Part shown: piece after piece, positions 1 to 64,000 of the stretch
Layout of the letters: each line of letters opens with the position of its first letter
How positions within the stretch are numbered: position 1 is the first letter of the stretch
Assembly: GCF_000732195.1 (NCBI RefSeq)
Contig: NZ_JNNU01000002.1
Span: 806,001-870,000, forward strand
Source: Neorhizobium vignae
GTDB taxonomy: Bacteria; Pseudomonadota; Alphaproteobacteria; Rhizobiales; Rhizobiaceae
Direction: 5' to 3'
DNA: 64,000 nucleotides
Position numbers and translations under genes: made by a program
Notes under the pieces: model-generated
The model's database searches: none
What the model was told of the DNA's origin: nothing
What the model saw: only the letters and a program-made list of their open reading frames with translations

Positions 1-787
1 CGAACCCGCCAGCGTATCGGTCGAATTATTGTTGACGCGCAGGTTGTTCTGGACGTGCCGCACGCCGGAAACGTCATCCACCAGATCCTCGGCGCGGCGC
101 TTGTCCCAGCGGCTCGACACGAAACCGTCGAGTGTCACTTCGGATCCCTGTACCGTCACGGTGATGTTCGATGCGTCGAGCATTGGATCGTCGCTCAGGC
201 GATCATTGACGTCCTTCCTCGATACGGGCGTCAGAGCGTTGATAGCCTTTCGGACCCTTGCCGCGATGTTCATCCATCTTCCGGCGATGTTCGGCATCTT
301 CGTCGCCGAACCAGGAGGCGACTTCATCGCCGGCGCGCTCCATGAAGCCGCGCTTGCGACCATAGTCGTCGGAGCCGCGGAAGCGGCTGTCCGAACCGGA
401 ACGGCCTTCGCCACCGGAACGGTAGTCAGAGCCGTATCGGTCACCATAGGCCTGGTTGACGCGGTTGCGACCCGGCTCGTAGCTGAACGACGAAGGCCGG
501 CCGCGATAAGACTCGCGAGCCCAAGCCTGCGACCGCTCCGAATCACCATAACCGGCCTCGAACCCGCCATCGTCGGATGCCCATTGTTCACTGCGGCCGT
601 AGCGGGGAAACCGCGAACGGTCGTCCTCCCGGCTTGAATCGCCATACTGCTGGTCGTCACTGGAACCGCGAACATAACCGGTATCGCCCGGACGGTAATC
701 GCTGGAGGATTCGCGGGCGAAATCGCGCTCGTCGCGCGACCGGTCGTTTCGATACCCGCCCGATTGGGAATGATTTCCACTAGCCAT
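1..787 (-). pseudogene. BON-domain stress protein, frameshifted and cut by the window edge
   Basis: The first 191 codons encode a hydrophilic Gly/Arg/Ser/Asp-rich segment and then the SWFGDEDAEHRRKMDEHRGKG signature (from about residue 158), which in alphaproteobacterial proteins precedes a BON domain. The frame then stops at 203-205 after only three more codons. Dropping one base of the CC pair at 213-214 restores DVNDRLSDDPML and a clear BON domain that runs to the window edge (TVTVQGSEVTLDGFV, then GVRHVQNNLRV). I therefore read this as one gene with a +1 frameshift, either real or a sequencing error. BON domains bind phospholipid or envelope surfaces in OsmY-like proteins. The start is supported by GAGGAG seven bases upstream, and a GGAAC-type promoter lies just before it. 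Confidence 0.8.
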
Positions 788-837
788 TGTCTGTCTCCTC
801 GGTCTGGTTTGGTCCCGCTCGCATGGGACACAGACTC

Positions 838-862
838 AACCCCGCCTCCCCGGGATTGTTCC
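838..862 (-). promoter_or_regulatory. EcfG/RpoE2-type promoter of the BON gene
   Basis: On the minus strand GGAAC (862-858) is followed by exactly 18 bases and then TT (839-838), matching GGAAC-N18/19-TT. The expected start point near 831 gives a leader of about 44 bases before the ATG at 787. Confidence 0.65.
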
Positions 863-885
863 CCCTTTTGGAGGAATGCCGGAGA

Positions 886-2745
886 TCAATCGGTAGAAAC
901 GGCCATGACCATGGAGAGGCCCGGAAGAATTTCACCGGCAGCGATTTCCGCCGGTTCGACATGGATGACGGTGCCGGAAACGGGCGGTGCCGCCTCTTCA
1001 CTGGCCGTCAGATTGGCACGAAGCTGCAGCAGGCGGTCCGCCAGACGCCAATCGACGGCAATCACCCCTTCTTCGGTATCGAGTACCCTGCCCGAGTGAG
1101 GAGGGACGGCGAGAAGTCCGGGAACAACGTGCTCGCGCCGCTTGGCGATCAGGGTGCGCATGCGGTCGCGATGCAACTGCCCCTCCGGTGCGCGAGCGCG
1201 ATCCCAATGCAGCTTCGAGCGATCGAACGCCTCCACCGCGTTCGGGTCAAGGAGAGTCTCCAGGTTCGGCCCATCCGCCGGGATTCCACCGAAACCCGCC
1301 CCTTCGTTGATACGGCTGTCCCAGACAGTTTTGGCAAGTTCGCCTTCGTAGTCGCTGAAGAAGTGGAAACCCTGGGTCTCGCAGTAGTCCTCGCCCATGA
1401 ACAGCAGCGGTATCTGCGGCGAAAGGATCAGGATCGCTGTCAGCACCCGCAGCATCCGTTGATCGGCAAGCGAGACCAGCCGTTCGCCGGAAGCGCGATT
1501 GCCGATCTGGTCATGGTTTTGGAGGAAGTTGACGAAGGCGACGGGCGACAGGTGACCGCTGGGCTCACCGCGCGCTTCGCCATCAAAGCCGGCTTCGCCC
1601 TGACAGATGAAACCCTCCGCGAGGCCCCGGGCAAGCTTGCGCACCGGCTCCTCAGCAAATGTGCCGGCAGAGCGGGCCCTCTCGCCGGTTGCGATAACTT
1701 GGGCGGCGCGGCGAACGTCGTGGTTCCAGCCAGCGTCATAGAGCAGGGCCTTGCCGGCCCGGTTGCGCTCCAGGTAGTGGGTGATGTTGCGATGATCATC
1801 CATCACGAGATGCCGGCGTCTTCCCGTCACCTCGCGCTGAACCCGCTTTGCCAGTTCCCACAGGACGTGCATCTGCGACGCCTCGTCCTCGATCCGGTCG
1901 ACCGCATCCAGCCGCAAACCGTCGAGATTGTATTCTTCCAACCAATAGAGCGCATTCTCGATGAAGAACTGCCGCACCGGGCGATGGCCGAAATTGATCA
2001 CCGGTCCGGAGGGCGTCGCACCATCCGGATCGAAAAAGGACGGCAAATAGGCATGGAACAGGCTGCCAGGCGGACCTAAGCGGGCGTAGACGACATCGAG
2101 GACGACAGAGAGGCCGTGCCGGTGCGCCGCATCGACGAAGGCCTTCATATCGTCCGGTTCCCCATAGGCGTGATGCGGCGCATAGGGCAGCACGCCGTCG
2201 TAACCCCAGCCGCGGTTCCCGGGGAACTGGTTGACCGGCATGATCTGCAGCATCGTCACGCCGAGCGAGGCGATCTCCCGCAGACGCTCGGCCGCGGCGC
2301 GAAAAGTCCCCTCCGGGGTGAACGTGCCGATATGGACTTCGTAGAGGACCGCCTCCTCCCAGGCATGCCCGCTCCAGTCCGGCATATGCCAGTGATAGGT
2401 GGTCGCATCGACGAGCAGCGACGGTCCGTCGATGCCGCCGGCCTGGGCACGCGACGCCGGATCCGCGATCACGACGCCGTCGGGCATCACGAACCGGTAG
2501 GGCGTACCCTGCTCGAGGCCACCCGTCGTCAGCGTGAACCAGCCCTCGCCTGCCGGCAGCATCTCTCGATTGCGGCCGGCGATCTGCACCCGCAGGCGCT
2601 CCAGGTCCGGCGCCCAGATCCGGAAAAGCACTTCGCCATCGCCCAAGTATTCGGCGCCCCAGGACTTGGAAAAATTGCGGCGGGACGGCTGGCCAAAACC
2701 CTCGTTTCGCGAATCGAACGGCGTAAAATCTCGGGTCAGCGACAT
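886..2745 (-). CDS. treZ: Malto-oligosyltrehalose trehalohydrolase-like protein (GH13), catalytic motifs altered
   Basis: This 619-residue protein has the TreZ layout: an N-terminal CBM48-like domain (RIWAPDLERLRVQI, residues 42-55), then the GH13 barrel with YEVHIGTFTPEGTF (135-148) and GYDGVLPYAPHHAYG (181-195). TreZ cleaves trehalose from maltooligosyltrehalose made by TreY. The nucleophile Asp280 (DGLRLDAV) and third carboxylate Asp412 (NHDQ) are present. Region I, however, reads DVVYAR (217-222) instead of DVVYNH, and the acid/base Glu position reads Asp316 (LVMDD for LVLEN). The protein may be a divergent or impaired paralogue. No treY lies nearby. The start is preceded by AAGGAG, and a stress-type promoter lies 32-57 bp upstream. 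Confidence 0.85.
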   Translation of the reverse strand: MSLTRDFTPFDSRNEGFGQPSRRNFSKSWGAEYLGDGEVLFRIWAPDLERLRVQIAGRNREMLPAGEGWFTLTTGGLEQGTPYRFVMPDGVVIADPASRAQAGGIDGPSLLVDATTYHWHMPDWSGHAWEEAVLYEVHIGTFTPEGTFRAAAERLREIASLGVTMLQIMPVNQFPGNRGWGYDGVLPYAPHHAYGEPDDMKAFVDAAHRHGLSVVLDVVYARLGPPGSLFHAYLPSFFDPDGATPSGPVINFGHRPVRQFFIENALYWLEEYNLDGLRLDAVDRIEDEASQMHVLWELAKRVQREVTGRRRHLVMDDHRNITHYLERNRAGKALLYDAGWNHDVRRAAQVIATGERARSAGTFAEEPVRKLARGLAEGFICQGEAGFDGEARGEPSGHLSPVAFVNFLQNHDQIGNRASGERLVSLADQRMLRVLTAILILSPQIPLLFMGEDYCETQGFHFFSDYEGELAKTVWDSRINEGAGFGGIPADGPNLETLLDPNAVEAFDRSKLHWDRARAPEGQLHRDRMRTLIAKRREHVVPGLLAVPPHSGRVLDTEEGVIAVDWRLADRLLQLRANLTASEEAAPPVSGTVIHVEPAEIAAGEILPGLSMVMAVSTD

Positions 2746-2776
2746 GACATCTCCTTGGCTGCAACTGCTCCAAGGA

Positions 2777-2802
2777 AATACGAGTCCGCGGGAAAAAGTT
2801 CC
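2777..2802 (-). promoter_or_regulatory. EcfG/RpoE2-type promoter of the treZ-like gene
   Basis: GGAAC (2802-2798 on the minus strand) is followed by 19 bases and TT (2778-2777). Predicted initiation near 2770 leaves about 25 bases before the ATG at 2745. Trehalose genes are known members of EcfG regulons in rhizobia. Confidence 0.55.
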
Positions 2803-2862
2803 CCTATCTGTCCTAACCTGTTGTTATATATACCTTAAAATAAGGCAGAGAACCGAGGTCAA

Positions 2863-2878
2863 AAGCGGCCTCCCGCTT
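2863..2878 (-). terminator. Terminator of the sugar ABC operon
   Basis: On the minus strand AAGCGG, a four-base loop and CCGCTT form a hairpin that overlaps the ATPase stop codon and is followed by a short T tract (CCGCTTTTG). The stem is short, so strength is uncertain. Confidence 0.45.
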
Positions 2879-3983
2879 ATTCGATACGGTTGGTCGTCTC
2901 CGGATCGAAGACTACGGCCTTGTCGAGATTGAAGGCGAACGGGAACTTCTGGCCGAGCTCGACATGCACGTCGGAACGGGTACGGGCGGTGAAAGTCGCG
3001 CCGTCCAGCTTGCCGGTGACGAAGGTATCGGAGCCGGTTGGTTCGATCATCGTCACTTCAGCCTCGATCCGGGCAGTGGCGCGGGCCTGCGGATCGACGA
3101 GACCGGCATCGGTAATCGTCTCCGGACGCAGGCCCAGAATGACGTCCTTGCCATCCGGAAGGCTGGTGGTCACGGAAGGCGGCATGGCGACCCTGACACC
3201 GTCGTTTCCGAACAGCGCGATGCCCTGCTGGCCATTGGCGCCGGATACCTTGCCCTTCAGCATGTTCATCGCCGGCGAGCCCATGAAATCGGCGACGAAG
3301 AGATTGGCCGGACGGCCATAGATTTCCGCCGGCGTGCCGACCTGCTGCACCATGCCTTCTTTCAGCACGACGATCTTGGTGGCAAGCGTCATCGCCTCGA
3401 TCTGGTCATGGGTGACGTAGACGATCGTGGCGTGGGTGTTCTGGTGCAAAGCCTTGATTTCGGCGCGCACTTCGACGCGCAGCTTGGCGTCGAGGTTGGA
3501 GAGCGGCTCGTCGAACAGGAAGACGCGCGGCTGGCGCACCAGCGCCCGGCCCATGGCGACGCGCTGCCGCTGGCCGCCGGAGAGCTGGCTCGGACGACGC
3601 TTCAGGAGATGCTCGATCTGCAGCGTCTTGGCCACCTGCTTGACCGCCGCCTCGCGTTGCGCCTTCTCGACGCCGCGCATTTCAAGCGCAAACGCAATGT
3701 TCTGTTCCACCGTCATGTTCGGATAAAGCGCATAGGACTGGAAGACCATGGCGATATCGCGCCGCGAGGGGTGCAGGTCGTTGACCACCTGGCCGTCGAT
3801 GACGATGTCGCCCGACGACGGCGGCAACAGGCCGGCGATCGCGTTGAGCAGGGTAGACTTGCCGCAGCCCGACGGGCCGACGAGAACCAGGAAGCTGCCC
3901 TTTTCGAGCTCGATATTGATGCCCTTCAGAATCTCGTTATTGCCGATCTTCTTGCGAATATCCTTGATTTCAAGAAAGCTCAT
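2877..3983 (-). CDS. Sugar ABC transporter ATPase, MalK/UgpC type
   Basis: This 368-residue nucleotide-binding subunit drives the CUT1 importer encoded just upstream. Visible motifs are Walker A GPSGCGKST (about 37-45), signature LSGGQRQRVAMGRAL, Walker B VFLFDEPLSNLDA and the switch histidine in YVTHDQIEAMTLA. The C-terminal third forms the OB-fold regulatory domain typical of MalK/UgpC proteins (ILGLRPETI). It is the last gene of the operon, starting six bases after the second permease. Such ATPases often serve more than one sugar importer. Confidence 0.93.
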   Translation of the reverse strand: MSFLEIKDIRKKIGNNEILKGINIELEKGSFLVLVGPSGCGKSTLLNAIAGLLPPSSGDIVIDGQVVNDLHPSRRDIAMVFQSYALYPNMTVEQNIAFALEMRGVEKAQREAAVKQVAKTLQIEHLLKRRPSQLSGGQRQRVAMGRALVRQPRVFLFDEPLSNLDAKLRVEVRAEIKALHQNTHATIVYVTHDQIEAMTLATKIVVLKEGMVQQVGTPAEIYGRPANLFVADFMGSPAMNMLKGKVSGANGQQGIALFGNDGVRVAMPPSVTTSLPDGKDVILGLRPETITDAGLVDPQARATARIEAEVTMIEPTGSDTFVTGKLDGATFTARTRSDVHVELGQKFPFAFNLDKAVVFDPETTNRIE

Positions 3984-3989
3984 GTGCGG

Positions 3990-4871
3990 TTATCCCTTGA
4001 CTGCGCCGGCCATCAGGCCACGCACGAAATAGCGTCCGGCGACGACATAGACGAACAGCGTCGGAAGCGCTGCGAACACGGCAGCCGCCATATCGACATT
4101 GTATTCCTTGACGCCGGTGGAGGAGGCAACGAGGTTGTTGAGCGCCACCGTCATCGGCGAGGACGTGCCGGACGAGAAGGACACGCCGAACAGGAAGTCG
4201 TTCCAGATATTGGTGAACTGGTAGATGATCGTCACGACGATGATCGGGCCGGAACTCGGCAGCAGGATACGCCAGAAGATCCGGAAGAACCCGGCGCCGT
4301 CGATCATCGCGGCCTTTACCAGCTCGTCCGGAAACGCCTCGTAATAGTTGCGGAAGAACAGCGTGGTGAAGCCGAGGCCGTAGATCACGTGGACGATGAC
4401 GAGGCCCGTGGTGGAGTTCGAGAGCCCGAACGTGCCGAGCACGCGCGCCATCGGGATCAGGACCGCCTGGAACGGGATGAAGCAGGCAAACAGCATCATG
4501 CCGAACATCAGCTTGTGGCCCGGGAACCGCCACTTGGTCAGCACATAACCGTTGAGCGCACCGAGCAGGGTGGAGATCAGAACCGCCGGAACCACCATCT
4601 TGATGGAATTCCAGAAGTAACCCTTGATGCCGACGCAGCTGACCCCGATGCAGGCCTCGCCCCAGGCACGTACCCAGGCGGCGACCGACGGATCGCGCGG
4701 CAGCGCCAGCATGTCGCCGCCGCGGATTTCGTCGAGCGACTTCAAGGACGTCGACAGCATGACGTAGAGCGGCAGAAGATAGACGAGTGCCAGGATGATC
4801 AGGGCTGCATAGATGAAATAGCGGGCGGTACGGGCTCCGCCGGCGCTGACGGTTTCTTGTGTCGCGCTCAT
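3990..4871 (-). CDS. gtsC: Sugar ABC transporter permease (CUT1, GtsC/MalG type)
   Basis: The 293-residue inner-membrane protein has about six hydrophobic segments and the permease EAA loop (YYEAFPDELVKAAMIDGAGFFRIFWRILLPSSGP) that contacts the ATPase. It overlaps the first permease by four bases (ATGA), so the two are translationally coupled. By position and type it is the MalG-like half of the channel. The gts symbol is assigned by resemblance of the binding protein to Pseudomonas GtsA; the substrate is inferred to be glucose or a related hexose or glucoside. Confidence 0.88.
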   Translation of the reverse strand: MSATQETVSAGGARTARYFIYAALIILALVYLLPLYVMLSTSLKSLDEIRGGDMLALPRDPSVAAWVRAWGEACIGVSCVGIKGYFWNSIKMVVPAVLISTLLGALNGYVLTKWRFPGHKLMFGMMLFACFIPFQAVLIPMARVLGTFGLSNSTTGLVIVHVIYGLGFTTLFFRNYYEAFPDELVKAAMIDGAGFFRIFWRILLPSSGPIIVVTIIYQFTNIWNDFLFGVSFSSGTSSPMTVALNNLVASSTGVKEYNVDMAAAVFAALPTLFVYVVAGRYFVRGLMAGAVKG

Positions 4872-5797
4872 TGCTTTCTCTCCCGCAGTTCCGAATAGAG
4901 ATAGGGCACGATGATCGCGGTAATGCCCATCAGCATCATCACGGCGCTCGCCGATCCGACATTCATCTGGTTACGGGTAAACGTGTAGGAATACATGAAG
5001 GTCGACGGCAGCTCGGTCGCATTGCCCGGCCCGCCGCCGGTCAGCGCGATGACCAGGTCGTAGGACTTGATCGCCATATGCGCGAGCACGATGAAGGCGG
5101 AAAGGAAGACGGGCCGCAGCAGCGGAATGATGATACGTCGATAGATGGATACCGTCGAGGCGCCGTCGATCTGGGCCGCCTTGATGATCTCGCCGTCGAT
5201 GCCGCGGAGACCGGCCAGGAACATCGCCATGACGAAGCCTGACGCCTGCCAGACCCCGGCAATGACGACGGTGTAGATCGCCATCTTGGGATTGACCAGC
5301 CAGTCGAACTTGAAGCTTGTCCAGCCGAGATTGTGCATGGTGTTCTCGAGCCCGAGGCCGGGGTTGAGGAACCATTTCCACGCGGTACCGGTGACGACGA
5401 AGGAGAGCGCCATCGGATAGAGGAAGATCGGCCTGAGCAGGCCTTCGGCGCGGATCCGCTGGTCCATGAGGATCGCGATGCCGAGCCCGAGGATGATGCA
5501 GATGCCGATATAGAGAACCCCGAAGATGGCAAGGTTCTGCATCGCCACATACCAGTTCGGCTGCGACCAGAGGCGGAAATAAGCGTCGAAACCGCCCCAT
5601 TTGTAGACCGGCAGGATGCGGGAGGTCGTGAAGGAAAGATAGACCGTCCAGAGGATGAAGCCGTAGACGAAGACGAGGATCACGGCGAACGACGGCGCCA
5701 GCACGATCTTCGGCAGCGCGTTGCGCAATCCGTCCGCAAACGAGCGGCGCTGTCTCTGCGGCTCAAGCACGGGAACCGGTTCGATTGTCGTCATCAT
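4868..5797 (-). CDS. gtsB: Sugar ABC transporter permease (CUT1, GtsB/MalF type)
   Basis: This 309-residue membrane protein has six predicted helices and the EAA motif (EIIKAAQIDGASTVSIYRRIIIPLLRP). It would pair with the downstream permease to form the channel. Two consecutive ATG codons lie at 5797 and 5794; GGAGG spacing favours the second. The 108-base gap to the binding-protein gene contains a strong hairpin, which suggests lower expression of the permeases than of the binding protein. Confidence 0.88.
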   Translation of the reverse strand: MMTTIEPVPVLEPQRQRRSFADGLRNALPKIVLAPSFAVILVFVYGFILWTVYLSFTTSRILPVYKWGGFDAYFRLWSQPNWYVAMQNLAIFGVLYIGICIILGLGIAILMDQRIRAEGLLRPIFLYPMALSFVVTGTAWKWFLNPGLGLENTMHNLGWTSFKFDWLVNPKMAIYTVVIAGVWQASGFVMAMFLAGLRGIDGEIIKAAQIDGASTVSIYRRIIIPLLRPVFLSAFIVLAHMAIKSYDLVIALTGGGPGNATELPSTFMYSYTFTRNQMNVGSASAVMMLMGITAIIVPYLYSELRERKQ

Positions 5798-5850
5798 GAC
5801 CTCCGGCAGACACCAGAACTAAGAGATACCGGCAAGCCGGAATTTGAAAA

Positions 5851-5875
5851 GTGGCCGGGAAATTATCCCGGCCAC
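5851..5875 (-). terminator. Intra-operonic hairpin between binding protein and permeases
   Basis: A perfect 10-bp stem (GTGGCCGGGA, 5-base loop, TCCCGGCCAC) is followed on the minus strand by TTTT. It sits between the binding-protein stop (5906) and the permease start (5797), so it probably attenuates read-through or protects the upstream mRNA 3' end. Confidence 0.65.
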
Positions 5876-5905
5876 TCGGCTGTCAGAACTTTCGCGCAGA
5901 CGCGA

Positions 5906-7162
5906 TCACTTGGCAGCCTTCACCGCTTCCGGCAGGCGCTTCAGCGCTGCTTCGGTGGTGAGCTGGCCGTTGAGGTGCTGGGTGATGACGTCCAGCATGG
6001 CTTCCTTGATGGCAGCCGGCTGAGCGTAACCGTGGGCAAGCGAGCCCATCAGCGTGCCCTTGGAAGAAGCTTCCGTGAGATCCGCCATGCCCTTCTTGCC
6101 GCAATCGTCGAACTTTTCGTTCGAGACGTCTGTACGGGCAGGAACGGAACCCTTGACCGTGTTGAAGGCGATCTGGAAGGCCGGATCTTCGACGGCGGAC
6201 GCCATCTTGAGCTGAGCCTTTTCGGCGTCGCCGCCAACGTCGAACATCATGAACTGGTCGGCGTTGAAGAGGACCGAGCCCTGCGTGCCGGGGAAGCGGA
6301 TGCAGACGAAGTCGGTGCCCGGCTTCTTGTTGGCGCGCAGCCACTCGCCCTTGGACCAGTCGCCCATTTCCTGGGCGCCGGCCTTGCCTTCGATGACGAG
6401 GGCGGTCGAGAGGTTCCATTCGCGGCCCGAGAAGTTCGGGTCGAAATAGGTGCGCAGCTTCGACATCGTGTCGAAGACCTTCTTCATCGTATCGCCGGAA
6501 AGTGCCGCCGGATCGAGATCGAGAACGGCCTTCTTGTAGAAGTCCGGACCGCCGGTCGAAAGCACGACGGCTTCCCAGAGCGTGCCGTCCTGCCACGGAA
6601 CGCCGCCGTGAGCGAGAGCGGTGAGGCCCTGGCTCTTGAAGGCGTCGAGCAGCGTGATGAGCTCGGCGATGTTGGTCGGAACCTTGCCGCCAGCCTTGTC
6701 GAGTGCCGCCTTGTTGATCCACAGCCAGTTGGTGGAGTGGATGTTCACCGGAGCAGCGATCCAGTGGCCGTCATACTTCGAGAAGTTCTGCAGAGCGGCC
6801 GGGATAACCTTGTCCCAGCCTTCCTTCTTGGCAAGGTCGTCAAGGTTTGCGGCGACGCCCATTTCGGCCCAGTCCTTCAGGTCGAAACCGAGAAGCTGGA
6901 CGGCGGTCGGCGGGTCGCCGGCCGTGACGCGCGCGCGCAGCGCTGTCATGGCAGCAGAGCCTGCACCACCGGCAACCGGCATGTCCTTCCAGGCGACGCC
7001 CTGCTTCTGGAGGTTTTCCTTCAGCACGTTGAGCGCGGCGGCCTCACCACCCGAAGTCCACCAATGCAGGACTTCGACCTGTTCTGCGGCTTTGGCGGCA
7101 CCGGCGGTCATGGCGATAAGCGCCGCACCGGCGGCGAGTTTGGCAATCATTCGAATATTCAT
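5906..7162 (-). CDS. gtsA: Periplasmic sugar-binding protein of a CUT1 ABC transporter, GtsA type
   Basis: The 418-residue protein begins with a Sec signal peptide ([25 protein letters not shown]). The mature part has the signatures of the glucose/mannose-type GtsA family: [39 protein letters not shown], and [18 protein letters not shown]. It would capture the sugar in the periplasm and deliver it to GtsBC. It is the first gene of the operon and divergent from a LacI regulator, with an operator-like sequence 47 bp upstream of the start. Confidence 0.9.
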
Positions 7163-7208
7163 TGAGAATCTCCCTTTGCATCCGGGCTCCTCTCCGGATA
7201 TCGCGATT

Positions 7209-7220
7209 TATAACGATATA
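7209..7220. promoter_or_regulatory. Candidate LacI-family operator, gts side
   Basis: TATAACGATATA is a 12-bp near-palindrome (10 of 12 symmetric) with the central CG typical of LacI operators. Its ten-base core TAACGATATA recurs at 7366-7375 near the regulator start. It lies 47 bp upstream of the binding-protein gene. Confidence 0.55.
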
Positions 7221-7363
7221 ATTACAGTCAGTGTCAACCCGCTCGCAGGATTTTTTACATCACAATGCGACAAGGCTAACATGAGGAAAAAACTGGCAAA
7301 ATTGGTAGGCGGCGATTTTTTACTCAGGAATCGAGAAAAATTCCTGGCGACTTTTGAAAAATT

Positions 7364-7375
7364 TGTAACGATATA
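7364..7375. promoter_or_regulatory. Candidate LacI-family operator, regulator side
   Basis: TGTAACGATATA shares the core TAACGATATA with the site at 7209-7220 and lies 48 bp before the regulator start. Paired identical sites in a divergent region suggest co-repression and possibly DNA looping over about 155 bp. Confidence 0.55.
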
Positions 7376-7422
7376 GATGAGGCTCGCTCCGGTTCCGGGG
7401 CGAGAGCGGAGGAGAAGAGGAT

Positions 7423-8475
7423 ATGTCGCTGAAAGACTGGGGGGACAAAGGTCGGCGAGCGAAGCCGGAGCGGGCAGCCGCAAAATCCGGCGTTGGCGCA
7501 AAGCCCACCCTTAAGACGATCGCCGAACTGACAGGGCTTGCGGTCACGACAGTATCGCACGCGCTTGCCGATGCACCGCAGATCGCGCTCGAAACACGCC
7601 AGCGCGTCCGCAAGGTCGCAGCCGATATCGGCTACCTGCCTGACCGGGCAGCGCAGGGCCTGCGCACGGGCCGCACCAATGTCATCAGCCTCGTCCTCGA
7701 TCCGCACGAGGAAATCCTCGGCTATGCCACCTCGATGATCAACGGTCTGACCGAAGCCTTGCGAGGCACGGCCTATCATCTGGTCATAACGCCGCATTTT
7801 TCCGATACGCCGCAGATCGAACCGGTGCGCCATATCATGCGCAACCGCATGGCCGACGGCATTGTCTTCACCCGTACCGAACCCGCGGACGAACGCGTCA
7901 AGCTATTGATGGAAAACGATTTTCCGTTCATCTGTCACGGCAGGACCGAGCTTGCCACCGCTCACCCCTATGTCGATTACGACAATTACAGTTTCGCCTA
8001 TCAGGCCGCGAAAAAGCTGATCGCCGCCGGTGCCAGCAAGCTCTCGATCATCCTGCCGCCGGAGCGCTTCACCTTCGCCCATCACCTCAAGCACGGCTTC
8101 ATGACGGCGGTACGCGAGGAAGGTGTTGGGTTCGAGATCGCCAAGGGCGTGACGCTCGACAGCAAGTCGGACGACATCCGCGACTATCTGTTCCGCCGCA
8201 TGGGCGAACCGGAGCGTCCTGACGGCTATATCTGCGGCGGCGAGGTGTCGGCGCTCGCCGTCATGGCATCCGCCTACGACCATAAGCTGGAACTAGGCAA
8301 GGATATCAGGCTGGTGGCGAAACAGACCTCGGGCCTTTTCGACCAGATCCGCCCCCGCGTCGAGACGATCTACGAAGACCTGGCTGAAGCCGGTTTGCTG
8401 ATGGGAAAACTGCTGCTGAAGCGGATCGCCAGCCCGGCCCCCATCCACGAATTGCAGGCGCTCCAGACGGTCTGA
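7423..8475 (+). CDS. LacI-family transcriptional regulator of the sugar operon
   Basis: The 350-residue protein has a LacI helix-turn-helix (TLKTIAELTGLAVTTVSHAL, about residues 27-47) after an unusually long basic N-terminal tail, the hinge segment DRAAQGLRTGRTNVI, and a periplasmic-binding-protein-like effector domain. It is divergent from the importer and probably represses it in the absence of sugar. It resembles AglR-type regulators of rhizobial glucoside operons, which is family-level knowledge. GGAGGAG-type ribosome binding sequence precedes the ATG. Confidence 0.9.
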   Translation: MSLKDWGDKGRRAKPERAAAKSGVGAKPTLKTIAELTGLAVTTVSHALADAPQIALETRQRVRKVAADIGYLPDRAAQGLRTGRTNVISLVLDPHEEILGYATSMINGLTEALRGTAYHLVITPHFSDTPQIEPVRHIMRNRMADGIVFTRTEPADERVKLLMENDFPFICHGRTELATAHPYVDYDNYSFAYQAAKKLIAAGASKLSIILPPERFTFAHHLKHGFMTAVREEGVGFEIAKGVTLDSKSDDIRDYLFRRMGEPERPDGYICGGEVSALAVMASAYDHKLELGKDIRLVAKQTSGLFDQIRPRVETIYEDLAEAGLLMGKLLLKRIASPAPIHELQALQTV

Positions 8476-8490
8476 CCGCCCGGAGCGCTG

Positions 8491-8556
8491 TTCGCATGAC
8501 CCGTCAGGACGTCATGCGAAAGGTTTCAGCGCCGCGCGGTCTGTCGCGCGGCGCTG
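8491..8556. terminator. Two tandem perfect hairpins between convergent genes
   Basis: The first hairpin has a perfect 10-bp stem (TTCGCATGAC / GTCATGCGAA, 8491-8520). The second has a perfect 12-bp stem (CAGCGCCGCGCG / CGCGCGGCGCTG, 8527-8556) with a six-base loop. They separate the lacI-type gene from tctA and probably act in both directions, although T tracts are weak. Confidence 0.6.
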
Positions 8557-8567
8557 TCCGCAGCTTC

Positions 8568-10073
8568 TCAATCCTCTTCCTGGAAGACGACCTCACGCTT
8601 TGCCTTGACGCTCGGCAAGAAGACGATGACGAGGACGAGGGCCGCGAGGAAGAGGAGGGCCGCGCTGATGGGGCGCGTGACGAATGTCGTCGGGTCGCCG
8701 CGCGAAAGGATCATCGCCCGTCTGAGATTCTCTTCCAGCAGCGGACCGAGCACGAAGCCGAGCAGCAATGGCGCCGGTTCGCAGCGCAGCTTCAACAGCG
8801 CGTAGCCGATGAGGCCGAAGAAGGCGACGGCATAGAGGTCGTAGACGTTCGAGTTGACGCTGTAGACCCCGATCGAGCAGAAAGCCATGATGATCGGGAA
8901 CAGCACGTAGTAGGGGATGGTGAGCAGCTTTACCCACAGCCCGATGAGCGGCAGGTTGAGGATGACGAGCATCAGGTTGCCGATCCACATCGAGGCTATG
9001 ATGCCCCAGAAGAGGGCCGGCTGTTCGGTTGCCACGTTCGGGCCTGGAACGATGCCCTGGATGATCATCGCGCCGATCATCAGCGCCATGACCGGGTTGG
9101 CCGGAATGCCGAGGGTGAGCAGCGGGATGAACGAGGTCTGCGCACCGGCATTGTTGGCCGATTCCGGACCGGCAACCCCGGCGACTGCTCCGTGGCCGAA
9201 TTCTTCCGGATGTTTCGAAACCTTCTTTTCGACCGTGTAGGACGCAAACGCCGCAAGGATGGCGCCGCCACCCGGCAGGATGCCGAGGATCGAGCCGATG
9301 GCCGTGCCGCGCAGGACCGGGCCGACCATTGCCTTGAAATCCTCCCTTGAGGGCATGAGCTCGCTCACCTTCGCCATCAGCACGGAGCGGGTCTTTTCGT
9401 TTTCGAGATTGCGCAGGATTTCCGCGATGCCGAAGACGCCGACCGCGACCGCCACGAAGTTCAGCCCGTCCGCATATTCGCGGATCCCGAGCGTGAAGCG
9501 CGGCGTGCCGGTGTAGATGTCGGTGCCGACGAGACCGAGCAGCAGGCCGAGCGCCACCATCGCGAGCGCCTTGACGATCGAACCGTGGGCGAGCGCGATC
9601 GAGGAGACGAGGCCCACCACCATCAGCGAGAAATATTCGGCCGCGCCGAACTGCAGCGCGATCTGGGTGAGCGGCGGCGCAAAGATCGCGACTAGGAAGG
9701 TCGATACGGTGCCGGCAAAGAACGAGCCGATTGCGGCGATCGCCAGAGCTGCCCCCGCCCGGCCCTTGCGCGCCATCTGGTAACCGTCGATGGCGGTGAC
9801 GGCAGACGAGGACTCGCCCGGCATGTTGATCAGGATCGCCGTGGTCGAACCGCCGTATTGCGCGCCGTAATAGATGCCGGCGAGCATGATCAGCGACGAG
9901 ACCGGCTCGAGCTGGAAGGTGATCGGCAGAAGCATGGCGATCGTCGCCGTGGCCCCGATGCCGGGCAGCACGCCGATCAGCGTGCCGAGCAGCACCCCGA
10001 TCAGGCAGAAGAACAGGTTCTCCAGCGACGTCGCCGTTGCAAAACCAAGCGCTAGATTATTGAAAAGATCCAT
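8568..10073 (-). CDS. tctA: Tripartite tricarboxylate transporter, large permease TctA
   Basis: About 500 residues with 11-12 hydrophobic segments and the TctA hallmarks GVLPGIGATATIAMLLPITF, GIYYGAQYGGSTTAILINMPGE and GILPGGGAILAAFASYTVEKK. It forms the main channel for citrate or another di/tricarboxylate, working with TctC and TctB. The reading frame opens at a GTG (10076) immediately followed by ATG (10073); GAGG spacing fits the ATG. It follows tctB after about ten bases and closes the operon. Confidence 0.93.
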   Translation of the reverse strand: MDLFNNLALGFATATSLENLFFCLIGVLLGTLIGVLPGIGATATIAMLLPITFQLEPVSSLIMLAGIYYGAQYGGSTTAILINMPGESSSAVTAIDGYQMARKGRAGAALAIAAIGSFFAGTVSTFLVAIFAPPLTQIALQFGAAEYFSLMVVGLVSSIALAHGSIVKALAMVALGLLLGLVGTDIYTGTPRFTLGIREYADGLNFVAVAVGVFGIAEILRNLENEKTRSVLMAKVSELMPSREDFKAMVGPVLRGTAIGSILGILPGGGAILAAFASYTVEKKVSKHPEEFGHGAVAGVAGPESANNAGAQTSFIPLLTLGIPANPVMALMIGAMIIQGIVPGPNVATEQPALFWGIIASMWIGNLMLVILNLPLIGLWVKLLTIPYYVLFPIIMAFCSIGVYSVNSNVYDLYAVAFFGLIGYALLKLRCEPAPLLLGFVLGPLLEENLRRAMILSRGDPTTFVTRPISAALLFLAALVLVIVFLPSVKAKREVVFQEED

Positions 10074-10083
10074 CACTCAAACC

Positions 10084-10545
10084 TCAATAACCGAGCCAGG
10101 GCCCGAAACGGCGGAACGGAAGGCCGAGGCCATAGCTGAAGACGGCGACCGAGAAGACCGTCAGCGCCGCCGACAGGACGAGTGCGGTAAGCGGTTTCAT
10201 GCGGCCAGAGGCGAAGGAGGCTATCAGTGCGGTAACGAAGATCGACGGAACGAAGCCCAGCCCGCGAACGGTAAGGCCGAAGAAGATCGGCGCCGGCAGG
10301 ATGAAGACCATGCCGCGCAACGCGAGCGCCCCGATCGGCCCTCCGTCTACCCGCATCGACTGGATGAGGATGATCGCACCGAACAGGATGAGCGCGCAGG
10401 CGAGGATGAAGGGAAAATAGCCAGGCCCCATGCGCAGCGCCGTACCGAGCTCCAGTTCGAAAGACTGGTAGGCAAAGAACAGGCCTGTCGCGATCAGCAG
10501 CAGCCCGCAGATCAGATTGGCAGTGTCGAATTTCAGCGAATTCAT
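10084..10545 (-). CDS. tctB: Tripartite tricarboxylate transporter, small permease TctB
   Basis: The 153-residue protein has four predicted membrane helices, as expected for TctB (for example LICGLLLIATGLFFAYQSF and MGPGYFPFILACALILFGAIIL, which includes the GPGYFP motif). It supports TctA in proton- or sodium-driven uptake. GGAG precedes the start. A 186-bp gap rich in palindromic repeats separates it from the binding-protein gene. Confidence 0.9.
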   Translation of the reverse strand: MNSLKFDTANLICGLLLIATGLFFAYQSFELELGTALRMGPGYFPFILACALILFGAIILIQSMRVDGGPIGALALRGMVFILPAPIFFGLTVRGLGFVPSIFVTALIASFASGRMKPLTALVLSAALTVFSVAVFSYGLGLPFRRFGPWLGY

Positions 10546-10579
10546 GGTGTCTCCGTGAAGTGGGAGATGCTTTTGCCGG

Positions 10580-10716
10580 ACGTGCCCCTCGTCCGCCTGC
10601 TGGCACCCTCTCCCCGCTCGCGGGGAGAGGAATATGCCGCACCGGTTTCCCGGATCGCAGACGATTGAGCCTGGCAGGTCCCCTCTCCCCGCAAGCGACG
10701 AGAGGGTGAGGGCAGA
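10580..10716. repeat. RIME-like palindromic intergenic element
   Basis: The tctC-tctB gap holds two copies of a CCTCTCCCCGC-type unit. The first forms a hairpin (CCTCTCCCCGC / GCGGGGAGAGG, 10607-10630). The second (10681-10712) reads CCCTCTCCCCGCAAGCGACG followed by AGAGGGTGAGGGC. Such elements are common between rhizobial genes. Here it may stabilise the upstream tctC message. Confidence 0.6.
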
Positions 10717-10731
10717 CTACCTGCGGAACCC

Positions 10732-11715
10732 TTAGTCCGCGTACTGGCCAGCGGCCTGGATGACCGGCTTCCAGCGAGCGATTTCGTTCTCGAGCTTGGC
10801 CTTCAGCGCCGCCGGAGTGGCGTCGTTGTCCGGCGACGGTTCAGTGCCGAGTTCGGCGAAGCGAGCGGCCACGTTAGGGTTCTTCAAGGCAGACTTGAGG
10901 GCCTTGTTGAGCTTGTCGATCGCCTCTTTCGGGGCGCCCTTCGGCGTGTAGAGACCATGCCAGATGCCGACCTGCATGTCGGGCAGACCGGCTTCCTTGA
11001 CGGTCGGGATGTCCTTCAGGACGCCGAGACGTTCCGCGGACGTGACCGCATAGGCCTTTACCGTGCCGCCCTGGATCTGCTTGGTGGTGTTGGTGGTCTG
11101 GTCGCACATGATGTCGACCTGGCCGCCGAGAAGATCGGTCATCGCAGGACCGGTGCCCTTGTAGGGAACGGTGACGAGCGACGTCTTGATCGAGCTCATG
11201 AACAGCATGCCGCAGAGATGCGAAGCGGCGCCGATGCCGGCATTTGCAACCGTCACCTTGTCGCTGTTGGCCTTGGCATATTCGATGAGACCCTTGAGGT
11301 CGGTCGCCGGCATGTCCTTGCGGGCGAGAAGCGTCATCGGAACGTCGGTGACGAGGCCGACATAGTCGAAGGCGTTCAGGGTGTCGTAGGGCAGCTTGCG
11401 ATAGAGCGAAGCGCTGGTCGCCATGCCGATATGGTGCAGGAGAACGGTGTAGCCGTCCGCTTCGGCATTGGCGACGCGGGCAGCGCCGAGCGTACCGCCG
11501 GCACCGCCGACGTTTTCAACGACGATCTGCTTGCCGAGATCCTTCGACATGGATTCGGCGACGAGGCGCGCGACGGTATCGGTCGGGCCGCCGGCCGCAA
11601 ACGGCACGATCATGGTGATCTGGCGCTCGGGATATCCCTGCGCATTCGCCGAAGCGGAGAAAAGGGAAAGCGCCGCAAGAGCGGTCGCGCCGATAACGGC
11701 GTTCAGGATTTTCAT
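10732..11715 (-). CDS. tctC: Periplasmic tricarboxylate-binding protein TctC (Bug family)
   Basis: The 327-residue protein has a Sec signal (ALAALSLFSASANAQG, cleavage near residue 26). The Bug/TctC fold follows, with YPERQITMIVPFAAGGPTDTVARLVAE, GGAGGTLGAARVANAEADGYT and MTDLLGGQVDIMCDQ. It binds a carboxylate ligand for TctAB. The substrate cannot be read from sequence, since the family covers citrate, tartrate, terephthalate and others. It is the first structural gene downstream of a two-component pair that probably senses the same compound. GGAGGA lies five bases before the ATG. Confidence 0.92.
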   Translation of the reverse strand: MKILNAVIGATALAALSLFSASANAQGYPERQITMIVPFAAGGPTDTVARLVAESMSKDLGKQIVVENVGGAGGTLGAARVANAEADGYTVLLHHIGMATSASLYRKLPYDTLNAFDYVGLVTDVPMTLLARKDMPATDLKGLIEYAKANSDKVTVANAGIGAASHLCGMLFMSSIKTSLVTVPYKGTGPAMTDLLGGQVDIMCDQTTNTTKQIQGGTVKAYAVTSAERLGVLKDIPTVKEAGLPDMQVGIWHGLYTPKGAPKEAIDKLNKALKSALKNPNVAARFAELGTEPSPDNDATPAALKAKLENEIARWKPVIQAAGQYAD

Positions 11716-11769
11716 CGGGCTCCTCCAGGATGAAATGTGGCACAGCGGGCGCGCAAATTTCCTCCGGCG

Positions 11770-11784
11770 CCAACCTGAGAGCCA
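11770..11784 (-). promoter_or_regulatory. Weak sigma-54 (-24/-12) promoter candidate for tctCBA
   Basis: On the minus strand TGGCTC-N5-TTGG resembles TGGCAC-N5-TTGC with correct spacing but a mismatch in the conserved -12 GC. It lies 55 bp before tctC and about 110 bp downstream of the enhancer-like palindrome, a normal geometry for an NtrC-family activator. Confidence 0.35.
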
Positions 11785-11860
11785 TTTGCGGCAACGGGCC
11801 GCGCATATGCAATTATGACGGAGACGTTAAAACAGCATTTCCGCACATACCGCGTCGCAC

Positions 11861-11914
11861 CATGGGTGGATTCGGGAACAATCGGCAAAAAGCATGGGTG
11901 GAAATCCACACATG
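11861..11914. promoter_or_regulatory. Enhancer-like binding sites for the NtrC-family regulator
   Basis: At 11893-11914 the arms CATGGGTGGA and TCCACACATG face each other across two bases, matching at nine of ten pairs. The left arm CATGGGTGGA recurs exactly at 11861-11870, 32 bp (about three helical turns) away. The sites lie between the regulator stop and tctC, where an upstream activating sequence is expected. Confidence 0.6.
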
Positions 11915-11923
11915 CCTCCATTA

Positions 11924-13294
11924 TCAGCCGTCCCGGTCATCCTGCAGCATGTGTTCCGGACCGAGCAACTTCTTGTCGAGCCCGTATTTCTGCATCTTCT
12001 CGTACAGTGTCTTGCGGGAGATGCCGAGGGATTCGTAGACCGGTCTCAGCGCGCCGCCATGCGCCGCGATCTCGCCGGCGATCAGGTTGCGCTCGAAGGC
12101 TGCAACCTTGTCGGCAAGCCGCCCTGCCCCATCCTTTGTGCTGCCGGTTTCGCCCGGCTTCGGGTCGAGACCGAGCACCAGGCGGTCGGCGGCGTTGCGC
12201 AGTTCCCGGACATTGCCAGGCCAGTCGCGCTGGGCAATCGCCGAAATCACCTCGGCCGGCACTTCCATATCGTCGCGGCCATAGCGCGCCGCTGCCTCCC
12301 GCACCAGTTGGAGAAAGAGAAGCGGTATATCCGATCGCCTCTGCGCCAGCGACGGCACATGGATGGTGGCGACGTTGAGACGGTAAAGGAGGTCGGCGCG
12401 GAACCGACCCGCCGCCACTTCCGCTTCGAGATCCACCTTGCTGGTAGCGATGAAGCGCACGTCGAGCGGCACGGTTTCGTTGGAGCCGAGCCGGGTGATG
12501 ACCCGCTCCTGCAGCACGCGCAGGAATTTCGCCTGCAGATCGACCGGCATCGAGCCGATCTCGTCAAGCAGGATCGTGCCGCCGCGGCCATGTTCGAACT
12601 TGCCGTAACGGGGTCTCAGCGCTCCTGGAAAGGCGCCGGCCTCATGGCCGAAAAGTTCGCTCTCGATCAGGTTTTCGGGAAGAGCTGCGCAATTGATGGC
12701 GATGAAGGGCCGGTTGGCGCGCGAACTGATGTCGTGGAGGCCCCGCGCCACCACTTCCTTGCCGGCGCCGGTTTCGCCGATGATCAGCGTATCGGCATCC
12801 GTGGCACCGATGGCGCGAATCCGGTAACGCAGATCGACCATGACCTGGGTGCGGCCGGGGAGCCGGGCTTCGACATCGTCGCGCTTGCCGGCAACGGCCC
12901 GTAGGCGGCGGTTTTCCAGCACCAGGCTGCGCCGGTCGAGCGCGCGCCGGATGATGCCGGCGAGATGTTGCGGCGTGAACGGCTTTTCGAGGAAATCGTA
13001 GGCGCCTTCCCGCATGGCCTTGACCGCGAGCTGCACGTCGCCATGGCCGGTCACCAGGATGACCGGGATCTCCGCATCGAGCTCGCGGATCTTCTGGAGC
13101 AGAGTCATTCCGTCGGTGCCCGGCATGCGGATATCACTGACGACGACGCCGTCGAAACCGAAACCGGTCAGTTCCAGCACATGATCGGCATTGGAAAAGG
13201 TCAGAACCGCCAGGCCGAAGAGCTCCAGCGCCTGCGCCGTCGAACGGCGCAGTTCTTCCTCGTCGTCAACCAGCAGAACCCTTTGCTCGCTCAC
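11924..13294 (-). CDS. Sigma-54-dependent response regulator, DctD type
   Basis: This 456-residue protein has a receiver domain with phosphoacceptor Asp54 (VVSDIRMPG), an AAA+ domain with Walker A GETGAGKE (173-180) and Walker B ILLDEIG, and a C-terminal Fis-type helix-turn-helix (SLGISRKTLYEKMQKYGL). It should activate tctCBA through sigma-54. The sigma-54-contacting loop reads GAFPGA (220-225) rather than GAFTGA; I recall this variant in DctD-like proteins, but it is worth noting. It overlaps the sensor kinase gene by four bases and ends just before the paired enhancer sites. Confidence 0.93.
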   Translation of the reverse strand: MSEQRVLLVDDEEELRRSTAQALELFGLAVLTFSNADHVLELTGFGFDGVVVSDIRMPGTDGMTLLQKIRELDAEIPVILVTGHGDVQLAVKAMREGAYDFLEKPFTPQHLAGIIRRALDRRSLVLENRRLRAVAGKRDDVEARLPGRTQVMVDLRYRIRAIGATDADTLIIGETGAGKEVVARGLHDISSRANRPFIAINCAALPENLIESELFGHEAGAFPGALRPRYGKFEHGRGGTILLDEIGSMPVDLQAKFLRVLQERVITRLGSNETVPLDVRFIATSKVDLEAEVAAGRFRADLLYRLNVATIHVPSLAQRRSDIPLLFLQLVREAAARYGRDDMEVPAEVISAIAQRDWPGNVRELRNAADRLVLGLDPKPGETGSTKDGAGRLADKVAAFERNLIAGEIAAHGGALRPVYESLGISRKTLYEKMQKYGLDKKLLGPEHMLQDDRDG

Positions 13295-15198
13295 TCGGCT
13301 GCCTCCAGAAGATTGCCGTCGGCAACTTCGAGTTCGATCAGGAAGACCGCGCCGCCTTCCGGATGATCGGCAACGCTCAGGCTGCCGCCGAAATCCTTGA
13401 TGATGTTATAGGAGATCGACAGACCCAGCCCCAGGCCCCTGCCGACACCCTTGGTCGTGAAGAACGGATCGAAGATGCGTTCGTGGATGGCCGCGGCGAC
13501 GCCCGGCCCGCGATCGCGCACCGACACCATGACCCTGTTGCCCGCCTGCTCGGCGGAAACCGTGATCCGCCGATCGTCGAGGCCTTCGACGGCATCGGCG
13601 GCATTGGTGATAATGTTGACGAGCACCTGTTGAAGCCGCACCGCGCCTGCCTTCACCGCGGGAATAGCGGAATCGATCTCGATGTCCAGCTCCGCATCCG
13701 CCGCCTTCAGGCGCGCCGCGACGATCTCCAGCGTGTCGCGCATCACGTCGTCGAGCGCGACGGGCCCGAGCTTCTCGTTCGGCTTGCGGGCGAAATTGCG
13801 CAGGTGCCTGCTGATCGAGGCCATGCGGTCGATGAGCGCCGAAATGCGCCGGACATTGTCCCGCGCGTCGTCGGTGCGTCCGAGATCGATCAGCACGCCG
13901 GCCGTTTCCGCATAGGTCTTGGCAGCGGCGAGAGGCTGGTTGAGTTCGTGCGACAGGGCCGCCGACATCTGGCCGAGGCCTGCGAGCTTGCCCGCCTGGA
14001 TGAGGTCCGCCTGGGTCTGGCGCAGCCGCTGTTCGGTAAGCCGCCGTTCGGCGATCTCCTCCTCGATGCGGCTGTTGACGCGGGCGAGATCTGCGGTGCG
14101 CTCGGCGACGCGGTGCTCGAGCTCGTTGCGCGCTTGTGCCTGCAGCATCAGGCGTTCGTTGAGCCGCGCACGGCGCTGAAGGACGATGGCGAGCCCCAGG
14201 CCTGCAAGGCAGAGCGTCAAAAGTGCTGCAACCGTTGCGGTCTTCGCCTGCGTATGGACCGAACCGGTATCCATCAGCACGTTGACGGTCCAGCCCGCAT
14301 CCGGCATCGGTTGCGATACGACGAGATATTCCTTCTCGAACCCGCCATCCCGGATGGTCATGACATCGCGCCCTGCGAAGCTGCCGCGCTCGACCGGCAA
14401 CTCGCGGAGCTTGGCGTCCGCATACCGCCGGGACGCCTCGGTACGGGCGATCCGGTCGGGCGTCAGCGGCAGGATGCTCGCATAAAGCCATTCCGGACTG
14501 CCGGTCATGAAGATGATGCCTTCGGGATCCGACACGAAAATCCGGTCGTCGCCGCCGCCCCATGAGGCTTCGAGGATGTCGATATCCACCTTGAAGACGA
14601 TCACGCCGCGAATGGCGCCGCCGATCTCGATCGGCGAGCCGAAATAGTAGCCGCGCTTCAAAGACGTCGTGCCGAGCGCGTAGAAGCGCGATTGGCGGCC
14701 CTCTGCCGCATCCTGGAAATAGGGCCGATAGGTGAAATTCTCGCCAACGAAGCTGACCGGGCTGTCATAATTGCTGGCGGCGATGGTCTCGCCGTCCATG
14801 GTCATCACGTAAATATCGGAGGATTTCAGGAGCCCGTTGATCTCCTTGAGATAGGCATTCGTCGTCGCCCGCAGCGTCTCGTTCTTCGGATCGAGGATCA
14901 CCGCCTCGATATTCTGCTGATCGGCGATCAGAGCCGGCAGCGCCTCGTAGCGCTTCAGATGGCCGTCGAGCGCCGACACCGCCAGGCGTAAAGTCGTGCC
15001 TGCCTGCACTTCGGCCTCCTCGATATAGCCGCGCGCGAGGATATCGCTGCCCTTGAAGACCAGCGCAAGACCGACCGCCACAAGCAGGGCCAAAGGCAGA
15101 AGAATGCGATATCTCAACAGGTCCGGGTTCCTCCGTTCATTTTCCCGCCCGGGCTGACGGGAAAACGGTATTCTAACCGCTGCCCTGCTGATTTCCAT
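13291..15198 (-). CDS. Membrane sensor histidine kinase, DctB type
   Basis: I place the start at 15198, where GGAAGG lies five bases upstream of MEISRAAVRIPF; the frame stays open further upstream. The layout is TM1 (LLPLALLVAVGLALVF), a periplasmic double-Cache sensor region, TM2 (VAALLTLCLAGLGLAIVL), a coiled-coil linker (ELEHRVAERTADLARVNSRI), a HisKA domain with the phosphorylated His in ALSHELNQPLAA (about residue 417), and an HATPase domain (NIITNAADAV, DRGPGV). It probably senses external carboxylates and phosphorylates the adjacent DctD-type regulator. Confidence 0.92.
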   Translation of the reverse strand: MEISRAAVRIPFSRQPGRENERRNPDLLRYRILLPLALLVAVGLALVFKGSDILARGYIEEAEVQAGTTLRLAVSALDGHLKRYEALPALIADQQNIEAVILDPKNETLRATTNAYLKEINGLLKSSDIYVMTMDGETIAASNYDSPVSFVGENFTYRPYFQDAAEGRQSRFYALGTTSLKRGYYFGSPIEIGGAIRGVIVFKVDIDILEASWGGGDDRIFVSDPEGIIFMTGSPEWLYASILPLTPDRIARTEASRRYADAKLRELPVERGSFAGRDVMTIRDGGFEKEYLVVSQPMPDAGWTVNVLMDTGSVHTQAKTATVAALLTLCLAGLGLAIVLQRRARLNERLMLQAQARNELEHRVAERTADLARVNSRIEEEIAERRLTEQRLRQTQADLIQAGKLAGLGQMSAALSHELNQPLAAAKTYAETAGVLIDLGRTDDARDNVRRISALIDRMASISRHLRNFARKPNEKLGPVALDDVMRDTLEIVAARLKAADAELDIEIDSAIPAVKAGAVRLQQVLVNIITNAADAVEGLDDRRITVSAEQAGNRVMVSVRDRGPGVAAAIHERIFDPFFTTKGVGRGLGLGLSISYNIIKDFGGSLSVADHPEGGAVFLIELEVADGNLLEAAE

Positions 15199-15337
15199 AA
15201 AATCCTTCCGGCATTGGGCCGGCATCCGGGACGGTGGTCGCTGGGGGTGTCTGGAGGGGCCGGCAGACGTGATCGGATCGTGCAAGCATTCCTCGTGTTC
15301 TCGCAATAATTTCCACCCTACCGCTTGACTTCACGAC

Positions 15338-15354
15338 TGATCGTGCTTCGATCA
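15338..15354. promoter_or_regulatory. Inverted repeat upstream of the DUF4126 gene
   Basis: TGATCG-N5-CGATCA is a perfect six-base inverted repeat located 47 bp before the DUF4126 start and next to a TTGACT -35-like hexamer (15325-15330). It could be an operator for an unknown regulator. Confidence 0.35.
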
Positions 15355-15400
15355 CAGGCGCAAATGGGGAAAGCCGCAAGGGCGGCGCAAGGGGTTTTCA

Positions 15401-15877
15401 ATGGTCTATATACTCGCACTTTTGATCGGTGTCGTCGCCGGCCTGCGCGCCATGACCGCACCTGCAGCAATTGCCTGGGCCGCCTATCTCGGCTGGCTCA
15501 ATCTCTCCGGTTCCTGGCTCTCCTTCATGGGCACGATCTGGGCCGTCGGCATATTCACCATCCTTGCCGTCGTCGAACTGGTCACCGATCAGCTCCCCTC
15601 GACGCCGAGCCGCAAGGTGCCGCAGCAGTTCGGCGCGCGACTGCTCATGGGAGCGCTCACGGGTGCTGCGATCGGCACGCCCTATGGCGGCTGGATCGTC
15701 GGCCTCGTCGCGGGCATCGTCGGCGCCGCAATCGGCACCTACGGCGGCGCCGCCGTCCGCGGCAAGCTGGCCGCCAGCTTCGGCAAGGATCCGCCGGCCG
15801 CCTTCATCGAGGACGCTGTCGCCATCGTGGCGGCCTATCTCATCATCGCGTCCCTGCCTGTCGCGGCCGCGGTATGA
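15401..15877 (+). CDS. DUF4126-family inner-membrane protein
   Basis: The 158-residue protein is very hydrophobic and Gly/Ala rich, with four or five membrane segments. The N-terminal MVYILALLIGVVAGLRAMTAPAAIAWAAYLG pattern and PSTPSRKVPQQFGARLLMGALTGAAIG are typical of DUF4126 proteins, whose function is unknown. Its stop overlaps the start of the next gene (ATGA), so the two are translationally coupled. That pairing hints at a shared, perhaps redox-linked, role. Confidence 0.85.
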   Translation: MVYILALLIGVVAGLRAMTAPAAIAWAAYLGWLNLSGSWLSFMGTIWAVGIFTILAVVELVTDQLPSTPSRKVPQQFGARLLMGALTGAAIGTPYGGWIVGLVAGIVGAAIGTYGGAAVRGKLAASFGKDPPAAFIEDAVAIVAAYLIIASLPVAAAV

Positions 15878-17247
15878 AAACCTTCGACGCAATCATCATA
15901 GGCGCCGGCCAGGCCGGCCCCTCCCTCGCAGGGCGCTTCAACGACGCCGGCAAGACGGTTGCGATCATCGAGCGCAAACATGTCGGCGGCACCTGCGTCA
16001 ACACCGGCTGCAAGCCGACCAAGACACTCGTCGCCAGCGCCTATGCCGCGCACGTCGCCCGCCGCGGCGGTGATTATGGCGTGGTTCTCGACAGCCCGGT
16101 GAAGATCGACATGCCGGCCGTCATGCGACGTTCGCACAAGGTGACGCTCGACTCGCGCCAGGGCAACGAGAGCTGGCTCGAGGGCATGCCGAACTGCACT
16201 CTGATCCGCGGCCATGCCCGGTTCGAGGATAAGAACACCATCCGCGTCGGCGACGAACTTCTGACCGCACCGCAGATCTTCCTGAATGTCGGCGGCCGTG
16301 CCGCGATCCCGGATTTCCCGGGCGTCGGCGACGTGCCCTACATGACCAACAGCGACATCGTCATGCTCGACCGGGTGCCAAAGCATCTGGTCATCGTCGG
16401 CGGCAGCTATATCGGACTGGAATTCGCCCAGATCTACCGCCGCTTCGGCGCCGAAGTCACCGTCGTCGAAAAAGGCCCGCGCCTTGTCGGCCGCGAGGAC
16501 GAAGATATCTCGCAGGCGATCCGTGAGATCCTCGAAGCCGAAGGCATCCAAATCCGCACCGGCGCCGAATGTATCCGGTTCCGCAGCCACGAGGACGGCG
16601 TCGCCGTGGGCGTCGATTGCACCGAAGGCGCCCCGGAAGTGATCGGTTCCGACGTACTGCTCGCGGTCGGCCGCCGGCCGAACACCGACGATCTCGGCCT
16701 CGACAAGGCCGGCGTCGAACTGGATGCGAAGGGCTACATCAAGGTCGGCGACGACCTCTCGACCAATGTCGAGGGCATCTGGGCGATGGGCGACTGCAAC
16801 GGTCGCGGCGCCTTTACCCACACTGCCTATAACGACTTCGAGATCATCGCCGCAAACCTCTTCGACGGCGAGAGCCGCAAGGTCTCCGACCGACTGGTCG
16901 GTTACGCGCTTTATATCGATCCGCCGCTCGGCCGTGTCGGCATGAGCGAGGCAGAGGCCCGCAAGTCCGGGCGGAAGGTGCTGGTCGGCCGTCAGTCCAT
17001 GGCAAGGGTCGGCCGTGCGGTCGAAAAGGGCGAAACGCAGGGCCTGATGAAATTCGTGGCCGATGCGGACACGCACGAGATCCTCGGCGCCGCCATCCTC
17101 GGCACCGGCGGCGACGAATCGATCCACGGCGTGCTCGACATGATGAACGCCCGCGCCACCTACGATACGCTGCGCTGGGCGGTGCCGATCCATCCGACGG
17201 TCTCGGAATTCTGGCCGACCGTGGTGCTTGGTATGAAACCGGTCTGA
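15874..17247 (+). CDS. FAD-dependent pyridine nucleotide-disulfide oxidoreductase, mercuric-reductase-like
   Basis: The 457-residue flavoprotein starts at the ATG overlapping the DUF4126 stop. It has the FAD Rossmann motif GAGQAGPSLAGRF (about 10-22), redox-active disulfide GGTCVNTGCKPTKTL (about 39-53), NAD(P)H motif GGSYIGLEFAQIYRRFG, second FAD motif WAMGDCNGRGAFTH, and a C-terminal dimer domain with the His-Glu dyad (HPTVSE). It lacks the N-terminal heavy-metal domain and the C-terminal Cys pair of true MerA, so it is more likely a general disulfide or quinone reductase. The substrate is unknown. Confidence 0.88.
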   Translation: MKTFDAIIIGAGQAGPSLAGRFNDAGKTVAIIERKHVGGTCVNTGCKPTKTLVASAYAAHVARRGGDYGVVLDSPVKIDMPAVMRRSHKVTLDSRQGNESWLEGMPNCTLIRGHARFEDKNTIRVGDELLTAPQIFLNVGGRAAIPDFPGVGDVPYMTNSDIVMLDRVPKHLVIVGGSYIGLEFAQIYRRFGAEVTVVEKGPRLVGREDEDISQAIREILEAEGIQIRTGAECIRFRSHEDGVAVGVDCTEGAPEVIGSDVLLAVGRRPNTDDLGLDKAGVELDAKGYIKVGDDLSTNVEGIWAMGDCNGRGAFTHTAYNDFEIIAANLFDGESRKVSDRLVGYALYIDPPLGRVGMSEAEARKSGRKVLVGRQSMARVGRAVEKGETQGLMKFVADADTHEILGAAILGTGGDESIHGVLDMMNARATYDTLRWAVPIHPTVSEFWPTVVLGMKPV

Positions 17248-17354
17248 AACCCTATTTGGAACACGACTACAATTTTATCGATCGCCTGAAGCGGCCAGCA
17301 AGCATTTCCGTCTATGAACGGGGGCATCAGTGTCCCTGTTCATGATGGAAACAG

Positions 17355-19313
17355 ATGTGCGGTTTTGCGGGTTTCGTCGGTGAGGCATACGGCTCCGGAA
17401 ATCCGGAGGCCCTGCTGTCTTCCATGGCACATACGATCGCCCATCGCGGACCGGACGGACAAGGCATTCTCGCCGCTCCCGGCCTGGGCCTGGCGCATGT
17501 CCGGCTGTCGATCGTCGGGCTTTCCGACGGCCAGCAGCCGATGACCGACGCCGACGGCCGCTTCACCATCGTCTTCAACGGCGAGATCTTCAACTATGTG
17601 GAACTGCGCGACGAGCTGAAGGCACGCGGCGTCGACTTCCGCACGGGCAGCGATACGGAGGTCCTGCTCCAGCTTTACGCGACCTATGGCGAAGCCTGTC
17701 TCTCGCGCCTTAACGGCGATTATGCCTTCGCCATCTGGGATCACCGCGAGCGTCGGCTGATGCTCGCCCGCGATCGGATGGGGGTCAGGCCACTCTTTTA
17801 CACGGAGCACAGGGGCTTGCTGTATTTCGCCTCGGAGATCAAGGCGCTGCTGGCAGTGCCAGGCATCGAGGCCGAACTCGATCCCGTGGCACTCGACCAG
17901 ATTTTCACGCTCTGGACGCCGATCGCGCCGCGCACCACCTTCAAGGGCGTTTTCGAACTCGAACCGGGCCACCTGATGATCGCCAAAAACGGCCGGACTG
18001 AAACCCGGCCCTATTGGGTGCTCGATTTTCCGGATGCGGGCGATCACCCCGAGATCGACCAGTCCGTCCGGGAAGAGGAATTGCGGGCGCTTCTGGCCGA
18101 TGCGACGCGGCTGCGCATGCGCGCCGACGTGCCGGTCGGCGCCTATCTCTCCGGCGGGCTCGACTCCTCGCTGATTGCGGCACTCGCGGCACCGATGGCT
18201 CCGAATGGCCTAAACACCTTCTCCGTGACCTTCGATGATGCCGAACACGACGAAAGCGCCTTCCAGCGGCAAGTCGCAGAAGCGCTCGGCACCCGTCACC
18301 ACGCCGTCGCCAGCGGCGCGGCCGATATCGCGGCAAGTTTCCCGGATGTGATCCGCTTCACCGAACGGCCGGTCCTGCGCACCGCACCGGCACCGCTCTA
18401 CCGCCTCTCGGGCCTTGTCCGCGATGCCGGCATGAAGGTCGTCCTGACTGGTGAAGGTGCCGACGAGGTGTTCGCCGGCTACGACATCTTTCGCGAGGCA
18501 CGCGTGCGCCGTTTCTGCGCTCGTCAGCCAAGTTCGAAGATGCGGCCGCATCTCTTCCGCAAGCTCTATCCCTATCTGCCCGGGCTGAAGCAGCAGTCGG
18601 CGGAATATCTTGCCGCCTTCTTCGGCGCCGGCAACGATCCGGCAGGCGATCCGCTGTTCTCCCATCGCCCGCGCTTCCGCTCGACGGCGGCCGCCAAGAT
18701 CTTCTATTCCGACGATCTCCGCGCCACGCTCGGAAGCTACGATGCGGCCGAAGAGCTGGCCTCCCGACTGCCGGCGAATTTCGGCCGCTGGCATTCGCTG
18801 CATCAGGCGCAATATCTCGAAAGCCGTTTCCTGCTGCCCGGCTACATCCTGTCGAGCCAGGGCGACCGGATGGCGATGGCGCACGGCATCGAAGGCCGTT
18901 TCCCCTTCCTGGACCACCGGCTCGTGGAGTTCGCCAGCCGGCTCGCTCCCGGCATGAAGCTCAAGGGCCTCGACGAGAAGCACATCCTGCGCCGTGTCGC
19001 CAAGGACCTGTTGCCGGATGTCATCAGCCAGCGCCCGAAACAGCCCTACCGCGCACCGGACAGCCGTTCCTTCACCGGCAACAACGCCCAGGCCTATGTC
19101 GGCGAGATGCTGGGCGAACAGGCAATCGCCGCCTCAGGCCTCTTCAATCCGAAGGCAGTTGCAAAACTCCATCAGAAATGCCGCCTGGCCCCGATCTCCG
19201 GGTTCCGCGACAACGCCGCTTTCGTCGGCATATTGTCCACTCAGCTCTGGCTGAAGGGTTTCACCCGATCCGCCGCGGACGAGGCGCATCCCGTTCGCAA
19301 GGCTGCTTATTAG
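17355..19313 (+). CDS. asnB: Asparagine synthase (glutamine-hydrolysing)-like amidotransferase
   Basis: The 652-residue protein has an N-terminal class II glutaminase domain with nucleophile Cys2 (MCGFAGFVG), HRGPDGQG and FNGEIFNY, then an ATP-pyrophosphatase synthetase domain with the PP loop SGGLDSSLIAAL and GEGADEVFAGYDIF. The biochemistry is ATP-dependent amide transfer from glutamine. Its place at the head of an exopolysaccharide locus suggests it may amidate a sugar acid or act on a polysaccharide precursor rather than make asparagine; that role is inference. A GGAAC-N16-CGAT sequence at 17258-17282 is a poor stress-promoter match. Confidence 0.88.
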   Translation: MCGFAGFVGEAYGSGNPEALLSSMAHTIAHRGPDGQGILAAPGLGLAHVRLSIVGLSDGQQPMTDADGRFTIVFNGEIFNYVELRDELKARGVDFRTGSDTEVLLQLYATYGEACLSRLNGDYAFAIWDHRERRLMLARDRMGVRPLFYTEHRGLLYFASEIKALLAVPGIEAELDPVALDQIFTLWTPIAPRTTFKGVFELEPGHLMIAKNGRTETRPYWVLDFPDAGDHPEIDQSVREEELRALLADATRLRMRADVPVGAYLSGGLDSSLIAALAAPMAPNGLNTFSVTFDDAEHDESAFQRQVAEALGTRHHAVASGAADIAASFPDVIRFTERPVLRTAPAPLYRLSGLVRDAGMKVVLTGEGADEVFAGYDIFREARVRRFCARQPSSKMRPHLFRKLYPYLPGLKQQSAEYLAAFFGAGNDPAGDPLFSHRPRFRSTAAAKIFYSDDLRATLGSYDAAEELASRLPANFGRWHSLHQAQYLESRFLLPGYILSSQGDRMAMAHGIEGRFPFLDHRLVEFASRLAPGMKLKGLDEKHILRRVAKDLLPDVISQRPKQPYRAPDSRSFTGNNAQAYVGEMLGEQAIAASGLFNPKAVAKLHQKCRLAPISGFRDNAAFVGILSTQLWLKGFTRSAADEAHPVRKAAY

Positions 19314-19420
19314 CTCTTGAAAATCTTCAATTAACTTAAAATTCACGACAATTCGCCATGATCGCCAGAGTGTGTCCAATTGTAGGTTCTTTCGCTGTGG
19401 CGGAAGGGCGGAGGTAGTCC

Positions 19421-21061
19421 ATGTACGAGCCGAAGGAGCCACATACTCGGCGGTCGGCATCGGCCCGGGCGTTGCGCCATCGCAGCGAATACCAGAACTC
19501 CCTCCTGGATCATCCAATCGTTGAAGAAGAACCAGAAGAACGCCCCTCGCCGCGCAACCGGCCTCGTCCTTCTTCTGTACCTGACTATCGAACCCGTTCG
19601 GACTATCATCGTGAACCGCCCGCCCACGAACGGGAAGATGACGACCGGATGCGATATGAGGACATTCCGTTTGAAAAACGGATCGAGGCACAGCTTCACA
19701 GCCTGACGGATATCCATTTCACCGACATCATCCGGTGGCTGCGCAAGGGCTTCCTGCGCATCATTGCCGCCGCGATTCTCGGCGCCGTGCTGGCGCTGCT
19801 TTATGCCGCCATGGCCTCGCCGCGCTATACGGTCAGCACCGAGATCATCATCGATCCGTCCAACCTGAACCTCGTTTCCGACGACGTATTCTCCGCCAAC
19901 CCACAGCGGGATTCCCAGCTGCTGGAAGTCGAGAGCAAGTTGCGGGTGCTGACGTCGCGCAACGTTTTGACCAAGGTCATCAACGACCTCAACCTCACCG
20001 AAGACCCGGAGTTCAACCGCCCGGGGCGGCTCGACGGGTTGCGCCGCCTCACCTCGTCGCCGACCGCGCCCGAAAACAGGCAGTTGAGCGTGCTGCGCCA
20101 GCTCGAAAAGCAGATTACCGCGACCCGCGACGACGGATCGTTCGTCGTCGTCCTTTCGGTATGGACAGGGGACGCCGAGAAGTCGATCAAGCTGTCGAAC
20201 GCGATCGTCTCGGCCTTCGAAGGCGAATTGTTCAAATCCTCGTCGGATAGCGCCGGCCAGCTTGCAATCGGCCTCAACAGCCGGCTCGACGAACTGCGCC
20301 GCTCTGTGACGGAGGCGGAAGAGAAGGTCGAGCAGTTCAAGCGCCAGAACGGCCTGCAGTCGACGGCCGGCGAGCTCACCAGCACCCGCATTTCCGGCGC
20401 GCTCGACACCCAGGTCCTTGACGCCCAGCAGCGGCTGATCCAGGCCGATACCCGCTACAAGCAGCTGCAGTCGGCCTATGCCGACAGGCGGGTTGCGAAC
20501 TCGGCCGTGTTCGACTCCGCCACCATGATTACCCTGCGCGCCAGCTATAGCGCCCTGCAGCAGCAGATCAGCTCGATGACGCTGGTCTATGGCAACCGCC
20601 ATCCGCGCCTTGTCGCCCTGCAGTCGGAGCTTGCTTCCGTCGACCGCGCGATCTCCGAGGAGGCCGCCCGTCTTCTCCAGTCCGCCAAGACCGATGTCGA
20701 TCAGGCCAACAGCGCCCTGCAGGAACTGCGCCGCAAGTCCGACGCCTCGCGCTCGACCGTGTTTACCGAAAACGATGCGCAGGTGCGCCTGCGTGAACTG
20801 GAACGGGATGCCCGATCCAAGGCAGCCGTCTACGAAACCTATCTGTCGCGGACGCACCAGATCAGCGAGCGCCAGCAGATCGACACCAGCAATGTCCGGG
20901 TGATTTCGCCGCCGATGCCGCCGCAGTCGAAGAGCTGGCCGCCAAGCTCACTGCTGATGATGATCGGCGGGGCTTTCGCCGGCGCCGTTTTCGGCGTGCT
21001 GCTGGCCCTCACACTCGGCCTGTTCGGCCATATGCGCGAAGCCAGCCGCGAACTCGTCTGA
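19421..21061 (+). CDS. Polysaccharide co-polymerase, Wzz/GumC-like, without kinase domain
   Basis: The 546-residue protein starts with about 100 residues of charged, Pro/Arg/Glu-rich cytoplasmic sequence. A Wzz-type first membrane helix follows (FLRIIAAAILGAVLALLYA, about 110-128), then a large periplasmic region with long coiled coils (residues about 285-340 and 405-450), and a last helix (LLMMIGGAFAGAVFGVLLALTLGLFG). Members set chain length or support export of surface polysaccharides. Unlike ExoP it ends after the second helix, so it lacks a tyrosine autokinase. An upstream AT-rich gap probably holds its promoter. Confidence 0.88.
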   Translation: MYEPKEPHTRRSASARALRHRSEYQNSLLDHPIVEEEPEERPSPRNRPRPSSVPDYRTRSDYHREPPAHEREDDDRMRYEDIPFEKRIEAQLHSLTDIHFTDIIRWLRKGFLRIIAAAILGAVLALLYAAMASPRYTVSTEIIIDPSNLNLVSDDVFSANPQRDSQLLEVESKLRVLTSRNVLTKVINDLNLTEDPEFNRPGRLDGLRRLTSSPTAPENRQLSVLRQLEKQITATRDDGSFVVVLSVWTGDAEKSIKLSNAIVSAFEGELFKSSSDSAGQLAIGLNSRLDELRRSVTEAEEKVEQFKRQNGLQSTAGELTSTRISGALDTQVLDAQQRLIQADTRYKQLQSAYADRRVANSAVFDSATMITLRASYSALQQQISSMTLVYGNRHPRLVALQSELASVDRAISEEAARLLQSAKTDVDQANSALQELRRKSDASRSTVFTENDAQVRLRELERDARSKAAVYETYLSRTHQISERQQIDTSNVRVISPPMPPQSKSWPPSSLLMMIGGAFAGAVFGVLLALTLGLFGHMREASRELV

Positions 21062-21063
21062 AC

Positions 21064-22161
21064 TCACTTCTTCGGAACCAGCGCCCCGTGCAGTTCCGGC
21101 AGCCATGACTTGGTGGTTGGGTCCCAGGGGCCGAATTCGTGCGACGCGAAATCCCAATAGGCCCAGCTCATGCCGCGTCTCTCGATCTCTTCCCGCATGA
21201 TTCGCGTGAAGGTCACCCGGTCGGGGTAATAGGCGAGCGAATTGGAGCCGAATTCCCCGACGAAGATCGGCCGGTCGTTCTTTTTCCCCCATTCGACCGC
21301 CATGTCGAGCGGCGTCGTGATCTCCTCGATCTGGGCCTTCTCGCAGCAGGATGTTCCAAGCCACGGTCTGGACCCCTCGATCCAGGAGGCGCCCTGCATC
21401 GTGAATTTGAACGGTGCGTAATTGTGGATGGTGACGATCAGGCGGCGGTCGTCGGCCGGGATCGCCAGCCTCTCGAGCCCCCAGGCAGTGCTCCATTCCG
21501 CCGGATCGACAATCAGGAAGCGGTGAGGATTTGTCTTGCGGATTACCGCGAGCGCCTTGCCCAGCAGCTCGTTCCAGACCTCCTCCGTCTTGCCGTGCGG
21601 TTCGTTGTAGATCTCGAACAGGACCGTGTCGTTGGGCAGGCTCTGGTATCGCCGTGCGAGCTGTTCCCAGATCGCCAGGAACCGCTCGCGGCTCCTCTCC
21701 ACGCCGATCGCGACCTCCTCCGCCTCCAGGGGATCGCCATCCATCTCATGGTAATGGTGGAAGTCGATGATGATGTTGAGGCCCCGGGACAGCGCGTTGT
21801 TGATCGCAAAGTCGACCCGCTTCATGAAAGTCTCGTCGAGCTTGTAGGGTTCCGAGAGGGCCGCATGGCTGCCGAAACGGATCGGCAGCCGGATGGTCTG
21901 GAAACCGCCTTGCCGGACGGCCGTAAACAGCTCGGTGGAAAGCCTGCCGCCCCAGGCGCCTTCGCTCGGCGCCTCCAGCGTTCCGCCGAAATTGACCCCT
22001 CGTCCCAGCGCCTTGCTCTGCGCGGCCGCCGTCAGCCCGGCGATCTCTGGCGCGCGGGCTTCGGAAAACGGCTTCAGCACGAAATTCTGCCCCTGCGCAC
22101 CGGCAATTCCGAGTGCCATCAGCACAAGAAATCCGGCAAGCCGACAAGATATTCCCAGCAT
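21064..22161 (-). CDS. Secreted glycoside hydrolase family 5 (endoglucanase-like)
   Basis: I choose the start at 22161 (MLGISCRLAGFLVLMALG), which gives a clean signal peptide and a GGAG seven bases upstream. The mature enzyme has GH5 motifs: GRGVNFGG at the start of the barrel, IRLPIRF, IIIDFHHYHEM, acid/base Glu in FEIYNEPHG, VTIHNYAPF and nucleophile Glu in IFVGEFGS. It should cut beta-linked glucans or the locus polysaccharide in the periplasm or outside. Glycanases inside polysaccharide loci often trim polymer length. It points against its neighbours, ending two bases after the Wzz gene. Confidence 0.9.
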   Translation of the reverse strand: MLGISCRLAGFLVLMALGIAGAQGQNFVLKPFSEARAPEIAGLTAAAQSKALGRGVNFGGTLEAPSEGAWGGRLSTELFTAVRQGGFQTIRLPIRFGSHAALSEPYKLDETFMKRVDFAINNALSRGLNIIIDFHHYHEMDGDPLEAEEVAIGVERSRERFLAIWEQLARRYQSLPNDTVLFEIYNEPHGKTEEVWNELLGKALAVIRKTNPHRFLIVDPAEWSTAWGLERLAIPADDRRLIVTIHNYAPFKFTMQGASWIEGSRPWLGTSCCEKAQIEEITTPLDMAVEWGKKNDRPIFVGEFGSNSLAYYPDRVTFTRIMREEIERRGMSWAYWDFASHEFGPWDPTTKSWLPELHGALVPKK

Positions 22162-22430
22162 TCGAGATCTCCATTGGCGCCTGCAAGCCTGCCAGGGATT
22201 GCCGGCTGAGCGCAAGTTCCGTTTCGACACCATCAAGGTCAAGCAAACCGGCTAAATTTATGCAGTTATGATGAACGGCCCAAATCTCGCACTATCGCAG
22301 TCACGGCCCTCGAAGTCGGCTTCGGCCGGTCTGGACGAACCCCGCAGCAGCGGCCGCCGGATATGGATGCTGGCGAGATTCGGCGGTTTCTGTTACGATT
22401 CGCGCGCGAAGAGAACGCGGCGGCGGGTGG

Positions 22431-23738
22431 ATGGCGAGAGACACGGACGAAGTTGCGTCTTCTGGAAATTTCGGCGCAAAGCTGCTGTTCTGCTGTGTCG
22501 GGTGTTTCTACTGGATCACCCTGACGCCTTTCGTCGATACCAGCCTTAATCCTGCCCTGGCGAAGCCTGCTCTCTGGAGCCAGCTGCTCGCCTACGTTCT
22601 GTTCCTGATCGTGGTTGTCTATGCGATGACCCCGAGGGTGCGGAGCGTCATCTTCCAGCCCCGCCTGCTGCTTGCTTTCGTATTCGGGTGGCTGTTTCTG
22701 ACGGCGGCACTTTCGGTCGACCCGCTCGGTGCCGTCAGGCGCGTCCTGATTGCCCTCACCGTCTGCATCAGCGCCAGCGCATTTCTGATGCTGCCGAAGG
22801 GCGAGAGCCAGTTTGCAAGGCTTGCCGGCGGCGGCGTCATGCTGATCGTCGGCCTTTGTTATTTCGGCGTGCTGTTTCTTCCGAGGCTTGCCGTCCATCA
22901 GCTGACCGACTTTCTCGAGCCGCAGCATGCGGGCCTCTGGAAGGGAATCTACGTCCAAAAGAACGAGACAGGCGTCGTCATGGCGCTCTCTTGCTTCGTC
23001 GGCATCTACCTGATGTCCGCATGGTCCCGGGTCATCGGACTGCTCCTGATCGCGGCAAGCTGCCTGTTCCTGCTGAAGACCGGAGCAAAGACCTCGACCG
23101 CCATGCTGCCCGGCATCTTCATCCTCAGCATCTTCTTCGAGCGGTGGCGCTGGATCCGCATTCCTGTCGTCTTCGGCGGCGTCGGCCTGCTCAACCTGGC
23201 GACCGTCGGCGTATCGACGATCGCGCCGCTGAGGGAGATTGTCGCGGCAACCGGGATCGATACCACCTATACGGCACGCGCCGACATCTGGCGGCTGGCA
23301 CTCGATGCTATTGCACAGCAACCGATCACCGGTTATGGCTTCGGCTCTTTCTGGGGTGCGGAGAGCCTCGTCAACAGCGACATGCGCACCTTGAACTGGG
23401 CCGTGCGCGCGGTGGACGCCCACAATGCCTATGTCGATGCCGCCATGAACGCCGGCATACCGGGATTGATATTGATGGTGATATGGGTCTTGGCTACTCC
23501 CCTTAAAAATCTGGCGGCAATCGACGCCGCAAAAAACTTCACGCCGCTCACGAGGCTTTTCTTGAGGATCTGGCTTTTCTCGATCTTCCTGGCCTGCCTC
23601 GAAAGCGTGTTCCTTGCCCGGTCGGGGCCTATCTGGTTCACGATGATGGTTGCCATGTTCGGCCTTGGTTACCAGGCCCGCTACCGCATCATAGCCTCGA
23701 GGAAGGCCGAGCCCGCCTATGGACCAGCATACGCCTGA
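22431..23738 (+). CDS. O-antigen ligase/polymerase-family membrane protein (Wzy/ExoQ-like)
   Basis: The 435-residue protein has 10-12 membrane helices and the Wzy_C region around TARADIWRLALDAIAQQPITGYGFGSFWG, followed by AVDAHNAYVDAAMNAGIPGLILMV with the family histidine-asparagine pair. It is the likely polymerase joining lipid-linked repeat units in the periplasm, given the neighbouring flippase and co-polymerase. A ligase role is the alternative. The GT26 gene downstream starts within its last 20 bases, showing coupling. The 269-bp gap to the GH5 gene contains no other gene that I can see. Confidence 0.85.
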   Translation: MARDTDEVASSGNFGAKLLFCCVGCFYWITLTPFVDTSLNPALAKPALWSQLLAYVLFLIVVVYAMTPRVRSVIFQPRLLLAFVFGWLFLTAALSVDPLGAVRRVLIALTVCISASAFLMLPKGESQFARLAGGGVMLIVGLCYFGVLFLPRLAVHQLTDFLEPQHAGLWKGIYVQKNETGVVMALSCFVGIYLMSAWSRVIGLLLIAASCLFLLKTGAKTSTAMLPGIFILSIFFERWRWIRIPVVFGGVGLLNLATVGVSTIAPLREIVAATGIDTTYTARADIWRLALDAIAQQPITGYGFGSFWGAESLVNSDMRTLNWAVRAVDAHNAYVDAAMNAGIPGLILMVIWVLATPLKNLAAIDAAKNFTPLTRLFLRIWLFSIFLACLESVFLARSGPIWFTMMVAMFGLGYQARYRIIASRKAEPAYGPAYA

Positions 23739-24537
23739 AATGTCCGAGCAAGCACCCGTAAAACAGCGGCAGCGGACGTCCGCCTTCGGCATCGAGTTCT
23801 CCACCTGGGACGCCGGCAGGATCGTCGACACGATCGTCTCCGAACCGGTTCCGCCCGGCGAGGGCCTGCGGTTGCTGGTGACCGCCAATCTCGATCACAT
23901 CGTGCAGCTGAACAGGAATCCGGCCTTCAGGGCCGCCTATGACAAGGCCTGGCTGACCACCGTCGACGGCGCCCCCGTCCTCCTCTACGCGCGGCTGCGC
24001 GGGCTGGCCGTTCCCGGCCGCATCACCGGTGCCGACCTCTTTCCTGACATCATCGAGCGCCTGAAGCCGGGCACTCACCGGCCCCTGCTTTTATGCTCGA
24101 GCGAAACCACGGCCGCGATCCTGGACGAAAAACTGCGCGCGCTCGGCTTTTCCGAACACGTCATCGTCACGGCACCGCCGGCTTTCGAGCAGAACGAGGC
24201 GTTCGGCCGGGAACTGGTGTCCAAGCTTCGGGAAAACCGGGTGACCCATATTTTCTTCGGCATCGGCGCCCCGAAATCCGAGATCTGGATGGACAAGCAT
24301 CGCGCCGACCTTCCCGATTGCTACGGCTTCGGTTTCGGCGCCGGGCTGGATTTCTATGCCGGCGTCAAATCGCGTGCTCCGGTCTTCCTGCGGAAAGCCG
24401 GGCTGGAATTCCTCTGGCGCGTGGCGACCGAACCGCGCCGCCTGGCACGGCGATATTTCGTCACGTCCTGGGCATTCTGTTGGGCCGTCTACAAGGATCT
24501 GAAAGCCGACCGCCCGGATACGGACAAGAGCCGTTAG
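23719..24537 (+). CDS. WecG/TagA/CpsF-family glycosyltransferase (GT26)
   Basis: The 272-residue protein carries the GT26 signatures: NLDHIVQLNRNPAFRAAYDKAWLTTVDGAPVLLYARLRG, PGRITGADLFPDI, and FFGIGAPKSEIWMDKHRADLPDCYGFGFGAGLDFYAG with the terminal RAPVFLRKAGLEFLWRVATEP. Members add ManNAcA or ManNAc-type sugars to lipid-linked precursors at the membrane. It begins 20 bases inside the polymerase gene and ends with a stop interlocked with that of the opposing deacetylase gene. An early assembly step for the repeat unit is the likely role. Confidence 0.9.
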   Translation: MDQHTPEMSEQAPVKQRQRTSAFGIEFSTWDAGRIVDTIVSEPVPPGEGLRLLVTANLDHIVQLNRNPAFRAAYDKAWLTTVDGAPVLLYARLRGLAVPGRITGADLFPDIIERLKPGTHRPLLLCSSETTAAILDEKLRALGFSEHVIVTAPPAFEQNEAFGRELVSKLRENRVTHIFFGIGAPKSEIWMDKHRADLPDCYGFGFGAGLDFYAGVKSRAPVFLRKAGLEFLWRVATEPRRLARRYFVTSWAFCWAVYKDLKADRPDTDKSR

Positions 24538-25307
24538 GCGACCCCGATCCGCTTCAGCGTATCGATCACCGTCTCGACCTTGATGCCGCGCCGGCGTACC
24601 TTGTCGACCACTTGCGAGAAGAAAGCCGGCGAACAGCCGATATTCGTCGGGTCCTCACGCACGTCGTGGGTATAGAAGATCAGCCAGCCACAGCGCCGCT
24701 CGACATCGTCCAGCATCCTGTCGATCGACGCGGAGTCGTTGCTGCAGTCATAGAGTTCCTGCGCCTTCAGATGGGCAAGGTCGATGAGTCCGGAATTGGT
24801 GCCGACCTTGATGCCGCGCAGACCCGGATAGTGGTGCATCAGCGCAAGCTTGGAGGGGACCGAGATCATCCCGAAAGGATAAGCAAAGGAAACCGGCTTT
24901 GCGGAGCCGACGATCCGGGCGATTTCCTCGTCATTGCGCCTGACATCGGCCATGAGATCGCGACGGGGTGTTTTCTGGACATTGATATGGCCGTGGGTGT
25001 GGCCGCCGATCTCATGTCCCTTTTCCGAAAGGGCAGCAACCATCTCCTCATCGACGATCAGCTGGCCGTTTTCGACGCGCTGCATCAGGCCGCTCGCCAG
25101 ATAGAACGTGCCGAGCATGCCGGCGTCCTCAAGAGCGGGAGCCGCGTTTTCGAAGACCGAGACAGGAAAGTCGTCGAAAGTGAAAGCAACGACAGGCGCA
25201 TCCAGCTTCAACAGGTGTGGGCGAAAATATACGTGCCGCCCGATCTTGCGGGATACTCCCGCCAGTATCTCGGAACCGGACATTTCCCAGAACTTCGGCT
25301 TTTTCAT
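24534..25307 (-). CDS. Polysaccharide deacetylase (NodB homology, CE4)
   Basis: The 257-residue protein has CE4 motif 1 TFDDF (43-47, usually TFDDG), motif 2 HTHGH (103-107) providing two metal-binding His residues, and FAYPFG for motif 3. It would remove N- or O-acetyl groups from a sugar polymer. No signal peptide is evident, so it may act on cytoplasmic lipid-linked intermediates. It is convergent with the GT26 gene, sharing a four-base interlocked stop (TTAG), and about 50 bp downstream of the GT4 gene, with which it may form an operon. Confidence 0.87.
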   Translation of the reverse strand: MKKPKFWEMSGSEILAGVSRKIGRHVYFRPHLLKLDAPVVAFTFDDFPVSVFENAAPALEDAGMLGTFYLASGLMQRVENGQLIVDEEMVAALSEKGHEIGGHTHGHINVQKTPRRDLMADVRRNDEEIARIVGSAKPVSFAYPFGMISVPSKLALMHHYPGLRGIKVGTNSGLIDLAHLKAQELYDCSNDSASIDRMLDDVERRCGWLIFYTHDVREDPTNIGCSPAFFSQVVDKVRRRGIKVETVIDTLKRIGVA

Positions 25308-25356
25308 CTACCCCCATCCATTGCGGTCGGATCTCCCAGAGCTTGAGAACATAATG

Positions 25357-26553
25357 TCAAATACTTACAGTTGTCTCAATCTCCGGCGCCACAGAAACGG
25401 CATTTCCCGCGATCCCTGCCGCCTGAAGAAGATGGATGAACCTTTCGGCGGATTTCTCGACGCTGAATTCCGCGGCGCGGCCCTGGAGAACTGCGCTTTC
25501 GGGCGGCGCTTCGAGTGTCATCGCCATGGCCTGCGCAAGCGCAGTCGCGTCGCCGACCGGCACCAGCCGTCCAAGCCCGCCATCTTGCAGGATCTCGCGC
25601 GGACCATATGGCGCATCCGTTGCGACGACGGGCACGCCGCAGGCCATGGCCTCGATCAGTGCGTTCCCCAGCCCCTCGTGCGAGGAGGAGGACACGAAAA
25701 GCGAAGCCCGGGATAGGATCGACAACGGATCCGGATTGTGTCCCGTCAAGCTGACGTCCTGCGAGAGGTTCAGGGCTTCGATCAAAGCCTCCAGATTGCC
25801 GCGCTCATCGCCTTCCCCGACGATCGTCAGCCGGGCCTCGCGCGTCCTCCTGAGCTGCGCGAACGCCTCGATCAGCGTCGCATATCCCTTTTCCGGAGAG
25901 AGCCTCCCGACCGAGACGACGTGGCCCGGTTCCGGGGCGCGGCCCAGCTGCTCGATCCTCCGTCGCATCTGCGGTGTCAGCACGGCATTAGTGCCAAGAT
26001 TGGCGACTTTCGCGGGCGGCACGCCGAACCGGTCGATGAGGTCGTTTCGCGCACCGGCCGTCAGCGTCAGGACGAGATCGGCCCGTGGATAGGCAAACCG
26101 GATCAGCCTGTAGGCCAGCCTGTTCTGCCAGTAGGGATCGCCGGTTCGCGCCTGCAGGGGGCTTGCCACCTCCCGCAGGACGATCGATGGCCGCGCTTGC
26201 CTCGCAAGCCCTTGGGAGGCAAGGACCACCAGGACATTCGCCGCCGCCTCGGAAGACACCAGCGCCCTCGGGCGCCCCGTGACCAGCAACCTTCGCAACG
26301 CGGCAGGCGCAAAGGCGAGACGCAGCTTGCGGCCATTGCCGAGATCGATAACGGGCACGTCGGCGCGGATCAGATCCCGCAACGGACCCGAACTCTGAAG
26401 CGTAACGATTGCGCTCGGAAATCCCTGACCCTGCAGTTCGTTTGCCAGCAGGATGGCGTCGCGTTGGGCACCGCCGCCATCGAAACCACGCACGAGAAAA
26501 CAGATTCGGGCTGCGACCGGATCAACAATCCGAGAGCTATTCATAATCATCAC
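25357..26553 (-). CDS. Glycosyltransferase, GT4 family
   Basis: The 398-residue GT-B enzyme has an N-terminal acceptor domain (FLVRGFDGGGAQRDAILLANELQGQG) and a C-terminal nucleotide-sugar domain with VVSVGRLSPEKGYATLIEAFAQL, LTIVGEGDERGNLEALI and the EX7E-type region SSSSHEGLGNALIEAMACGVPVVATD. It should transfer a sugar to the growing repeat unit on the cytoplasmic face. It is divergent from the flippase gene, across a 122-bp AT-rich region that probably carries both promoters. Confidence 0.9.
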   Translation of the reverse strand: MMIMNSSRIVDPVAARICFLVRGFDGGGAQRDAILLANELQGQGFPSAIVTLQSSGPLRDLIRADVPVIDLGNGRKLRLAFAPAALRRLLVTGRPRALVSSEAAANVLVVLASQGLARQARPSIVLREVASPLQARTGDPYWQNRLAYRLIRFAYPRADLVLTLTAGARNDLIDRFGVPPAKVANLGTNAVLTPQMRRRIEQLGRAPEPGHVVSVGRLSPEKGYATLIEAFAQLRRTREARLTIVGEGDERGNLEALIEALNLSQDVSLTGHNPDPLSILSRASLFVSSSSHEGLGNALIEAMACGVPVVATDAPYGPREILQDGGLGRLVPVGDATALAQAMAMTLEAPPESAVLQGRAAEFSVEKSAERFIHLLQAAGIAGNAVSVAPEIETTVSI

Positions 26554-26675
26554 ATGCCCTATGATTATTGCGTTTGTTCCTGCTAAGGAAGGATCTACGT
26601 CACTCCCGGCGATCGGGCCTACCCTAGAGGGTTAGCGGTTAATTCTGACCAAATGCATATTATTGGGCGACGAAA

Positions 26676-28100
26676 TTGAGCGATAGACATGCCTCGGTGT
26701 ATTTAGCCTCGCGGGCGACCTCGGCCATCATCAATCTCGTGTCGGTTTCCATCTTCACGCGCATGACCAGCGCCGAAGTGTACGGCCAGTACATCGTCGG
26801 GTTTTCGATATGCATGATGGTCTACAGCCTGGGCGTCCAGTGGATCGTATTCGCCCATTTCGGACGATACGACCCCAAGGAAGCCGATAGGCTCGCAGGG
26901 GCGCTGCTGCTGGTGTCGGGGGTGGTGATGTTGCCGGCCATCGGCTTCATCTACCTGTTCTACCTGTTTGGCACATTGCATGCCGATGTTGCGGTCAGCA
27001 GCAGCCTGCTGGTTGTTTGCTTCACCTTGTATTTCGTCGCCATCGAAATCAGCCGCGCTCACCTTCTTGTCCGGCTTGTTGCAATCGCGACCATCGCCCG
27101 CGCCGTCTTCTCGTTGTTATTCGGTTATATCGCCGTCCTCGAGTTCGACACGCCCGGCGCATTGCTGGCAGGCGTAGGGCTCGGTTATGCGCTCGGCTCC
27201 GTGCCGGTTTTCCGGCATTTCAGCCGCACGATATGGGCGTCCGGCTTCGTCTGGCCCCGGAGCAGCGACGTGCGGCGGATGTGGCGCTACGGCTGGCCGC
27301 TTGCCATTGCCTTCGGCGCCTCAGCCGCCGCCATGAATGTCGACCGGCTGCTGCTGGCGGGCCTCTACAATACCAGCACCGTCGCCCCTTACGGGACCGT
27401 ACTCGACCTCATGAAGCAGACGTTCCTGGTCTTGGCCGAGGCGATCAGCGCGGGATATATTTCGAGCGCCAAAAACCTCCATACGGAGGGGAAAGGGACC
27501 GAAGCGCGGCATACTCTCAAGCGCGCCTTCATCACGCATTGTTATATCGTCATTTTTGGCACAACGTCCTTCATCCTGCTCGGCGACGTCATCTTTGCGA
27601 TCCTGCTTGCTCCGAGCTATCTGCCGGTCGTTACCGAGATTATGCCGATCCTGCTCGTTGCGAATGCCATTCTCGTCATGCGCGCCCACTATTTCGGTCA
27701 GATCATCTATTTTAGCGGGACAACAAACCTGGAACTGGTCGCGTCTGTCGCGATGCTGGCCGTCACCGGAACGCTGAGCTACCTGCTGATCCCTTCATAC
27801 GCCGCAGTGGGCGCCGCCATCGCCTTTACGCTCGGGCAGGCGGCGGCGCTGTTGATCTGCCTGGTCTACGCGTCGGGGAACCTGCGCATGCCTCTCGACC
27901 TGCCGCGGGGCAGCCTGCTGCTGGCTCTCGGCATAGCTCTGGTCGCGGTCGGCAAAGGTGTCCAGTTCCTGGCGGAAGAGCCGGCTGCAAGCGCCATCAA
28001 CTTCGTCCTGATCGCCATCGCCAGCGCCTATATCGCGCTGCGCTGGAACCTGTTCGATGCCCGCTCGCTGCTTCAGCGCGTTTATCCGCGACGCGGTTAG
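26676..28100 (+). CDS. Polysaccharide flippase, Wzx/MATE-like
   Basis: About 474 residues with 12-14 hydrophobic helices, starting LASRATSAIINLVSVSIFTRMTSAEVYGQYIVGF, the typical N-terminus of Wzx-type exporters. It would flip undecaprenyl-linked repeat units to the periplasm for polymerisation. The frame opens at a TTG (26676); no in-frame ATG with a good ribosome binding site precedes the first helix, so the start is less certain. Base composition is somewhat more AT-rich at the 5' end. Its stop is interlocked with that of the opposing glycosyltransferase gene. Confidence 0.85.
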   Translation: MSDRHASVYLASRATSAIINLVSVSIFTRMTSAEVYGQYIVGFSICMMVYSLGVQWIVFAHFGRYDPKEADRLAGALLLVSGVVMLPAIGFIYLFYLFGTLHADVAVSSSLLVVCFTLYFVAIEISRAHLLVRLVAIATIARAVFSLLFGYIAVLEFDTPGALLAGVGLGYALGSVPVFRHFSRTIWASGFVWPRSSDVRRMWRYGWPLAIAFGASAAAMNVDRLLLAGLYNTSTVAPYGTVLDLMKQTFLVLAEAISAGYISSAKNLHTEGKGTEARHTLKRAFITHCYIVIFGTTSFILLGDVIFAILLAPSYLPVVTEIMPILLVANAILVMRAHYFGQIIYFSGTTNLELVASVAMLAVTGTLSYLLIPSYAAVGAAIAFTLGQAAALLICLVYASGNLRMPLDLPRGSLLLALGIALVAVGKGVQFLAEEPAASAINFVLIAIASAYIALRWNLFDARSLLQRVYPRRG

Positions 28101-29215
28101 ACGCCGCTCTCGGAGTGCAGGAAATTCGTATAGCGCTCCAGCATGAGCTCGCGGCTGTGATGCTCCCGGTGCAATCGCGCAAAATCGTTCCGAAGCTGCG
28201 CAGCGGGATAATTCGCAGCGAGATTTCTGACCGCATCGGCAAGGCTGGCCGGATCGCAAGGCGGATGGAACCGCGTCATGGCTGCGTTCTCATGCCCGTC
28301 GCCGATGCACAGCACCTCCCGCAAAACCGGAAGGTCGGAGGCGACGACCGGCAGCCCGGCCATCGAAGCCTCCACCCCGGCAAGGCCGAAAGTCTCCCAG
28401 ATCGATGGGAACACATAGATATTTCCGGCCGTCAGGATGTCGCCGAGCGCATCCCGCTCGATAGAGCCGACCAGATGGAAGCGCTCCGCGACACCCAGAG
28501 CGCGCGCTTTTTCCTCCAGCGCCTGCCGGTTCGGGCCGTCGCCGGCGATGATCAGATGCATGCCCGGCAGCATCCCGAGCGCATCGACCAGGACTGCGTG
28601 ATCCTTCTGATCCACCAGCCTCCCGGTCGCGACCAGCACGAAGGTATCTGGCGCAATGGAAAGGCGCTGCCGCCAGTCGACCGCTTCGCGAGCCGGCGGA
28701 ATGGGATCGACCCCGTGCGGGATCAGAATGAACCGCCGCCGGTAGGCAGCAGGCCATTTGCCGAACGACGCGCTGGTGGAAACGGAATTCGATACGAAAT
28801 GGGTGAATATCCCGGCCGAACCGAACAGCCAATCAAGTGCCTTCCAGTGCCGGCGAATACCCTCCGGCGCCGCGGTGTGATGGGCGGCGCGCACCGGCAC
28901 GCGGCCCAGAAAGCCGAAAAAACCGCCGAAGACAGAGGCCGCAGCCTGGTAGGTGAAGATCGCGTCGTATTTTCCCGACAGGATAGTCCAGCCAAGGCGT
29001 GCAAGATTGCGAAGAGTGGCGACCGCTCCATGACCGGTGTCGAGAGGCAGCGTCTGCACCTCGAAACCGCGGGCGTGCAAGCCGGTCTCCACCATCTGCA
29101 CGAGGGTACGCACGCCCCCCATCTTGTCATGGGTTACCAGCTGGAGAATCCGCTTCCCCGAAGGAATTAGGGTATCGGCAGCTTTTGGAAAAGCTGAGCT
29201 GAATTCGTGCCTCAT
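28097..29215 (-). CDS. Glycosyltransferase, GT4 family
   Basis: The 372-residue GT-B protein has the N-terminal motif QLVTHDKMGGVRTLVQMVETGLHARG, the middle linker FILIPHGVDPIPPAREAVDW, and the donor-domain motifs LVATGRLVDQKDHAVLVDAL, LIIAGDGPNRQALEEKARALG and PSIWETFGLAGVEASMAGLPVVASD. It is a second GT4 enzyme in the polysaccharide locus and marks its right end. It is convergent with the flippase gene, overlapping by the four bases TTAG. The donor sugar cannot be read from sequence. Confidence 0.9.
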   Translation of the reverse strand: MRHEFSSAFPKAADTLIPSGKRILQLVTHDKMGGVRTLVQMVETGLHARGFEVQTLPLDTGHGAVATLRNLARLGWTILSGKYDAIFTYQAAASVFGGFFGFLGRVPVRAAHHTAAPEGIRRHWKALDWLFGSAGIFTHFVSNSVSTSASFGKWPAAYRRRFILIPHGVDPIPPAREAVDWRQRLSIAPDTFVLVATGRLVDQKDHAVLVDALGMLPGMHLIIAGDGPNRQALEEKARALGVAERFHLVGSIERDALGDILTAGNIYVFPSIWETFGLAGVEASMAGLPVVASDLPVLREVLCIGDGHENAAMTRFHPPCDPASLADAVRNLAANYPAAQLRNDFARLHREHHSRELMLERYTNFLHSESGV

Positions 29216-29242
29216 GACCCGGACCTTAAGGTTGAAATCTTA

Positions 29243-29271
29243 AAATCTGAACAGGGAGATCATTCAGATTT
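29243..29271. other. AT-rich perfect inverted repeat in the divergent region
   Basis: AAATCTGAA and TTCAGATTT form a nine-base perfect inverted repeat across an 11-base spacer, 28 bp upstream of the GT4 start at 29215. No T tract follows, so an operator or mRNA leader hairpin is more likely than a terminator. Confidence 0.4.
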
Positions 29272-29478
29272 CTCCTATCCGCTTTTCTCCCGGATCGAAA
29301 GCTCGCCTGCGCGGTTTGAGAAAGGATTTTGAGCAATCCACGGCTGCGCCACCCGGCTTTCCTCACTTGCAAAGTGGAAGAGAAGTAGTAGTCTTCGGCT
29401 ATTGCCGGCTGAAGACAAGAGCGCGCTGGCGACTGGAAGACAGGAAGCGCTTTCGCCACCATTTGGGAGGCTGAAAAG

Positions 29479-29694
29479 ATGAATGCAGCAGTCCTGACCA
29501 ATACTTTCGAGCCGACGGAACTGGCATTTCTTCAACGCTTGTTCAACAAGATCTGCGCAGAGCGTGGACTTGCCGGCGGCAGCCTCGCTGCAAACAACCT
29601 CGCAGCACAGATCATTCAGCTTTATCAACAGGGCGTGCGCGATCCACGGGATCTGCAGATCCATCTCGATGCGGATGCACACTTGAGAACCTGA
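29479..29694 (+). CDS. Small conserved-looking protein of unknown function (71 aa)
   Basis: I do not recognise a named domain. The predicted protein (MNAAVLTNTFEPTELAFLQR...) is soluble and mostly helical, with an EPTELAFLQRLFNKICAERG helix and a C-terminal DPRDLQIHLDADA helix, which could form a small helical bundle. GGGAGG lies nine bases before the ATG, and codon use matches neighbouring genes, so I consider it real. It lies at the left edge of the general-stress cluster but has no GGAAC promoter that I can find in its 263-bp upstream gap. Confidence 0.7.
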   Translation: MNAAVLTNTFEPTELAFLQRLFNKICAERGLAGGSLAANNLAAQIIQLYQQGVRDPRDLQIHLDADAHLRT

Positions 29695-29702
29695 CGTTTG
29701 GC

Positions 29703-29727
29703 GCCAGCCGCCATCGTATCGGCTGGC
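29703..29727. terminator. Hairpin between convergent genes
   Basis: GCCAGCCG, a nine-base loop and CGGCTGGC form a perfect eight-bp stem between the small gene (stop 29694) and the ferritin-like gene (stop 29738). It is probably a bidirectional terminator; the T tracts are weak. Confidence 0.5.
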
Positions 29728-29737
29728 CACCCTCCAT

Positions 29738-30250
29738 CTATCTCTTGGCCATCAGGTCCCGTTCGTCCCGCATCAGGAATACGCGGGTGATAGCGTCGAG
29801 ATTGGCTTCCAGCCAGTTGGCCATTGCGATCTCTTCGCCAAGGATGCGTTCGAAAACCGCCTTCGCCTCCATTTCATCCAGCTCGTCGGCCGCTGCAATC
29901 AGGACCCGGTAACTGGCGATTTCCATGTGCTCGAAGGCATAGCTTGCCATTGCTCCCTTGACGACCTCGTCACTGGTCAACATGCCGCCGACGCCCTGCG
30001 CCTTGGCCGCGAGCTTGGCGGCCATGTCCTTGATCGCCGATACGCCGCCGGTTGCCGAAAAATGATCGAGGAGCATCTTCAGCGCCTGGGCGTGTTCCTC
30101 CGTCTCGTGCAGGTGCTGTTCGATACGGGTCTTGAGGTCGGGATAACTCTCGATCCGCCGGGACTGGGCGGCAAGGGTCGTGATCGCCTGTTCCTCCATG
30201 GCATGCGCGGCACGCAGCCACGCGAGGAAATTGTCTCGGGCATGGGTCAT
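29738..30250 (-). CDS. DUF892 ferritin-like stress protein (YciE/YciF family)
   Basis: I set the start at 30250 (MTHARDNFLAWLRAAHAMEEQ) because GGAGGAG lies seven bases upstream and a predicted transcript start near 30308 follows an EcfG-type promoter. The 170-residue four-helix protein has the Glu/His pattern of the family: AHAMEEQAITTL, HLHETEEHAQALKMLLDHF, FEHMEIASYRVL and LGEEIAMANWLEANL. The family binds a di-iron site and is induced by general or osmotic stress; its precise role is not established. It is divergent from a small membrane protein under the same type of promoter. Confidence 0.9.
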   Translation of the reverse strand: MTHARDNFLAWLRAAHAMEEQAITTLAAQSRRIESYPDLKTRIEQHLHETEEHAQALKMLLDHFSATGGVSAIKDMAAKLAAKAQGVGGMLTSDEVVKGAMASYAFEHMEIASYRVLIAAADELDEMEAKAVFERILGEEIAMANWLEANLDAITRVFLMRDERDLMAKR

Positions 30251-30314
30251 TCGCTTCTCCTCCCAACTGGTTGCCCAAATCGATTGCTTTTGGGAATGCA
30301 GGACAGCCTGATTC

Positions 30315-30339
30315 AACCCCTGAAGCCAGGCGAAGTTCC
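30315..30339 (-). promoter_or_regulatory. EcfG-type promoter of the DUF892 gene
   Basis: On the minus strand GGAAC (30339-30335), 18 bases, then TT (30316-30315). It gives a leader of about 58 bases to the start at 30250. Confidence 0.7.
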
Positions 30340-30356
30340 TCTTCGCCTCGATGCCT

Positions 30357-30381
30357 GGAACATTGCCGCCCTTTGCGAATT
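30357..30381 (+). promoter_or_regulatory. EcfG-type promoter of the 66-residue membrane protein
   Basis: GGAAC (30357-30361), 18 bases, then TT (30380-30381). The start codon at 30419 lies about 31 bases downstream of the expected initiation point. The site is back to back with the promoter at 30315-30339. Confidence 0.7.
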
Positions 30382-30418
30382 GTCCAGTAATAAAATCACC
30401 AGCCATAGAGGCGAAGTC

Positions 30419-30619
30419 ATGTCACGCGAGATGAGGGCAAATTCCATCGTTGGAGGGATTACCATAGTGCTCCTCCTGATGGCCGTGGGTTATTATTTCA
30501 CTGGCAGGTCGGATGATACGGCACAGGCTCCGGCACCTCCTGCGACAAGCGATAGGGCGCAGACGCCGGCTCCGGCTCCGGGAACAGACCCGACCAGCAC
30601 CGGCGCCACGAACCCTTAG
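30419..30619 (+). CDS. Small single-span membrane protein (66 aa), stress-linked
   Basis: The protein has a short basic N-terminus, one membrane helix (IVGGITIVLLLMAVGYYFTG, residues 10-29) and a Pro/Ala/Thr-rich, disordered tail that should face the periplasm. I recognise no family. GAGGCGAA precedes the ATG, and the preceding EcfG-type promoter fits the start exactly. It is probably an envelope protein of the general stress response. A longer reading frame upstream is not supported because it would begin before the promoter. Confidence 0.7.
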   Translation: MSREMRANSIVGGITIVLLLMAVGYYFTGRSDDTAQAPAPPATSDRAQTPAPAPGTDPTSTGATNP

Positions 30620-30632
30620 GGCCAATTTGCGA

Positions 30633-30657
30633 GGAACAATCGCCATGCCGGGCGGTT
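30633..30657 (+). promoter_or_regulatory. EcfG-type promoter of the Pro-rich small protein
   Basis: GGAAC (30633-30637), 18 bases, then TT (30656-30657). Initiation near 30664 excludes the upstream ATG at 30663 and supports translation from 30684. Confidence 0.65.
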
Positions 30658-30683
30658 GTGAGATGAGTAACAGGGAGTTTTCC

Positions 30684-30866
30684 ATGATACCCGATCCTCG
30701 CGAACCCGGTGAACGCCCGCCTACGCCGGCGCCCAACTGGACGCCGGCCTCACCGATCGGCGAACCGGAACCGGATCGGCTGCCGGATGAGACGCCGTTG
30801 CCCAATCCCGACGAGAATCCCAATCCGCCAGTCTATGTGCCGTCCGGCAATCTGGCATCCAGTTGA
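30684..30866 (+). CDS. Small Pro/Glu-rich hypothetical protein (60 aa)
   Basis: The 60-residue product is dominated by Pro, Glu, Asp and Asn and has no hydrophobic segment, so it is probably intrinsically disordered. GGGAG lies six bases upstream of the ATG. The stress promoter about 20 bases upstream makes this, not the ATG at 30663, the likely start. The function is unknown. It may be co-transcribed with the small membrane protein gene 35 bp downstream. Confidence 0.6.
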   Translation: MIPDPREPGERPPTPAPNWTPASPIGEPEPDRLPDETPLPNPDENPNPPVYVPSGNLASS

Positions 30867-30901
30867 AGAGGTACCGGAGCGACAGCGCCGGTAGATCGAT
30901 C

Positions 30902-31105
30902 ATGAACATCCATGGCCATACACGTGCAGAGCCCAGGCAAGCGCAGGACGAGAGCCGACAGAAGCCCATGACGGGCGGCCTCGGGAAGCTGCTGGGTGCC
31001 GCAGCTCTCATCCTTCTCGGGCTCATTGTCGCAATGGAAGTCTTCAGAGACGGCGACAACAATTTCATTGCACCCAACCCGCCTCAGCAAACGGTTATCG
31101 AGTAA
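30902..31105 (+). CDS. Small single-span membrane protein (67 aa)
   Basis: The protein has a hydrophilic N-terminal half (MNIHGHTRAEPRQAQDESRQ), one membrane helix (LGKLLGAAALILLGLIVAMEVF, about 40-61) and a short polar tail. An upstream TTG at 30863 is an alternative start adding 13 residues. No GGAAC promoter immediately precedes it, so transcription with the Pro-rich gene upstream is likely. No family is recognised. Confidence 0.6.
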   Translation: MNIHGHTRAEPRQAQDESRQKPMTGGLGKLLGAAALILLGLIVAMEVFRDGDNNFIAPNPPQQTVIE

Positions 31106-31151
31106 CGCCCTCACCTTTCAATCCATCCGGCTATGTGGGGAATATAGCCTT

Positions 31152-31177
31152 GGAACAAAGGACAAAATCCGCGCGTT
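31152..31177 (+). promoter_or_regulatory. EcfG-type promoter of the phospholipase D gene
   Basis: GGAAC (31152-31156), 19 bases, then TT (31176-31177), with the fuller -10 form CGTT. The GTG start at 31207 lies about 23 bases downstream of the expected initiation point. Confidence 0.7.
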
Positions 31178-31206
31178 CATGTGCCATTCCAAGATGAGGT
31201 GGCGCG

Positions 31207-32712
31207 GTGGATATAGCAAGGCAATCGATCCCGACCCGGGATGCAGGATTTTCATTCGAACCCATCATCCGGCCCGGCCGGAATGCCTGGCGCAGAGCGC
31301 AGGCCGAAAAGCTCGCCTTCCTGATCGATGGCGACGACTATTTTCGTCGGCTAGATCAGGTATTGAGGCTGGCGGAACGTTCGATCTTCATCGTCGGCTG
31401 GGATTTCGATCCGGACATCGTCCTTCGTCCGCGCGACCCCGACGGGGAAACGATCGGTGCCCTGCTGCGCAAGATGGTCGAGGAAAAGCCCTCGCTTGAA
31501 ATCCGCATCCTCGTCTGGGGCATGGGACCTGTTTATTCCGGCAAGAGCCTCAAGATGTTCGGCAAGATGGATTGGAAAGACCATCCGCGGATCTTCCTGC
31601 ATTTCGATTTCGACCATCCGCTGCGCGCCAGCCATCATCAGAAAATCGTCGCGATCGACGATCGTACCGCCTTCCTCGGCGGCATCGACCTGACCGCCCG
31701 CCGCTGGGACGACCGCGCCCATGCGATCGACAACCCGCTGCGCCGGGCGCCGGACGGAACGGCCTACGGTCCCGTTCACGACATACAGACGATCGTGACC
31801 GGCGAAACGGCCAAGCTGATCGGCGACGTCGCACGCCGTCGGTGGAAAAAGGCGACACGCCAGGTCCTTTCCCCCCTCGATATGCCGGCCACAAATCCCT
31901 GGCCGGCAGACCTGGAACCGGCGCTGATCGGCTGCAACACCGGCTTGGCGCTCACCGAGGCGTGGAAATGGAGGGGCCATCGCGGCCACCGCGAGGCCAT
32001 CCGGCTGACCCACGACGCGCTGAAGGCAGCCAGACACCATCTCTATATCGAGACGCAGTATCTCGCCTCCTTCGGCGTGGCGCGAACGCTCGCCAAACGG
32101 CTGAGGAAGGCCGACGGCCCGGAGATCCTCGTGATCGTCACGCGTGAATCCCATGGCTTCCTGGAAAAGCTGATGATGGGCCACAATCGCAACCGGCTGA
32201 TCCGTCGCCTCAAGCGCGCGGATCGTTACGGTCGCCTGCGGGTTTTCTTTGCCGCGGTTTCCGACGGCCACGGTGGCGAGCAGGAGATCATCGTTCATTC
32301 CAAACTGATCATCGTCGACGACCAGTTCGTACGGGTCGGCTCTTCCAATCTCAACAACCGCTCCGAAGGTCTGGACACCGAGGCCGACCTTGCGATCGAG
32401 ACCGCGGACCCGGCCGGCCGGCAAGCGATCGCCGCGCTCCGCAACGAGCTGATCGCCGAACATCTCGATGCCCAACCGGCGGAAGTTGCGCGGATCATCG
32501 CGGAAACCGGCTCCATTCTGGCGGCCGTCGACCGGCTGAACGTCAAGCCGCGCGGCCTGCGAAGCTACGACGTCGATAAGGACAAAGGCGAAACGGAATC
32601 TCTGGTCGGCACGGGGATCATCGACCCGAAACAGCCCTTCTGGCCGATTCCGGAAATCAAGTCTGGTTTCAGGCGGCTTTTCGCCCGCCTGTCACATCAC
32701 CGTCTGCTCTAG
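31207..32712 (+). CDS. Phospholipase D/cardiolipin synthase-family protein (ClsB/YbhO-like)
   Basis: The 501-residue protein has two HKD motifs: HHQKIVAIDD (His144, Lys146, Asp151) and VHSKLIIVDD (His364, Lys366, Asp371), each followed by the usual G-G/S segment (FLGGIDLT, VGSSNLNNRS). Family members form or cleave phosphodiester bonds in phospholipids, including cardiolipin synthesis. No N-terminal membrane helices are seen, as in ClsB-type enzymes. It starts with GTG after GAGGTGG. In E. coli the equivalent trio ybhP-ybhO(clsB)-ybhN forms one operon; here the three genes are adjacent but face each other. Expression is probably stress-induced. Confidence 0.9.
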   Translation: MDIARQSIPTRDAGFSFEPIIRPGRNAWRRAQAEKLAFLIDGDDYFRRLDQVLRLAERSIFIVGWDFDPDIVLRPRDPDGETIGALLRKMVEEKPSLEIRILVWGMGPVYSGKSLKMFGKMDWKDHPRIFLHFDFDHPLRASHHQKIVAIDDRTAFLGGIDLTARRWDDRAHAIDNPLRRAPDGTAYGPVHDIQTIVTGETAKLIGDVARRRWKKATRQVLSPLDMPATNPWPADLEPALIGCNTGLALTEAWKWRGHRGHREAIRLTHDALKAARHHLYIETQYLASFGVARTLAKRLRKADGPEILVIVTRESHGFLEKLMMGHNRNRLIRRLKRADRYGRLRVFFAAVSDGHGGEQEIIVHSKLIIVDDQFVRVGSSNLNNRSEGLDTEADLAIETADPAGRQAIAALRNELIAEHLDAQPAEVARIIAETGSILAAVDRLNVKPRGLRSYDVDKDKGETESLVGTGIIDPKQPFWPIPEIKSGFRRLFARLSHHRLL

Positions 32713-33633
32713 GAACTTGCCGCCTCGATGACGATAATAAGCCTCGGCGACGAGAAACGTCGGCACCCCGACCGTGAGCGGCACGAAAAAATAGAGCACG
32801 CGGAAGGCGATCAGCGCGCCGATCGACGCGGATGTCGGCAATATCCCGAGCATGGTCGCCTCCAGCACGCCGAGCCCGCCCGGCACGTGGCTGATCAGCG
32901 AGGCGATGTTGGCGGTGACATAGGCGCTGGCCACGGCCAGGTAGCCGGCATCGGTAAAGCTTGCCAGAAGCTGCTGGATGGAAGCCGTGACGCAGGCGAA
33001 ATTCAGCGTGCCGATGACGATCTGGCCGAGCGCAAGCGGCATCGCCGGCGGCTCGAAACGCCAGTTGCGCAGGACAAGCGGGCGGCGCACGAAGGCACAG
33101 ATCAGCAGATAGGCCGCCGGCCCGGCGAGGCAGAGAAGGCCAACCATGAGCCGTGCCGTCCCGTCGAGGCCGAGCAGATTCGCCGCATCGCCCTGTTGGA
33201 AGATGAGCGCCAGTCCGGCGAGCGTTCCAAGACCAAGGCCGACGGTCACGCCGCAGAACACGATGACCTTGGCGATATCCTCGCCGGTCAGACCCCAGCG
33301 TGTGTAGAACCGGTAGCGCACGGCGCCACTACTGAGCGCCGCAAGCCCGACATTGTGGCCGATCGACAGTGCCGTGAAGGAGGCGAGCGAGGTCTGGCGC
33401 AGGAGAAGAGGTTTGCCGGCATAACGCACGGCGAGCGCATCGAACCCGCCAAGGCAGAGATAGGAAAGGATGACGAAAAAGAAGGCGCTCGCCAGCCGGA
33501 ACCCGGCGATCGACTGAACGGATTCCTCGATCTCGTCGAGCGAGTAGCGACCGAGACTGCGATAAACGAGGAAGCCTGCGAGACAGATCGCGGCGCCGAT
33601 CAGAAGCTTGAGCAGATGGCGTCTGGCGATCAT
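32692..33633 (-). CDS. UPF0104/YbhN-like integral membrane protein (MprF flippase-domain family)
   Basis: The 313-residue protein has about eight membrane helices and the lysylphosphatidylglycerol-synthase transmembrane family pattern (SIGHNVGLAALSSGAVRYRFYTRWGLT, LISHVPGGLGVLEATMLGILP). The family is related to the flippase part of MprF, and E. coli YbhN is encoded beside ClsB. A role in phospholipid movement or membrane remodelling is likely. It overlaps the opposing phospholipase D gene by 21 bases at the 3' ends and is divergent from the EEP phosphatase gene through an interlocked promoter pair. Confidence 0.88.
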   Translation of the reverse strand: MIARRHLLKLLIGAAICLAGFLVYRSLGRYSLDEIEESVQSIAGFRLASAFFFVILSYLCLGGFDALAVRYAGKPLLLRQTSLASFTALSIGHNVGLAALSSGAVRYRFYTRWGLTGEDIAKVIVFCGVTVGLGLGTLAGLALIFQQGDAANLLGLDGTARLMVGLLCLAGPAAYLLICAFVRRPLVLRNWRFEPPAMPLALGQIVIGTLNFACVTASIQQLLASFTDAGYLAVASAYVTANIASLISHVPGGLGVLEATMLGILPTSASIGALIAFRVLYFFVPLTVGVPTFLVAEAYYRHRGGKFLEQTVM

Positions 33634-33664
33634 GGTCCCTCACGTAAACGGCTGTATAAGGACG

Positions 33665-33691
33665 GGAACGAAACCGAGGCCAAGGTGTTCC
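33665..33691. promoter_or_regulatory. Interlocked divergent EcfG-type promoters
   Basis: Plus strand: GGAAC (33665-33669), 18 bases, TT (33688-33689), driving the EEP gene. Minus strand: GGAAC (33691-33687), 18 bases, TT (33668-33667), driving the ybhN-like gene. Each -35 element contains the complement of the other's -10 TT, so the two promoters occupy the same 27 bp. Confidence 0.7.
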
Positions 33692-33698
33692 CAGCGCC

Positions 33699-34469
33699 AT
33701 GACGGATCAGACAGCACCATCGCCCTCCACGGCCCGCCTCACCCCCGCAAGGCATCGCCTGAAAATCCTGAGCTACAATGTGCATAGCTGCATCGGTACC
33801 GATCGCCGGCTCGACCCCGCCCGGGTGGCCGAGGTCATTGCCGCCCTGGAACCGGATATCATCGGATTGCAGGAATTGGATGTCGGCCGAAGCCGCACCG
33901 GCGGCATCGACCAGGCGCATACGATCGCCTCGTTGCTACAGATGGAATTCCACTTCCACGCGGCGCTCAACGTTGCCGAAGAGCGTTACGGCGACGCTAT
34001 CCTGACGGCCTTGCCGGCAAGGATGATCAAGGGTGCCGGCCTGCCCTCGCATGGCGAGCAGCGCGGTGCGGTCTGGGTGGAAATAGAGGTCGGCGAGCAC
34101 AAGCTGCAGGTCTTCAACACTCATCTCGGCCTGCTGGGCGGCGACCGGATGCGCCAGATCGGCGAGATTCTCGGGGCCTCCTGGATGGGTAGCCCGGAAT
34201 GCCAGGACCAGCCGAAGATCCTGATCGGCGATTTCAACGCCATTCCCGTGACCGGAACCTACAAGGCCGTCGCCCGCCAGATGGCGGATGCGCCGCTCCT
34301 GAGCGGGACGAAGCCCAGGGCCACCTTCCCATCGCGGTTTCCGCTTCTGAGGATCGACCACGTCTTCGTCTCCAGCGAAATCACCCCGGTCGCGACTGAG
34401 GTCGTTTCGACGCCGCTTTCCCGCCAGGCCTCCGACCATCTGCCGCTCCTGGTGACGGTCGAGCTTTGA
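33699..34469 (+). CDS. Endonuclease/exonuclease/phosphatase (EEP) family protein, YbhP-like
   Basis: The 256-residue protein has the EEP-fold motifs ILSYNVHSC (about 22-30), GLQELDVGRS with the metal-binding Glu, NTHLGLLG, GDFNAIP, RIDHVFVS and the terminal SDHLPL His. Such enzymes hydrolyse phosphodiesters in nucleic acids or lipids (sphingomyelinase-type). Its pairing with phospholipase D and YbhN homologues supports a lipid role. The ATG lies only about two bases after the expected transcription start of the interlocked promoter, and no in-frame start follows before the core motif, so a leaderless mRNA is likely. Confidence 0.88.
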   Translation: MTDQTAPSPSTARLTPARHRLKILSYNVHSCIGTDRRLDPARVAEVIAALEPDIIGLQELDVGRSRTGGIDQAHTIASLLQMEFHFHAALNVAEERYGDAILTALPARMIKGAGLPSHGEQRGAVWVEIEVGEHKLQVFNTHLGLLGGDRMRQIGEILGASWMGSPECQDQPKILIGDFNAIPVTGTYKAVARQMADAPLLSGTKPRATFPSRFPLLRIDHVFVSSEITPVATEVVSTPLSRQASDHLPLLVTVEL

Positions 34470-34472
34470 TCC

Positions 34473-35156
34473 TCAGTGGGACAGGGTCCGGCTGAGCCGC
34501 CGGGCCTCCTTCAGAAGACGCACCACGTCCTGGTCCGTCGTCTCCGTGAAGTCGCCGTAGTGCAGGCTGACCGCTTCCATGCGGTCCGGCGCAGACAGGC
34601 AGACGATATCATCCACCTCTTCCTGCAGCGCTTCCAGCAATCGGCGGGGCGCGACGGGCACGGCGATCCGGATCGATGCGACACCCATGTCCTTCAAGGC
34701 ATGAATGCCGGCGCGGATCGAGACGCCGTTGGCAATGCCGTCGTCGACGAGAATGATGTCGCGGCCCGTGTGGTCATGCTCGCTCGGCTCGTCCTCGCCG
34801 AAATACATCCGGTGGCGGCGCTCGATTTCGGCGAGCTGATGCTCGCGTTCCGCAGCAAGATAACCGGGCGGCACGTGGAAATGGCGCGCAGCCTCCTCGT
34901 TGACGACGATATGCGGCTCGCGGCCGTCGACGACAGCGCCGATGCCATATTCCGGATGACCGGGCGCGCCGATCTTGCGAACGATGAGGAGATCAAGCGG
35001 CAGCCCCAGACGTTGCGCCACCTCGAAGGCAACGGGAACCCCGCCGCGCGGCAAGGCGAGGATCACGGCATCAGGAAGCGGCGCCGCCTGCATGGCTTCC
35101 GCCAATTGCCTTCCGGCATCCTCGCGATCGATAAAGGTTGGGCTTTGACCGGACAT
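34473..35156 (-). CDS. Type I phosphoribosyltransferase-like protein
   Basis: I choose the start at 35156 (MSGQSPTFIDREDAG) because GGGAGGA lies close upstream. The 227-residue protein has the PRTase fold with ILALPRGGVPVAFEVA near the N-terminus and the PRPP-loop sequence DIILVDDGIANGVSIRAG (usually VDDGIATG). It belongs to the group often annotated as putative phosphoribosyltransferase and found beside stress genes in soil bacteria; the acceptor base is unknown. An EcfG-type promoter lies about 95 bp upstream. It is convergent with the EEP gene, leaving a three-base gap. Confidence 0.88.
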   Translation of the reverse strand: MSGQSPTFIDREDAGRQLAEAMQAAPLPDAVILALPRGGVPVAFEVAQRLGLPLDLLIVRKIGAPGHPEYGIGAVVDGREPHIVVNEEAARHFHVPPGYLAAEREHQLAEIERRHRMYFGEDEPSEHDHTGRDIILVDDGIANGVSIRAGIHALKDMGVASIRIAVPVAPRRLLEALQEEVDDIVCLSAPDRMEAVSLHYGDFTETTDQDVVRLLKEARRLSRTLSH

Positions 35157-35249
35157 ATCATCCTCCCGAGACGGTGCTACGGCATCTGCCGTTGCCCTTG
35201 GTTCGTTATGCCAGCCCCGAGCGATCATATCACCGCCGGGGCATCGGAC

Positions 35250-35274
35250 AACCTTGGGGCATGGTTTAGGTTCC
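35250..35274 (-). promoter_or_regulatory. EcfG-type promoter of the phosphoribosyltransferase gene
   Basis: On the minus strand GGAAC (35274-35270), 18 bases, then TT (35251-35250). The leader to the start at 35156 would be about 87 bases. Confidence 0.65.
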
Positions 35275-35324
35275 ACTCCGCGACCGGCTGTCCCGTTTTG
35301 AAACACGAGAATGAAAGCGAGAGG

Positions 35325-35349
35325 GGAACAAAACTCACGATCATGTGTT
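35325..35349 (+). promoter_or_regulatory. EcfG-type promoter with no protein gene: small RNA promoter
   Basis: GGAAC (35325-35329), 18 bases, then TT (35348-35349). Transcription would begin near 35357 and meet a strong terminator at 35412-35441, defining a short untranslated transcript. Confidence 0.65.
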
Positions 35350-35356
35350 CAAGACG

Positions 35357-35442
35357 GGTCGGGCGCATGACCTCCAAGCGACCGACAGCGTCATAAGTAC
35401 CCTCCCCAACTAGGCGCTTCCCTCACGGGAAGCGCCTTTTTA
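35357..35442 (+). ncRNA. Candidate general-stress small RNA, GsrN-like
   Basis: The predicted RNA is about 86 nt, from an EcfG-type promoter to a perfect rho-independent terminator. Its 5' hairpin has GTCGG / CCGAC (35358-35362 and 35382-35386) plus CGC / GCG (35364-35366 and 35378-35380) with a single mismatch between. The 11-base loop contains ACCTCC, complementary to Shine-Dalgarno sequences. The linker to the terminator contains CCCTCCCC (35400-35407), a second anti-Shine-Dalgarno stretch. Caulobacter GsrN, a sigma-T-dependent small RNA with a C-rich 5' loop, has this general architecture. Homology is inferred, not shown. No protein gene on this strand lies between 34469 and 35583. Confidence 0.65.
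35412..35441 (+). terminator. Strong rho-independent terminator of the small RNA
   Basis: An 11-bp perfect stem (AGGCGCTTCCC / GGGAAGCGCCT) with a TCAC loop is followed by TTTTT on the plus strand only, so it terminates plus-strand transcription ahead of cydA. Confidence 0.9.
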
Positions 35443-35582
35443 CCATATGCGGCGGTTCAACGCAGGGCTGCGGCATTCGGGCACGCGGCGTTGGCGCATA
35501 TTGATCTCTTGACGACCTCCGCCGATTGTCATCCCATCAGCACGGACGGACTTTTGGCCGCCGCCAGAAAAGGGATAACGCC

Positions 35583-37001
35583 ATGTTCGAGGCCTTCGAC
35601 GCGACGCTGCTGGCGCGGATGCAATTCGCTTTCACGGTTTCCTTCCACATCATCTTTCCGGCTTTTTCGATCGGATTGGCCAGCTATCTCGCCGTGCTGG
35701 AAGGCTTGTGGCTGTGGAAAAAACAGGCTGTCTATCTGGAGCTTTTCGACTTCTGGAAGACGATTTTTGCGCTCGCCTTCGGCATGGGCGTGGTCTCCGG
35801 CATCGTCATGTCCTACCAGTTCGGCACGAACTGGAGCGTGTTCTCCGACAAGGTCGGCCCGATCATCGGCCCGCTGATGGGTTACGAAGTGCTGTCGGCC
35901 TTCTTTCTGGAGGCCGGGTTCCTCGGCATCATGCTGTTCGGCCGCAACCGCGTCGGCCCCGGCCTGCATTTCTTCGCGACGCTGATGGTCGCGGTCGGCA
36001 CGCTGATTTCGGCGACATGGATATTGTCCGCCAACTCCTGGATGCAGACGCCGCAGGGTTTTGCGATGAACGACAAGGGGCAGTTCATCCCCGCCGACTG
36101 GTGGGCCGTCATCTTCAACCCGTCCTTCCCCTATCGCCTCGTCCACATGGTGCTCGCTGCCTACCTGACGACCGCTCTGGTCGTCGGCGCCGTGGGCGGG
36201 CTTCATCTTCTGCGCCGCACCGCCCCCTTGCGGGCTGGCACGATGTTCTCGATGGCGATGTGGATGCTGACACTGGTTGCGCCGATCCAGATCTTCGCCG
36301 GCGACCAGCACGGCCTCAACACGCTGGAATACCAGCCGGTCAAGGTCATGGCGATGGAAGGCCATTACCAGAGCCACCCGGACGGCGCGCCATTGATCCT
36401 CTTCGGCCTGCCGAACCAGGCCGAGCAACGGATCGACTACGCGATCGAAATCCCCAAGCTTTCGAGCCTCATCCTCAAACACAGCCTGGATGCGCCGCTC
36501 AACGGTCTCGACACCGTGCCGCGCGAATTGCAGCCTCCGGTCCCGATCGTCTTTTGGTCCTTCCGCATCATGGTTGGCCTCGGCTTCGCCATGCTCGGCC
36601 TCGGCCTCTGGAGCCTGTACTGTCGGTGGAAGGGCCGCCTCTACACTTCCGAATGGCTGCACCGGGCCGCGATGGTCATGGGGCCAGCCGGTTTCGTCGC
36701 CGTGCTCGCCGGCTGGGTCACCACCGAGGTCGGCCGCCAGCCCTACACGGTCTACGGCCACCTGCTGACCGCCGATTCCGTCTCGCCGATTGCAGCCGCC
36801 GCCGTCGGCTCTTCGCTGGTCGCCTTCATCATCGTCTATTTCCTCGTCTTCGGCGCCGGCACCTTCTACATCCTGCGGCTGATGTCCCGCCTGCCGCGCG
36901 ATCCGAGCGATGATCTCGACGGCGGCCCGATCCGCACTGCCGGCATCACGCCCGGCCCGCAAACCCCGGCACTTCAGGCAGGAGCCCGTCATGGTCATTG
37001 A
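35583..37001 (+). CDS. cydA: Cytochrome bd ubiquinol oxidase subunit I
   Basis: I set the start at 35583 (MFEAFDATLLARMQFAFTVSFHIIFP), with AGGGA upstream; His22 in this segment matches a haem ligand. The 472-residue protein shows YEVLSAFFLEAGFLGIMLFG with the conserved acidic residues, EGHYQSHPDGAPLILFG, and the short quinol loop GRQPYTVYGHLLTADSVSP characteristic of the short-Q-loop (CioA-like) group. It oxidises quinol and reduces oxygen at low oxygen or under respiratory inhibition. The stop lies inside the first codons of cydB. Confidence 0.95.
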   Translation: MFEAFDATLLARMQFAFTVSFHIIFPAFSIGLASYLAVLEGLWLWKKQAVYLELFDFWKTIFALAFGMGVVSGIVMSYQFGTNWSVFSDKVGPIIGPLMGYEVLSAFFLEAGFLGIMLFGRNRVGPGLHFFATLMVAVGTLISATWILSANSWMQTPQGFAMNDKGQFIPADWWAVIFNPSFPYRLVHMVLAAYLTTALVVGAVGGLHLLRRTAPLRAGTMFSMAMWMLTLVAPIQIFAGDQHGLNTLEYQPVKVMAMEGHYQSHPDGAPLILFGLPNQAEQRIDYAIEIPKLSSLILKHSLDAPLNGLDTVPRELQPPVPIVFWSFRIMVGLGFAMLGLGLWSLYCRWKGRLYTSEWLHRAAMVMGPAGFVAVLAGWVTTEVGRQPYTVYGHLLTADSVSPIAAAAVGSSLVAFIIVYFLVFGAGTFYILRLMSRLPRDPSDDLDGGPIRTAGITPGPQTPALQAGARHGH

Positions 37002-37995
37002 CCTTCCCTTCATCTGGGCGGCCATCATCGCCTTTGCGGTGCTCGCCTATGTCATCCTCGACGGCTTCGACCTCGGCGTCGGCATCCTCTTCCCGCTGTT
37101 TCCGGAAAAGCGCCATCGCGACGTGATGATGAACAGCGTCGCGCCGGTCTGGGACGGCAATGAGACCTGGCTCGTGCTCGGCGGCGGCGGTCTGATGGCG
37201 GTCTTTCCGCTCGCCTATGCGACGATCCTGCCGGCACTCTACGCACCTATCATCGCCATGCTGATCGGGCTGATCTTTCGCGGCGTTGCCTTCGAATACC
37301 GCTGGCGCACCGGCCGGGCGCAATATCTCTGGAACTGGGCCTTTTGCGGCGGTTCGGTCGTGGCGGCGCTCGCGCAGGGCATCGCGCTCGGCGCACTCGT
37401 ACAGGGCATTCCGGTCGAAAACCGCGCCTATGCCGGCGGCTGGTGGGACTGGCTGACCCCGTTCTCGGTCGCCACCGGCCTCGCCGTGGTGATCGGTTAC
37501 GCGCTGCTCGGCTCGACCTGGCTGGTGATGAAGACGATGGGCGACCTCCGCGACAAGGCCCGCAGCCTTTCCTATATCGCCGCCCTCGCGACGCTCGCCG
37601 CGATGGGTATATTCAGCCTCTGGACGCCGTTCCTCGAACCGCTCTATCTGCAGCGCTGGTTCTCCTGGCCGACCGCGACCTTCAGCGTCATCGTGCCCCT
37701 GCTGGTCCTCGGTTGTTTCTGGCTTCTGCTCACGGGCCTCAAGAACAACCGCGACAGCCGGCCGTTCCTTGCAGCCCTCGGGCTTTTCGTGCTCGGTTAC
37801 GCCGGCATCGGCATCAGCTTCTATCCCTATATCGTGCCCACATCCGTGACGATCTGGGACGCCGCGGCACCCGACGAAAGCCTGAGCTTCCTGCTGGTCG
37901 GCGCACTGATCCTGGTGCCTTTGATCCTTGCCTATACGAGCTATGCCTATTGGGTATTCCGCGGCAAGATCGATCCGCATGAGGGCTATCACTGA
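36991..37995 (+). CDS. cydB: Cytochrome bd ubiquinol oxidase subunit II
   Basis: The 334-residue protein starts with an ATG 11 bases inside the end of cydA (GGAG upstream). It has eight to nine membrane helices and the CydB features AYVILDGFDLGVGILFPLF and APVWDGNETWLVLGGGGLMAVFPLAYA, with GLIFRGVAFEYRWR. It pairs with CydA to form the oxidase. Its last base overlaps the start of a small third subunit gene. The cydCD assembly transporter genes are not next to it. Confidence 0.95.
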   Translation: MVIDLPFIWAAIIAFAVLAYVILDGFDLGVGILFPLFPEKRHRDVMMNSVAPVWDGNETWLVLGGGGLMAVFPLAYATILPALYAPIIAMLIGLIFRGVAFEYRWRTGRAQYLWNWAFCGGSVVAALAQGIALGALVQGIPVENRAYAGGWWDWLTPFSVATGLAVVIGYALLGSTWLVMKTMGDLRDKARSLSYIAALATLAAMGIFSLWTPFLEPLYLQRWFSWPTATFSVIVPLLVLGCFWLLLTGLKNNRDSRPFLAALGLFVLGYAGIGISFYPYIVPTSVTIWDAAAPDESLSFLLVGALILVPLILAYTSYAYWVFRGKIDPHEGYH

Positions 37996-38108
37996 TGGCC
38001 GGCGGCGAAACCTTCAGGCGGCTCGCCTGGTTCGTCGGTCTCTGGGTGGCCGGCGTCGCCGCGGTCGGCAGCGTGGGCATGATCATCAAATTCTGGCTCG
38101 GCGCCTAA
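37995..38108 (+). CDS. DUF2474/CydX-like small subunit of cytochrome bd (37 aa)
   Basis: The gene begins within the cydB stop (TGATG) and encodes MAGGETFRRLAWFVGLWVAG followed by a continuing helix and KFWLGA. A single membrane helix after an Arg-Arg pair and a short tail is the pattern of the DUF2474/CydX/YbgT-type peptides that stabilise the haems in cytochrome bd. Its stop interlocks with the stop of the opposing XRE gene. Small size means it is easily missed by annotation. Confidence 0.8.
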   Translation: MAGGETFRRLAWFVGLWVAGVAAVGSVGMIIKFWLGA

Positions 38109-38668
38109 CGCCGCGTCAGCGCCACCACGTAACGCGTCGGTTCCTTGCCCGGATTGAAGAAGACGCAATCGGCTGGCGGGCCGAGCAGAAGGCAATCGCC
38201 TTCGGAGAGGTGATGCATCACCGCCCCTTCCTGGAAATCGAGCCGGCCGGACAGGACCCAGATCTGCTGGTGCTGGAAGGCGAAGGCCGAAGCCGGATAG
38301 GGCACCCGAACGCCAGGAGGTAGCGACACGTCCAGAAGCTCCAGCATGGAATTCGGCGGAGAGACGGCGCGGCGGATATAACCGGTTTCCGGATCGGTCC
38401 AGACCGGCTGTTCCGCCTGCAGGGCGACACGCTCCTGCGCCCGCTCGGCGAGCGCCAGCAGAACCGAAAGCGGCAGGCCGAAGGCGCCCGAAAGCCGGCC
38501 GAGCACGGTCGCCGTCGGGCTCGCCTCGCTGCGCTCGATCTTGCTGATCATCGCCTTGGATACGCCCGAGCGCTCCGCAAGCTCGGCGAGCGACCAGCCC
38601 CGCGCCTCCCGCTCGATCTTCAGCCGGATGGCGATCGCCTGGACCGGGTCATTGTCCGTCTGCTGCAA
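38105..38668 (-). CDS. XRE-cupin transcriptional regulator
   Basis: The 187-residue protein has an XRE helix-turn-helix (IAIRLKIEREARGWSLAELAERSGVSKAMISKIERSEASPTATVLGRLSGAF, about residues 10-60) and a C-terminal cupin sensor domain (VPYPASAFAFQHQQIWVLSGRLDF). This architecture commonly controls catabolism of amines, amino acids or related compounds. It is divergent from the FMN monooxygenase gene and probably binds the palindrome at 38690-38705. Confidence 0.9.
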   Translation of the reverse strand: MQQTDNDPVQAIAIRLKIEREARGWSLAELAERSGVSKAMISKIERSEASPTATVLGRLSGAFGLPLSVLLALAERAQERVALQAEQPVWTDPETGYIRRAVSPPNSMLELLDVSLPPGVRVPYPASAFAFQHQQIWVLSGRLDFQEGAVMHHLSEGDCLLLGPPADCVFFNPGKEPTRYVVALTRR

Positions 38669-38689
38669 GCGGCTTGCCTTTCAATGATC

Positions 38690-38725
38690 GTCTTCTATAG
38701 TAGACAGATAGATCCTATAAGAGAC
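38690..38725. promoter_or_regulatory. Operator region of the XRE-cupin regulator
   Basis: GTCTTCTATAGTAGAC (38690-38705) is a 16-bp palindrome with mismatches at only one symmetric pair. A second, weaker copy (GATCCTATAAGAGAC, 38711-38725) is centred 20 bp away, about two helical turns. TTGCCT (38674-38679) and TATAGT (38696-38701) could form a promoter that bound regulator would block. Confidence 0.6.
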
Positions 38726-38762
38726 AACGCTCGTTCGCAACGAGGAATTCAGGGGAACGACG

Positions 38763-40124
38763 GTGACGCGCGAAATCCGTTTCAACGCCTTCGACATGAA
38801 CTGCGTCGGCCATATCCAGCAGGGTCTTTGGGCGCATCCGCGCGACCAGTCGCACCGCTATGCGCAGCTCCGTTACTGGACGGACTATGCGAAGAGGCTG
38901 GAGGCCGGCCTGTTCGACGGCATATTCCTCGCTGACGTGCTCGGCGTCAACGACGTCTTCGGCGGCAGCAACGCGGCGGCCCTGAGGGGCGCGGTGCAGG
39001 TACCGGTCAACGATCCGCTGCTGCTGGTGCCAGCCATGGCCGCCGTCACCGAACACCTGTCTTTCGGCATCACAGCCAACCTCACCTATGAGCCGCCGTT
39101 CGTTTTCGCCCGCCGGATGTCCACCCTCGATCACCTGACGGGTGGCCGGATCGGCTGGAACATCGTCACGGGTTATCTCGACAGCGCGGCCAAGGCGATC
39201 GGGCTAGAGGGTGTCGCCGCCCATGACGACCGCTACGACCTCGCCGACGAATACATGGAGATCATGTACCGGCTCTGGGAAGGAAGCTGGGAGGACGACG
39301 CCGTGGTCTTCGACCGGGCGAACCACGTCTATGCCGAGCCGGCCAAGGTCCACAAGGTCCATCACCGCGGCAAGCAATACGGCATCGAGGCGATCCATCT
39401 CTGCGAACCCTCGCCGCAGCGCACCCCGGTCCTCTACCAGGCCGGTTCCTCGACCCGCGGCCGGCAGTTCGCCGCCACCCATGCCGAGTGCGTCTTCGTC
39501 AACGGCCAGAAGATCGAAGGCGTCAAGGGTATCGTCGACAACATCAGAGCCCGCGCGGTCGAATACGGCCGCAGCGCCGAGGACGTCAAAGTCTTCGTCG
39601 GTGCCACGATCGTCACCGCCCGCACCGAAAAGGAGGCCCGCGAAAAATTCGAGGATTATCGCGCCTATGCGAGCTCCGAAGGTGCTCTCGTACATGCGGC
39701 CGGCTCGCTCGGCATCGACTTTGCAAGATACGATCTCGACGAGCCGATCGAGACCGGCAAGAGCTCGGCGATCGTCTCGAACGTCGAGGCGATGACCCGC
39801 ACCGCCGGGCCGCAATGGACCAAGCGCAAGCTGCTCGAACAGATGGTGCTCGGCAGCCGCCAGGCGCCGATGATCGGCTCCGCCGAGCAGATCGCCGATA
39901 ACCTCGTCGCCTGGATGGATCAGGCCGGCGTCGACGGCTTCAACCTGTCGCGCACCGTTGTGCCGGAATGTTTTGACGATATCATCGAGCTGGTGATCCC
40001 GATCCTGCAGGAACGCGGCCTCTACAAGACCGGCTATCGCGAAGGCACCTTCCGTGAAAAACTGTTCGGAACGCAGCGCCTGCCGGACCGGCATATCGCC
40101 GCCACATATCGCAGCATGGGATAA
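38763..40124 (+). CDS. FMN-dependent monooxygenase, NtaA/SnaA/DszA family
   Basis: The 453-residue luciferase-like enzyme begins with GTG and shows the family pattern REIRFNAFDMNCVGHIQQGLW, YAQLRYWTDYAKRLEAGLFDGIFLADVLG, TYEPPFVFARRMSTLDHLTGGRIGWNIVTGYLDSAAKAIGL and LYQAGSSTRGRQFAATHAE. It uses reduced FMN to oxidise compounds such as nitrilotriacetate or organosulfur substrates; the actual substrate is unknown. A separate flavin reductase is usually required and none is seen nearby. The MFS gene follows after four bases. Confidence 0.9.
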   Translation: MTREIRFNAFDMNCVGHIQQGLWAHPRDQSHRYAQLRYWTDYAKRLEAGLFDGIFLADVLGVNDVFGGSNAAALRGAVQVPVNDPLLLVPAMAAVTEHLSFGITANLTYEPPFVFARRMSTLDHLTGGRIGWNIVTGYLDSAAKAIGLEGVAAHDDRYDLADEYMEIMYRLWEGSWEDDAVVFDRANHVYAEPAKVHKVHHRGKQYGIEAIHLCEPSPQRTPVLYQAGSSTRGRQFAATHAECVFVNGQKIEGVKGIVDNIRARAVEYGRSAEDVKVFVGATIVTARTEKEAREKFEDYRAYASSEGALVHAAGSLGIDFARYDLDEPIETGKSSAIVSNVEAMTRTAGPQWTKRKLLEQMVLGSRQAPMIGSAEQIADNLVAWMDQAGVDGFNLSRTVVPECFDDIIELVIPILQERGLYKTGYREGTFREKLFGTQRLPDRHIAATYRSMG

Positions 40125-40128
40125 ACTG

Positions 40129-41364
40129 ATGAGTGCCGCGACGACCCTGGAAACGCCGGCCGAAGGCCGCTGGTCGATGCTGGCTTTGCTGTGCCTTGCC
40201 GTCGTGCTTTCCTTCTCCTGCTGGTTTTCGGCAAATGCGATCGCGCCGGAGCTCAAGCGCGCCTGGCCACTGTCGGAAAGTGCGGCCGCCTGGCTGACCA
40301 ACGGCGTGCAGATCGGCTTCGTGATCGGCGCACTGACGGCAAGCCTGTTCAATCTGCCCGATCTCATCCGCATGAACCGGCTGATGGCGGCTTCCGCCCT
40401 GCTTGCCGCGCTCTCCAATGCCGCCTTGGCTCTGGAACCAGGCCCGGCCGGCGCCATCCTCTGCCGCATGGTTACAGGCTTCGCGCTGGCCGGCGTCTAT
40501 CCGCCGGCATTGAAACTCGTCTCCACCTGGTTCATCTCCGGACGTGGCTTGGCGCTGGCCGGCGTCATCGGCGCGATTACCGCCGGCTCGTCGCTGCCGC
40601 ACCTCTTCCGCGGCATGTCGTCGGCGGTCGACTGGCACAACGTCGTCCTCTTATCGAGCGGTGCGACGCTGGTCGGCGCCATCGTTCTCCTCGCCTTCAC
40701 CCGCGAAGGCCCATACCCGTTCGGCAAGGCTCTGTTCGATCCGCGCCAGATCGGGCGGGTGCTGAAGGACCGCAACCTGCTGCTCGTCAACGGCGGTTAT
40801 CTCGGCCACATGTGGGAACTTTATGCCATGTGGGCCTGGCTGCTCGCCTACCTGACCGCAGCACTCGACAAGGGCGGCACCGGCATCAGCAGCGAGGCCT
40901 CGCTGCTCACCTTCATCGCGGTCGCCTCGGGCGTGTTCGGTTGTTTCGCCGGCGGCGTGCTCTCGGATCGTTTCGGCCGCACCGCCACCACCGCCGGCAT
41001 GATGATCGTCTCCGGAACCTGCGCGCTGACCATCGGCTTCGTCTTCGACGGGCCCTTCTGGCTGCTGGCGCTGGTGGTGATCGTCTGGGGCATTTCGGTC
41101 ATCGGAGATTCCGCGCAATTCTCCGCCGCAGTCACCGAACTTGCCGACCGCAATTACATTGGCACGGCGTTGTCGCTGCAGATGGGCATGGGTTTTGCGC
41201 TCACCATTTTCATGATCTGGCTGATGCCGCATCTGGCCGCGCGGCTGGGCGGCTGGCGCTGGACGTTCGTGTTGCTGGCGGTGGGACCGATCTTCGGGGC
41301 CGCCTGCATGCTGATCCTGCGCGGCCGGCCGGAAGCCGTCCGGCTCGCCGGCGGTAGGCGCTGA
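40129..41364 (+). CDS. MFS transporter, cyanate/nitrate-type (CynX/NimT-like)
   Basis: The 411-residue carrier has 12 predicted helices, starting at MSAATTLETPAEGRW, four bases after the monooxygenase stop. The pattern SCWFSANAIAPELKRAWPLSESAAAWLTNGVQIGFVIGAL and RMVTGFALAGVYPPALKLVSTWFISGRGLALAGVIGAITAGSSLPHLFRG is typical of the CynX/NimT branch of the MFS. It probably imports the monooxygenase substrate or exports a product. Confidence 0.88.
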   Translation: MSAATTLETPAEGRWSMLALLCLAVVLSFSCWFSANAIAPELKRAWPLSESAAAWLTNGVQIGFVIGALTASLFNLPDLIRMNRLMAASALLAALSNAALALEPGPAGAILCRMVTGFALAGVYPPALKLVSTWFISGRGLALAGVIGAITAGSSLPHLFRGMSSAVDWHNVVLLSSGATLVGAIVLLAFTREGPYPFGKALFDPRQIGRVLKDRNLLLVNGGYLGHMWELYAMWAWLLAYLTAALDKGGTGISSEASLLTFIAVASGVFGCFAGGVLSDRFGRTATTAGMMIVSGTCALTIGFVFDGPFWLLALVVIVWGISVIGDSAQFSAAVTELADRNYIGTALSLQMGMGFALTIFMIWLMPHLAARLGGWRWTFVLLAVGPIFGAACMLILRGRPEAVRLAGGRR

Positions 41365-41392
41365 TCGGGCGACAAGGCGCGGTCGAAGGAAT

Positions 41393-41422
41393 TTGCTTGC
41401 GCGAATTATTCGAGCGTATAAT
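41393..41422 (+). promoter_or_regulatory. Sigma-70 promoter with overlapping palindromic operator
   Basis: TTGCTT (41393-41398), an 18-base spacer and a perfect TATAAT (41417-41422) form a promoter for the BetI-like gene. The palindrome ATTATTCGAGCGTATAAT (41405-41422) overlaps the -10 box, an arrangement expected for TetR-type autorepression. Confidence 0.6.
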
Positions 41423-41473
41423 AAGCCGTAACGCCGTGCGAGAACGGCATGCCCGTTCCTCAGGAGATGACCC

Positions 41474-42115
41474 GTGAACCGCCGCACCTACCACAGGGCA
41501 AGCGAGGCCGAGCGGCGCGAGGACCTGATTGCCGCGACGCTCGATTGCATCGCCGAATTCGGCATCCAGGGCGCGACGGTACGCCAGATCGCCATGCGCG
41601 CCGGCGTCACCGGCGGGTTGATCCGCCACTATTTCAGCAGCAAGGACCAGATGCTGCAGGCGGCCTACCGCAAGGTGATGGCCGGCATGACCGAAGCGGC
41701 GGTTGCTGCCGCGATCGAGGGCGAGACGGCCCGCTCGCGGCTGCGCCGCTTCATCGTCGCCAATGTGACGCCGCCGGTGACCGATCCGCGCACGCTGTCG
41801 CTCTGGGCCGCATTCATCAGCCATATCCAGATCGACCAGAGCTTCGCAGCCATCCACCGCGAAAACTATCTCTCTTTCCTTGAAGCTCTGGAGACGCTGC
41901 TGACCGCCTTCTTCGTCGAGGAGAAGCGGGCTCTGAGCCCTGCCCAATGCCGCACCTATGCGATCGGGGTCAACGCGCTCGTCGACGGCCTCTGGCTGGA
42001 GGGAACGCTGGCTGCCGACACCTTTGCGGAACACGAACTCGCAGAAAATGCCCTGATCTCCGTGGAAGCACTGCTGCGCCTGCAGCCCGGCGAGCTTTCG
42101 GCCGAACAACGATAA
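41474..42115 (+). CDS. TetR-family regulator, BetI-like
   Basis: The 213-residue protein starts with GTG (AGGAGATG upstream). Its N-terminal helix-turn-helix (GATVRQIAMRAGVTGGLIRHYFSSKDQML, about residues 35-63) matches the BetI branch of TetR, followed by an all-helical ligand domain. It probably represses its own promoter, whose -10 overlaps a palindrome, and possibly the aminotransferase gene 16 bp downstream. The inducer is unknown, and no choline oxidation genes are adjacent. Confidence 0.88.
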   Translation: MNRRTYHRASEAERREDLIAATLDCIAEFGIQGATVRQIAMRAGVTGGLIRHYFSSKDQMLQAAYRKVMAGMTEAAVAAAIEGETARSRLRRFIVANVTPPVTDPRTLSLWAAFISHIQIDQSFAAIHRENYLSFLEALETLLTAFFVEEKRALSPAQCRTYAIGVNALVDGLWLEGTLAADTFAEHELAENALISVEALLRLQPGELSAEQR

Positions 42116-42130
42116 GAAAAGGAACCACCG

Positions 42131-43339
42131 ATGCGTTATGCCTCGATCACCGACCGCCTCGCCCATCTCGGCTCCGGCCGCTGGGCACTCCACCTGACCG
42201 CCCGCCGCATGCAGGCATCGGGCGAGGAGATTATCGAACTCACCATCGGCGAACCGGACGTCAAGCCGGACAAGGCTCTGCTCGACGAGGCGGCGCGCGC
42301 CATGTATGCCGGCCGCACCCGCTATTCCAACGGCCGCGGCGAGCCGCCGGTGCTGAAGGCGCTGGTCGAGAAATATTCGAAGCGTCGGCCAGGTGTCTCA
42401 GAGCGCAATTTCCTCTGCTTCCCCGGCACCCAGACCGCGCTCTACGGCGTCATGACCGGCCTTGTCGAAGCCGGCGACGGCGTGCTCGTCGGCGATCCGC
42501 TCTATGCGACCTACGAAGGCGTCATAGCCTCCACCGGCGCGCATATGATCCCCGTACCGCTGCGTCCGGAAAAGAAATTCCACCTGCAGGCCGAGGACCT
42601 CGAACGGGCAATCACGCCGGAGGCCCGAGTCCTCCTCCTCAACACGCCGCACAACCCGACCGGCGCGGTGCTGACCGCCACCGAGATCGCCGCCATCGGC
42701 GAGGTCTGCCGCAAGCATGACCTCTGGATCGTTTCGGACGAGGTCTATGAGCAGTTGATCTTCGAAGGCACGCCCTTTGCCTCCCCCTTCGATATTCCGG
42801 CACTGGCCGAACGCACCATCGTCGTGTCGTCCATCTCCAAGTCGCATGCAGCGCCGGGCTTCCGCAGCGGCTGGGCCGCCGGCCCGGAGGAGTTCTGTGA
42901 AAGACTGCTGCCGGTGTCCGAGACCATGCTCTTCGGCGTGCAGCCCTTCATCTCCGACATGACCGCGATGGCGCTGTCGCAGCATTTCGACACCGCCGAC
43001 GTGATGCGGGAAAACTATCGCCGCCGCGCCACGATCGTCGAAAAGGCCTTTGCCGGCAGCAATCTCGTCAAGCCGATGCCGCCGGAAGGGGGCATGTTCA
43101 TCCTGCTCGATGTGACCGCAACCGGCCTGAACGGCGAGGAATTCGCCTGGGAACTGCTGCGTGAGGAAAAAGTCGCCGTCATGCCCGGCACCTCCTTCGG
43201 CGACCAGGCCGCCGGCTTCTTGCGAATCTCGCTAACCATGCCGGAAGATGTGATCGCGACCGCCATGGAGCGTATCGCCAGCCTCGCCGGCCGCATCGCA
43301 TCTACCAGCAAGGACCGCGCGACGACCCCGTTGGCATGA
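42131..43339 (+). CDS. Pyridoxal-phosphate aminotransferase, class I/II
   Basis: The 402-residue fold type I enzyme has IIELTIGEPDVKP near the N-terminus, LNTPHNPTGAVLTATE, WIVSDEVYEQLIFEG and the Schiff-base lysine in VVSSISKSHAAPGFRSGW. It most resembles aspartate aminotransferase-type enzymes acting on amino acids or aromatic compounds. It follows the TetR gene after 15 bases (AAGGAACC upstream), so both are probably one transcript together with the monooxygenase/MFS pair. It may remove the amino group of an intermediate in that pathway. Confidence 0.88.
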   Translation: MRYASITDRLAHLGSGRWALHLTARRMQASGEEIIELTIGEPDVKPDKALLDEAARAMYAGRTRYSNGRGEPPVLKALVEKYSKRRPGVSERNFLCFPGTQTALYGVMTGLVEAGDGVLVGDPLYATYEGVIASTGAHMIPVPLRPEKKFHLQAEDLERAITPEARVLLLNTPHNPTGAVLTATEIAAIGEVCRKHDLWIVSDEVYEQLIFEGTPFASPFDIPALAERTIVVSSISKSHAAPGFRSGWAAGPEEFCERLLPVSETMLFGVQPFISDMTAMALSQHFDTADVMRENYRRRATIVEKAFAGSNLVKPMPPEGGMFILLDVTATGLNGEEFAWELLREEKVAVMPGTSFGDQAAGFLRISLTMPEDVIATAMERIASLAGRIASTSKDRATTPLA

Positions 43340-43424
43340 GCGGAGTCACGATTGATCTCCAGGAGCGGGACGGTCTATGCTCGCTTCCGGTTGGTTTGAG
43401 AGCTGCATATCGAAGGAGCGCAAC

Positions 43425-43658
43425 ATGCCCCACGTAATCGTAAAAATGTTCGAGGGACGCTCCGAAGAGCAGAAGCAGGCGCTGACGGCAGAAGTGACGA
43501 AGGCGCTGATGTCCGCCCTCGGTTCTACCGAAAGCTCGATATCCGTCGCCATCCAGGATGTCGCCAAGGACGACTGGACGGACAAGGTCTATGTGCCAGA
43601 TATCCAGGGACAGCCTGAGCTCATCTACAAGAAGCCCGGTTACGATCCCTTCAAGTAA
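43425..43658 (+). CDS. 4-oxalocrotonate tautomerase-family protein
   Basis: The 77-residue protein starts MPHVIVKMFEGRSEEQKQAL, so that removal of Met exposes the catalytic Pro1 of the tautomerase family. AAGGAG lies seven bases before the ATG. The family interconverts enol and keto forms in aromatic or unsaturated acid degradation. An upstream in-frame start at 43377 is rejected because it would bury the proline. Its last 19 bases overlap the opposing DUF763 gene. Confidence 0.9.
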   Translation: MPHVIVKMFEGRSEEQKQALTAEVTKALMSALGSTESSISVAIQDVAKDDWTDKVYVPDIQGQPELIYKKPGYDPFK

Positions 43659-44920
43659 TCGGCTGATCCCGGAAAATTGGCGGCCTCCTCCGCCGGAGGC
43701 TCCCAGCCGAAGACGCTGCGGCCGCCCCATTCGTGCGACTGGCGGAATTCGCCGGCGACGATCTCCTTGAGGTCCGGGCCTGTCACATACCGTTCCATCT
43801 GCCGGGCCTGGTCGTCGAGCCGCTTCAGCGCCTGCAGCTCCTCTTCGCGGCCAAGCCGCGCCTTGCCGACCGCCGACTTCATCACCTTGATCGTTTCGTC
43901 ATAGACCTTCAGCGGAACCGGAAACGGATGCCGGTCCTTGCCGCCATGGGCGAGCGAGAAGCGCGCCGGATCGGAAAACCGGCAGGGCGCGCCATGCACC
44001 ACCTCGGCGACCATGGCGAGCGCCTTGACCGTCCGCGCCCCGACACCCGGCATCAGCAGCAGGTTCTCGAAATCTTCAGGCCCGCGATCGGCCGCCGCCG
44101 CCAGCGTCCCATGCAGCCGCCTCATGTTGACGTCCTCCTCGCGGACATCGTGATGAGCCGGCATGATCAGGTGCGGCAGCATCGGCTGCGCCGTTTCCTT
44201 CGTCTTGCGAGCCGGCTCGATGGCGATCACCTCGCGGACGATACGGTCCGGCCCGAGCGTCGCGAGCAGATCGAGCTGGCCTTTGCGGGAGGCCTCGGCG
44301 CGGTGGTCGGCGAGGTTGACAATCTCGCCCTGCTGTCGGCCCTCGATCGCCGCATGCGGGGAATCGACGAAGCTTTTCAGCCCCTCGGAAATCCAGTGGT
44401 AACGCCGCGCCTGGCGCTTGTCGCCGTTCATGCCCTGCTGCACCACCACCCATTTTCCGTCGTCGGTTACGATGAAACCGTGCAGGTAAAGATCGAAACC
44501 GTCCTGCACCGCGGCGCTGTCCACCTTGGCGACCAGACGGCTGGTCGTCGCAAGGTTGCTGCCGTCGATGCCGACGCGGTTGCCGACGGCGATCAATTCG
44601 TCCGGCGTCTTGCGGGAGCTCTGGCCGCGGCCTCCGCAGACATGGATGCCGAGTTCGCCGGCCATCGGCGTCAGCCCGCGCTTGAGCGCGCCGAGGACGC
44701 TGGTGGTGATGCCGGAGGAATGCCAGTCCATGCCCATGACGCAGCCGAAGGACTGGAACCAGAAGGGATGCGCCAGCCGCCGCAGCAGTTCGTCGCGGCC
44801 GTATTCCATGACGATCGCCTCGGTGATCACCGCGCCGAGCTTGGTCATGCGCTCGCCGAGCCACCGGGGAACCCGGCCGCCGTGAAGCGGAAGATCGGCG
44901 CTGCCTGCTCTTTGAACCAT
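43640..44920 (-). CDS. DUF763-family protein
   Basis: The 426-residue protein matches the DUF763 family, known mainly from archaea and scattered bacteria. Visible landmarks are RAGSADLPLHGGRVPRWLGERM at the N-terminus, SSGITTSVLGALKRGL, CGGRGQSSRKTPDEL, LYLHGFIVTDDGKWVVVQQGMN, and the helix-hairpin-helix-like LLLMPGVGARTVKALAMVAE, which suggests nucleic-acid binding. No function is established. It lies 27 bases downstream of a class I aminotransferase gene on the same strand and may share its transcript. Confidence 0.88.
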   Translation of the reverse strand: MVQRAGSADLPLHGGRVPRWLGERMTKLGAVITEAIVMEYGRDELLRRLAHPFWFQSFGCVMGMDWHSSGITTSVLGALKRGLTPMAGELGIHVCGGRGQSSRKTPDELIAVGNRVGIDGSNLATTSRLVAKVDSAAVQDGFDLYLHGFIVTDDGKWVVVQQGMNGDKRQARRYHWISEGLKSFVDSPHAAIEGRQQGEIVNLADHRAEASRKGQLDLLATLGPDRIVREVIAIEPARKTKETAQPMLPHLIMPAHHDVREEDVNMRRLHGTLAAAADRGPEDFENLLLMPGVGARTVKALAMVAEVVHGAPCRFSDPARFSLAHGGKDRHPFPVPLKVYDETIKVMKSAVGKARLGREEELQALKRLDDQARQMERYVTGPDLKEIVAGEFRQSHEWGGRSVFGWEPPAEEAANFPGSADYLKGS

Positions 44921-44947
44921 GCTCCGCTTATATACGGCCGCCAGTCG

Positions 44948-46120
44948 TCACGATAGGGAAAAGTTCTGCAAACGTTCCTGCAGCAGCCCGATCGTCGGAA
45001 CGTCTGCATTGGCAAAGGCGAAGCGCAGATAATCCTGCTGGCTGTCGCCGAAATAGGCGCCGGGAATGCAAATGATGCCGGCCTGCCTGGCGAGCTTTTC
45101 CGCCACTTCGGCCGAGCTTTTGCCCGGGAAGGGGTGCCGCACGAAGGCGAAATAGGCGCCTATCGCATCGAGCTTCCAGTCATTGACGGAGCGCATCACC
45201 GCCTTTAGGGCATCGGCGCGGCGGCCGATCTCCTGCCGGTTCTCCTCGCGCCAGTCGGCGAGAAGCGGCAGAGCCTTGGCGACGGCAGCCTGGGCCGCCC
45301 TCGGCGCGCAGATCTGCAGGTTGTCCATGATCTTGGCAATCTGTTCGACCGCGACCGGCCCGGCGGTGATCGCCCCGAGCCGGTGGCCGGGGATGCAGAA
45401 GGATTTCGAAAAACTGTAGAGGCTGATCAGCGTGTCTTCCCAGCCGTCGAGGCTGAACAGCGTGTGCGGCGCCTGGTCCGCGGCCGGCAGAAAGTCGCGA
45501 TAGGTCTCGTCGAGGATCAGCCAGATGCCCTTGTTCCGGCAGAGCCTGAAGATCGCGTCGAGCAGCGACGGCGGATAGATCGCCCCGGTCGGATTGTTGG
45601 GCGAAACGAGCGCCAGCGCCCGCACCTCGCCGGTGATCGCAGCTTCGAGCCCGACAAGATCCGGCAGGAAACCGTTCGCCGCATCGCAGGCAATGAACGC
45701 GGTCTTGACGCCCATCATCGCCAGCGTCGTTTCGTGGTTGAAATAGAAGGGCTCGGTCATCAGCACCGTATTGCCGGGGCCGGCCACCGTCATCGCAGCG
45801 CAGACGAAGGCCTGGTTGCAGCCAGACGTGATGTGGATGTTCCCGAGCCCGATGCCTGCGCCATAAACCTCCGAGACATGCGCCGCATAGGCGGTTCGCA
45901 GGACTGCCTCACCCTCGATGGGTCCATAGCCGGTAAAGGCGGTCGAGGACGCCATCTCGCCGAGCAGATTCAACATCTCCGGGTGAGCCGGATAACCGGG
46001 CACCGCCTGCGACAGGTCAATCAGCGGCCCCCTGGACCCGTCATAGGCACGCCCCCAGGCGGCAACGGAGGGAACGGGCGGCGGGCTGAGCTTTTCGATA
46101 AGGGGATTGAAGGCGGGCAT
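44948..46120 (-). CDS. Pyridoxal-phosphate aminotransferase, class I/II
   Basis: The 390-residue fold type I enzyme has IDLSQAVPGYPAHPEML, the LVSPNNPTGAIYPPSLLD loop, LILDETYRDFLP, and the cofactor lysine in LYSFSKSFCIPGHRLGA. It differs clearly from the aminotransferase at 42131-43339, so the two are not recent duplicates. The amino-acid substrate is unknown. It is divergent from the sulfite-oxidase-like gene and upstream of DUF763. Confidence 0.88.
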   Translation of the reverse strand: MPAFNPLIEKLSPPPVPSVAAWGRAYDGSRGPLIDLSQAVPGYPAHPEMLNLLGEMASSTAFTGYGPIEGEAVLRTAYAAHVSEVYGAGIGLGNIHITSGCNQAFVCAAMTVAGPGNTVLMTEPFYFNHETTLAMMGVKTAFIACDAANGFLPDLVGLEAAITGEVRALALVSPNNPTGAIYPPSLLDAIFRLCRNKGIWLILDETYRDFLPAADQAPHTLFSLDGWEDTLISLYSFSKSFCIPGHRLGAITAGPVAVEQIAKIMDNLQICAPRAAQAAVAKALPLLADWREENRQEIGRRADALKAVMRSVNDWKLDAIGAYFAFVRHPFPGKSSAEVAEKLARQAGIICIPGAYFGDSQQDYLRFAFANADVPTIGLLQERLQNFSLS

Positions 46121-46207
46121 GATTTTCCGAGAACAGGATTTCCAAGACAGACGATTGATTGCCTTTCTTGTTTATCAGATTATCGGGCGACGCAAGGAGA
46201 ACCGGAT

Positions 46208-46870
46208 ATGGCCGACGACATTCAGCCCGAGGATTCAAAGCTCACCCTCACCAAACGGAAATGGGCAGAGCAAGGCAAGTTCCTGACCGGCCGGATCACA
46301 AGGCCGGAAACCGACCGCCTGCCGCCCGGCCAGCATCTGGTCAAGAACTGGCCGGTACTCGATCTCGGCCAGCAGCCGCAGGTTTCGACCGAACGCTGGA
46401 AACTCGACGTGCGCGGCCTCGTCAACAACCGGAAAACCTTGGACTGGGCGGCTTTCCAGGCCCTGCCCCAGACCGAGATGCGCTCCGACATCCATTGCGT
46501 GACCACCTGGTCCCGTTACGACAACAACTGGAAAGGCGTCTCGACGCACGATTTCCTCGATCTCGTCGATCCCCAGGAGGAGGCGGTCGCCGTCATGCTG
46601 ACGAGCTATGACGGTTACACCACCAACCTGCTGCTTTCGGATTTCGCTTCGCCGGACGCAATCATCGTCACGGAGTGGGAAGGCAAGCCGCTCACCGAGG
46701 AGCACGGTGGGCCGGTGCGGCTGGTGGTGCCGCACCTCTATTTCTGGAAGAGCGCCAAATGGCTCAACCGGATCGAATTCCTGGATCGGGATCAGGCCGG
46801 CTTCTGGGAAAAGAACGGCTACCACCTGCGTGGCGATCCCTGGTCCGAGGAGCGTTATTCGGACGACTGA
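46208..46870 (+). CDS. Sulfite oxidase-like molybdopterin oxidoreductase (YuiH type)
   Basis: The 220-residue protein consists of the oxidoreductase molybdopterin-binding domain alone. The Mo-coordinating Cys lies in MRSDIHCVTTWSRYDNNWKG, and GGPVRLVVPHLYFWKSAKWLNRIEF is the conserved C-terminal block. No signal peptide is present, so it is cytoplasmic, unlike MsrP/YedY. The substrate is unknown. The start has AAGGAGAACCGGAT upstream. It ends three bases before the opposing F420-reductase-like gene. Confidence 0.88.
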   Translation: MADDIQPEDSKLTLTKRKWAEQGKFLTGRITRPETDRLPPGQHLVKNWPVLDLGQQPQVSTERWKLDVRGLVNNRKTLDWAAFQALPQTEMRSDIHCVTTWSRYDNNWKGVSTHDFLDLVDPQEEAVAVMLTSYDGYTTNLLLSDFASPDAIIVTEWEGKPLTEEHGGPVRLVVPHLYFWKSAKWLNRIEFLDRDQAGFWEKNGYHLRGDPWSEERYSDD

Positions 46871-46873
46871 GGA

Positions 46874-47473
46874 TCAGCCGAAATTAACGAGGTTCAATCC
46901 CGGCAGCGGGCCTCCCGGGAACTGCGCCAGCTTGGCCCCGACAGCAAGCGGGCCGAGATCGATGCTGAAAAAGCCGAGCTTCTCCGTCAAGGCGGCGACT
47001 TCCGTCTTGGCCGCGGCATCGTCACCCGAATAGAACAGCACCCGCTTGCCGCCCTCGGAAGCGGGATCGGCCTCGACGAGCTTTGCAAACAGATGATTGA
47101 ACGCCTTGACCACCCGGGCACCCGGCACGAGGTCCGCGACAATCTCGCTGGAAAGACGGCCGTTGAGTTCGGCCGGTTTGTAGAGCGGCGCCTCGATCGG
47201 ATTGTTGGCGTCGATGACGATCCGCCCGTTCCAGTCCGGCAGGCCGGCAAGGGCCGCCGGCAGCTTCGTCCAGGGCACCGCGATCAGCACCATGTCCGCA
47301 CTTGCGGCCTCTTCGATCGTGCCGGCGGAAATCCAGGGCGAGAGCTCAGCCGTCAGTGCTTCGAGCGAGGCCGGGCCGCGGCTGTTAGCGATGGTGGCAC
47401 GCACGCCGCTGCGGGCAAGAGCGCGGGCGAAGGCTGCGCCGATATTGCCGGCGCCGATGATACCGATGGACAT
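46874..47473 (-). CDS. NADP-dependent F420 reductase-like / NAD(P)-binding protein
   Basis: The 199-residue protein begins with a Rossmann dinucleotide motif, MSIGIIGAGNIGAAFARALARSG, followed by ATIANSRGPASLEAL and IVIDANNPI. It continues with GARVVKAFNHLFAKLVEADP, the pattern of the F420-dependent NADP reductase/STEAP-like family found widely in bacteria without F420. It probably reduces or oxidises a small molecule with NADPH. The divergent LysR gene is its likely regulator. Confidence 0.88.
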   Translation of the reverse strand: MSIGIIGAGNIGAAFARALARSGVRATIANSRGPASLEALTAELSPWISAGTIEEAASADMVLIAVPWTKLPAALAGLPDWNGRIVIDANNPIEAPLYKPAELNGRLSSEIVADLVPGARVVKAFNHLFAKLVEADPASEGGKRVLFYSGDDAAAKTEVAALTEKLGFFSIDLGPLAVGAKLAQFPGGPLPGLNLVNFG

Positions 47474-47517
47474 GTGCGATACTCCTTGTGGTTTCGATGA
47501 CAGGAATATCGCTTCTG

Positions 47518-47552
47518 GATTGGCGCTTGATTAGCCGGTAATAATGCCAATC
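47518..47552. promoter_or_regulatory. LysR-type operator candidate
   Basis: GATTGGC (47518-47524) and GCCAATC (47546-47552) are perfect inverted arms around an inner near-palindrome, ATTAGCCGGTAAT (47530-47542). The nested symmetry lies between the reductase-like gene and its divergent LysR regulator. Confidence 0.55.
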
Positions 47553-47583
47553 ATCTTCAAGCAACCGTTGAGAATGACCCGCC

Positions 47584-48537
47584 GTGGAAAGCCTCGCCAA
47601 TCTCGAATCCTTCATGCGCAGCGCCGAACTCGGCGGTTTCTCGGCTGCAGCCAGGCGGTTGGCGCTGACGCCCGCGGCCGTCAGCCGCAATGTCGCGATG
47701 CTCGAGAGGAACCTCGGCACCCGCCTCTTCCAGCGCAGCACGCGAAGGCTGAAGCTGACCGAAGCGGGCGAACGCTTTCTGTCGGAGATCCGCGATCACG
47801 TCGAGGCGCTGCAGACCGCGATCGCTGAGGTCTCTTCGGACGGAGCGGAACCGGCCGGCATGCTCAAGGTCAGCATGAGCCCGCATTTCGGAACGGACTA
47901 TATTCTGCCGCTGCTACCGGAGTTCATGGCGCGCTACCCGCTGATCCGCCCGGACTGGGCGTTCGAAAACCGGCAGGTCGATCTGATCGCCGAAGGATAT
48001 GACGCAGCGATCGGCGGCGGGTTTGAACTGACGCCCGGCGCGGTCGCCCGGGTGCTGGCGCCGGCCCATATCGTTCTGGTCGCTTCACCGGCCTACATGA
48101 GGGACAGGCCCATGCCGGCCCATCCGGCGGATCTTGCGAACCTCGACGGCATCCATATGCGCTCTTCCAATACCGGCCGTATCCGCCAATGGGTGATGCG
48201 AAATGCCGGCGGCGACGAAGTACCGGTTGCACTGAAGGAAAAGATGGTGCTCAACGACCCGGCCGCCATTGCCCACGCCGCAGACCTCGGCCTCGGCGTC
48301 GCGATGATCGCGATGCCCGATGCCCTATCGTATCTGGAGAGCGGCACGCTCGTCCGCCTGCTGCCCGACTGGTATGCGGATATTGGGCCGATATCGATCT
48401 ACTACGCCAGCAAGACCCTGCTGCCGGCAAAGACCCGGGTTTTTGTCGATTTCGTGGTCGAGCATTTCCGGAAGGAACGTCTGGCCGAACGTTTCGCCGG
48501 CAGCCTCGGGGCATCGAACATGCCGAAGAGAAGATAG
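47584..48537 (+). CDS. LysR-family transcriptional regulator
   Basis: The 317-residue protein starts with GTG. It has the LysR winged helix-turn-helix (SAELGGFSAAARRLALTPAAVSRNVAMLERNLGTRLFQRSTRRLKLTEAG, about residues 13-62) and a PBP-like effector domain of the CrgA/DsdC-related type (FENRQVDLIAEGYDAAIGGG). It is divergent from the F420-reductase-like gene and probably controls it via the nested palindrome between them. The inducer is unknown. Confidence 0.92.
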   Translation: MESLANLESFMRSAELGGFSAAARRLALTPAAVSRNVAMLERNLGTRLFQRSTRRLKLTEAGERFLSEIRDHVEALQTAIAEVSSDGAEPAGMLKVSMSPHFGTDYILPLLPEFMARYPLIRPDWAFENRQVDLIAEGYDAAIGGGFELTPGAVARVLAPAHIVLVASPAYMRDRPMPAHPADLANLDGIHMRSSNTGRIRQWVMRNAGGDEVPVALKEKMVLNDPAAIAHAADLGLGVAMIAMPDALSYLESGTLVRLLPDWYADIGPISIYYASKTLLPAKTRVFVDFVVEHFRKERLAERFAGSLGASNMPKRR

Positions 48538-48571
48538 GCGCGCCCGGCCGGAACCGGGTGCGCCAGATCGA

Positions 48572-50860
48572 TCAGATCAACTTTTCGAGCGTGATCGGCA
48601 GGTCGCGGACGCGTTTGCCGGTTGCGTGGAAGACCGCGTTGGCGATTGCCGGCGCGACGCCGACGATCCCGACTTCGCCGACACCCTTGCCGCCCAGCGC
48701 CGAGGCGCCGTAGTCAGGAATGCCGACCGAGATCACCTCTATATGCGGCACGTCCGCGTTGGTCGGCACGAGGTAGTCGCCCATATTGTTGTTGACGGTG
48801 CGGCCGTTGCGCTGGTCGACGAGACCTTCCTCGAGGAGAGCCTGGCCGATGCCCATGATGATGCCGCCCCGCCATTGGCTTTCCACCAGCCGCGGATTGT
48901 AGAGCCGGCCGCAATCGAAGGCCGAGACGATCCGGGATACCCGTACCGTCCCAAAATCCTCGTCCACCCGTACTTCGGCGAAATGGGCGCACCAGCTGTG
49001 CATGGAATATTCGCCCATGGTCGGCCCCTGGACCTTTGCCATCGTCGTCCAGGCCTGATGTTGTTCCTGGACGGTCGCACCCTCCGGCAGCGTGTTGCGA
49101 CGTATCTCGATCTCGTCGCGACCGAGCGCCGCCATCAGCTCCGACAAGGTGAGTGACGGACCCCGGTCACGGGGCACGGCGATGCGGCCGCCGCTGAAGG
49201 TCAGCGTATTGGCGCCGGTATCGCGCAGCGGCGATTTCTCGTCGTTGAGTGCCAGTCCGATCAGTTCGTCACGGGCCGCCGTCGCTGCCTTGTGCACGGC
49301 GCCGAGGATGGAGCCCGCCAGCATCGAGCCGCCGGCAATCGCCGAGCCCGGCAGCCGGGAATCGCCGAGATGGACCTCGACCTGATCGACGGGAATGCCG
49401 AACACTTCGGCTGCCGTTTGGGCAAGGATCGTATAGGTTCCCTGCCCCATGTCGATCGCACCGCTGACGACCTCGACGCGGCCATTGCGCAGGATGCGGA
49501 TCATCGCCTCGCTTGGCGCCTGTATGACCGGGAACGTGCCGCAGCCGATGCCCCAGCCGACCAATTGGTTGCCGTCGCGCATCGAGCGTGGTTCATGGCT
49601 GCGCTTCGACCATCCGAAGGCCGCCGCACCTTCGATCAGGGCTTCGCGCAGCCGGCGGGTCGACCAGGGTTTTCCCGACTGGTAATCGCGATCGGCATAG
49701 TTCTTCAGCCGCAGTTCGAGCGGATCCATGCCTAGCTTGTAGGCAAGTTCCTCCATGGCACTTTCGATGCCGAAGGCGCTGGGGTTCTTGCCCGGACCGC
49801 GTAGCGCGCCGGGCGTGACGGTATTGACCGGCACGACCCGATGCTGGGAGGAGAAATTCTCGATCCTGTAGAGGATCGGCGTCGCCGCCCCGGTCTGCTC
49901 CGGCCAGTCCGCGTAGGTAGAGGTCTCACTCGCCCCGCGATGCACGATCGCCTGAAGGACGCCGTCTTCCGTCGCGCCGATCTTGATCGTCTGGCGCGTC
50001 GCGGCGCGACCGCCATAGTTGGTGAAATTCTGCGGTCGCGTCAGCGCAAGTTTGACCGGCCGCCCGAGCTTCCTTGCTGCGAAAGCGGCCACCGCGCCAT
50101 GGGCAAGGGCCGCACCCTTAGAGCCGAACCCGCCGCCGATGAACGGCGAGATCAGGCGGACATTTTCGTAAGGGATGCCGAACCATTCGGAATAGCTTCG
50201 CGCCATGCCGTGAGACCACTGGCTCGGCTCCCACACCGTGATCTGGTCGCCATCCCACTTTACGGTGAGGCCATGTGGCTCCATGGCGACGTGATATTCG
50301 CGCGGCGTCGAATATTCGCCTTCGATCTGAACCGGTGCGGCAGCAAGTGCGGCCTCGGCATCTCCCCATCCGGAGGTGAGATTGTCCATCACCTTGCCTT
50401 CGCCGGCCGCCGTATCGTTGAAGCTTGCGACATGCGGTGCCTTCTCATAGGTGATGCAGATCAGCCTTGCCGCCTCGACCGCCTGTTCGCGGCTTTCCGC
50501 GACGACGGCGGCGATCGACTGGCCATTGTACTGCACCTGCCGCGGCAGCGGATAATACGGCTGGTTTTCCGGGCGATTGCCACCCCAGTCGGAGGCAACC
50601 AGGAGACCCATGTCGTCATCCGGTGTCAGCACCATCAGCACGCCCGCGGCCGCAAGCGCCTTTTTTGCATCGACCGAAACGACGCTACCGGCCGGAATGG
50701 TGCTCTGCACAAGGATGGCATAGGCAAGGCCTTCGACCGGATATTCCAGCGCATAGGTCGCGCCACCGGTGACCTTCAGATTGCCTTCGAAGCGCGTTTG
50801 ACGCCCGCCGACAGTCCCGTCGGAGGCATCGCCGTGTTTGCGGGGTTCCATGATGGTCAT
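48572..50860 (-). CDS. paoC: Molybdenum-binding subunit of a PaoC-like aldehyde oxidoreductase
   Basis: I take the start at 50860 (MTIMEPRKHGD), which overlaps the FAD-subunit stop by four bases. The 762-residue xanthine-oxidase-family protein has the N-terminal hammerhead domain (GNLKVTGGATYALEYPV), GGGFGSKGAALAHGAVAAFAARKLGRPVKL, and the C-terminal catalytic glutamate in GGKGVGEVGIVG. It binds molybdopterin cytosine dinucleotide and hydroxylates aldehydes. The three subunits match E. coli YagTSR/PaoABC in order and type. No dedicated XdhC/PaoD chaperone gene is seen next to it. Confidence 0.92.
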   Translation of the reverse strand: MTIMEPRKHGDASDGTVGGRQTRFEGNLKVTGGATYALEYPVEGLAYAILVQSTIPAGSVVSVDAKKALAAAGVLMVLTPDDDMGLLVASDWGGNRPENQPYYPLPRQVQYNGQSIAAVVAESREQAVEAARLICITYEKAPHVASFNDTAAGEGKVMDNLTSGWGDAEAALAAAPVQIEGEYSTPREYHVAMEPHGLTVKWDGDQITVWEPSQWSHGMARSYSEWFGIPYENVRLISPFIGGGFGSKGAALAHGAVAAFAARKLGRPVKLALTRPQNFTNYGGRAATRQTIKIGATEDGVLQAIVHRGASETSTYADWPEQTGAATPILYRIENFSSQHRVVPVNTVTPGALRGPGKNPSAFGIESAMEELAYKLGMDPLELRLKNYADRDYQSGKPWSTRRLREALIEGAAAFGWSKRSHEPRSMRDGNQLVGWGIGCGTFPVIQAPSEAMIRILRNGRVEVVSGAIDMGQGTYTILAQTAAEVFGIPVDQVEVHLGDSRLPGSAIAGGSMLAGSILGAVHKAATAARDELIGLALNDEKSPLRDTGANTLTFSGGRIAVPRDRGPSLTLSELMAALGRDEIEIRRNTLPEGATVQEQHQAWTTMAKVQGPTMGEYSMHSWCAHFAEVRVDEDFGTVRVSRIVSAFDCGRLYNPRLVESQWRGGIIMGIGQALLEEGLVDQRNGRTVNNNMGDYLVPTNADVPHIEVISVGIPDYGASALGGKGVGEVGIVGVAPAIANAVFHATGKRVRDLPITLEKLI

Positions 50861-51843
50861 GCGAGACCTCCAACTTTCAGGATGGCGCGAGCGACGACGC
50901 GCGGCGCAAGTTCGATCTTGTAGTGATTGGCGCCGTGGCTGACGGCGCCGTCCATGGCGAGCCGGCTGGCTGCCTCGACGGTTTCCGGGCTGAGCACCGT
51001 GCCGATCAGCGCCTGTTCGACGGCGCGCGCCCTCCACGGCTTGGTGGCCACACCGCCGAGAGCGACGCGGAGATCCCGCACCGTCCGGCCGTCCGCTTCG
51101 AATTCGAGGCCGACCGCGGCGCTCGCCGCCGCAAACTCATAGGACTGCCGGTCGCGAACCTTCAGATAGGTCGAGTTCCTCGCCGCCGCCGAGGCCGGGA
51201 CGGTGATCGCGGTGATCATCTCGCCGCGTTTCAGCACGGTTTCCCTCTCCGGCGTATTGCCGGGCAGAAGGAAGAAGTCATCGACCGATACCGTCCGCCC
51301 GCCGAGTTCGACCACCGCGTCGAAGGCGATGAGCGCGACGGCGAGATCGCCCGGATAGCTGGCAATGCAGGTATCGCTCGTACCGAGGACGGCGTGGTTA
51401 CGGGTGATACCGCCCATCGCCGAACAGCCGGAGCCGGGATTGCGCTTGTGGCAGGCCGGAAACACGTCCGGTTCGCGGAAATACGAACAGCGTGTCCGCT
51501 GCAGCAGGTTGCCGCCGATCGTCGCCATGTTGCGCAGCTGGGCGGAGGCCGCCAGCGACAGCGATTCCGAAACCGCCGGGAAAGCGGCGCGGATGCCCGC
51601 GTGATCGGCAACCTCGCCCATCTTGGCAAGCGCACCGATCCTGGCGCCGTTCGCATCGACCTCGATCCCGCCGAGACCGGAGAGATAGGTGATGTCGATG
51701 ACCGTTTCCGGTTCCATCACGCCGCATTTTGCAAGATCGAGCAGCGTCGTGCCGCCGGCAAGCAGCACTGAACCGGCCTGGAGCGCCGCCTGGCGGGCTT
51801 CATCGGCCGAGGAGGCTCGGAGATAGGAAAAGTCTCTCATCAC
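50857..51843 (-). CDS. paoB: FAD-binding subunit of a PaoB-like aldehyde oxidoreductase, with [4Fe-4S] cysteines
   Basis: The 328-residue protein has the FAD motifs LLAGGTTLLDLAKCGV (about 27-42) and TIGGNLLQRTRCSYFRE (108-124). As in PaoB, an insertion carries four cysteines (119, 131, 140, 159; C-YFREPDVFPA-C-HKRNPGSG-C and SDTC) that bind an extra [4Fe-4S] cluster. It relays electrons between the Mo and Fe-S subunits. It overlaps both neighbours by four bases, so all three subunits are translationally coupled. Confidence 0.92.
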   Translation of the reverse strand: MMRDFSYLRASSADEARQAALQAGSVLLAGGTTLLDLAKCGVMEPETVIDITYLSGLGGIEVDANGARIGALAKMGEVADHAGIRAAFPAVSESLSLAASAQLRNMATIGGNLLQRTRCSYFREPDVFPACHKRNPGSGCSAMGGITRNHAVLGTSDTCIASYPGDLAVALIAFDAVVELGGRTVSVDDFFLLPGNTPERETVLKRGEMITAITVPASAAARNSTYLKVRDRQSYEFAAASAAVGLEFEADGRTVRDLRVALGGVATKPWRARAVEQALIGTVLSPETVEAASRLAMDGAVSHGANHYKIELAPRVVARAILKVGGLA

Positions 51844-52313
51844 GCCATCTCCGCCGCTTCGCGCACCGCCGCGACGATGCTGTTATAGGCTCCGCACCGA
51901 CAGAGATTGCCGGACATGTATTCGCGGATTTCCTCGTCGGATCCCGCATGGCCCTCGCGGATGCAGGCGACCGCCGACATGATCTGGCCAGGCGTGCAAT
52001 AGCCGCATTGGAATGCGTCATGCTCCACGAAAGCCGCCTGGACGGGGTGCAGCTCGCCGTTTTCGGCGGCGATCCCCTCGATCGTGGTGATCTGCCGGCC
52101 TTCGACCTGGGCTGCGAGCGTCAGACAGGAAAGCACACGGCTGCCGTCGACATGACAGGTGCAGGCGCCGCACTGGCCCTGGTCGCAGCCCTTCTTGGTG
52201 CCGGTCAGCGCCAGATGTTCGCGCAGGGCATCGAGCAGGGTGACGCGCGGTTCGACATCGAGGTCGTACCGCCTCCCGTTGATATCGAGCGAAAGATGGA
52301 TGGTTCGTGTCAT
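51840..52313 (-). CDS. paoA: [2Fe-2S] subunit of a PaoA-like aldehyde oxidoreductase
   Basis: The 157-residue protein has two [2Fe-2S] sites: plant-type Cys43, Cys48, Cys51 and Cys63 (KKGCDQGQCGACTCHVDG), and Cys103, Cys106, Cys138 and Cys140 (FQCGYCTPGQ, GNLCRCGAY). It passes electrons from the molybdenum centre. Unlike E. coli PaoA it has no Tat signal extension, so the complex should be cytoplasmic. It is the first gene of the operon and divergent from a TetR regulator. Confidence 0.93.
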   Translation of the reverse strand: MTRTIHLSLDINGRRYDLDVEPRVTLLDALREHLALTGTKKGCDQGQCGACTCHVDGSRVLSCLTLAAQVEGRQITTIEGIAAENGELHPVQAAFVEHDAFQCGYCTPGQIMSAVACIREGHAGSDEEIREYMSGNLCRCGAYNSIVAAVREAAEMA

Positions 52314-52550
52314 GGATCAAGCTCCTGCCATTGTCACGAGAATGAGAACTTTAAAGTCTGGAACGGACTAGCCGACTGGCTGAGATGCCCTAGATCATGC
52401 TCGGCGAGAGAAGCGCCGGCACATTTCGGCATGACATCCGTCCCCCTCTGGACTAAGAAGTGGAAGGCACTCCAGATAACCGGAGGAGCCTCCGTTTAAA
52501 CTAGTGGCTTACGAATTTTCGTCAAGCCCCCATTTGCCTGGAGCAGTATT

Positions 52551-53144
52551 TTGGCCTCGGCCGAGCCGAAGACGACATCGCCCGCATCGACCAAGCTTCG
52601 CGCCGATGCCCGCCGCAACCGCGACAGGCTAGTCGAAGTCGCGGCCGCAGCATTTGCGGAAAAGGGTGTCGAGACTTCACTGGAAGATATAGCGCGGCAG
52701 GCCGGCGTCGGCATCGGCACGCTTTACCGCCATTTTCCAAGCCGTGAGCATCTCGTCGAGGTGGTCTATCGCCGCGAGCTCGAAGGCCTGGCGAGCGCGG
52801 CCACCGAGCTTGCCAGGCTACATTCGCCGGACATGGCGCTCGAGGAATGGATGCGGCGCTTCGTCGGCTATATCGCCACCAAGCGCGGGATGGCCAACAG
52901 CCTGCGCATTCTCATGACATCCAACTCCTCCCTTTTTTCCGAGGGCTCGGGCCTCATCCGCGGCGCGCTGGAAAGTCTTTTGAAGACTGCAGGCGATGGA
53001 GGATATATCCGCCGCGACATCGAAACGACCGATCTCCTGCACGCGCTGTCGAGCATCTATTCCATCCCGGAATCGCCCGAATGGCGTGAGCGGTCGCATC
53101 GCCTGATCGGCCTGCTGATGGACGGCCTGCGGACCCGGAGATAG
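52551..53144 (+). CDS. TetR-family regulator divergent from the aldehyde oxidoreductase
   Basis: The 197-residue protein starts with TTG (52551) after a weak GGAG. The N-terminal helix-turn-helix is ADARRNRDRLVEVAAAAFAEKGVETSLEDIARQAGVGIGTLYRHFPSREHLVE (about 18-70). It probably represses paoABC and itself, responding to an aldehyde or a related compound. The 237-bp divergent gap contains a CGGAGG-AG-CCTCCG palindrome (52481-52494) and TAAACTAGTGGCTTA (52497-52511), both possible regulator sites, but neither is convincing alone. Confidence 0.88.
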   Translation: MASAEPKTTSPASTKLRADARRNRDRLVEVAAAAFAEKGVETSLEDIARQAGVGIGTLYRHFPSREHLVEVVYRRELEGLASAATELARLHSPDMALEEWMRRFVGYIATKRGMANSLRILMTSNSSLFSEGSGLIRGALESLLKTAGDGGYIRRDIETTDLLHALSSIYSIPESPEWRERSHRLIGLLMDGLRTRR

Positions 53145-53539
53145 CGCCTCTTCCGTGCATCGGATCTGCGCCCGACCTGCTTGTCACAGGGCTAGATTTC
53201 GCATCTCGTTTGAACGGAAAATCAAGCAATCTCGGATTGACAGGTAGCCTGTTACTGAGAAAATCCGATTTCAATATTATTGTTATAAAATAAGCGGATA
53301 GCACAGACGAAATTTCGAATTTTTTGCGCTGAAAATCGTCAAGAGTCATTATATACTATCAAAATTCAATCTGTCGTTAAAGAGTTTGAACCTAAGCTCC
53401 CGGCTAACGCGCGACCGCCATCCGGTGTAGCGCAGGAGCCGGTATGAGACCGGTTCTCTTCCCACACCGCCAGATATCAGATCTGCGCGTGAAAACGCGT
53501 TGCCTCATTCGAGGCTTCACCAATCCGGAGCCGAACCTC
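53145..53539. other. 395-bp AT-rich non-coding region before the chemoreceptor gene
   Basis: No protein gene is supported here. The stretch 53210-53390 is much more AT-rich than the surroundings (for example TTATTGTTATAAAATAAGCGG) and probably holds the chemoreceptor promoter. At 53437-53460 GAGCCGGT and ACCGGTTC form an imperfect hairpin in what would be the mRNA leader. An in-frame extension of the chemoreceptor to 53444 is not supported by a ribosome binding site. Confidence 0.5.
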
Positions 53540-55495
53540 ATGTCCCGTCTCTCCATCCGCAGCTCGCTCATCGCCGTCTTCGGCGCGATCGCGACGCTCG
53601 TCGCCGTTCTCGCCTGGGCAGCCATTTCCTCACTCTCCAATGTCGCTGGAAACCTCACCACGATTTCGCAAAACTCGATGCCCAGCGTGCAGGCCTCGAA
53701 GAATATAGAGACGGCCATTCTCGGAATGACGGTCGCCTATATGGGGCATCTGACGACCACGTCGGATTTCGGCATGGACGCTGCGGAAAAGCTGATCGCC
53801 CAGCAGTCCGACTCGCTCAAGGCTGCTCTCCAGACCTACAGGCCGCTGATCTCCAGCGATCAGGAAAAGCAGATCATCGACCAGACCCAGACGGGCATCG
53901 ACAAATACGTCCTCAACGGCCAGAAGATGCTGGACTTCTCCCGCAAGGCTTCCGATGCCCGCGCCCGCGTCGAGATGGAAAAGATGCGCGTCACAATCCA
54001 GCCGGTCATGGAAGCCGTTACCAAGCTGGTCAAGTCGAACACGGACGAGGCGGCCCTCGAAACCGCCAAGGCGGAGACGACCTATTCCACCGCGCTCGCC
54101 ACGATGGAGACCATCCTCGGCGTCGTCTTCCTGCTGATCGTTGGCGCGGCGGTCTATGTGCTGTCCGGTATCGCCCGACCCATCCAGCGCATCACGGCGT
54201 CGATGAGCGGCCTTGCCGCAGGCGACACGGCAACCGAGATCCCCTTCGCGGGCCGCAGAGACGAAGTCGGGGCGATGGCCGGTGCCGTAGAAGTCTTCCG
54301 CCAGGCCGCGATCTCCAACAGGCTGCTTCAGGAACAGGCCGAAGAAGCCCGCGCCCAGGCCGAAGCCGACCGTATCCGCCTGCAGGAAGAGGCGGAAGCC
54401 TCCGCTCAGGCCCGCCTCCAGCAAGCGACCTCCGGCCTTGCCGCCGGCCTGCGCCGCCTTGCCTCCGGCGATCTCGCCTTCCAGCTCAACGAGCCCTTCG
54501 CTCCGGATTTCGAAGACCTGCGCGAAGACCTGAACTCCGCCGTGTCCCGCCTCGGCGCAGCCCTTTCCGAAGTCGCCGACTCCGCCCAGTCGATCGACAG
54601 CGGTTCGCGTGAAGTCAGCCAGAGCGCCGACGACCTTTCCAAGCGCACCGAACAGCAGGCAGCTTCGCTTGAAGAGACCGCAGCCGCCCTCGACGAGATC
54701 ACCGCCAACGTCTCGAACTCCTCCAAGCGTGCGGACGAGGCAAAGACGATCGCCCTGCAGGCAAATTCCAGCGCCGCCCAGTCGGGCGCCGTCGTCGCCA
54801 ACGCCGTCGATGCCATGCAGCGTATCGAGCAGTCGTCCAGCCAGATCTCCAACATCATCGGCGTGATCGACGAGATCGCCTTCCAGACCAACCTTCTGGC
54901 GCTGAATGCCGGCGTCGAAGCGGCCCGAGCCGGTGAAGCCGGCAAGGGTTTCGCGGTCGTCGCCCAGGAAGTCCGCGAGCTGGCCCAGCGTTCGGCGAAT
55001 GCGGCCAAGGAGATCAAGGATCTCATCCGCAAGTCTGGGGCCGAGGTCCAGAACGGCGTCAAGCTCGTCCGCGAGACCGGCGATGCGCTGAAAACGATCG
55101 AAAGCCACGTCGTCACCATCAACGAGCATATCAATGCGATTGCCACCGCGGCCCGTGAACAGTCGGTCGGCCTCGCAGAGGTCAACTCGGCCGTCAACCA
55201 GATGGACCAGGTGACGCAGCAGAACGCCGCGATGGTCGAGGAAACCAATGCCGCCGGCGCCAACCTCGCATCGGAAAGCACGAAGCTTCGCGATCTGCTG
55301 ACCCGCTTCCAGCTCTCCGAAGGCGGCCGGCGTTCCGGCATGCAGCGACCTGCCTATGGTTCCGCCCCGGTTGCTGCCGGCCGCAACGCCGCTCCGCAGG
55401 AATCGCCGGCCCGCCGCCTTGCACAGCGCGTCAGCAAGTCCTTCGGCGGCGCCGCGGCTGCCGCAACCGCGGAATCCCAGTGGACCGATTTCTGA
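53540..55495 (+). CDS. Methyl-accepting chemotaxis protein
   Basis: The start at 53540 ([32 protein letters not shown]) gives a normal first membrane helix. The 651-residue receptor has a periplasmic four-helix-bundle sensor, a second helix ([19 protein letters not shown]), a HAMP domain, a long coiled coil ([28 protein letters not shown]) and the signalling tip ([42 protein letters not shown]). It signals to CheA/CheW; the ligand is unknown. The C-terminal tail ends WTDF rather than with a clear CheR-binding pentapeptide. Confidence 0.93.
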
Positions 55496-55516
55496 TCCGA
55501 ACGCGGTCCTGACTGT

Positions 55517-56344
55517 CTAACTGTCGCTCTTCGACGGCCCGGCCTCTGCCATCTGGCGCAGAAGCCGGGCCGTTTCGTCATTGGCGGGAAAGAAGGATTC
55601 GACCGCCAGTTCCGACAGCGTCACGTCGACCGGCGTGCCGAAAACCGTCGTGGTCGAGATGAAGGACAGAAGCCCTGCCTCCGTCCGCAATTCCATCGGC
55701 ACGACGATGCCCGCATAATCATGCTTTGGCGCCGATTTCGACGCCCCTTTCGGCATCGGATAGCCCGAAAGTTCGTCCAGCAGTTTCTGAAGGACACCGT
55801 CACCCGTCGCGGCAATCTGCTGGTGCAGCCGTTCAAGCAGGTGGTTGCGCCATTCGCCGAGATTGGCAATGTGAGGCGCAAGGCCCTGCGGATGCAGGCT
55901 GAGCCGCAGGACGTTGACCGTCCCCTCGATCAGCGCCCGGTCGGCGACATCAACAAGCAAAGGTGCCACTGCGGCATTTGCGGCCACCAATGTCCAGTGC
56001 CGGTCGACCGCGAGCGCCGGGAACGGCTCATGACCTTTCAGCACCATGTCGATCGCCCGGCGCGCCGGCTGAAGGGCCGGATCGTCGAGCTTGCGCTCGG
56101 CAAAGACCGGCGCAAAACCGGCAGCGAGCAGCATCGGGTTGCGCTCGCGGAGCGGCACTTCGAGTCGCTCCGCGAGATGCAGGAGCATGTCCCGGCTGGG
56201 AGCCGCCCGCCCGCTTTCGATGAAACTCAGATGGCGTTGCGAGATATCGGCCTCGAGCGCCAGGTCGAGCTGGCTCATGCGCCGGCGGCGGCGCCAATCG
56301 CGCAAGTAATCGCCGAGGGGGCGGGCGGGTGCAAGGGCCGTCAT
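55517..56344 (-). CDS. XRE-family regulator with MmyB-like ligand domain
   Basis: The 275-residue protein has an N-terminal helix-turn-helix (LGDYLRDWRRRRRMSQLDLALEADISQRHLSFIESGRAAPSRDMLLHLAERLEVPLRERN, about 10-68) and a C-terminal PAS-like MmyB domain (AIDMVLKGHEPFPALAVDRHWTLVAANAAVAPLL). MmyB-type regulators bind fatty-acid-like ligands. It overlaps the SnoaL-like gene by four bases (ATGA), so they are co-expressed, and it probably regulates that gene or the LysE exporter. Confidence 0.9.
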   Translation of the reverse strand: MTALAPARPLGDYLRDWRRRRRMSQLDLALEADISQRHLSFIESGRAAPSRDMLLHLAERLEVPLRERNPMLLAAGFAPVFAERKLDDPALQPARRAIDMVLKGHEPFPALAVDRHWTLVAANAAVAPLLVDVADRALIEGTVNVLRLSLHPQGLAPHIANLGEWRNHLLERLHQQIAATGDGVLQKLLDELSGYPMPKGASKSAPKHDYAGIVVPMELRTEAGLLSFISTTTVFGTPVDVTLSELAVESFFPANDETARLLRQMAEAGPSKSDS

Positions 56345-56706
56345 GCGGCAGCCGGGACCTGGTCAAGGAAACCGTAGACCAACTTCAGGCGGCCGTGTTC
56401 CAGGACGGCGAAATCCGTGCCCTTGATCGGCGCCTCGCCGTCCACGGGGCCGAGCCCCCAGGAGAAGCGCAGATTGTCGTCATAGCCGTCGGCCGTGCCG
56501 ATCAGCGTGAAGCGGAAGCCCGGAAACCGCGCCTGGACGCCTTCGACCAGCCGGTCGACGCCCTCATGGCCTTCGCCGCGCATCAGCGGATCGATATAAA
56601 GCCCGTCTTCCGCCCAGGTCTCGGCGATCATCGCCTTGCGGCGAACGGCATCCGTCTCGTTCCAGATGGCGAGATAACGTTCGGCTTTGGTGTTCGCATC
56701 GGTCAT
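56341..56706 (-). CDS. SnoaL/NTF2-like small protein
   Basis: I choose the start at 56706 (MTDANTKAERYLAIWNETD) because AAGGAG lies six bases upstream. The 121-residue protein has the NTF2-like pattern: an N-terminal helix with YLAIWNETDAVRRKAMIAETWAEDGLYIDP, then LVEGVQARFPGFRFTLIGTADGYDDNLRFSWGLG strands. Such proteins act as small-molecule isomerases, hydrolases or binding proteins; the substrate here is unknown. It lies between a LysE exporter and an MmyB-type regulator on the same strand. Confidence 0.85.
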   Translation of the reverse strand: MTDANTKAERYLAIWNETDAVRRKAMIAETWAEDGLYIDPLMRGEGHEGVDRLVEGVQARFPGFRFTLIGTADGYDDNLRFSWGLGPVDGEAPIKGTDFAVLEHGRLKLVYGFLDQVPAAA

Positions 56707-56796
56707 GTCTTTTCTCCTTGAGATCGCCCTGCTCGTTGCAAGCAGGGCGACCATGCCGGAGCGGCTGCATCGTCTCAATTACGCGGAAGGTAATAT

Positions 56797-57408
56797 CTAT
56801 CGCGCCGAAAGCGCAAGCCGCGCACCGAGCACCACGAAGGCACCGGCGAAGATACGGCGCATCCAGGCAAGAATATTCGGCCGGGAGATCACGTGGTTTC
56901 GCACCGAGGCGGCAAACAGGCCGTATACGACGAAGACGACGAAGGTCATCAGCATGAAGACGAGGCTGAGCTCGGTCATGCGCAGAACGGGCGCGGCCTC
57001 GTCCTGGCGGACGAACTGCGGCAGGAAGGCGAAAAAGAAGATCGACAGTTTCGGGTTGAGCGCATTGGCAAGGATCGCGGAGACTATGACCTGCCATGCG
57101 GATTTCGGTCTCCTGTCCGTCTCGACGGTCAGTGCGCCTTTCTCTTTCAACACCTGCCAGGCCATGACCAGCAGGTAGGCGACGCCGAGATATTTGATGA
57201 TTTCGAAGGCCAGGGCGCTGGCATGCAGCAGAGCGGCGAGGCCCGAGACTGCCGCGATCATGTGCGGCAGAATACCCAGCGTGCAGCCGAAGGCAGCGAC
57301 AACGCTCACCCGCGCGCCACGCGACAGGCCCGCGGCGAGCGTGATCAGCACACCGGTGCCCGGCGACGCGACGACGATGAGGGAAGTGATCAGGAATTCC
57401 GGGCTCAT
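56797..57408 (-). CDS. LysE/RhtB-family amino-acid exporter
   Basis: The 203-residue protein has six hydrophobic segments and the LysE/RhtB pattern: VASPGTGVLITLAAGLSRGARVSVVAAFGCTLG near the N-terminus (family G-x-x-x-G region), LGVAYLLVMAWQVL and NALNPKLSIFFFAFLPQFV (the conserved NPK motif). It exports amino acids or homoserine-lactone-like molecules. It may form an operon with the SnoaL-like and MmyB-like genes downstream (91-bp gap) and is divergent from the PLP enzyme gene. Confidence 0.9.
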   Translation of the reverse strand: MSPEFLITSLIVVASPGTGVLITLAAGLSRGARVSVVAAFGCTLGILPHMIAAVSGLAALLHASALAFEIIKYLGVAYLLVMAWQVLKEKGALTVETDRRPKSAWQVIVSAILANALNPKLSIFFFAFLPQFVRQDEAAPVLRMTELSLVFMLMTFVVFVVYGLFAASVRNHVISRPNILAWMRRIFAGAFVVLGARLALSAR

Positions 57409-57543
57409 GGGTGATCCTTTCGAGGGGTTTCCCCATGGCTACCGAAGATCCCCGCCCCGATCTTGAACGAAATTGCAGGCCGGCGATTGCCTGGAGAGAC
57501 CCAGGAACCTATCGTCGCGCCATCTCATTGCGGACCGGATCTC

Positions 57544-58695
57544 ATGACCTCTTCTCCCAAAGACCTCGACATCGGCTATGACGTGCCAGCCGCCGTCGGC
57601 GACATGCTGGCCGACATCCAGACGCCGGCGTTGATCATCGATCTCGATGCCTTCGAGCGGAATGTCGAGCGGATGAAAACTCATGCCGAGGCGATGGGTG
57701 TGCGCCTGCGCCCGCATGCCAAGACCCACAAGTCGGCGGATGTCGCGCTTTACCAGATGGCAAACGGCGGCGCCGTCGGCATCTGCTGCCAGAAAGTGTC
57801 TGAAGCGGAAGCGCTGGTGCGCGGCGGCGTCACCGACGTGTTTGTCGCCAACGAGGTCGCCGATCCGAAGAAGATCGACCGGCTGGCTCGGCTTGCGAAG
57901 AGCGCCCATGTCACCGTGTGCATTGACGATCCGGCAGTCGTTTCAACGCTTTCCGAAGCGGCCAGCCGGCATGGCGTGACGCTCGACGTGCTGGTGGAAA
58001 TCGATTGCGGCGCCCGCCGCTGCGGCGTGCTGCCCGGCGCACTAGCCGTCGAACTCGCAAAAACGGTCGCCGCCGCGCCGAACCTCGCCTTCGTCGGTAT
58101 CCAGGCCTATCACGGCAGCGCCCAACATATCTACGATCCGGCCGAGCGCCGCGCCGCCATCGACAAGGCGATCGGCATGGCGCGGGAAACGGCCGAGCTG
58201 CTGCGCGACGCGGGGCTGGAACCGAAGATCATCACCGGCGCGGGGACCGGCACCCACAATCTCGAAGGCGCATCCGGCCTCTACAACGAAATCCAGCCTG
58301 GCTCCTATATCTTCATGGATGCCGACTACGCCCGCGTCCGCGCGACGGAGGGCAACGGCACGGTCGGCGGCTTCGAACATGCGCTCTTCGTGCTGACCTC
58401 GATCATGAGCAAGCCTGCCTCCGGCCGCGCCATCTGCGACGCGGGCCTCAAGGCGCACGCGATCGACAGCGGCCTGCCGACGGTCTTCAAACGCCCCGAT
58501 CTCAAGTTCGTCAGCGCATCGGACGAGCACGGCAAGATCGAGGACCTGCAGGATACGCTGAAGCTCAACGACCGGCTGGCGCTTGTGCCCGGCCATTGCG
58601 ACCCGACCTGCAATCTCTACGACTGGTATGTCTGTGTTCGCAACGGCCGCGTCGAGGCGCTCTGGCCGGTCTCCGCCCGCGGCAAGCTCTACTAG
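57544..58695 (+). CDS. PLP enzyme of the D-threonine aldolase / DSD1 family
   Basis: I take the start at 57544 (MTSSPKDLDIGYDVPAAVGD); an in-frame start at 57463 is possible. The 383-residue fold type III enzyme has IQTPALIIDLDAFERNVERM and the PLP lysine in RLRPHAKTHKSADVALYQ, then IDCGARRCGV, GIQAYHGSAQH, and the metal site PGHCDPTCNLYDW near the C-terminus. Family members cleave D-threonine or D-beta-hydroxyaspartate, or dehydrate D-serine. It sits tail to tail with a polyamine-type ABC operon, with stops interlocked (CTAG), and is divergent from LysE, which suggests hydroxy-amino-acid metabolism. Confidence 0.88.
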   Translation: MTSSPKDLDIGYDVPAAVGDMLADIQTPALIIDLDAFERNVERMKTHAEAMGVRLRPHAKTHKSADVALYQMANGGAVGICCQKVSEAEALVRGGVTDVFVANEVADPKKIDRLARLAKSAHVTVCIDDPAVVSTLSEAASRHGVTLDVLVEIDCGARRCGVLPGALAVELAKTVAAAPNLAFVGIQAYHGSAQHIYDPAERRAAIDKAIGMARETAELLRDAGLEPKIITGAGTGTHNLEGASGLYNEIQPGSYIFMDADYARVRATEGNGTVGGFEHALFVLTSIMSKPASGRAICDAGLKAHAIDSGLPTVFKRPDLKFVSASDEHGKIEDLQDTLKLNDRLALVPGHCDPTCNLYDWYVCVRNGRVEALWPVSARGKLY

Positions 58696-59474
58696 AACCG
58701 GTGAATACGCAGGCCGAGCACCTTTTCCGAGATGACCACCACCGCCATCGTCAGCACGATCGAGCAAGTCGAGACGGCCGCCGCTTCCGGCGTAAAATTG
58801 GTGCGCAGGTAGTCGAACAGCTGGATCGGCAGCGTCGACATGCCGACGCCCTTCAGCATGAAGGAAATGGTAAAGACGTCGAACGAGATGATGAACGCAA
58901 ACAGGCAGCCGCCGATGACGCCCGGCTTGATCAGCGGCAGCATGATCCGCCGGAACCGGGTGAACCGCCCGGCCCCGAGGCTCTGCGCCGCAAGGCTCCA
59001 GGCCGGATCATAGCTTTCCATCGAGGCCGAGACATTGATGAACACGAAGGGCAGCGTGATCAGCACATGGCCGACGATCATGCCGACCAGGTTCTGCGTG
59101 CCGAGGCCGACCGAATAGACGAAGAACAGCAGCGAGATCGCGGTCAGCACTTCCGGCAAGAGCAGCGGCGCCAGCATGGCGACCCGCACCGTTTCCTTCA
59201 ACTTGCCGGCATGGGTTACGTAGAACATCGCCGCCATCGTGCCGATGATGCCGGAGATCACCGTGGTCATCGCCGCGATCCACAGCGAGGTGCGGATCGC
59301 CCGCATGAACACCTCGTTGTTGAAGAAGACGAGGTACCAGCGGAACGAAAGCCCCTGCGGCGGGAAGGTCAGGAAGGCGCCGGCATTGAACGAGGCGATC
59401 ACCACGACCGCGATCGGCGCCAGCAGGAATGCGTAGATGATCAGGCAATAGACGGTGAAGAACGGTTTCGACAT
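58692..59474 (-). CDS. Polyamine-type ABC transporter permease (PotC-like)
   Basis: I set the start at 59474 (MSKPFFTVYCLIIYAFLLAPIAVVVIASFN). The 260-residue permease has six helices and the EAA-type loop (SYDPAWSLAAQSLGAGRFTRFRRIMLPLIKPGVIGG). It is the second permease and last gene of the operon, starting two bases after the first permease stop. The PotC-type label reflects the family; the cargo may be a polyamine, opine-like compound or amino acid. Confidence 0.88.
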   Translation of the reverse strand: MSKPFFTVYCLIIYAFLLAPIAVVVIASFNAGAFLTFPPQGLSFRWYLVFFNNEVFMRAIRTSLWIAAMTTVISGIIGTMAAMFYVTHAGKLKETVRVAMLAPLLLPEVLTAISLLFFVYSVGLGTQNLVGMIVGHVLITLPFVFINVSASMESYDPAWSLAAQSLGAGRFTRFRRIMLPLIKPGVIGGCLFAFIISFDVFTISFMLKGVGMSTLPIQLFDYLRTNFTPEAAAVSTCSIVLTMAVVVISEKVLGLRIHRF

Positions 59475-59476
59475 CT

Positions 59477-60334
59477 CTATGCCTTCCATTTCATGACGGT
59501 CAGCCGCCCGAAGATGACGACGAAGATCGCCCCGGTCACCGACAGCATCAGCGCCAGCGCCGAACCGAACGGCCACTGGAACGTATCGATCAACGCATCC
59601 ACCACCGTCACCGCCATGGTTTTTACGCGCAGGCCGCCGATCAGCGACGGCGTCACATAGGCGCTGAGCGACAGGACGAAGACGAGGATGCAGCCGGCCT
59701 GGATGCCCGGCAGCGACAGCGGCAGGGTGATGCGCCGGAACGACGTGACCTTCGATGCTCCCAGCGAACGGGCGGCGGCCTCGAGCGATGGATCTATGCC
59801 CTGGATAGCGCTCATGATTGGCAGGATCATGAAGGGCAGGAAGACATGCACCAGTGCGATGATGATGCCGAGCGCGTTATACATCAGCGGCAGCGGCCCA
59901 TCGATCAGCCCCCAGCCGGTCAGCGTGCGATTGATGATGCCGTTATTGCCGAGCAGGATCGTCCAGCCATAGCTGCGGATGACGATGCCGACGAGCAGAG
60001 GCGAAAGCACCAGCGCATAACCCAGCGCGCGGAAGGTGGAGGCCCCGCGCGCCAGTTGCCAGGCGACGGGATAGCCGAGAACCAGGCAGATGAAGGTCGT
60101 CAGGAAGCCGATCCACAGCGTGTTGATCACCTGCTGGACGTAGAAGAAGTCCGAGAAGAACTTGCCGTAATTGCCAAGCGTGAAGCCCGGCCCATAGGGC
60201 GTGCCCTGCCCGGGCATACGGAAGCTCATGACGACGATATTGAGATAGGGCAACACGAGGAAGACGCCGAGCAGGATCGCGGCGGGTGCGATCAGCAGCA
60301 GCGGTCCGAGCCTTTTCCTGGACGGGACATTCAT
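59477..60334 (-). CDS. Polyamine-type ABC transporter permease (PotB-like)
   Basis: The 285-residue permease starts at the ATG that overlaps the ATPase stop (ATGA). It has an N-terminal helix (LLLIAPAAILLGVFLVLPYLNIVVMSF), six helices overall and the EAA loop (IDPSLEAAARSLGASKVTSFRRITLPLSLPGIQAG). It pairs with the PotC-like permease. Confidence 0.88.
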   Translation of the reverse strand: MNVPSRKRLGPLLLIAPAAILLGVFLVLPYLNIVVMSFRMPGQGTPYGPGFTLGNYGKFFSDFFYVQQVINTLWIGFLTTFICLVLGYPVAWQLARGASTFRALGYALVLSPLLVGIVIRSYGWTILLGNNGIINRTLTGWGLIDGPLPLMYNALGIIIALVHVFLPFMILPIMSAIQGIDPSLEAAARSLGASKVTSFRRITLPLSLPGIQAGCILVFVLSLSAYVTPSLIGGLRVKTMAVTVVDALIDTFQWPFGSALALMLSVTGAIFVVIFGRLTVMKWKA

Positions 60335-61374
60335 GCCACGGTCCCTAGCGGCCAGAAGCGTTCGGCGGGTGCATGCACCAGCACCTGGTCGCCATCGGCA
60401 AACCGCGTGCGCGGGAACGTCTGAACGTTGACGACAGCACCGCCCGCAAGCTCCAACCGGTAATCGACGAGACTGCCGGAATAATAGCTGGAGAGAACCT
60501 TTGCCGGCGCGCCGGTCGCACCCGAATGGATCGGCAGCAGTTCGAGCGCTTCCGGGCGCAGAGCCAGCATCAGCTCGGCCCCGTCGGCAAAATCTCCGCT
60601 GACCGGCACATCGCCGAAGGCGGTCGAAACGATGCGATTGCCGACCTTGCCGCGGATGATGTTCACCTGCCCGACGAACTCGGCCACTTCCAGATTGGCG
60701 GGCCGCTCGTAGATCTCCGATGGCGTGCCGATCTGGGCGATCCGGCCGCCGAACATCACCACGACCCGGTCGGACATGGTCATTGCCTCGGCCTGATCGT
60801 GGGTGACGTAGACTGTGGTAATCCCGACCCGGCGTTGCAGATCGCGAATGAAGACCCGCATCTCCTCGCGCAGCTTGGCGTCGAGATTGGCGAGCGGCTC
60901 GTCGAGCAGTAGAATTTTCGGCTCGATGACGAGCGCCCGCGCAAGCGCCACGCGCTGCTGCTGGCCGCCGGAAAGCTGGCGCGGATAGCGCTCCGAATAA
61001 CCGGTGAGCTGCACCATATCTAGCACCTTGGCGATGCGGGTGCGGATCTCGTCCTTCGGAATTTTCCGCATCTCCAGCCCGAAGGCGAGGTTCTTTTCGA
61101 CCGTCATATGCGGGAAGAGCGCATAGTTCTGGAAGACCATGCCGATATCGCGCTTTTCGACCGGCACATGCACGACGTCGCGGCCGTCGAAGCGGATCGC
61201 CCCTGCGGTCGCGTCCTCGAAACCGGCAATCATCTTCAGCGTCGTCGTCTTGCCGCAACCGGACGGCCCGAGCAGCGAGATGAACTCGCCCTCAGCTATC
61301 CTGATCGAAATGCTGTTGACCGCAGGACCCTGCCCGTAGTCCTTGGTCAGCTTTTCGATGCTAACCTCTGTCAT
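60331..61374 (-). CDS. Polyamine-type ABC transporter ATPase (PotA-like)
   Basis: The 347-residue ATPase has Walker A LLGPSGCGKTTTLKMIAG (about 35-52), the Q-loop MVFQNYALFPHMTVEKNLAFGLEMR, signature LSGGQQQRVALARALV, Walker B ILLLDEPLANLDA, the switch His in YVTHDQAEAMTMSDRVVVM, and a C-terminal TOBE domain (LMLALRPEALEL). It powers the importer. A strong hairpin lies in the 90-bp gap to the upstream binding-protein gene. Confidence 0.92.
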   Translation of the reverse strand: MTEVSIEKLTKDYGQGPAVNSISIRIAEGEFISLLGPSGCGKTTTLKMIAGFEDATAGAIRFDGRDVVHVPVEKRDIGMVFQNYALFPHMTVEKNLAFGLEMRKIPKDEIRTRIAKVLDMVQLTGYSERYPRQLSGGQQQRVALARALVIEPKILLLDEPLANLDAKLREEMRVFIRDLQRRVGITTVYVTHDQAEAMTMSDRVVVMFGGRIAQIGTPSEIYERPANLEVAEFVGQVNIIRGKVGNRIVSTAFGDVPVSGDFADGAELMLALRPEALELLPIHSGATGAPAKVLSSYYSGSLVDYRLELAGGAVVNVQTFPRTRFADGDQVLVHAPAERFWPLGTVA

Positions 61375-61410
61375 GAAATTCCACTTTCCAATTGAAGTGC
61401 CTGACCCGAA

Positions 61411-61452
61411 AAAAGCCGATCATGATCTGCTTTTGAAGGCAGACCATGATCG
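61411..61452 (-). terminator. Intra-operonic terminator-like hairpin after the binding-protein gene
   Basis: On the minus strand a 14-bp stem (CGATCATGGTCTGC / GCAGATCATGATCG, one G-T wobble) with an eight-base loop is followed by GGCTTTTTT. Partial termination here would lower transporter core expression relative to the binding protein. Confidence 0.75.
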
Positions 61453-61464
61453 CAGCGGGGGAAA

Positions 61465-62502
61465 TCACTTGATGGTCTTCGCCCAGCGTTCGGCGAGCTC
61501 GCCCTGCTTTTCGTTGACGAAGTTCCAGTCCCAGGTGAGGATTTTGTCCATGTCGGCACCGGAAACCGGCACGTCGACCTTAAGATCGGCCGGCACGATC
61601 ACCTTGGAATTGGTTGGCGAGATGAAGAACTCCTTCATCATCATCCCCTGCACTTCCGGCGAGAGCAGGAAGTTGGCGTATTGATAAGCCAGCTCCTTTT
61701 CCGGGCCATTGGCGAGGATGTTGATGGTCTGGTCGAACATGAACATCCCCTCTTCCGGGATCACACAGTCGACCGGCAGGCCCTGGCGGCGAAGACGGGC
61801 GATTTCGCCGAAGTCGAACGGTGCGACGACGATCTCGCCGGAGGCCAGGCCGGTCGACATGTTGAAGTCCACCTGGATCACCGAGCCGAGCTTCTGGAGA
61901 GCGGCGAAACCGGCATCGACGTCATACTGGTCCTTGCCGAAGATCTTCGAGAACAGCAGCAGTTCCATCTTGCCGGCGCTGTTGGCGAAGTTGTAGAGGC
62001 CGATCTTGCCCTTGAATTCCGGGTTGTTCCAGAGATCCTTCCAGGACTTCGGCTTGGTCTTCACCAGGTCCGTGCGGTAGCCGATGCCGATCGGCGAAAC
62101 GGCGCCGATAGCGCCCCAGCCGTCGGTCTTCTTGGCGAGCGGATAGAGGTCGGCGTAGTTCGGCAGCTTGGTGAGGTCGAGCTTCTCGAAGAAACCTTCC
62201 TTGCGCAGGCCCGAGGCGAAGACCTCGTTGGTCATCACCATCGAATAGGGAGGCTTGGCGGCCCCCGCCGCCCGCAGGTTGGCGCCCCAGACGCGGCCGT
62301 TGCCGACATCGAGCGTCACGGCGACGCCGGTCTGCTTGGTGAAGGCGGGACCGACGGTCGAGCGCCAATACTGTTCCCATACGCCGCCGAGCGTCGGTAC
62401 GACCAGCGTCTTCGCTTGAGCCCGCGCCGGAAGGCCGAAAAGTCCGGCAGCAGTCAGCGCACTCATTCCGGCAAGCGCTTGCCGCCTTGTCAAATCCATC
62501 AT
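61465..62502 (-). CDS. Periplasmic binding protein of a polyamine-type ABC transporter (PotD-like)
   Basis: The start at 62502 or 62499 (MMDLTRRQALAGMSALTAAG) gives a Tat-like signal, with RRQALAG then a hydrophobic stretch ending GLPARAQA. The mature protein has TLVVPTLGGVWEQYWRSTVGPAFTKQTGVAVTL, KPKSWKDLWNNPEFKGKIGL, and ISPTNSKVIVPADL, typical of the spermidine/putrescine-type binding family 1. It captures the solute for the downstream transporter. An 88-bp gap follows the oxygenase gene, so both are probably on one transcript. Confidence 0.9.
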   Translation of the reverse strand: MMDLTRRQALAGMSALTAAGLFGLPARAQAKTLVVPTLGGVWEQYWRSTVGPAFTKQTGVAVTLDVGNGRVWGANLRAAGAAKPPYSMVMTNEVFASGLRKEGFFEKLDLTKLPNYADLYPLAKKTDGWGAIGAVSPIGIGYRTDLVKTKPKSWKDLWNNPEFKGKIGLYNFANSAGKMELLLFSKIFGKDQYDVDAGFAALQKLGSVIQVDFNMSTGLASGEIVVAPFDFGEIARLRRQGLPVDCVIPEEGMFMFDQTINILANGPEKELAYQYANFLLSPEVQGMMMKEFFISPTNSKVIVPADLKVDVPVSGADMDKILTWDWNFVNEKQGELAERWAKTIK

Positions 62503-62590
62503 GTCCAGTTCCCCTTGTTGCGATCTTTGATCGATATGTGCCGGCGGTGTTCCGCTTCTGCGCACGAGTTCAGTCGAGTTCAGTCGGTCA

Positions 62591-63565
62591 TCAGCCCTTC
62601 GAAAAAGCCTGCTTCGTCTTCAGGTCGATATATTCGCCATAGGTGATCGGTTCATATTTCGCCCCGCCCTCTACGAACGGGGCCAGGCACTCGATCACCG
62701 TATCCTTGGACGGATTGAGGAAGAACGGGATCGACTGGCGGCGCGCCGTGCCCTTGAAGCCGGTGGGCGGATTGGCGACGCGGTGCGGTGTCGAGACCCA
62801 TTCGTCATTCGTCCAGCGCATGAAGGCGTCGGCGATGTTGATCACATAGGCGCCGTCGATCGACGGGGCATCCAGCCAGTCGCCATTGCGGTTGCGCACC
62901 TGCAATCCACCGGCCGAAGCCTCCGAGCGCAGAATGGTCATGAAGCCGTAATCGGTGTGGACGCCGGCGCGCATCTGGCCCGGCAGCGGCGATTCGTCCT
63001 GCTCCGGATAATTGATGACGCGCAGTGCCGAGAGATGGTTTTCGAAGGAAGGTTCGAAATAGTCCTGATCGAGCCCGATCGCCTGGCAGAAGATCCGGCG
63101 CATGTACCTGGCGAGGATTTCCATTTCCTTGAAATAGTCGCGGAACGCCTGTTCCAGCCCCTCCGGGCGGTCCGGCCAGGTATCGCCAGGAAGGTTCTGG
63201 CCGAAGTTGAGGCTTTCCTTGTAATCGCCGGGCGTCTTGATGCCGAGCGTCGCGGCAAGCGCCTCCTCGGCGATCGGCGAAAAGGCTACGCCGCCCGGAA
63301 CGCCGGTGCCGCGGCCCTGAGTCTTCTTCCAGTCCTGCGGGTAATCGAAAAAGGCGCGGGCGAGATTGTAGAGCCTCGACGTCACCTCCGGCGAAACGCC
63401 GTGGCCGGTGACGAGGAAGAACCCGGTATCGCGGCAGGCCGTCTCGATGGCTTTGACGACGCCAGCGGCGCCGGCTTCGTTGCGGATGAAGGAGCCCACG
63501 TCGATGACTGGGATGCTGGGAACGGCACCATTGGATGACACAGGGTTGGCGCTCGAAACGGGCAT
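62591..63565 (-). CDS. 2-oxoglutarate/Fe(II)-type oxygenase, isopenicillin-N-synthase-like
   Basis: I set the start at 63565 (MPVSSANPVSSNGAV), with GGAGG 10 bases upstream. The 324-residue protein has the N-terminal DIOX_N domain (IPVIDVGSFIRNEAGAAGVVKAIETACRDTGFFLVTGHGV) and the double-stranded beta-helix core. The iron ligands are His-x-Asp in GVHTDYGFMTIL and a distal His in WVSTPHRVANPP, followed by RQSIPFF with the co-substrate Arg. It probably hydroxylates or oxidatively cleaves the compound imported by the ABC system downstream. Confidence 0.9.
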   Translation of the reverse strand: MPVSSANPVSSNGAVPSIPVIDVGSFIRNEAGAAGVVKAIETACRDTGFFLVTGHGVSPEVTSRLYNLARAFFDYPQDWKKTQGRGTGVPGGVAFSPIAEEALAATLGIKTPGDYKESLNFGQNLPGDTWPDRPEGLEQAFRDYFKEMEILARYMRRIFCQAIGLDQDYFEPSFENHLSALRVINYPEQDESPLPGQMRAGVHTDYGFMTILRSEASAGGLQVRNRNGDWLDAPSIDGAYVINIADAFMRWTNDEWVSTPHRVANPPTGFKGTARRQSIPFFLNPSKDTVIECLAPFVEGGAKYEPITYGEYIDLKTKQAFSKG

Positions 63566-63592
63566 GGCCTTCCTCCAATTTACGTCTGACAA

Positions 63593-63616
63593 ACAGATGT
63601 TGACAAAAACATCTGT
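63593..63616. promoter_or_regulatory. Operator-like inverted repeat in overlapping divergent promoters
   Basis: ACAGATGTT and AACATCTGT form a perfect nine-base inverted repeat with a six-base spacer. A plus-strand TTGACA (63600-63605) lies inside it, followed after 18 bases by CATAAC (63624-63629). A bound regulator could control both the oxygenase operon and the HTH-kinase gene. Confidence 0.6.
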
Positions 63617-63681
63617 TGTTGTCCATAACAAAATTAACGAAGTTGCAACGTGGTTCTCGCCTCAAGGACGATCGACTGAAC

Positions 63682-64000
63682 ATGGATGACCTTGCGCCAC
63701 AGGAAGCGGCCGTCCTGGCAATCATCAAGGACAACCCGTTCGCGGGCCAGCAGGAGATCGCCACCATGCTCGGGCTGGCGCGCTCCACGGTCGCCGCCCA
63801 TATCGTCCAGTTGATGCAGAAGGGTTACATCCTCGGCCGCGGTTACGTGATGCCCGCCGAGACCCGCGCCGTCTGCATCGGCGGCGCCGTGCTCGACCGC
63901 AAATACCGCGCCAAGCAGGAATTCGTCTTCGAGACTTCGAACCCGGTCGACGGCGTGCGCAGCCTCGGCGGCGTTGCCCGCAACGTCGCGGAAAACCTTG
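63682..64000 (+). CDS. HTH-PfkB carbohydrate kinase, PsuK-like (partial, runs off the window)
   Basis: The first 106 residues show an N-terminal MarR/Lrp-like winged helix (LAPQEAAVLAIIKDNPFAGQQEIATMLGLARSTVAAHIVQLMQKGYILGRGY, about 4-55), then the start of a PfkB ribokinase fold: RAVCIGGAVLDRKYRAKQEF and the substrate-binding VRSLGGVARNVAENL. This HTH-plus-kinase architecture is typical of pseudouridine kinases (PsuK) and related nucleoside or sugar kinases. A psuG gene would be expected just outside the window. It is divergent from the oxygenase gene. Confidence 0.85.
   Translation, partial: MDDLAPQEAAVLAIIKDNPFAGQQEIATMLGLARSTVAAHIVQLMQKGYILGRGYVMPAETRAVCIGGAVLDRKYRAKQEFVFETSNPVDGVRSLGGVARNVAENL

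Follow-up and report, generated by a model that had tools for sequence, protein, structure and literature searches.

Under general stress, the PhyR/NepR switch frees the sigma factor EcfG. Among small RNAs (sRNAs) under control of this kind, the sigma-T-dependent GsrN of Caulobacter is a point of reference, and candidates for it in the Rhizobiaceae have been named from their promoters, from transcription data and from their location at the phyR-nepR-ecfG locus, according to the available part of PMC5869019. In Sinorhizobium meliloti, the transcripts SmelB126 and SmelA018 rise on microarrays with rpoE2 overexpression, as stated in the accessible portion of PMC3616915. Also established in rhizobia are sRNAs with anti-Shine-Dalgarno (anti-SD) motifs that interfere with translation, AbcR and NfeR1 being the examples given in the available sections of PMC7143759.

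Here we analyse a 64,000-nucleotide stretch of the Neorhizobium vignae genome (the window), in which an earlier note had proposed a GsrN-like sRNA gene behind a stress promoter. We consider it likely that this segment is the gene for a trans-acting sRNA of a new, genus-level, EcfG-driven family that would repress translation under stress.

Promoter, predicted transcript and fold

The element lies on the plus strand and comprises the following features:

35325-35349, plus strand: EcfG/RpoE2-type promoter, with GGAAC at 35325-35329 (-35), N17 and GTT at 35347-35349 (-10)
35357-35441, plus strand: predicted sRNA of ~85 nt, the 5' end inferred from the promoter and the 3' end from the terminator
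35358-35386, plus strand: 5' hairpin of 5 bp, one variable mismatch and 3 bp, with ACCUCC in the loop (35370-35375)
35390-35407, plus strand: mostly single-stranded linker GUCAUAAGUACCCUCCCC (GUCAU-AAGUAC-CCUCCCC), with CCUCCCC at 35401-35407
35412-35441, plus strand: intrinsic terminator with an 11-bp stem (35412-35437), a TCAC loop and T5 (35437-35441)

The promoter is GGAAC-N17-GTT, which in other notation is the GGAAC-N18-TT of the earlier note. The expected transcript is close to the ~86 nt proposed there, and the 86-nt RNA has a predicted folding energy of -36.1 kcal/mol, compared with a mean of -21.96 for shuffles (z -4.7; 0 of 200 as good). If transcription of the window copy began at 35356 and not at 35357, a competing fold of -37.7 kcal/mol would become available and largely bury the linker. 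The 11-bp terminator and its T5 tract are in the sequence as described, the first T of the tract pairing with A35412. The sRNA terminator was absent from the output of a generic terminator scan of the window, presumably because one T sits in the stem and the rule needs five T after it.

On the minus strand opposite the sRNA, a readable SD and ATG open a 17-codon frame, MTLSVAWRSCARPVLNT, that runs from 35394 down to 35341.

The promoter pattern alone decides little, because the window holds 12 GGAAC-N16-20-GTT matches against a mean of 5.99 in shuffles, 1 of 100 of which reaches 12. Single-genome statistics are insufficient here, and the case is settled by comparison across genomes.

Conservation across genomes

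An initial DNA search of 60 genomes yielded 16 same-genus places with the element (L001-L016), each with GGAAC at a nearly equal distance; three further places that were inspected (L017-L019) lack it. A covariance model (R1) was built on the transcript part, promoter excluded, of 11 of the 16, leaving out L011, L013-L015 and the divergent L016, which MAFFT misaligned. R1 was run on all 57 genomes of the window's genus, and a second transcript-only model of 33 rows (R2) on 33 of them. At E<=0.01 the sRNA was found in 38 of the 57 genomes (37 by R1, plus G018 by R2), while neither model gave a match at this threshold in the other 19.

The promoter, which had been excluded from the models, proved to be conserved at a near-fixed offset: in 36 of the 38 genus matches, GGAAC-N17/18-GTT begins 31-33 bases upstream of the model start. 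Among genomes outside R1 training, 25 of 27 matches have the promoter at the expected offset. The background for the pattern at that offset was 186 of 214914 sampled positions (~0.0009), sampled over all loci then fetched with true sites included; since the genomes are related, the conservation counts are not independent events. The two genus matches at E<=0.01 without the promoter are G006, in which GGAAC is kept and GTT reads ATT, and G035, which has neither. A weaker match in G019 (L213, E 0.067), with GGAAC-GTT at -35, was excluded from the counts.

Outside the genus, family matches carried the promoter in 0 of 25 cases at E<=0.5 and 0 of 18 at E<=0.1 (40 distinct, 3 shared). Because the two family searches, of 111 and 297 genomes, used tighter filters and scored 41 and 15 candidates in each genome, they may have overlooked a diverged relative outside the genus. 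One place in another genus (L063), with a similar linker but without the promoter and without a matching window neighbour, was excluded.

Scanning a genome-contig collection for the exact 18-mer GTCATAARTACCCTCCCC returned 17 stretches. Thirteen of these, which partly repeat the genus genomes searched, come from Neorhizobium, Pseudorhizobium, Rhizobium or Rhizobiales, and all 13 have the promoter; the holders are N. galegae, N. alkalisoli, N. huautlense, N. petrolearium, N. tomejilense and two further Neorhizobium strains, as well as Rhizobium sp. CF080, R. populisoli, Pseudorhizobium endolithicum and two Rhizobiales bacterium records. Matches in Aneurinibacillus, Aquifex, Acetatifactor and Chloroflexi have the promoter in 0 of 4 cases and were taken as chance. 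Neither the plasmid collection nor the viral contigs gave a match to the element.

Covariation and motif conservation

Standard pairs occupy 93.6% of cells in the 33 aligned homologues, in an alignment that was fitted to the model and so favours the tested structure; in slid structures pairing drops to 38-52%. Both sides have changed at 10 of 19 pair positions against 4.7 in shuffles of the 33 rows, and in 35 cells against 9.4, neither count being reached by any of 500 shuffles. The 5' hairpin contributes 6 of 9 pair positions changed on both sides with 88.3% of its cells paired, and its mid-hairpin variable mismatch is unpaired in 20 of 32 cells. In the terminator helix, 98.2% of cells are paired and 4 of 10 pairs have changed on both sides. 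The element is more than chance: it is conserved with covariation and promoter in 36 genomes.

Conservation in relatives had been set beforehand as a test of both the loop and the terminator, and it divides them. The terminator helix covaries, but only half of the 36 homologues (18) retain the hairpin-loop motif ACCUCC, present in the window copy as claimed. The claim that the linker is complementary to ribosome binding sites fares better. Counted in the linker alone, 34 of the 36 homologues carry CCUCCC unchanged and the other two, L051 and L053, differ from it by one base; the motif is among the best-conserved parts of the linker. GUCAU occurs in 30 of the 36. The linker is also mostly unpaired by prediction: its unpaired probability averages 0.87 across the 36 homologues when three possible 5' ends are considered, and exceeds 0.8 in 26 of them. 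In diverged homologues the spacer is altered (GGGGAGGUAUCCAUGAC, GGGGAGGUUCUAUGAC) and both linker blocks are mostly kept. Self-pairing between loop and linker (AUGAC/GUCAU) is possible in some homologues only.

A plus-strand mini-ORF, MTSKRPTAS, was considered; its ATG, which lies in the loop, survives in just 9 of the 33 rows, which makes a conserved mini-ORF unlikely.

Taken as an EcfG-regulated intergenic sRNA, the locus conserves its promoter, predicted folded transcript and terminator as a unit and has no conserved ORF. Taken as an anti-SD trans-acting sRNA, it has a CU-rich anti-SD motif that is both conserved and predicted to be unpaired.

Genomic neighbourhood

To the left of the sRNA lies a cluster encoding a DUF892 protein, a PLD-domain protein, a membrane protein (with an LPG_synthase_TM match below the cut-off, 27.8 bits vs 33.4), an endonuclease/exonuclease/phosphatase-family protein and a phosphoribosyltransferase (PRT). 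The features nearest the sRNA are:

33699-34469, plus strand: endonuclease/exonuclease/phosphatase-family gene on the left side (Pfam PF03372; synteny)
34473-35156, minus strand: phosphoribosyltransferase-domain gene, the upstream neighbour (Pfam PF00156; in 22 of 36 loci)
35250-35274, minus strand: divergent EcfG-type promoter of the phosphoribosyltransferase gene (pattern match)

All 36 loci have at least one cluster gene to the left of the sRNA, in some cases separated from it by another stretch, and the right-hand flank is variable (cytochrome bd, an XRE/cupin regulator with a monooxygenase, or neither). An EcfG-type promoter on the PRT strand, between PRT and sRNA, occurs in 21 of the 22 loci with the PRT gene, and in 19 of the 22 the PRT match starts 107-135 nt away from it. 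The earlier placement of the sRNA beside a stress protein cluster is borne out to the extent that predicted EcfG-type promoters precede the neighbouring genes.

Between the divergent membrane-protein and endonuclease genes, a palindromic GGAAC-GTTCC (window 33665-33691) can be read as an EcfG-type promoter in either direction. This bidirectional arrangement is found in 7 of 7 relatives with both genes inside the locus examined, and one palindromic site may drive both divergent genes.

Predicted targets

Read as its reverse complement, the linker matches a whole translation start exactly, GGGGAGGG-UACUU-AUGAC (start region GGGGAGGGUACUUAUGAC). Because the linker complements a full translation start and both of its blocks are mostly kept, translation repression is the likely mode of action, with initiation blocked through pairing to the SD and start codon.

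Searching for the 18-mer complement of the translation initiation region with up to 3 mismatches recovered only the locus itself in the window's own genome, and in the other 15 genomes all off-locus matches have 2-3 mismatches. Two looser patterns, GGGGAGG-N3-7-ATGAC and GGGGAGGGT-N1-6-ATG, were applied to 10 genomes each, and 20 places were examined. The candidates obtained in this way are mostly unconvincing genes, several with frames of few codons, and these few-codon places are perhaps intergenic repeats. One start, GGGGAGGACGCACATGAC, recurs as an exact copy in 5 of the 10 genomes; in the 2 of these that were translated (L229, L236), by eye we take the product to be atpI-like. The start region of this gene, GGGGAGGACGCACAUGAC, matches both linker blocks, and we offer the atpI-like gene as a candidate target by way of suggestion only, without statistical support.

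A second recurring start, GGGGAGGGTCAATATGA, opens a 7-codon frame, M(T/I)LSNFD, near position 1000 of L272, L273 and L274. In L273, a gene with its own GGGGAGGGT start, presumably short-chain-dehydrogenase-like as judged by eye, lies ~100 bases beyond this frame, which is possibly a leader ORF.

Alternative explanations

The GsrN-like label first proposed did not hold. A GsrN orthologue of the genus, whose C-rich 5' loop would protect mRNAs such as katG by pairing, would share with the window RNA an EcfG-type promoter, an exposed C-rich segment and a place in a stress island, yet we regard this reading as highly improbable. The window element, at C2:841325, is ~110 kb from NepR (C2:730886) and thus away from the general stress response (GSR) locus, while a separate GGAAC-promoted RNA lies ~2.6 kb from NepR (L032:2260-2410; C2:728254-728419 in the window's own genome). 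This GsrN-like RNA has a long, very conserved C-rich 5' loop, CCCCCCGUCCCCCGCCC, and a terminator-like hairpin; all 24 same-genus genomes searched contain its sequence, each of the 24 loci inspected has the promoter, and in other families it gave one weak match among 16 genomes. Run without filters on the GSR-locus stretch, R2 did not recognise the GsrN-like gene, and a comparison of that stretch with Rfam at gathering returned no family. What stood of the earlier comparison is the overall design, a stress promoter and an exposed C-rich segment being common to both RNAs. GsrN is in addition processed to a stable 5' isoform. The window RNA carries a predicted promoter of the EcfG/sigma-T kind that GsrN has, but a conserved exposed C-rich 5' loop is lacking, as just half of the homologues keep ACCUCC and the best-kept motif is in the linker. 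Pairing to the katG leader was no better than in shuffles, by a crude test in which 290 of 300 shuffles were as good as the linker (-12.9 kcal/mol) and 68 of 300 as good as the hairpin loop (-13.3); the loop of the GSR-locus RNA behaved likewise in this crude test (130 of 300). The window RNA is very probably a general-stress-controlled sRNA that stands second beside the GsrN type and is not GsrN itself.

Two further readings were weighed. The conserved signal might be the minus-strand SD and start codon (GGGGAGGGUACUUAUGAC) of a mini-gene, perhaps encoding a leader peptide: SD, spacer and start are readable in most homologues, including one GTG start (L051), and the spacing is variable but permissible. 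This is nonetheless very unlikely, as no start follows the SD in L047, L056 and L207 and only TTG does in L062, the frames range from 7 to 35 codons with several running to the end of the translated stretch, and neither length nor sequence is kept in diverged relatives. The hairpin and T-run are moreover oriented as a plus-strand terminator, the GGAAC promoter is directed the same way, and the minus-strand neighbour PRT is found in just 22 of the 36 loci that keep the element. Alternatively, an EcfG-driven RNA could be mainly protein-binding, or be an mRNA leader or 3' end, with the anti-SD motifs incidental. In some relatives no more than ~150 bases separate the RNA from the end of the endonuclease gene match, and targets are so far candidates only, both of which fit this idea; its own promoter in 36 loci, the terminator-like hairpin, the inconstant downstream gene and the rank of CCUCCC among the most conserved linker parts argue against it, and we judge it unlikely. 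We retain the trans-acting, translation-repressing sRNA as the preferred explanation.

Proposed mechanism and significance

From the conserved promoter sequence we infer that the sRNA is expressed and EcfG-dependent, with EcfG transcribing it from GGAAC-N17-GTT. The ~85-nt transcript would consist of the 5' hairpin, the open linker and the terminator, an architecture that the covariation supports. Pairing with GGGGAGG-type Shine-Dalgarno regions would involve the open linker and, in core Neorhizobium, the hairpin loop as well, and GUCAU of the linker would pair with the AUGAC start of some mRNAs. Such pairing would block ribosome entry and lower the translation of those mRNAs during stress, the window RNA acting beside the GsrN-like RNA of the general-stress locus.

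A bolder version takes the linker to be a built antisense of the whole start (anti-SD, spacer, anti-AUG(AC)), making the RNA a stress-induced silencer of GGGGAGG-N3-7-AUGAC mRNAs, such as that of the atpI-like gene, and a second post-transcriptional layer, separate from GsrN and fast-evolving within one genus. The anti-SD and anti-AUG(AC) blocks are mostly kept and the spacer varies, while the stems change; we regard this extension as doubtful but worth stating.

In Neorhizobium, a genus that includes nitrogen-fixing symbionts, the locus is a candidate second RNA arm of the general stress response. With a defined promoter, structure and mutable motif, it makes the roles of EcfG-driven RNAs besides GsrN directly testable. 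The distribution suggests a stress sRNA restricted to approximately one genus, in genomes whose GSR-locus GsrN-like RNA is the better conserved of the two.

Comparison with known systems

Rfam at gathering returned no family in the window or in 19 homologue loci. A permissive cmscan of 35200-35550 gave suhB at 13 bits and P17 at 11.8 bits, both far under cut-off; for suhB/MmgR (RF00519) the gathering cut-off is 41, which places the RNA outside that family. R2 found no meaningful match on the S. meliloti SmelB126 (L239) and SmelA018 (L240) stretches (best 10.7 bits). Among the open-licence PMC articles listed, titles and abstract openings name no Neorhizobium EcfG sRNA, and an earlier mention in a table is possible.

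Compared with GsrN as described in the available part of PMC5869019, the window RNA is alike in its EcfG-type promoter, its short intergenic gene and a C-rich segment exposed near the 5' end. It differs from GsrN and from the Rhizobiaceae GSR-locus candidates in locus and sequence, the gene for comparison being the GSR-locus RNA of its own genome, and of its C-rich segments the linker is kept better than the 5' loop. SmelB126 and SmelA018, reported as RpoE2-dependent in the accessible portions of PMC3616915 and PMC7143759, resemble it in the RpoE2/EcfG dependence predicted for the window RNA.

The anti-SD sRNAs listed in the available sections of PMC7143759, namely NfeR1 (alpha-r14), AbcR1/2 (alpha-r15) and MmgR (alpha-r8, RF00519 suhB), have unpaired CU-rich anti-SD motifs and hairpins as the window RNA does, and the 77 nt given there for MmgR is a similar size. 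The sigma factors listed in the same sections are RpoD for NfeR1, RpoD or RpoD/RpoH for AbcR1/2 and RpoD/RpoN for MmgR, whereas the window RNA has an EcfG-type promoter. On sequence evidence, the best reading is that it represents a new family of a known kind, a genus-level, putatively EcfG-driven, anti-SD trans-acting sRNA.
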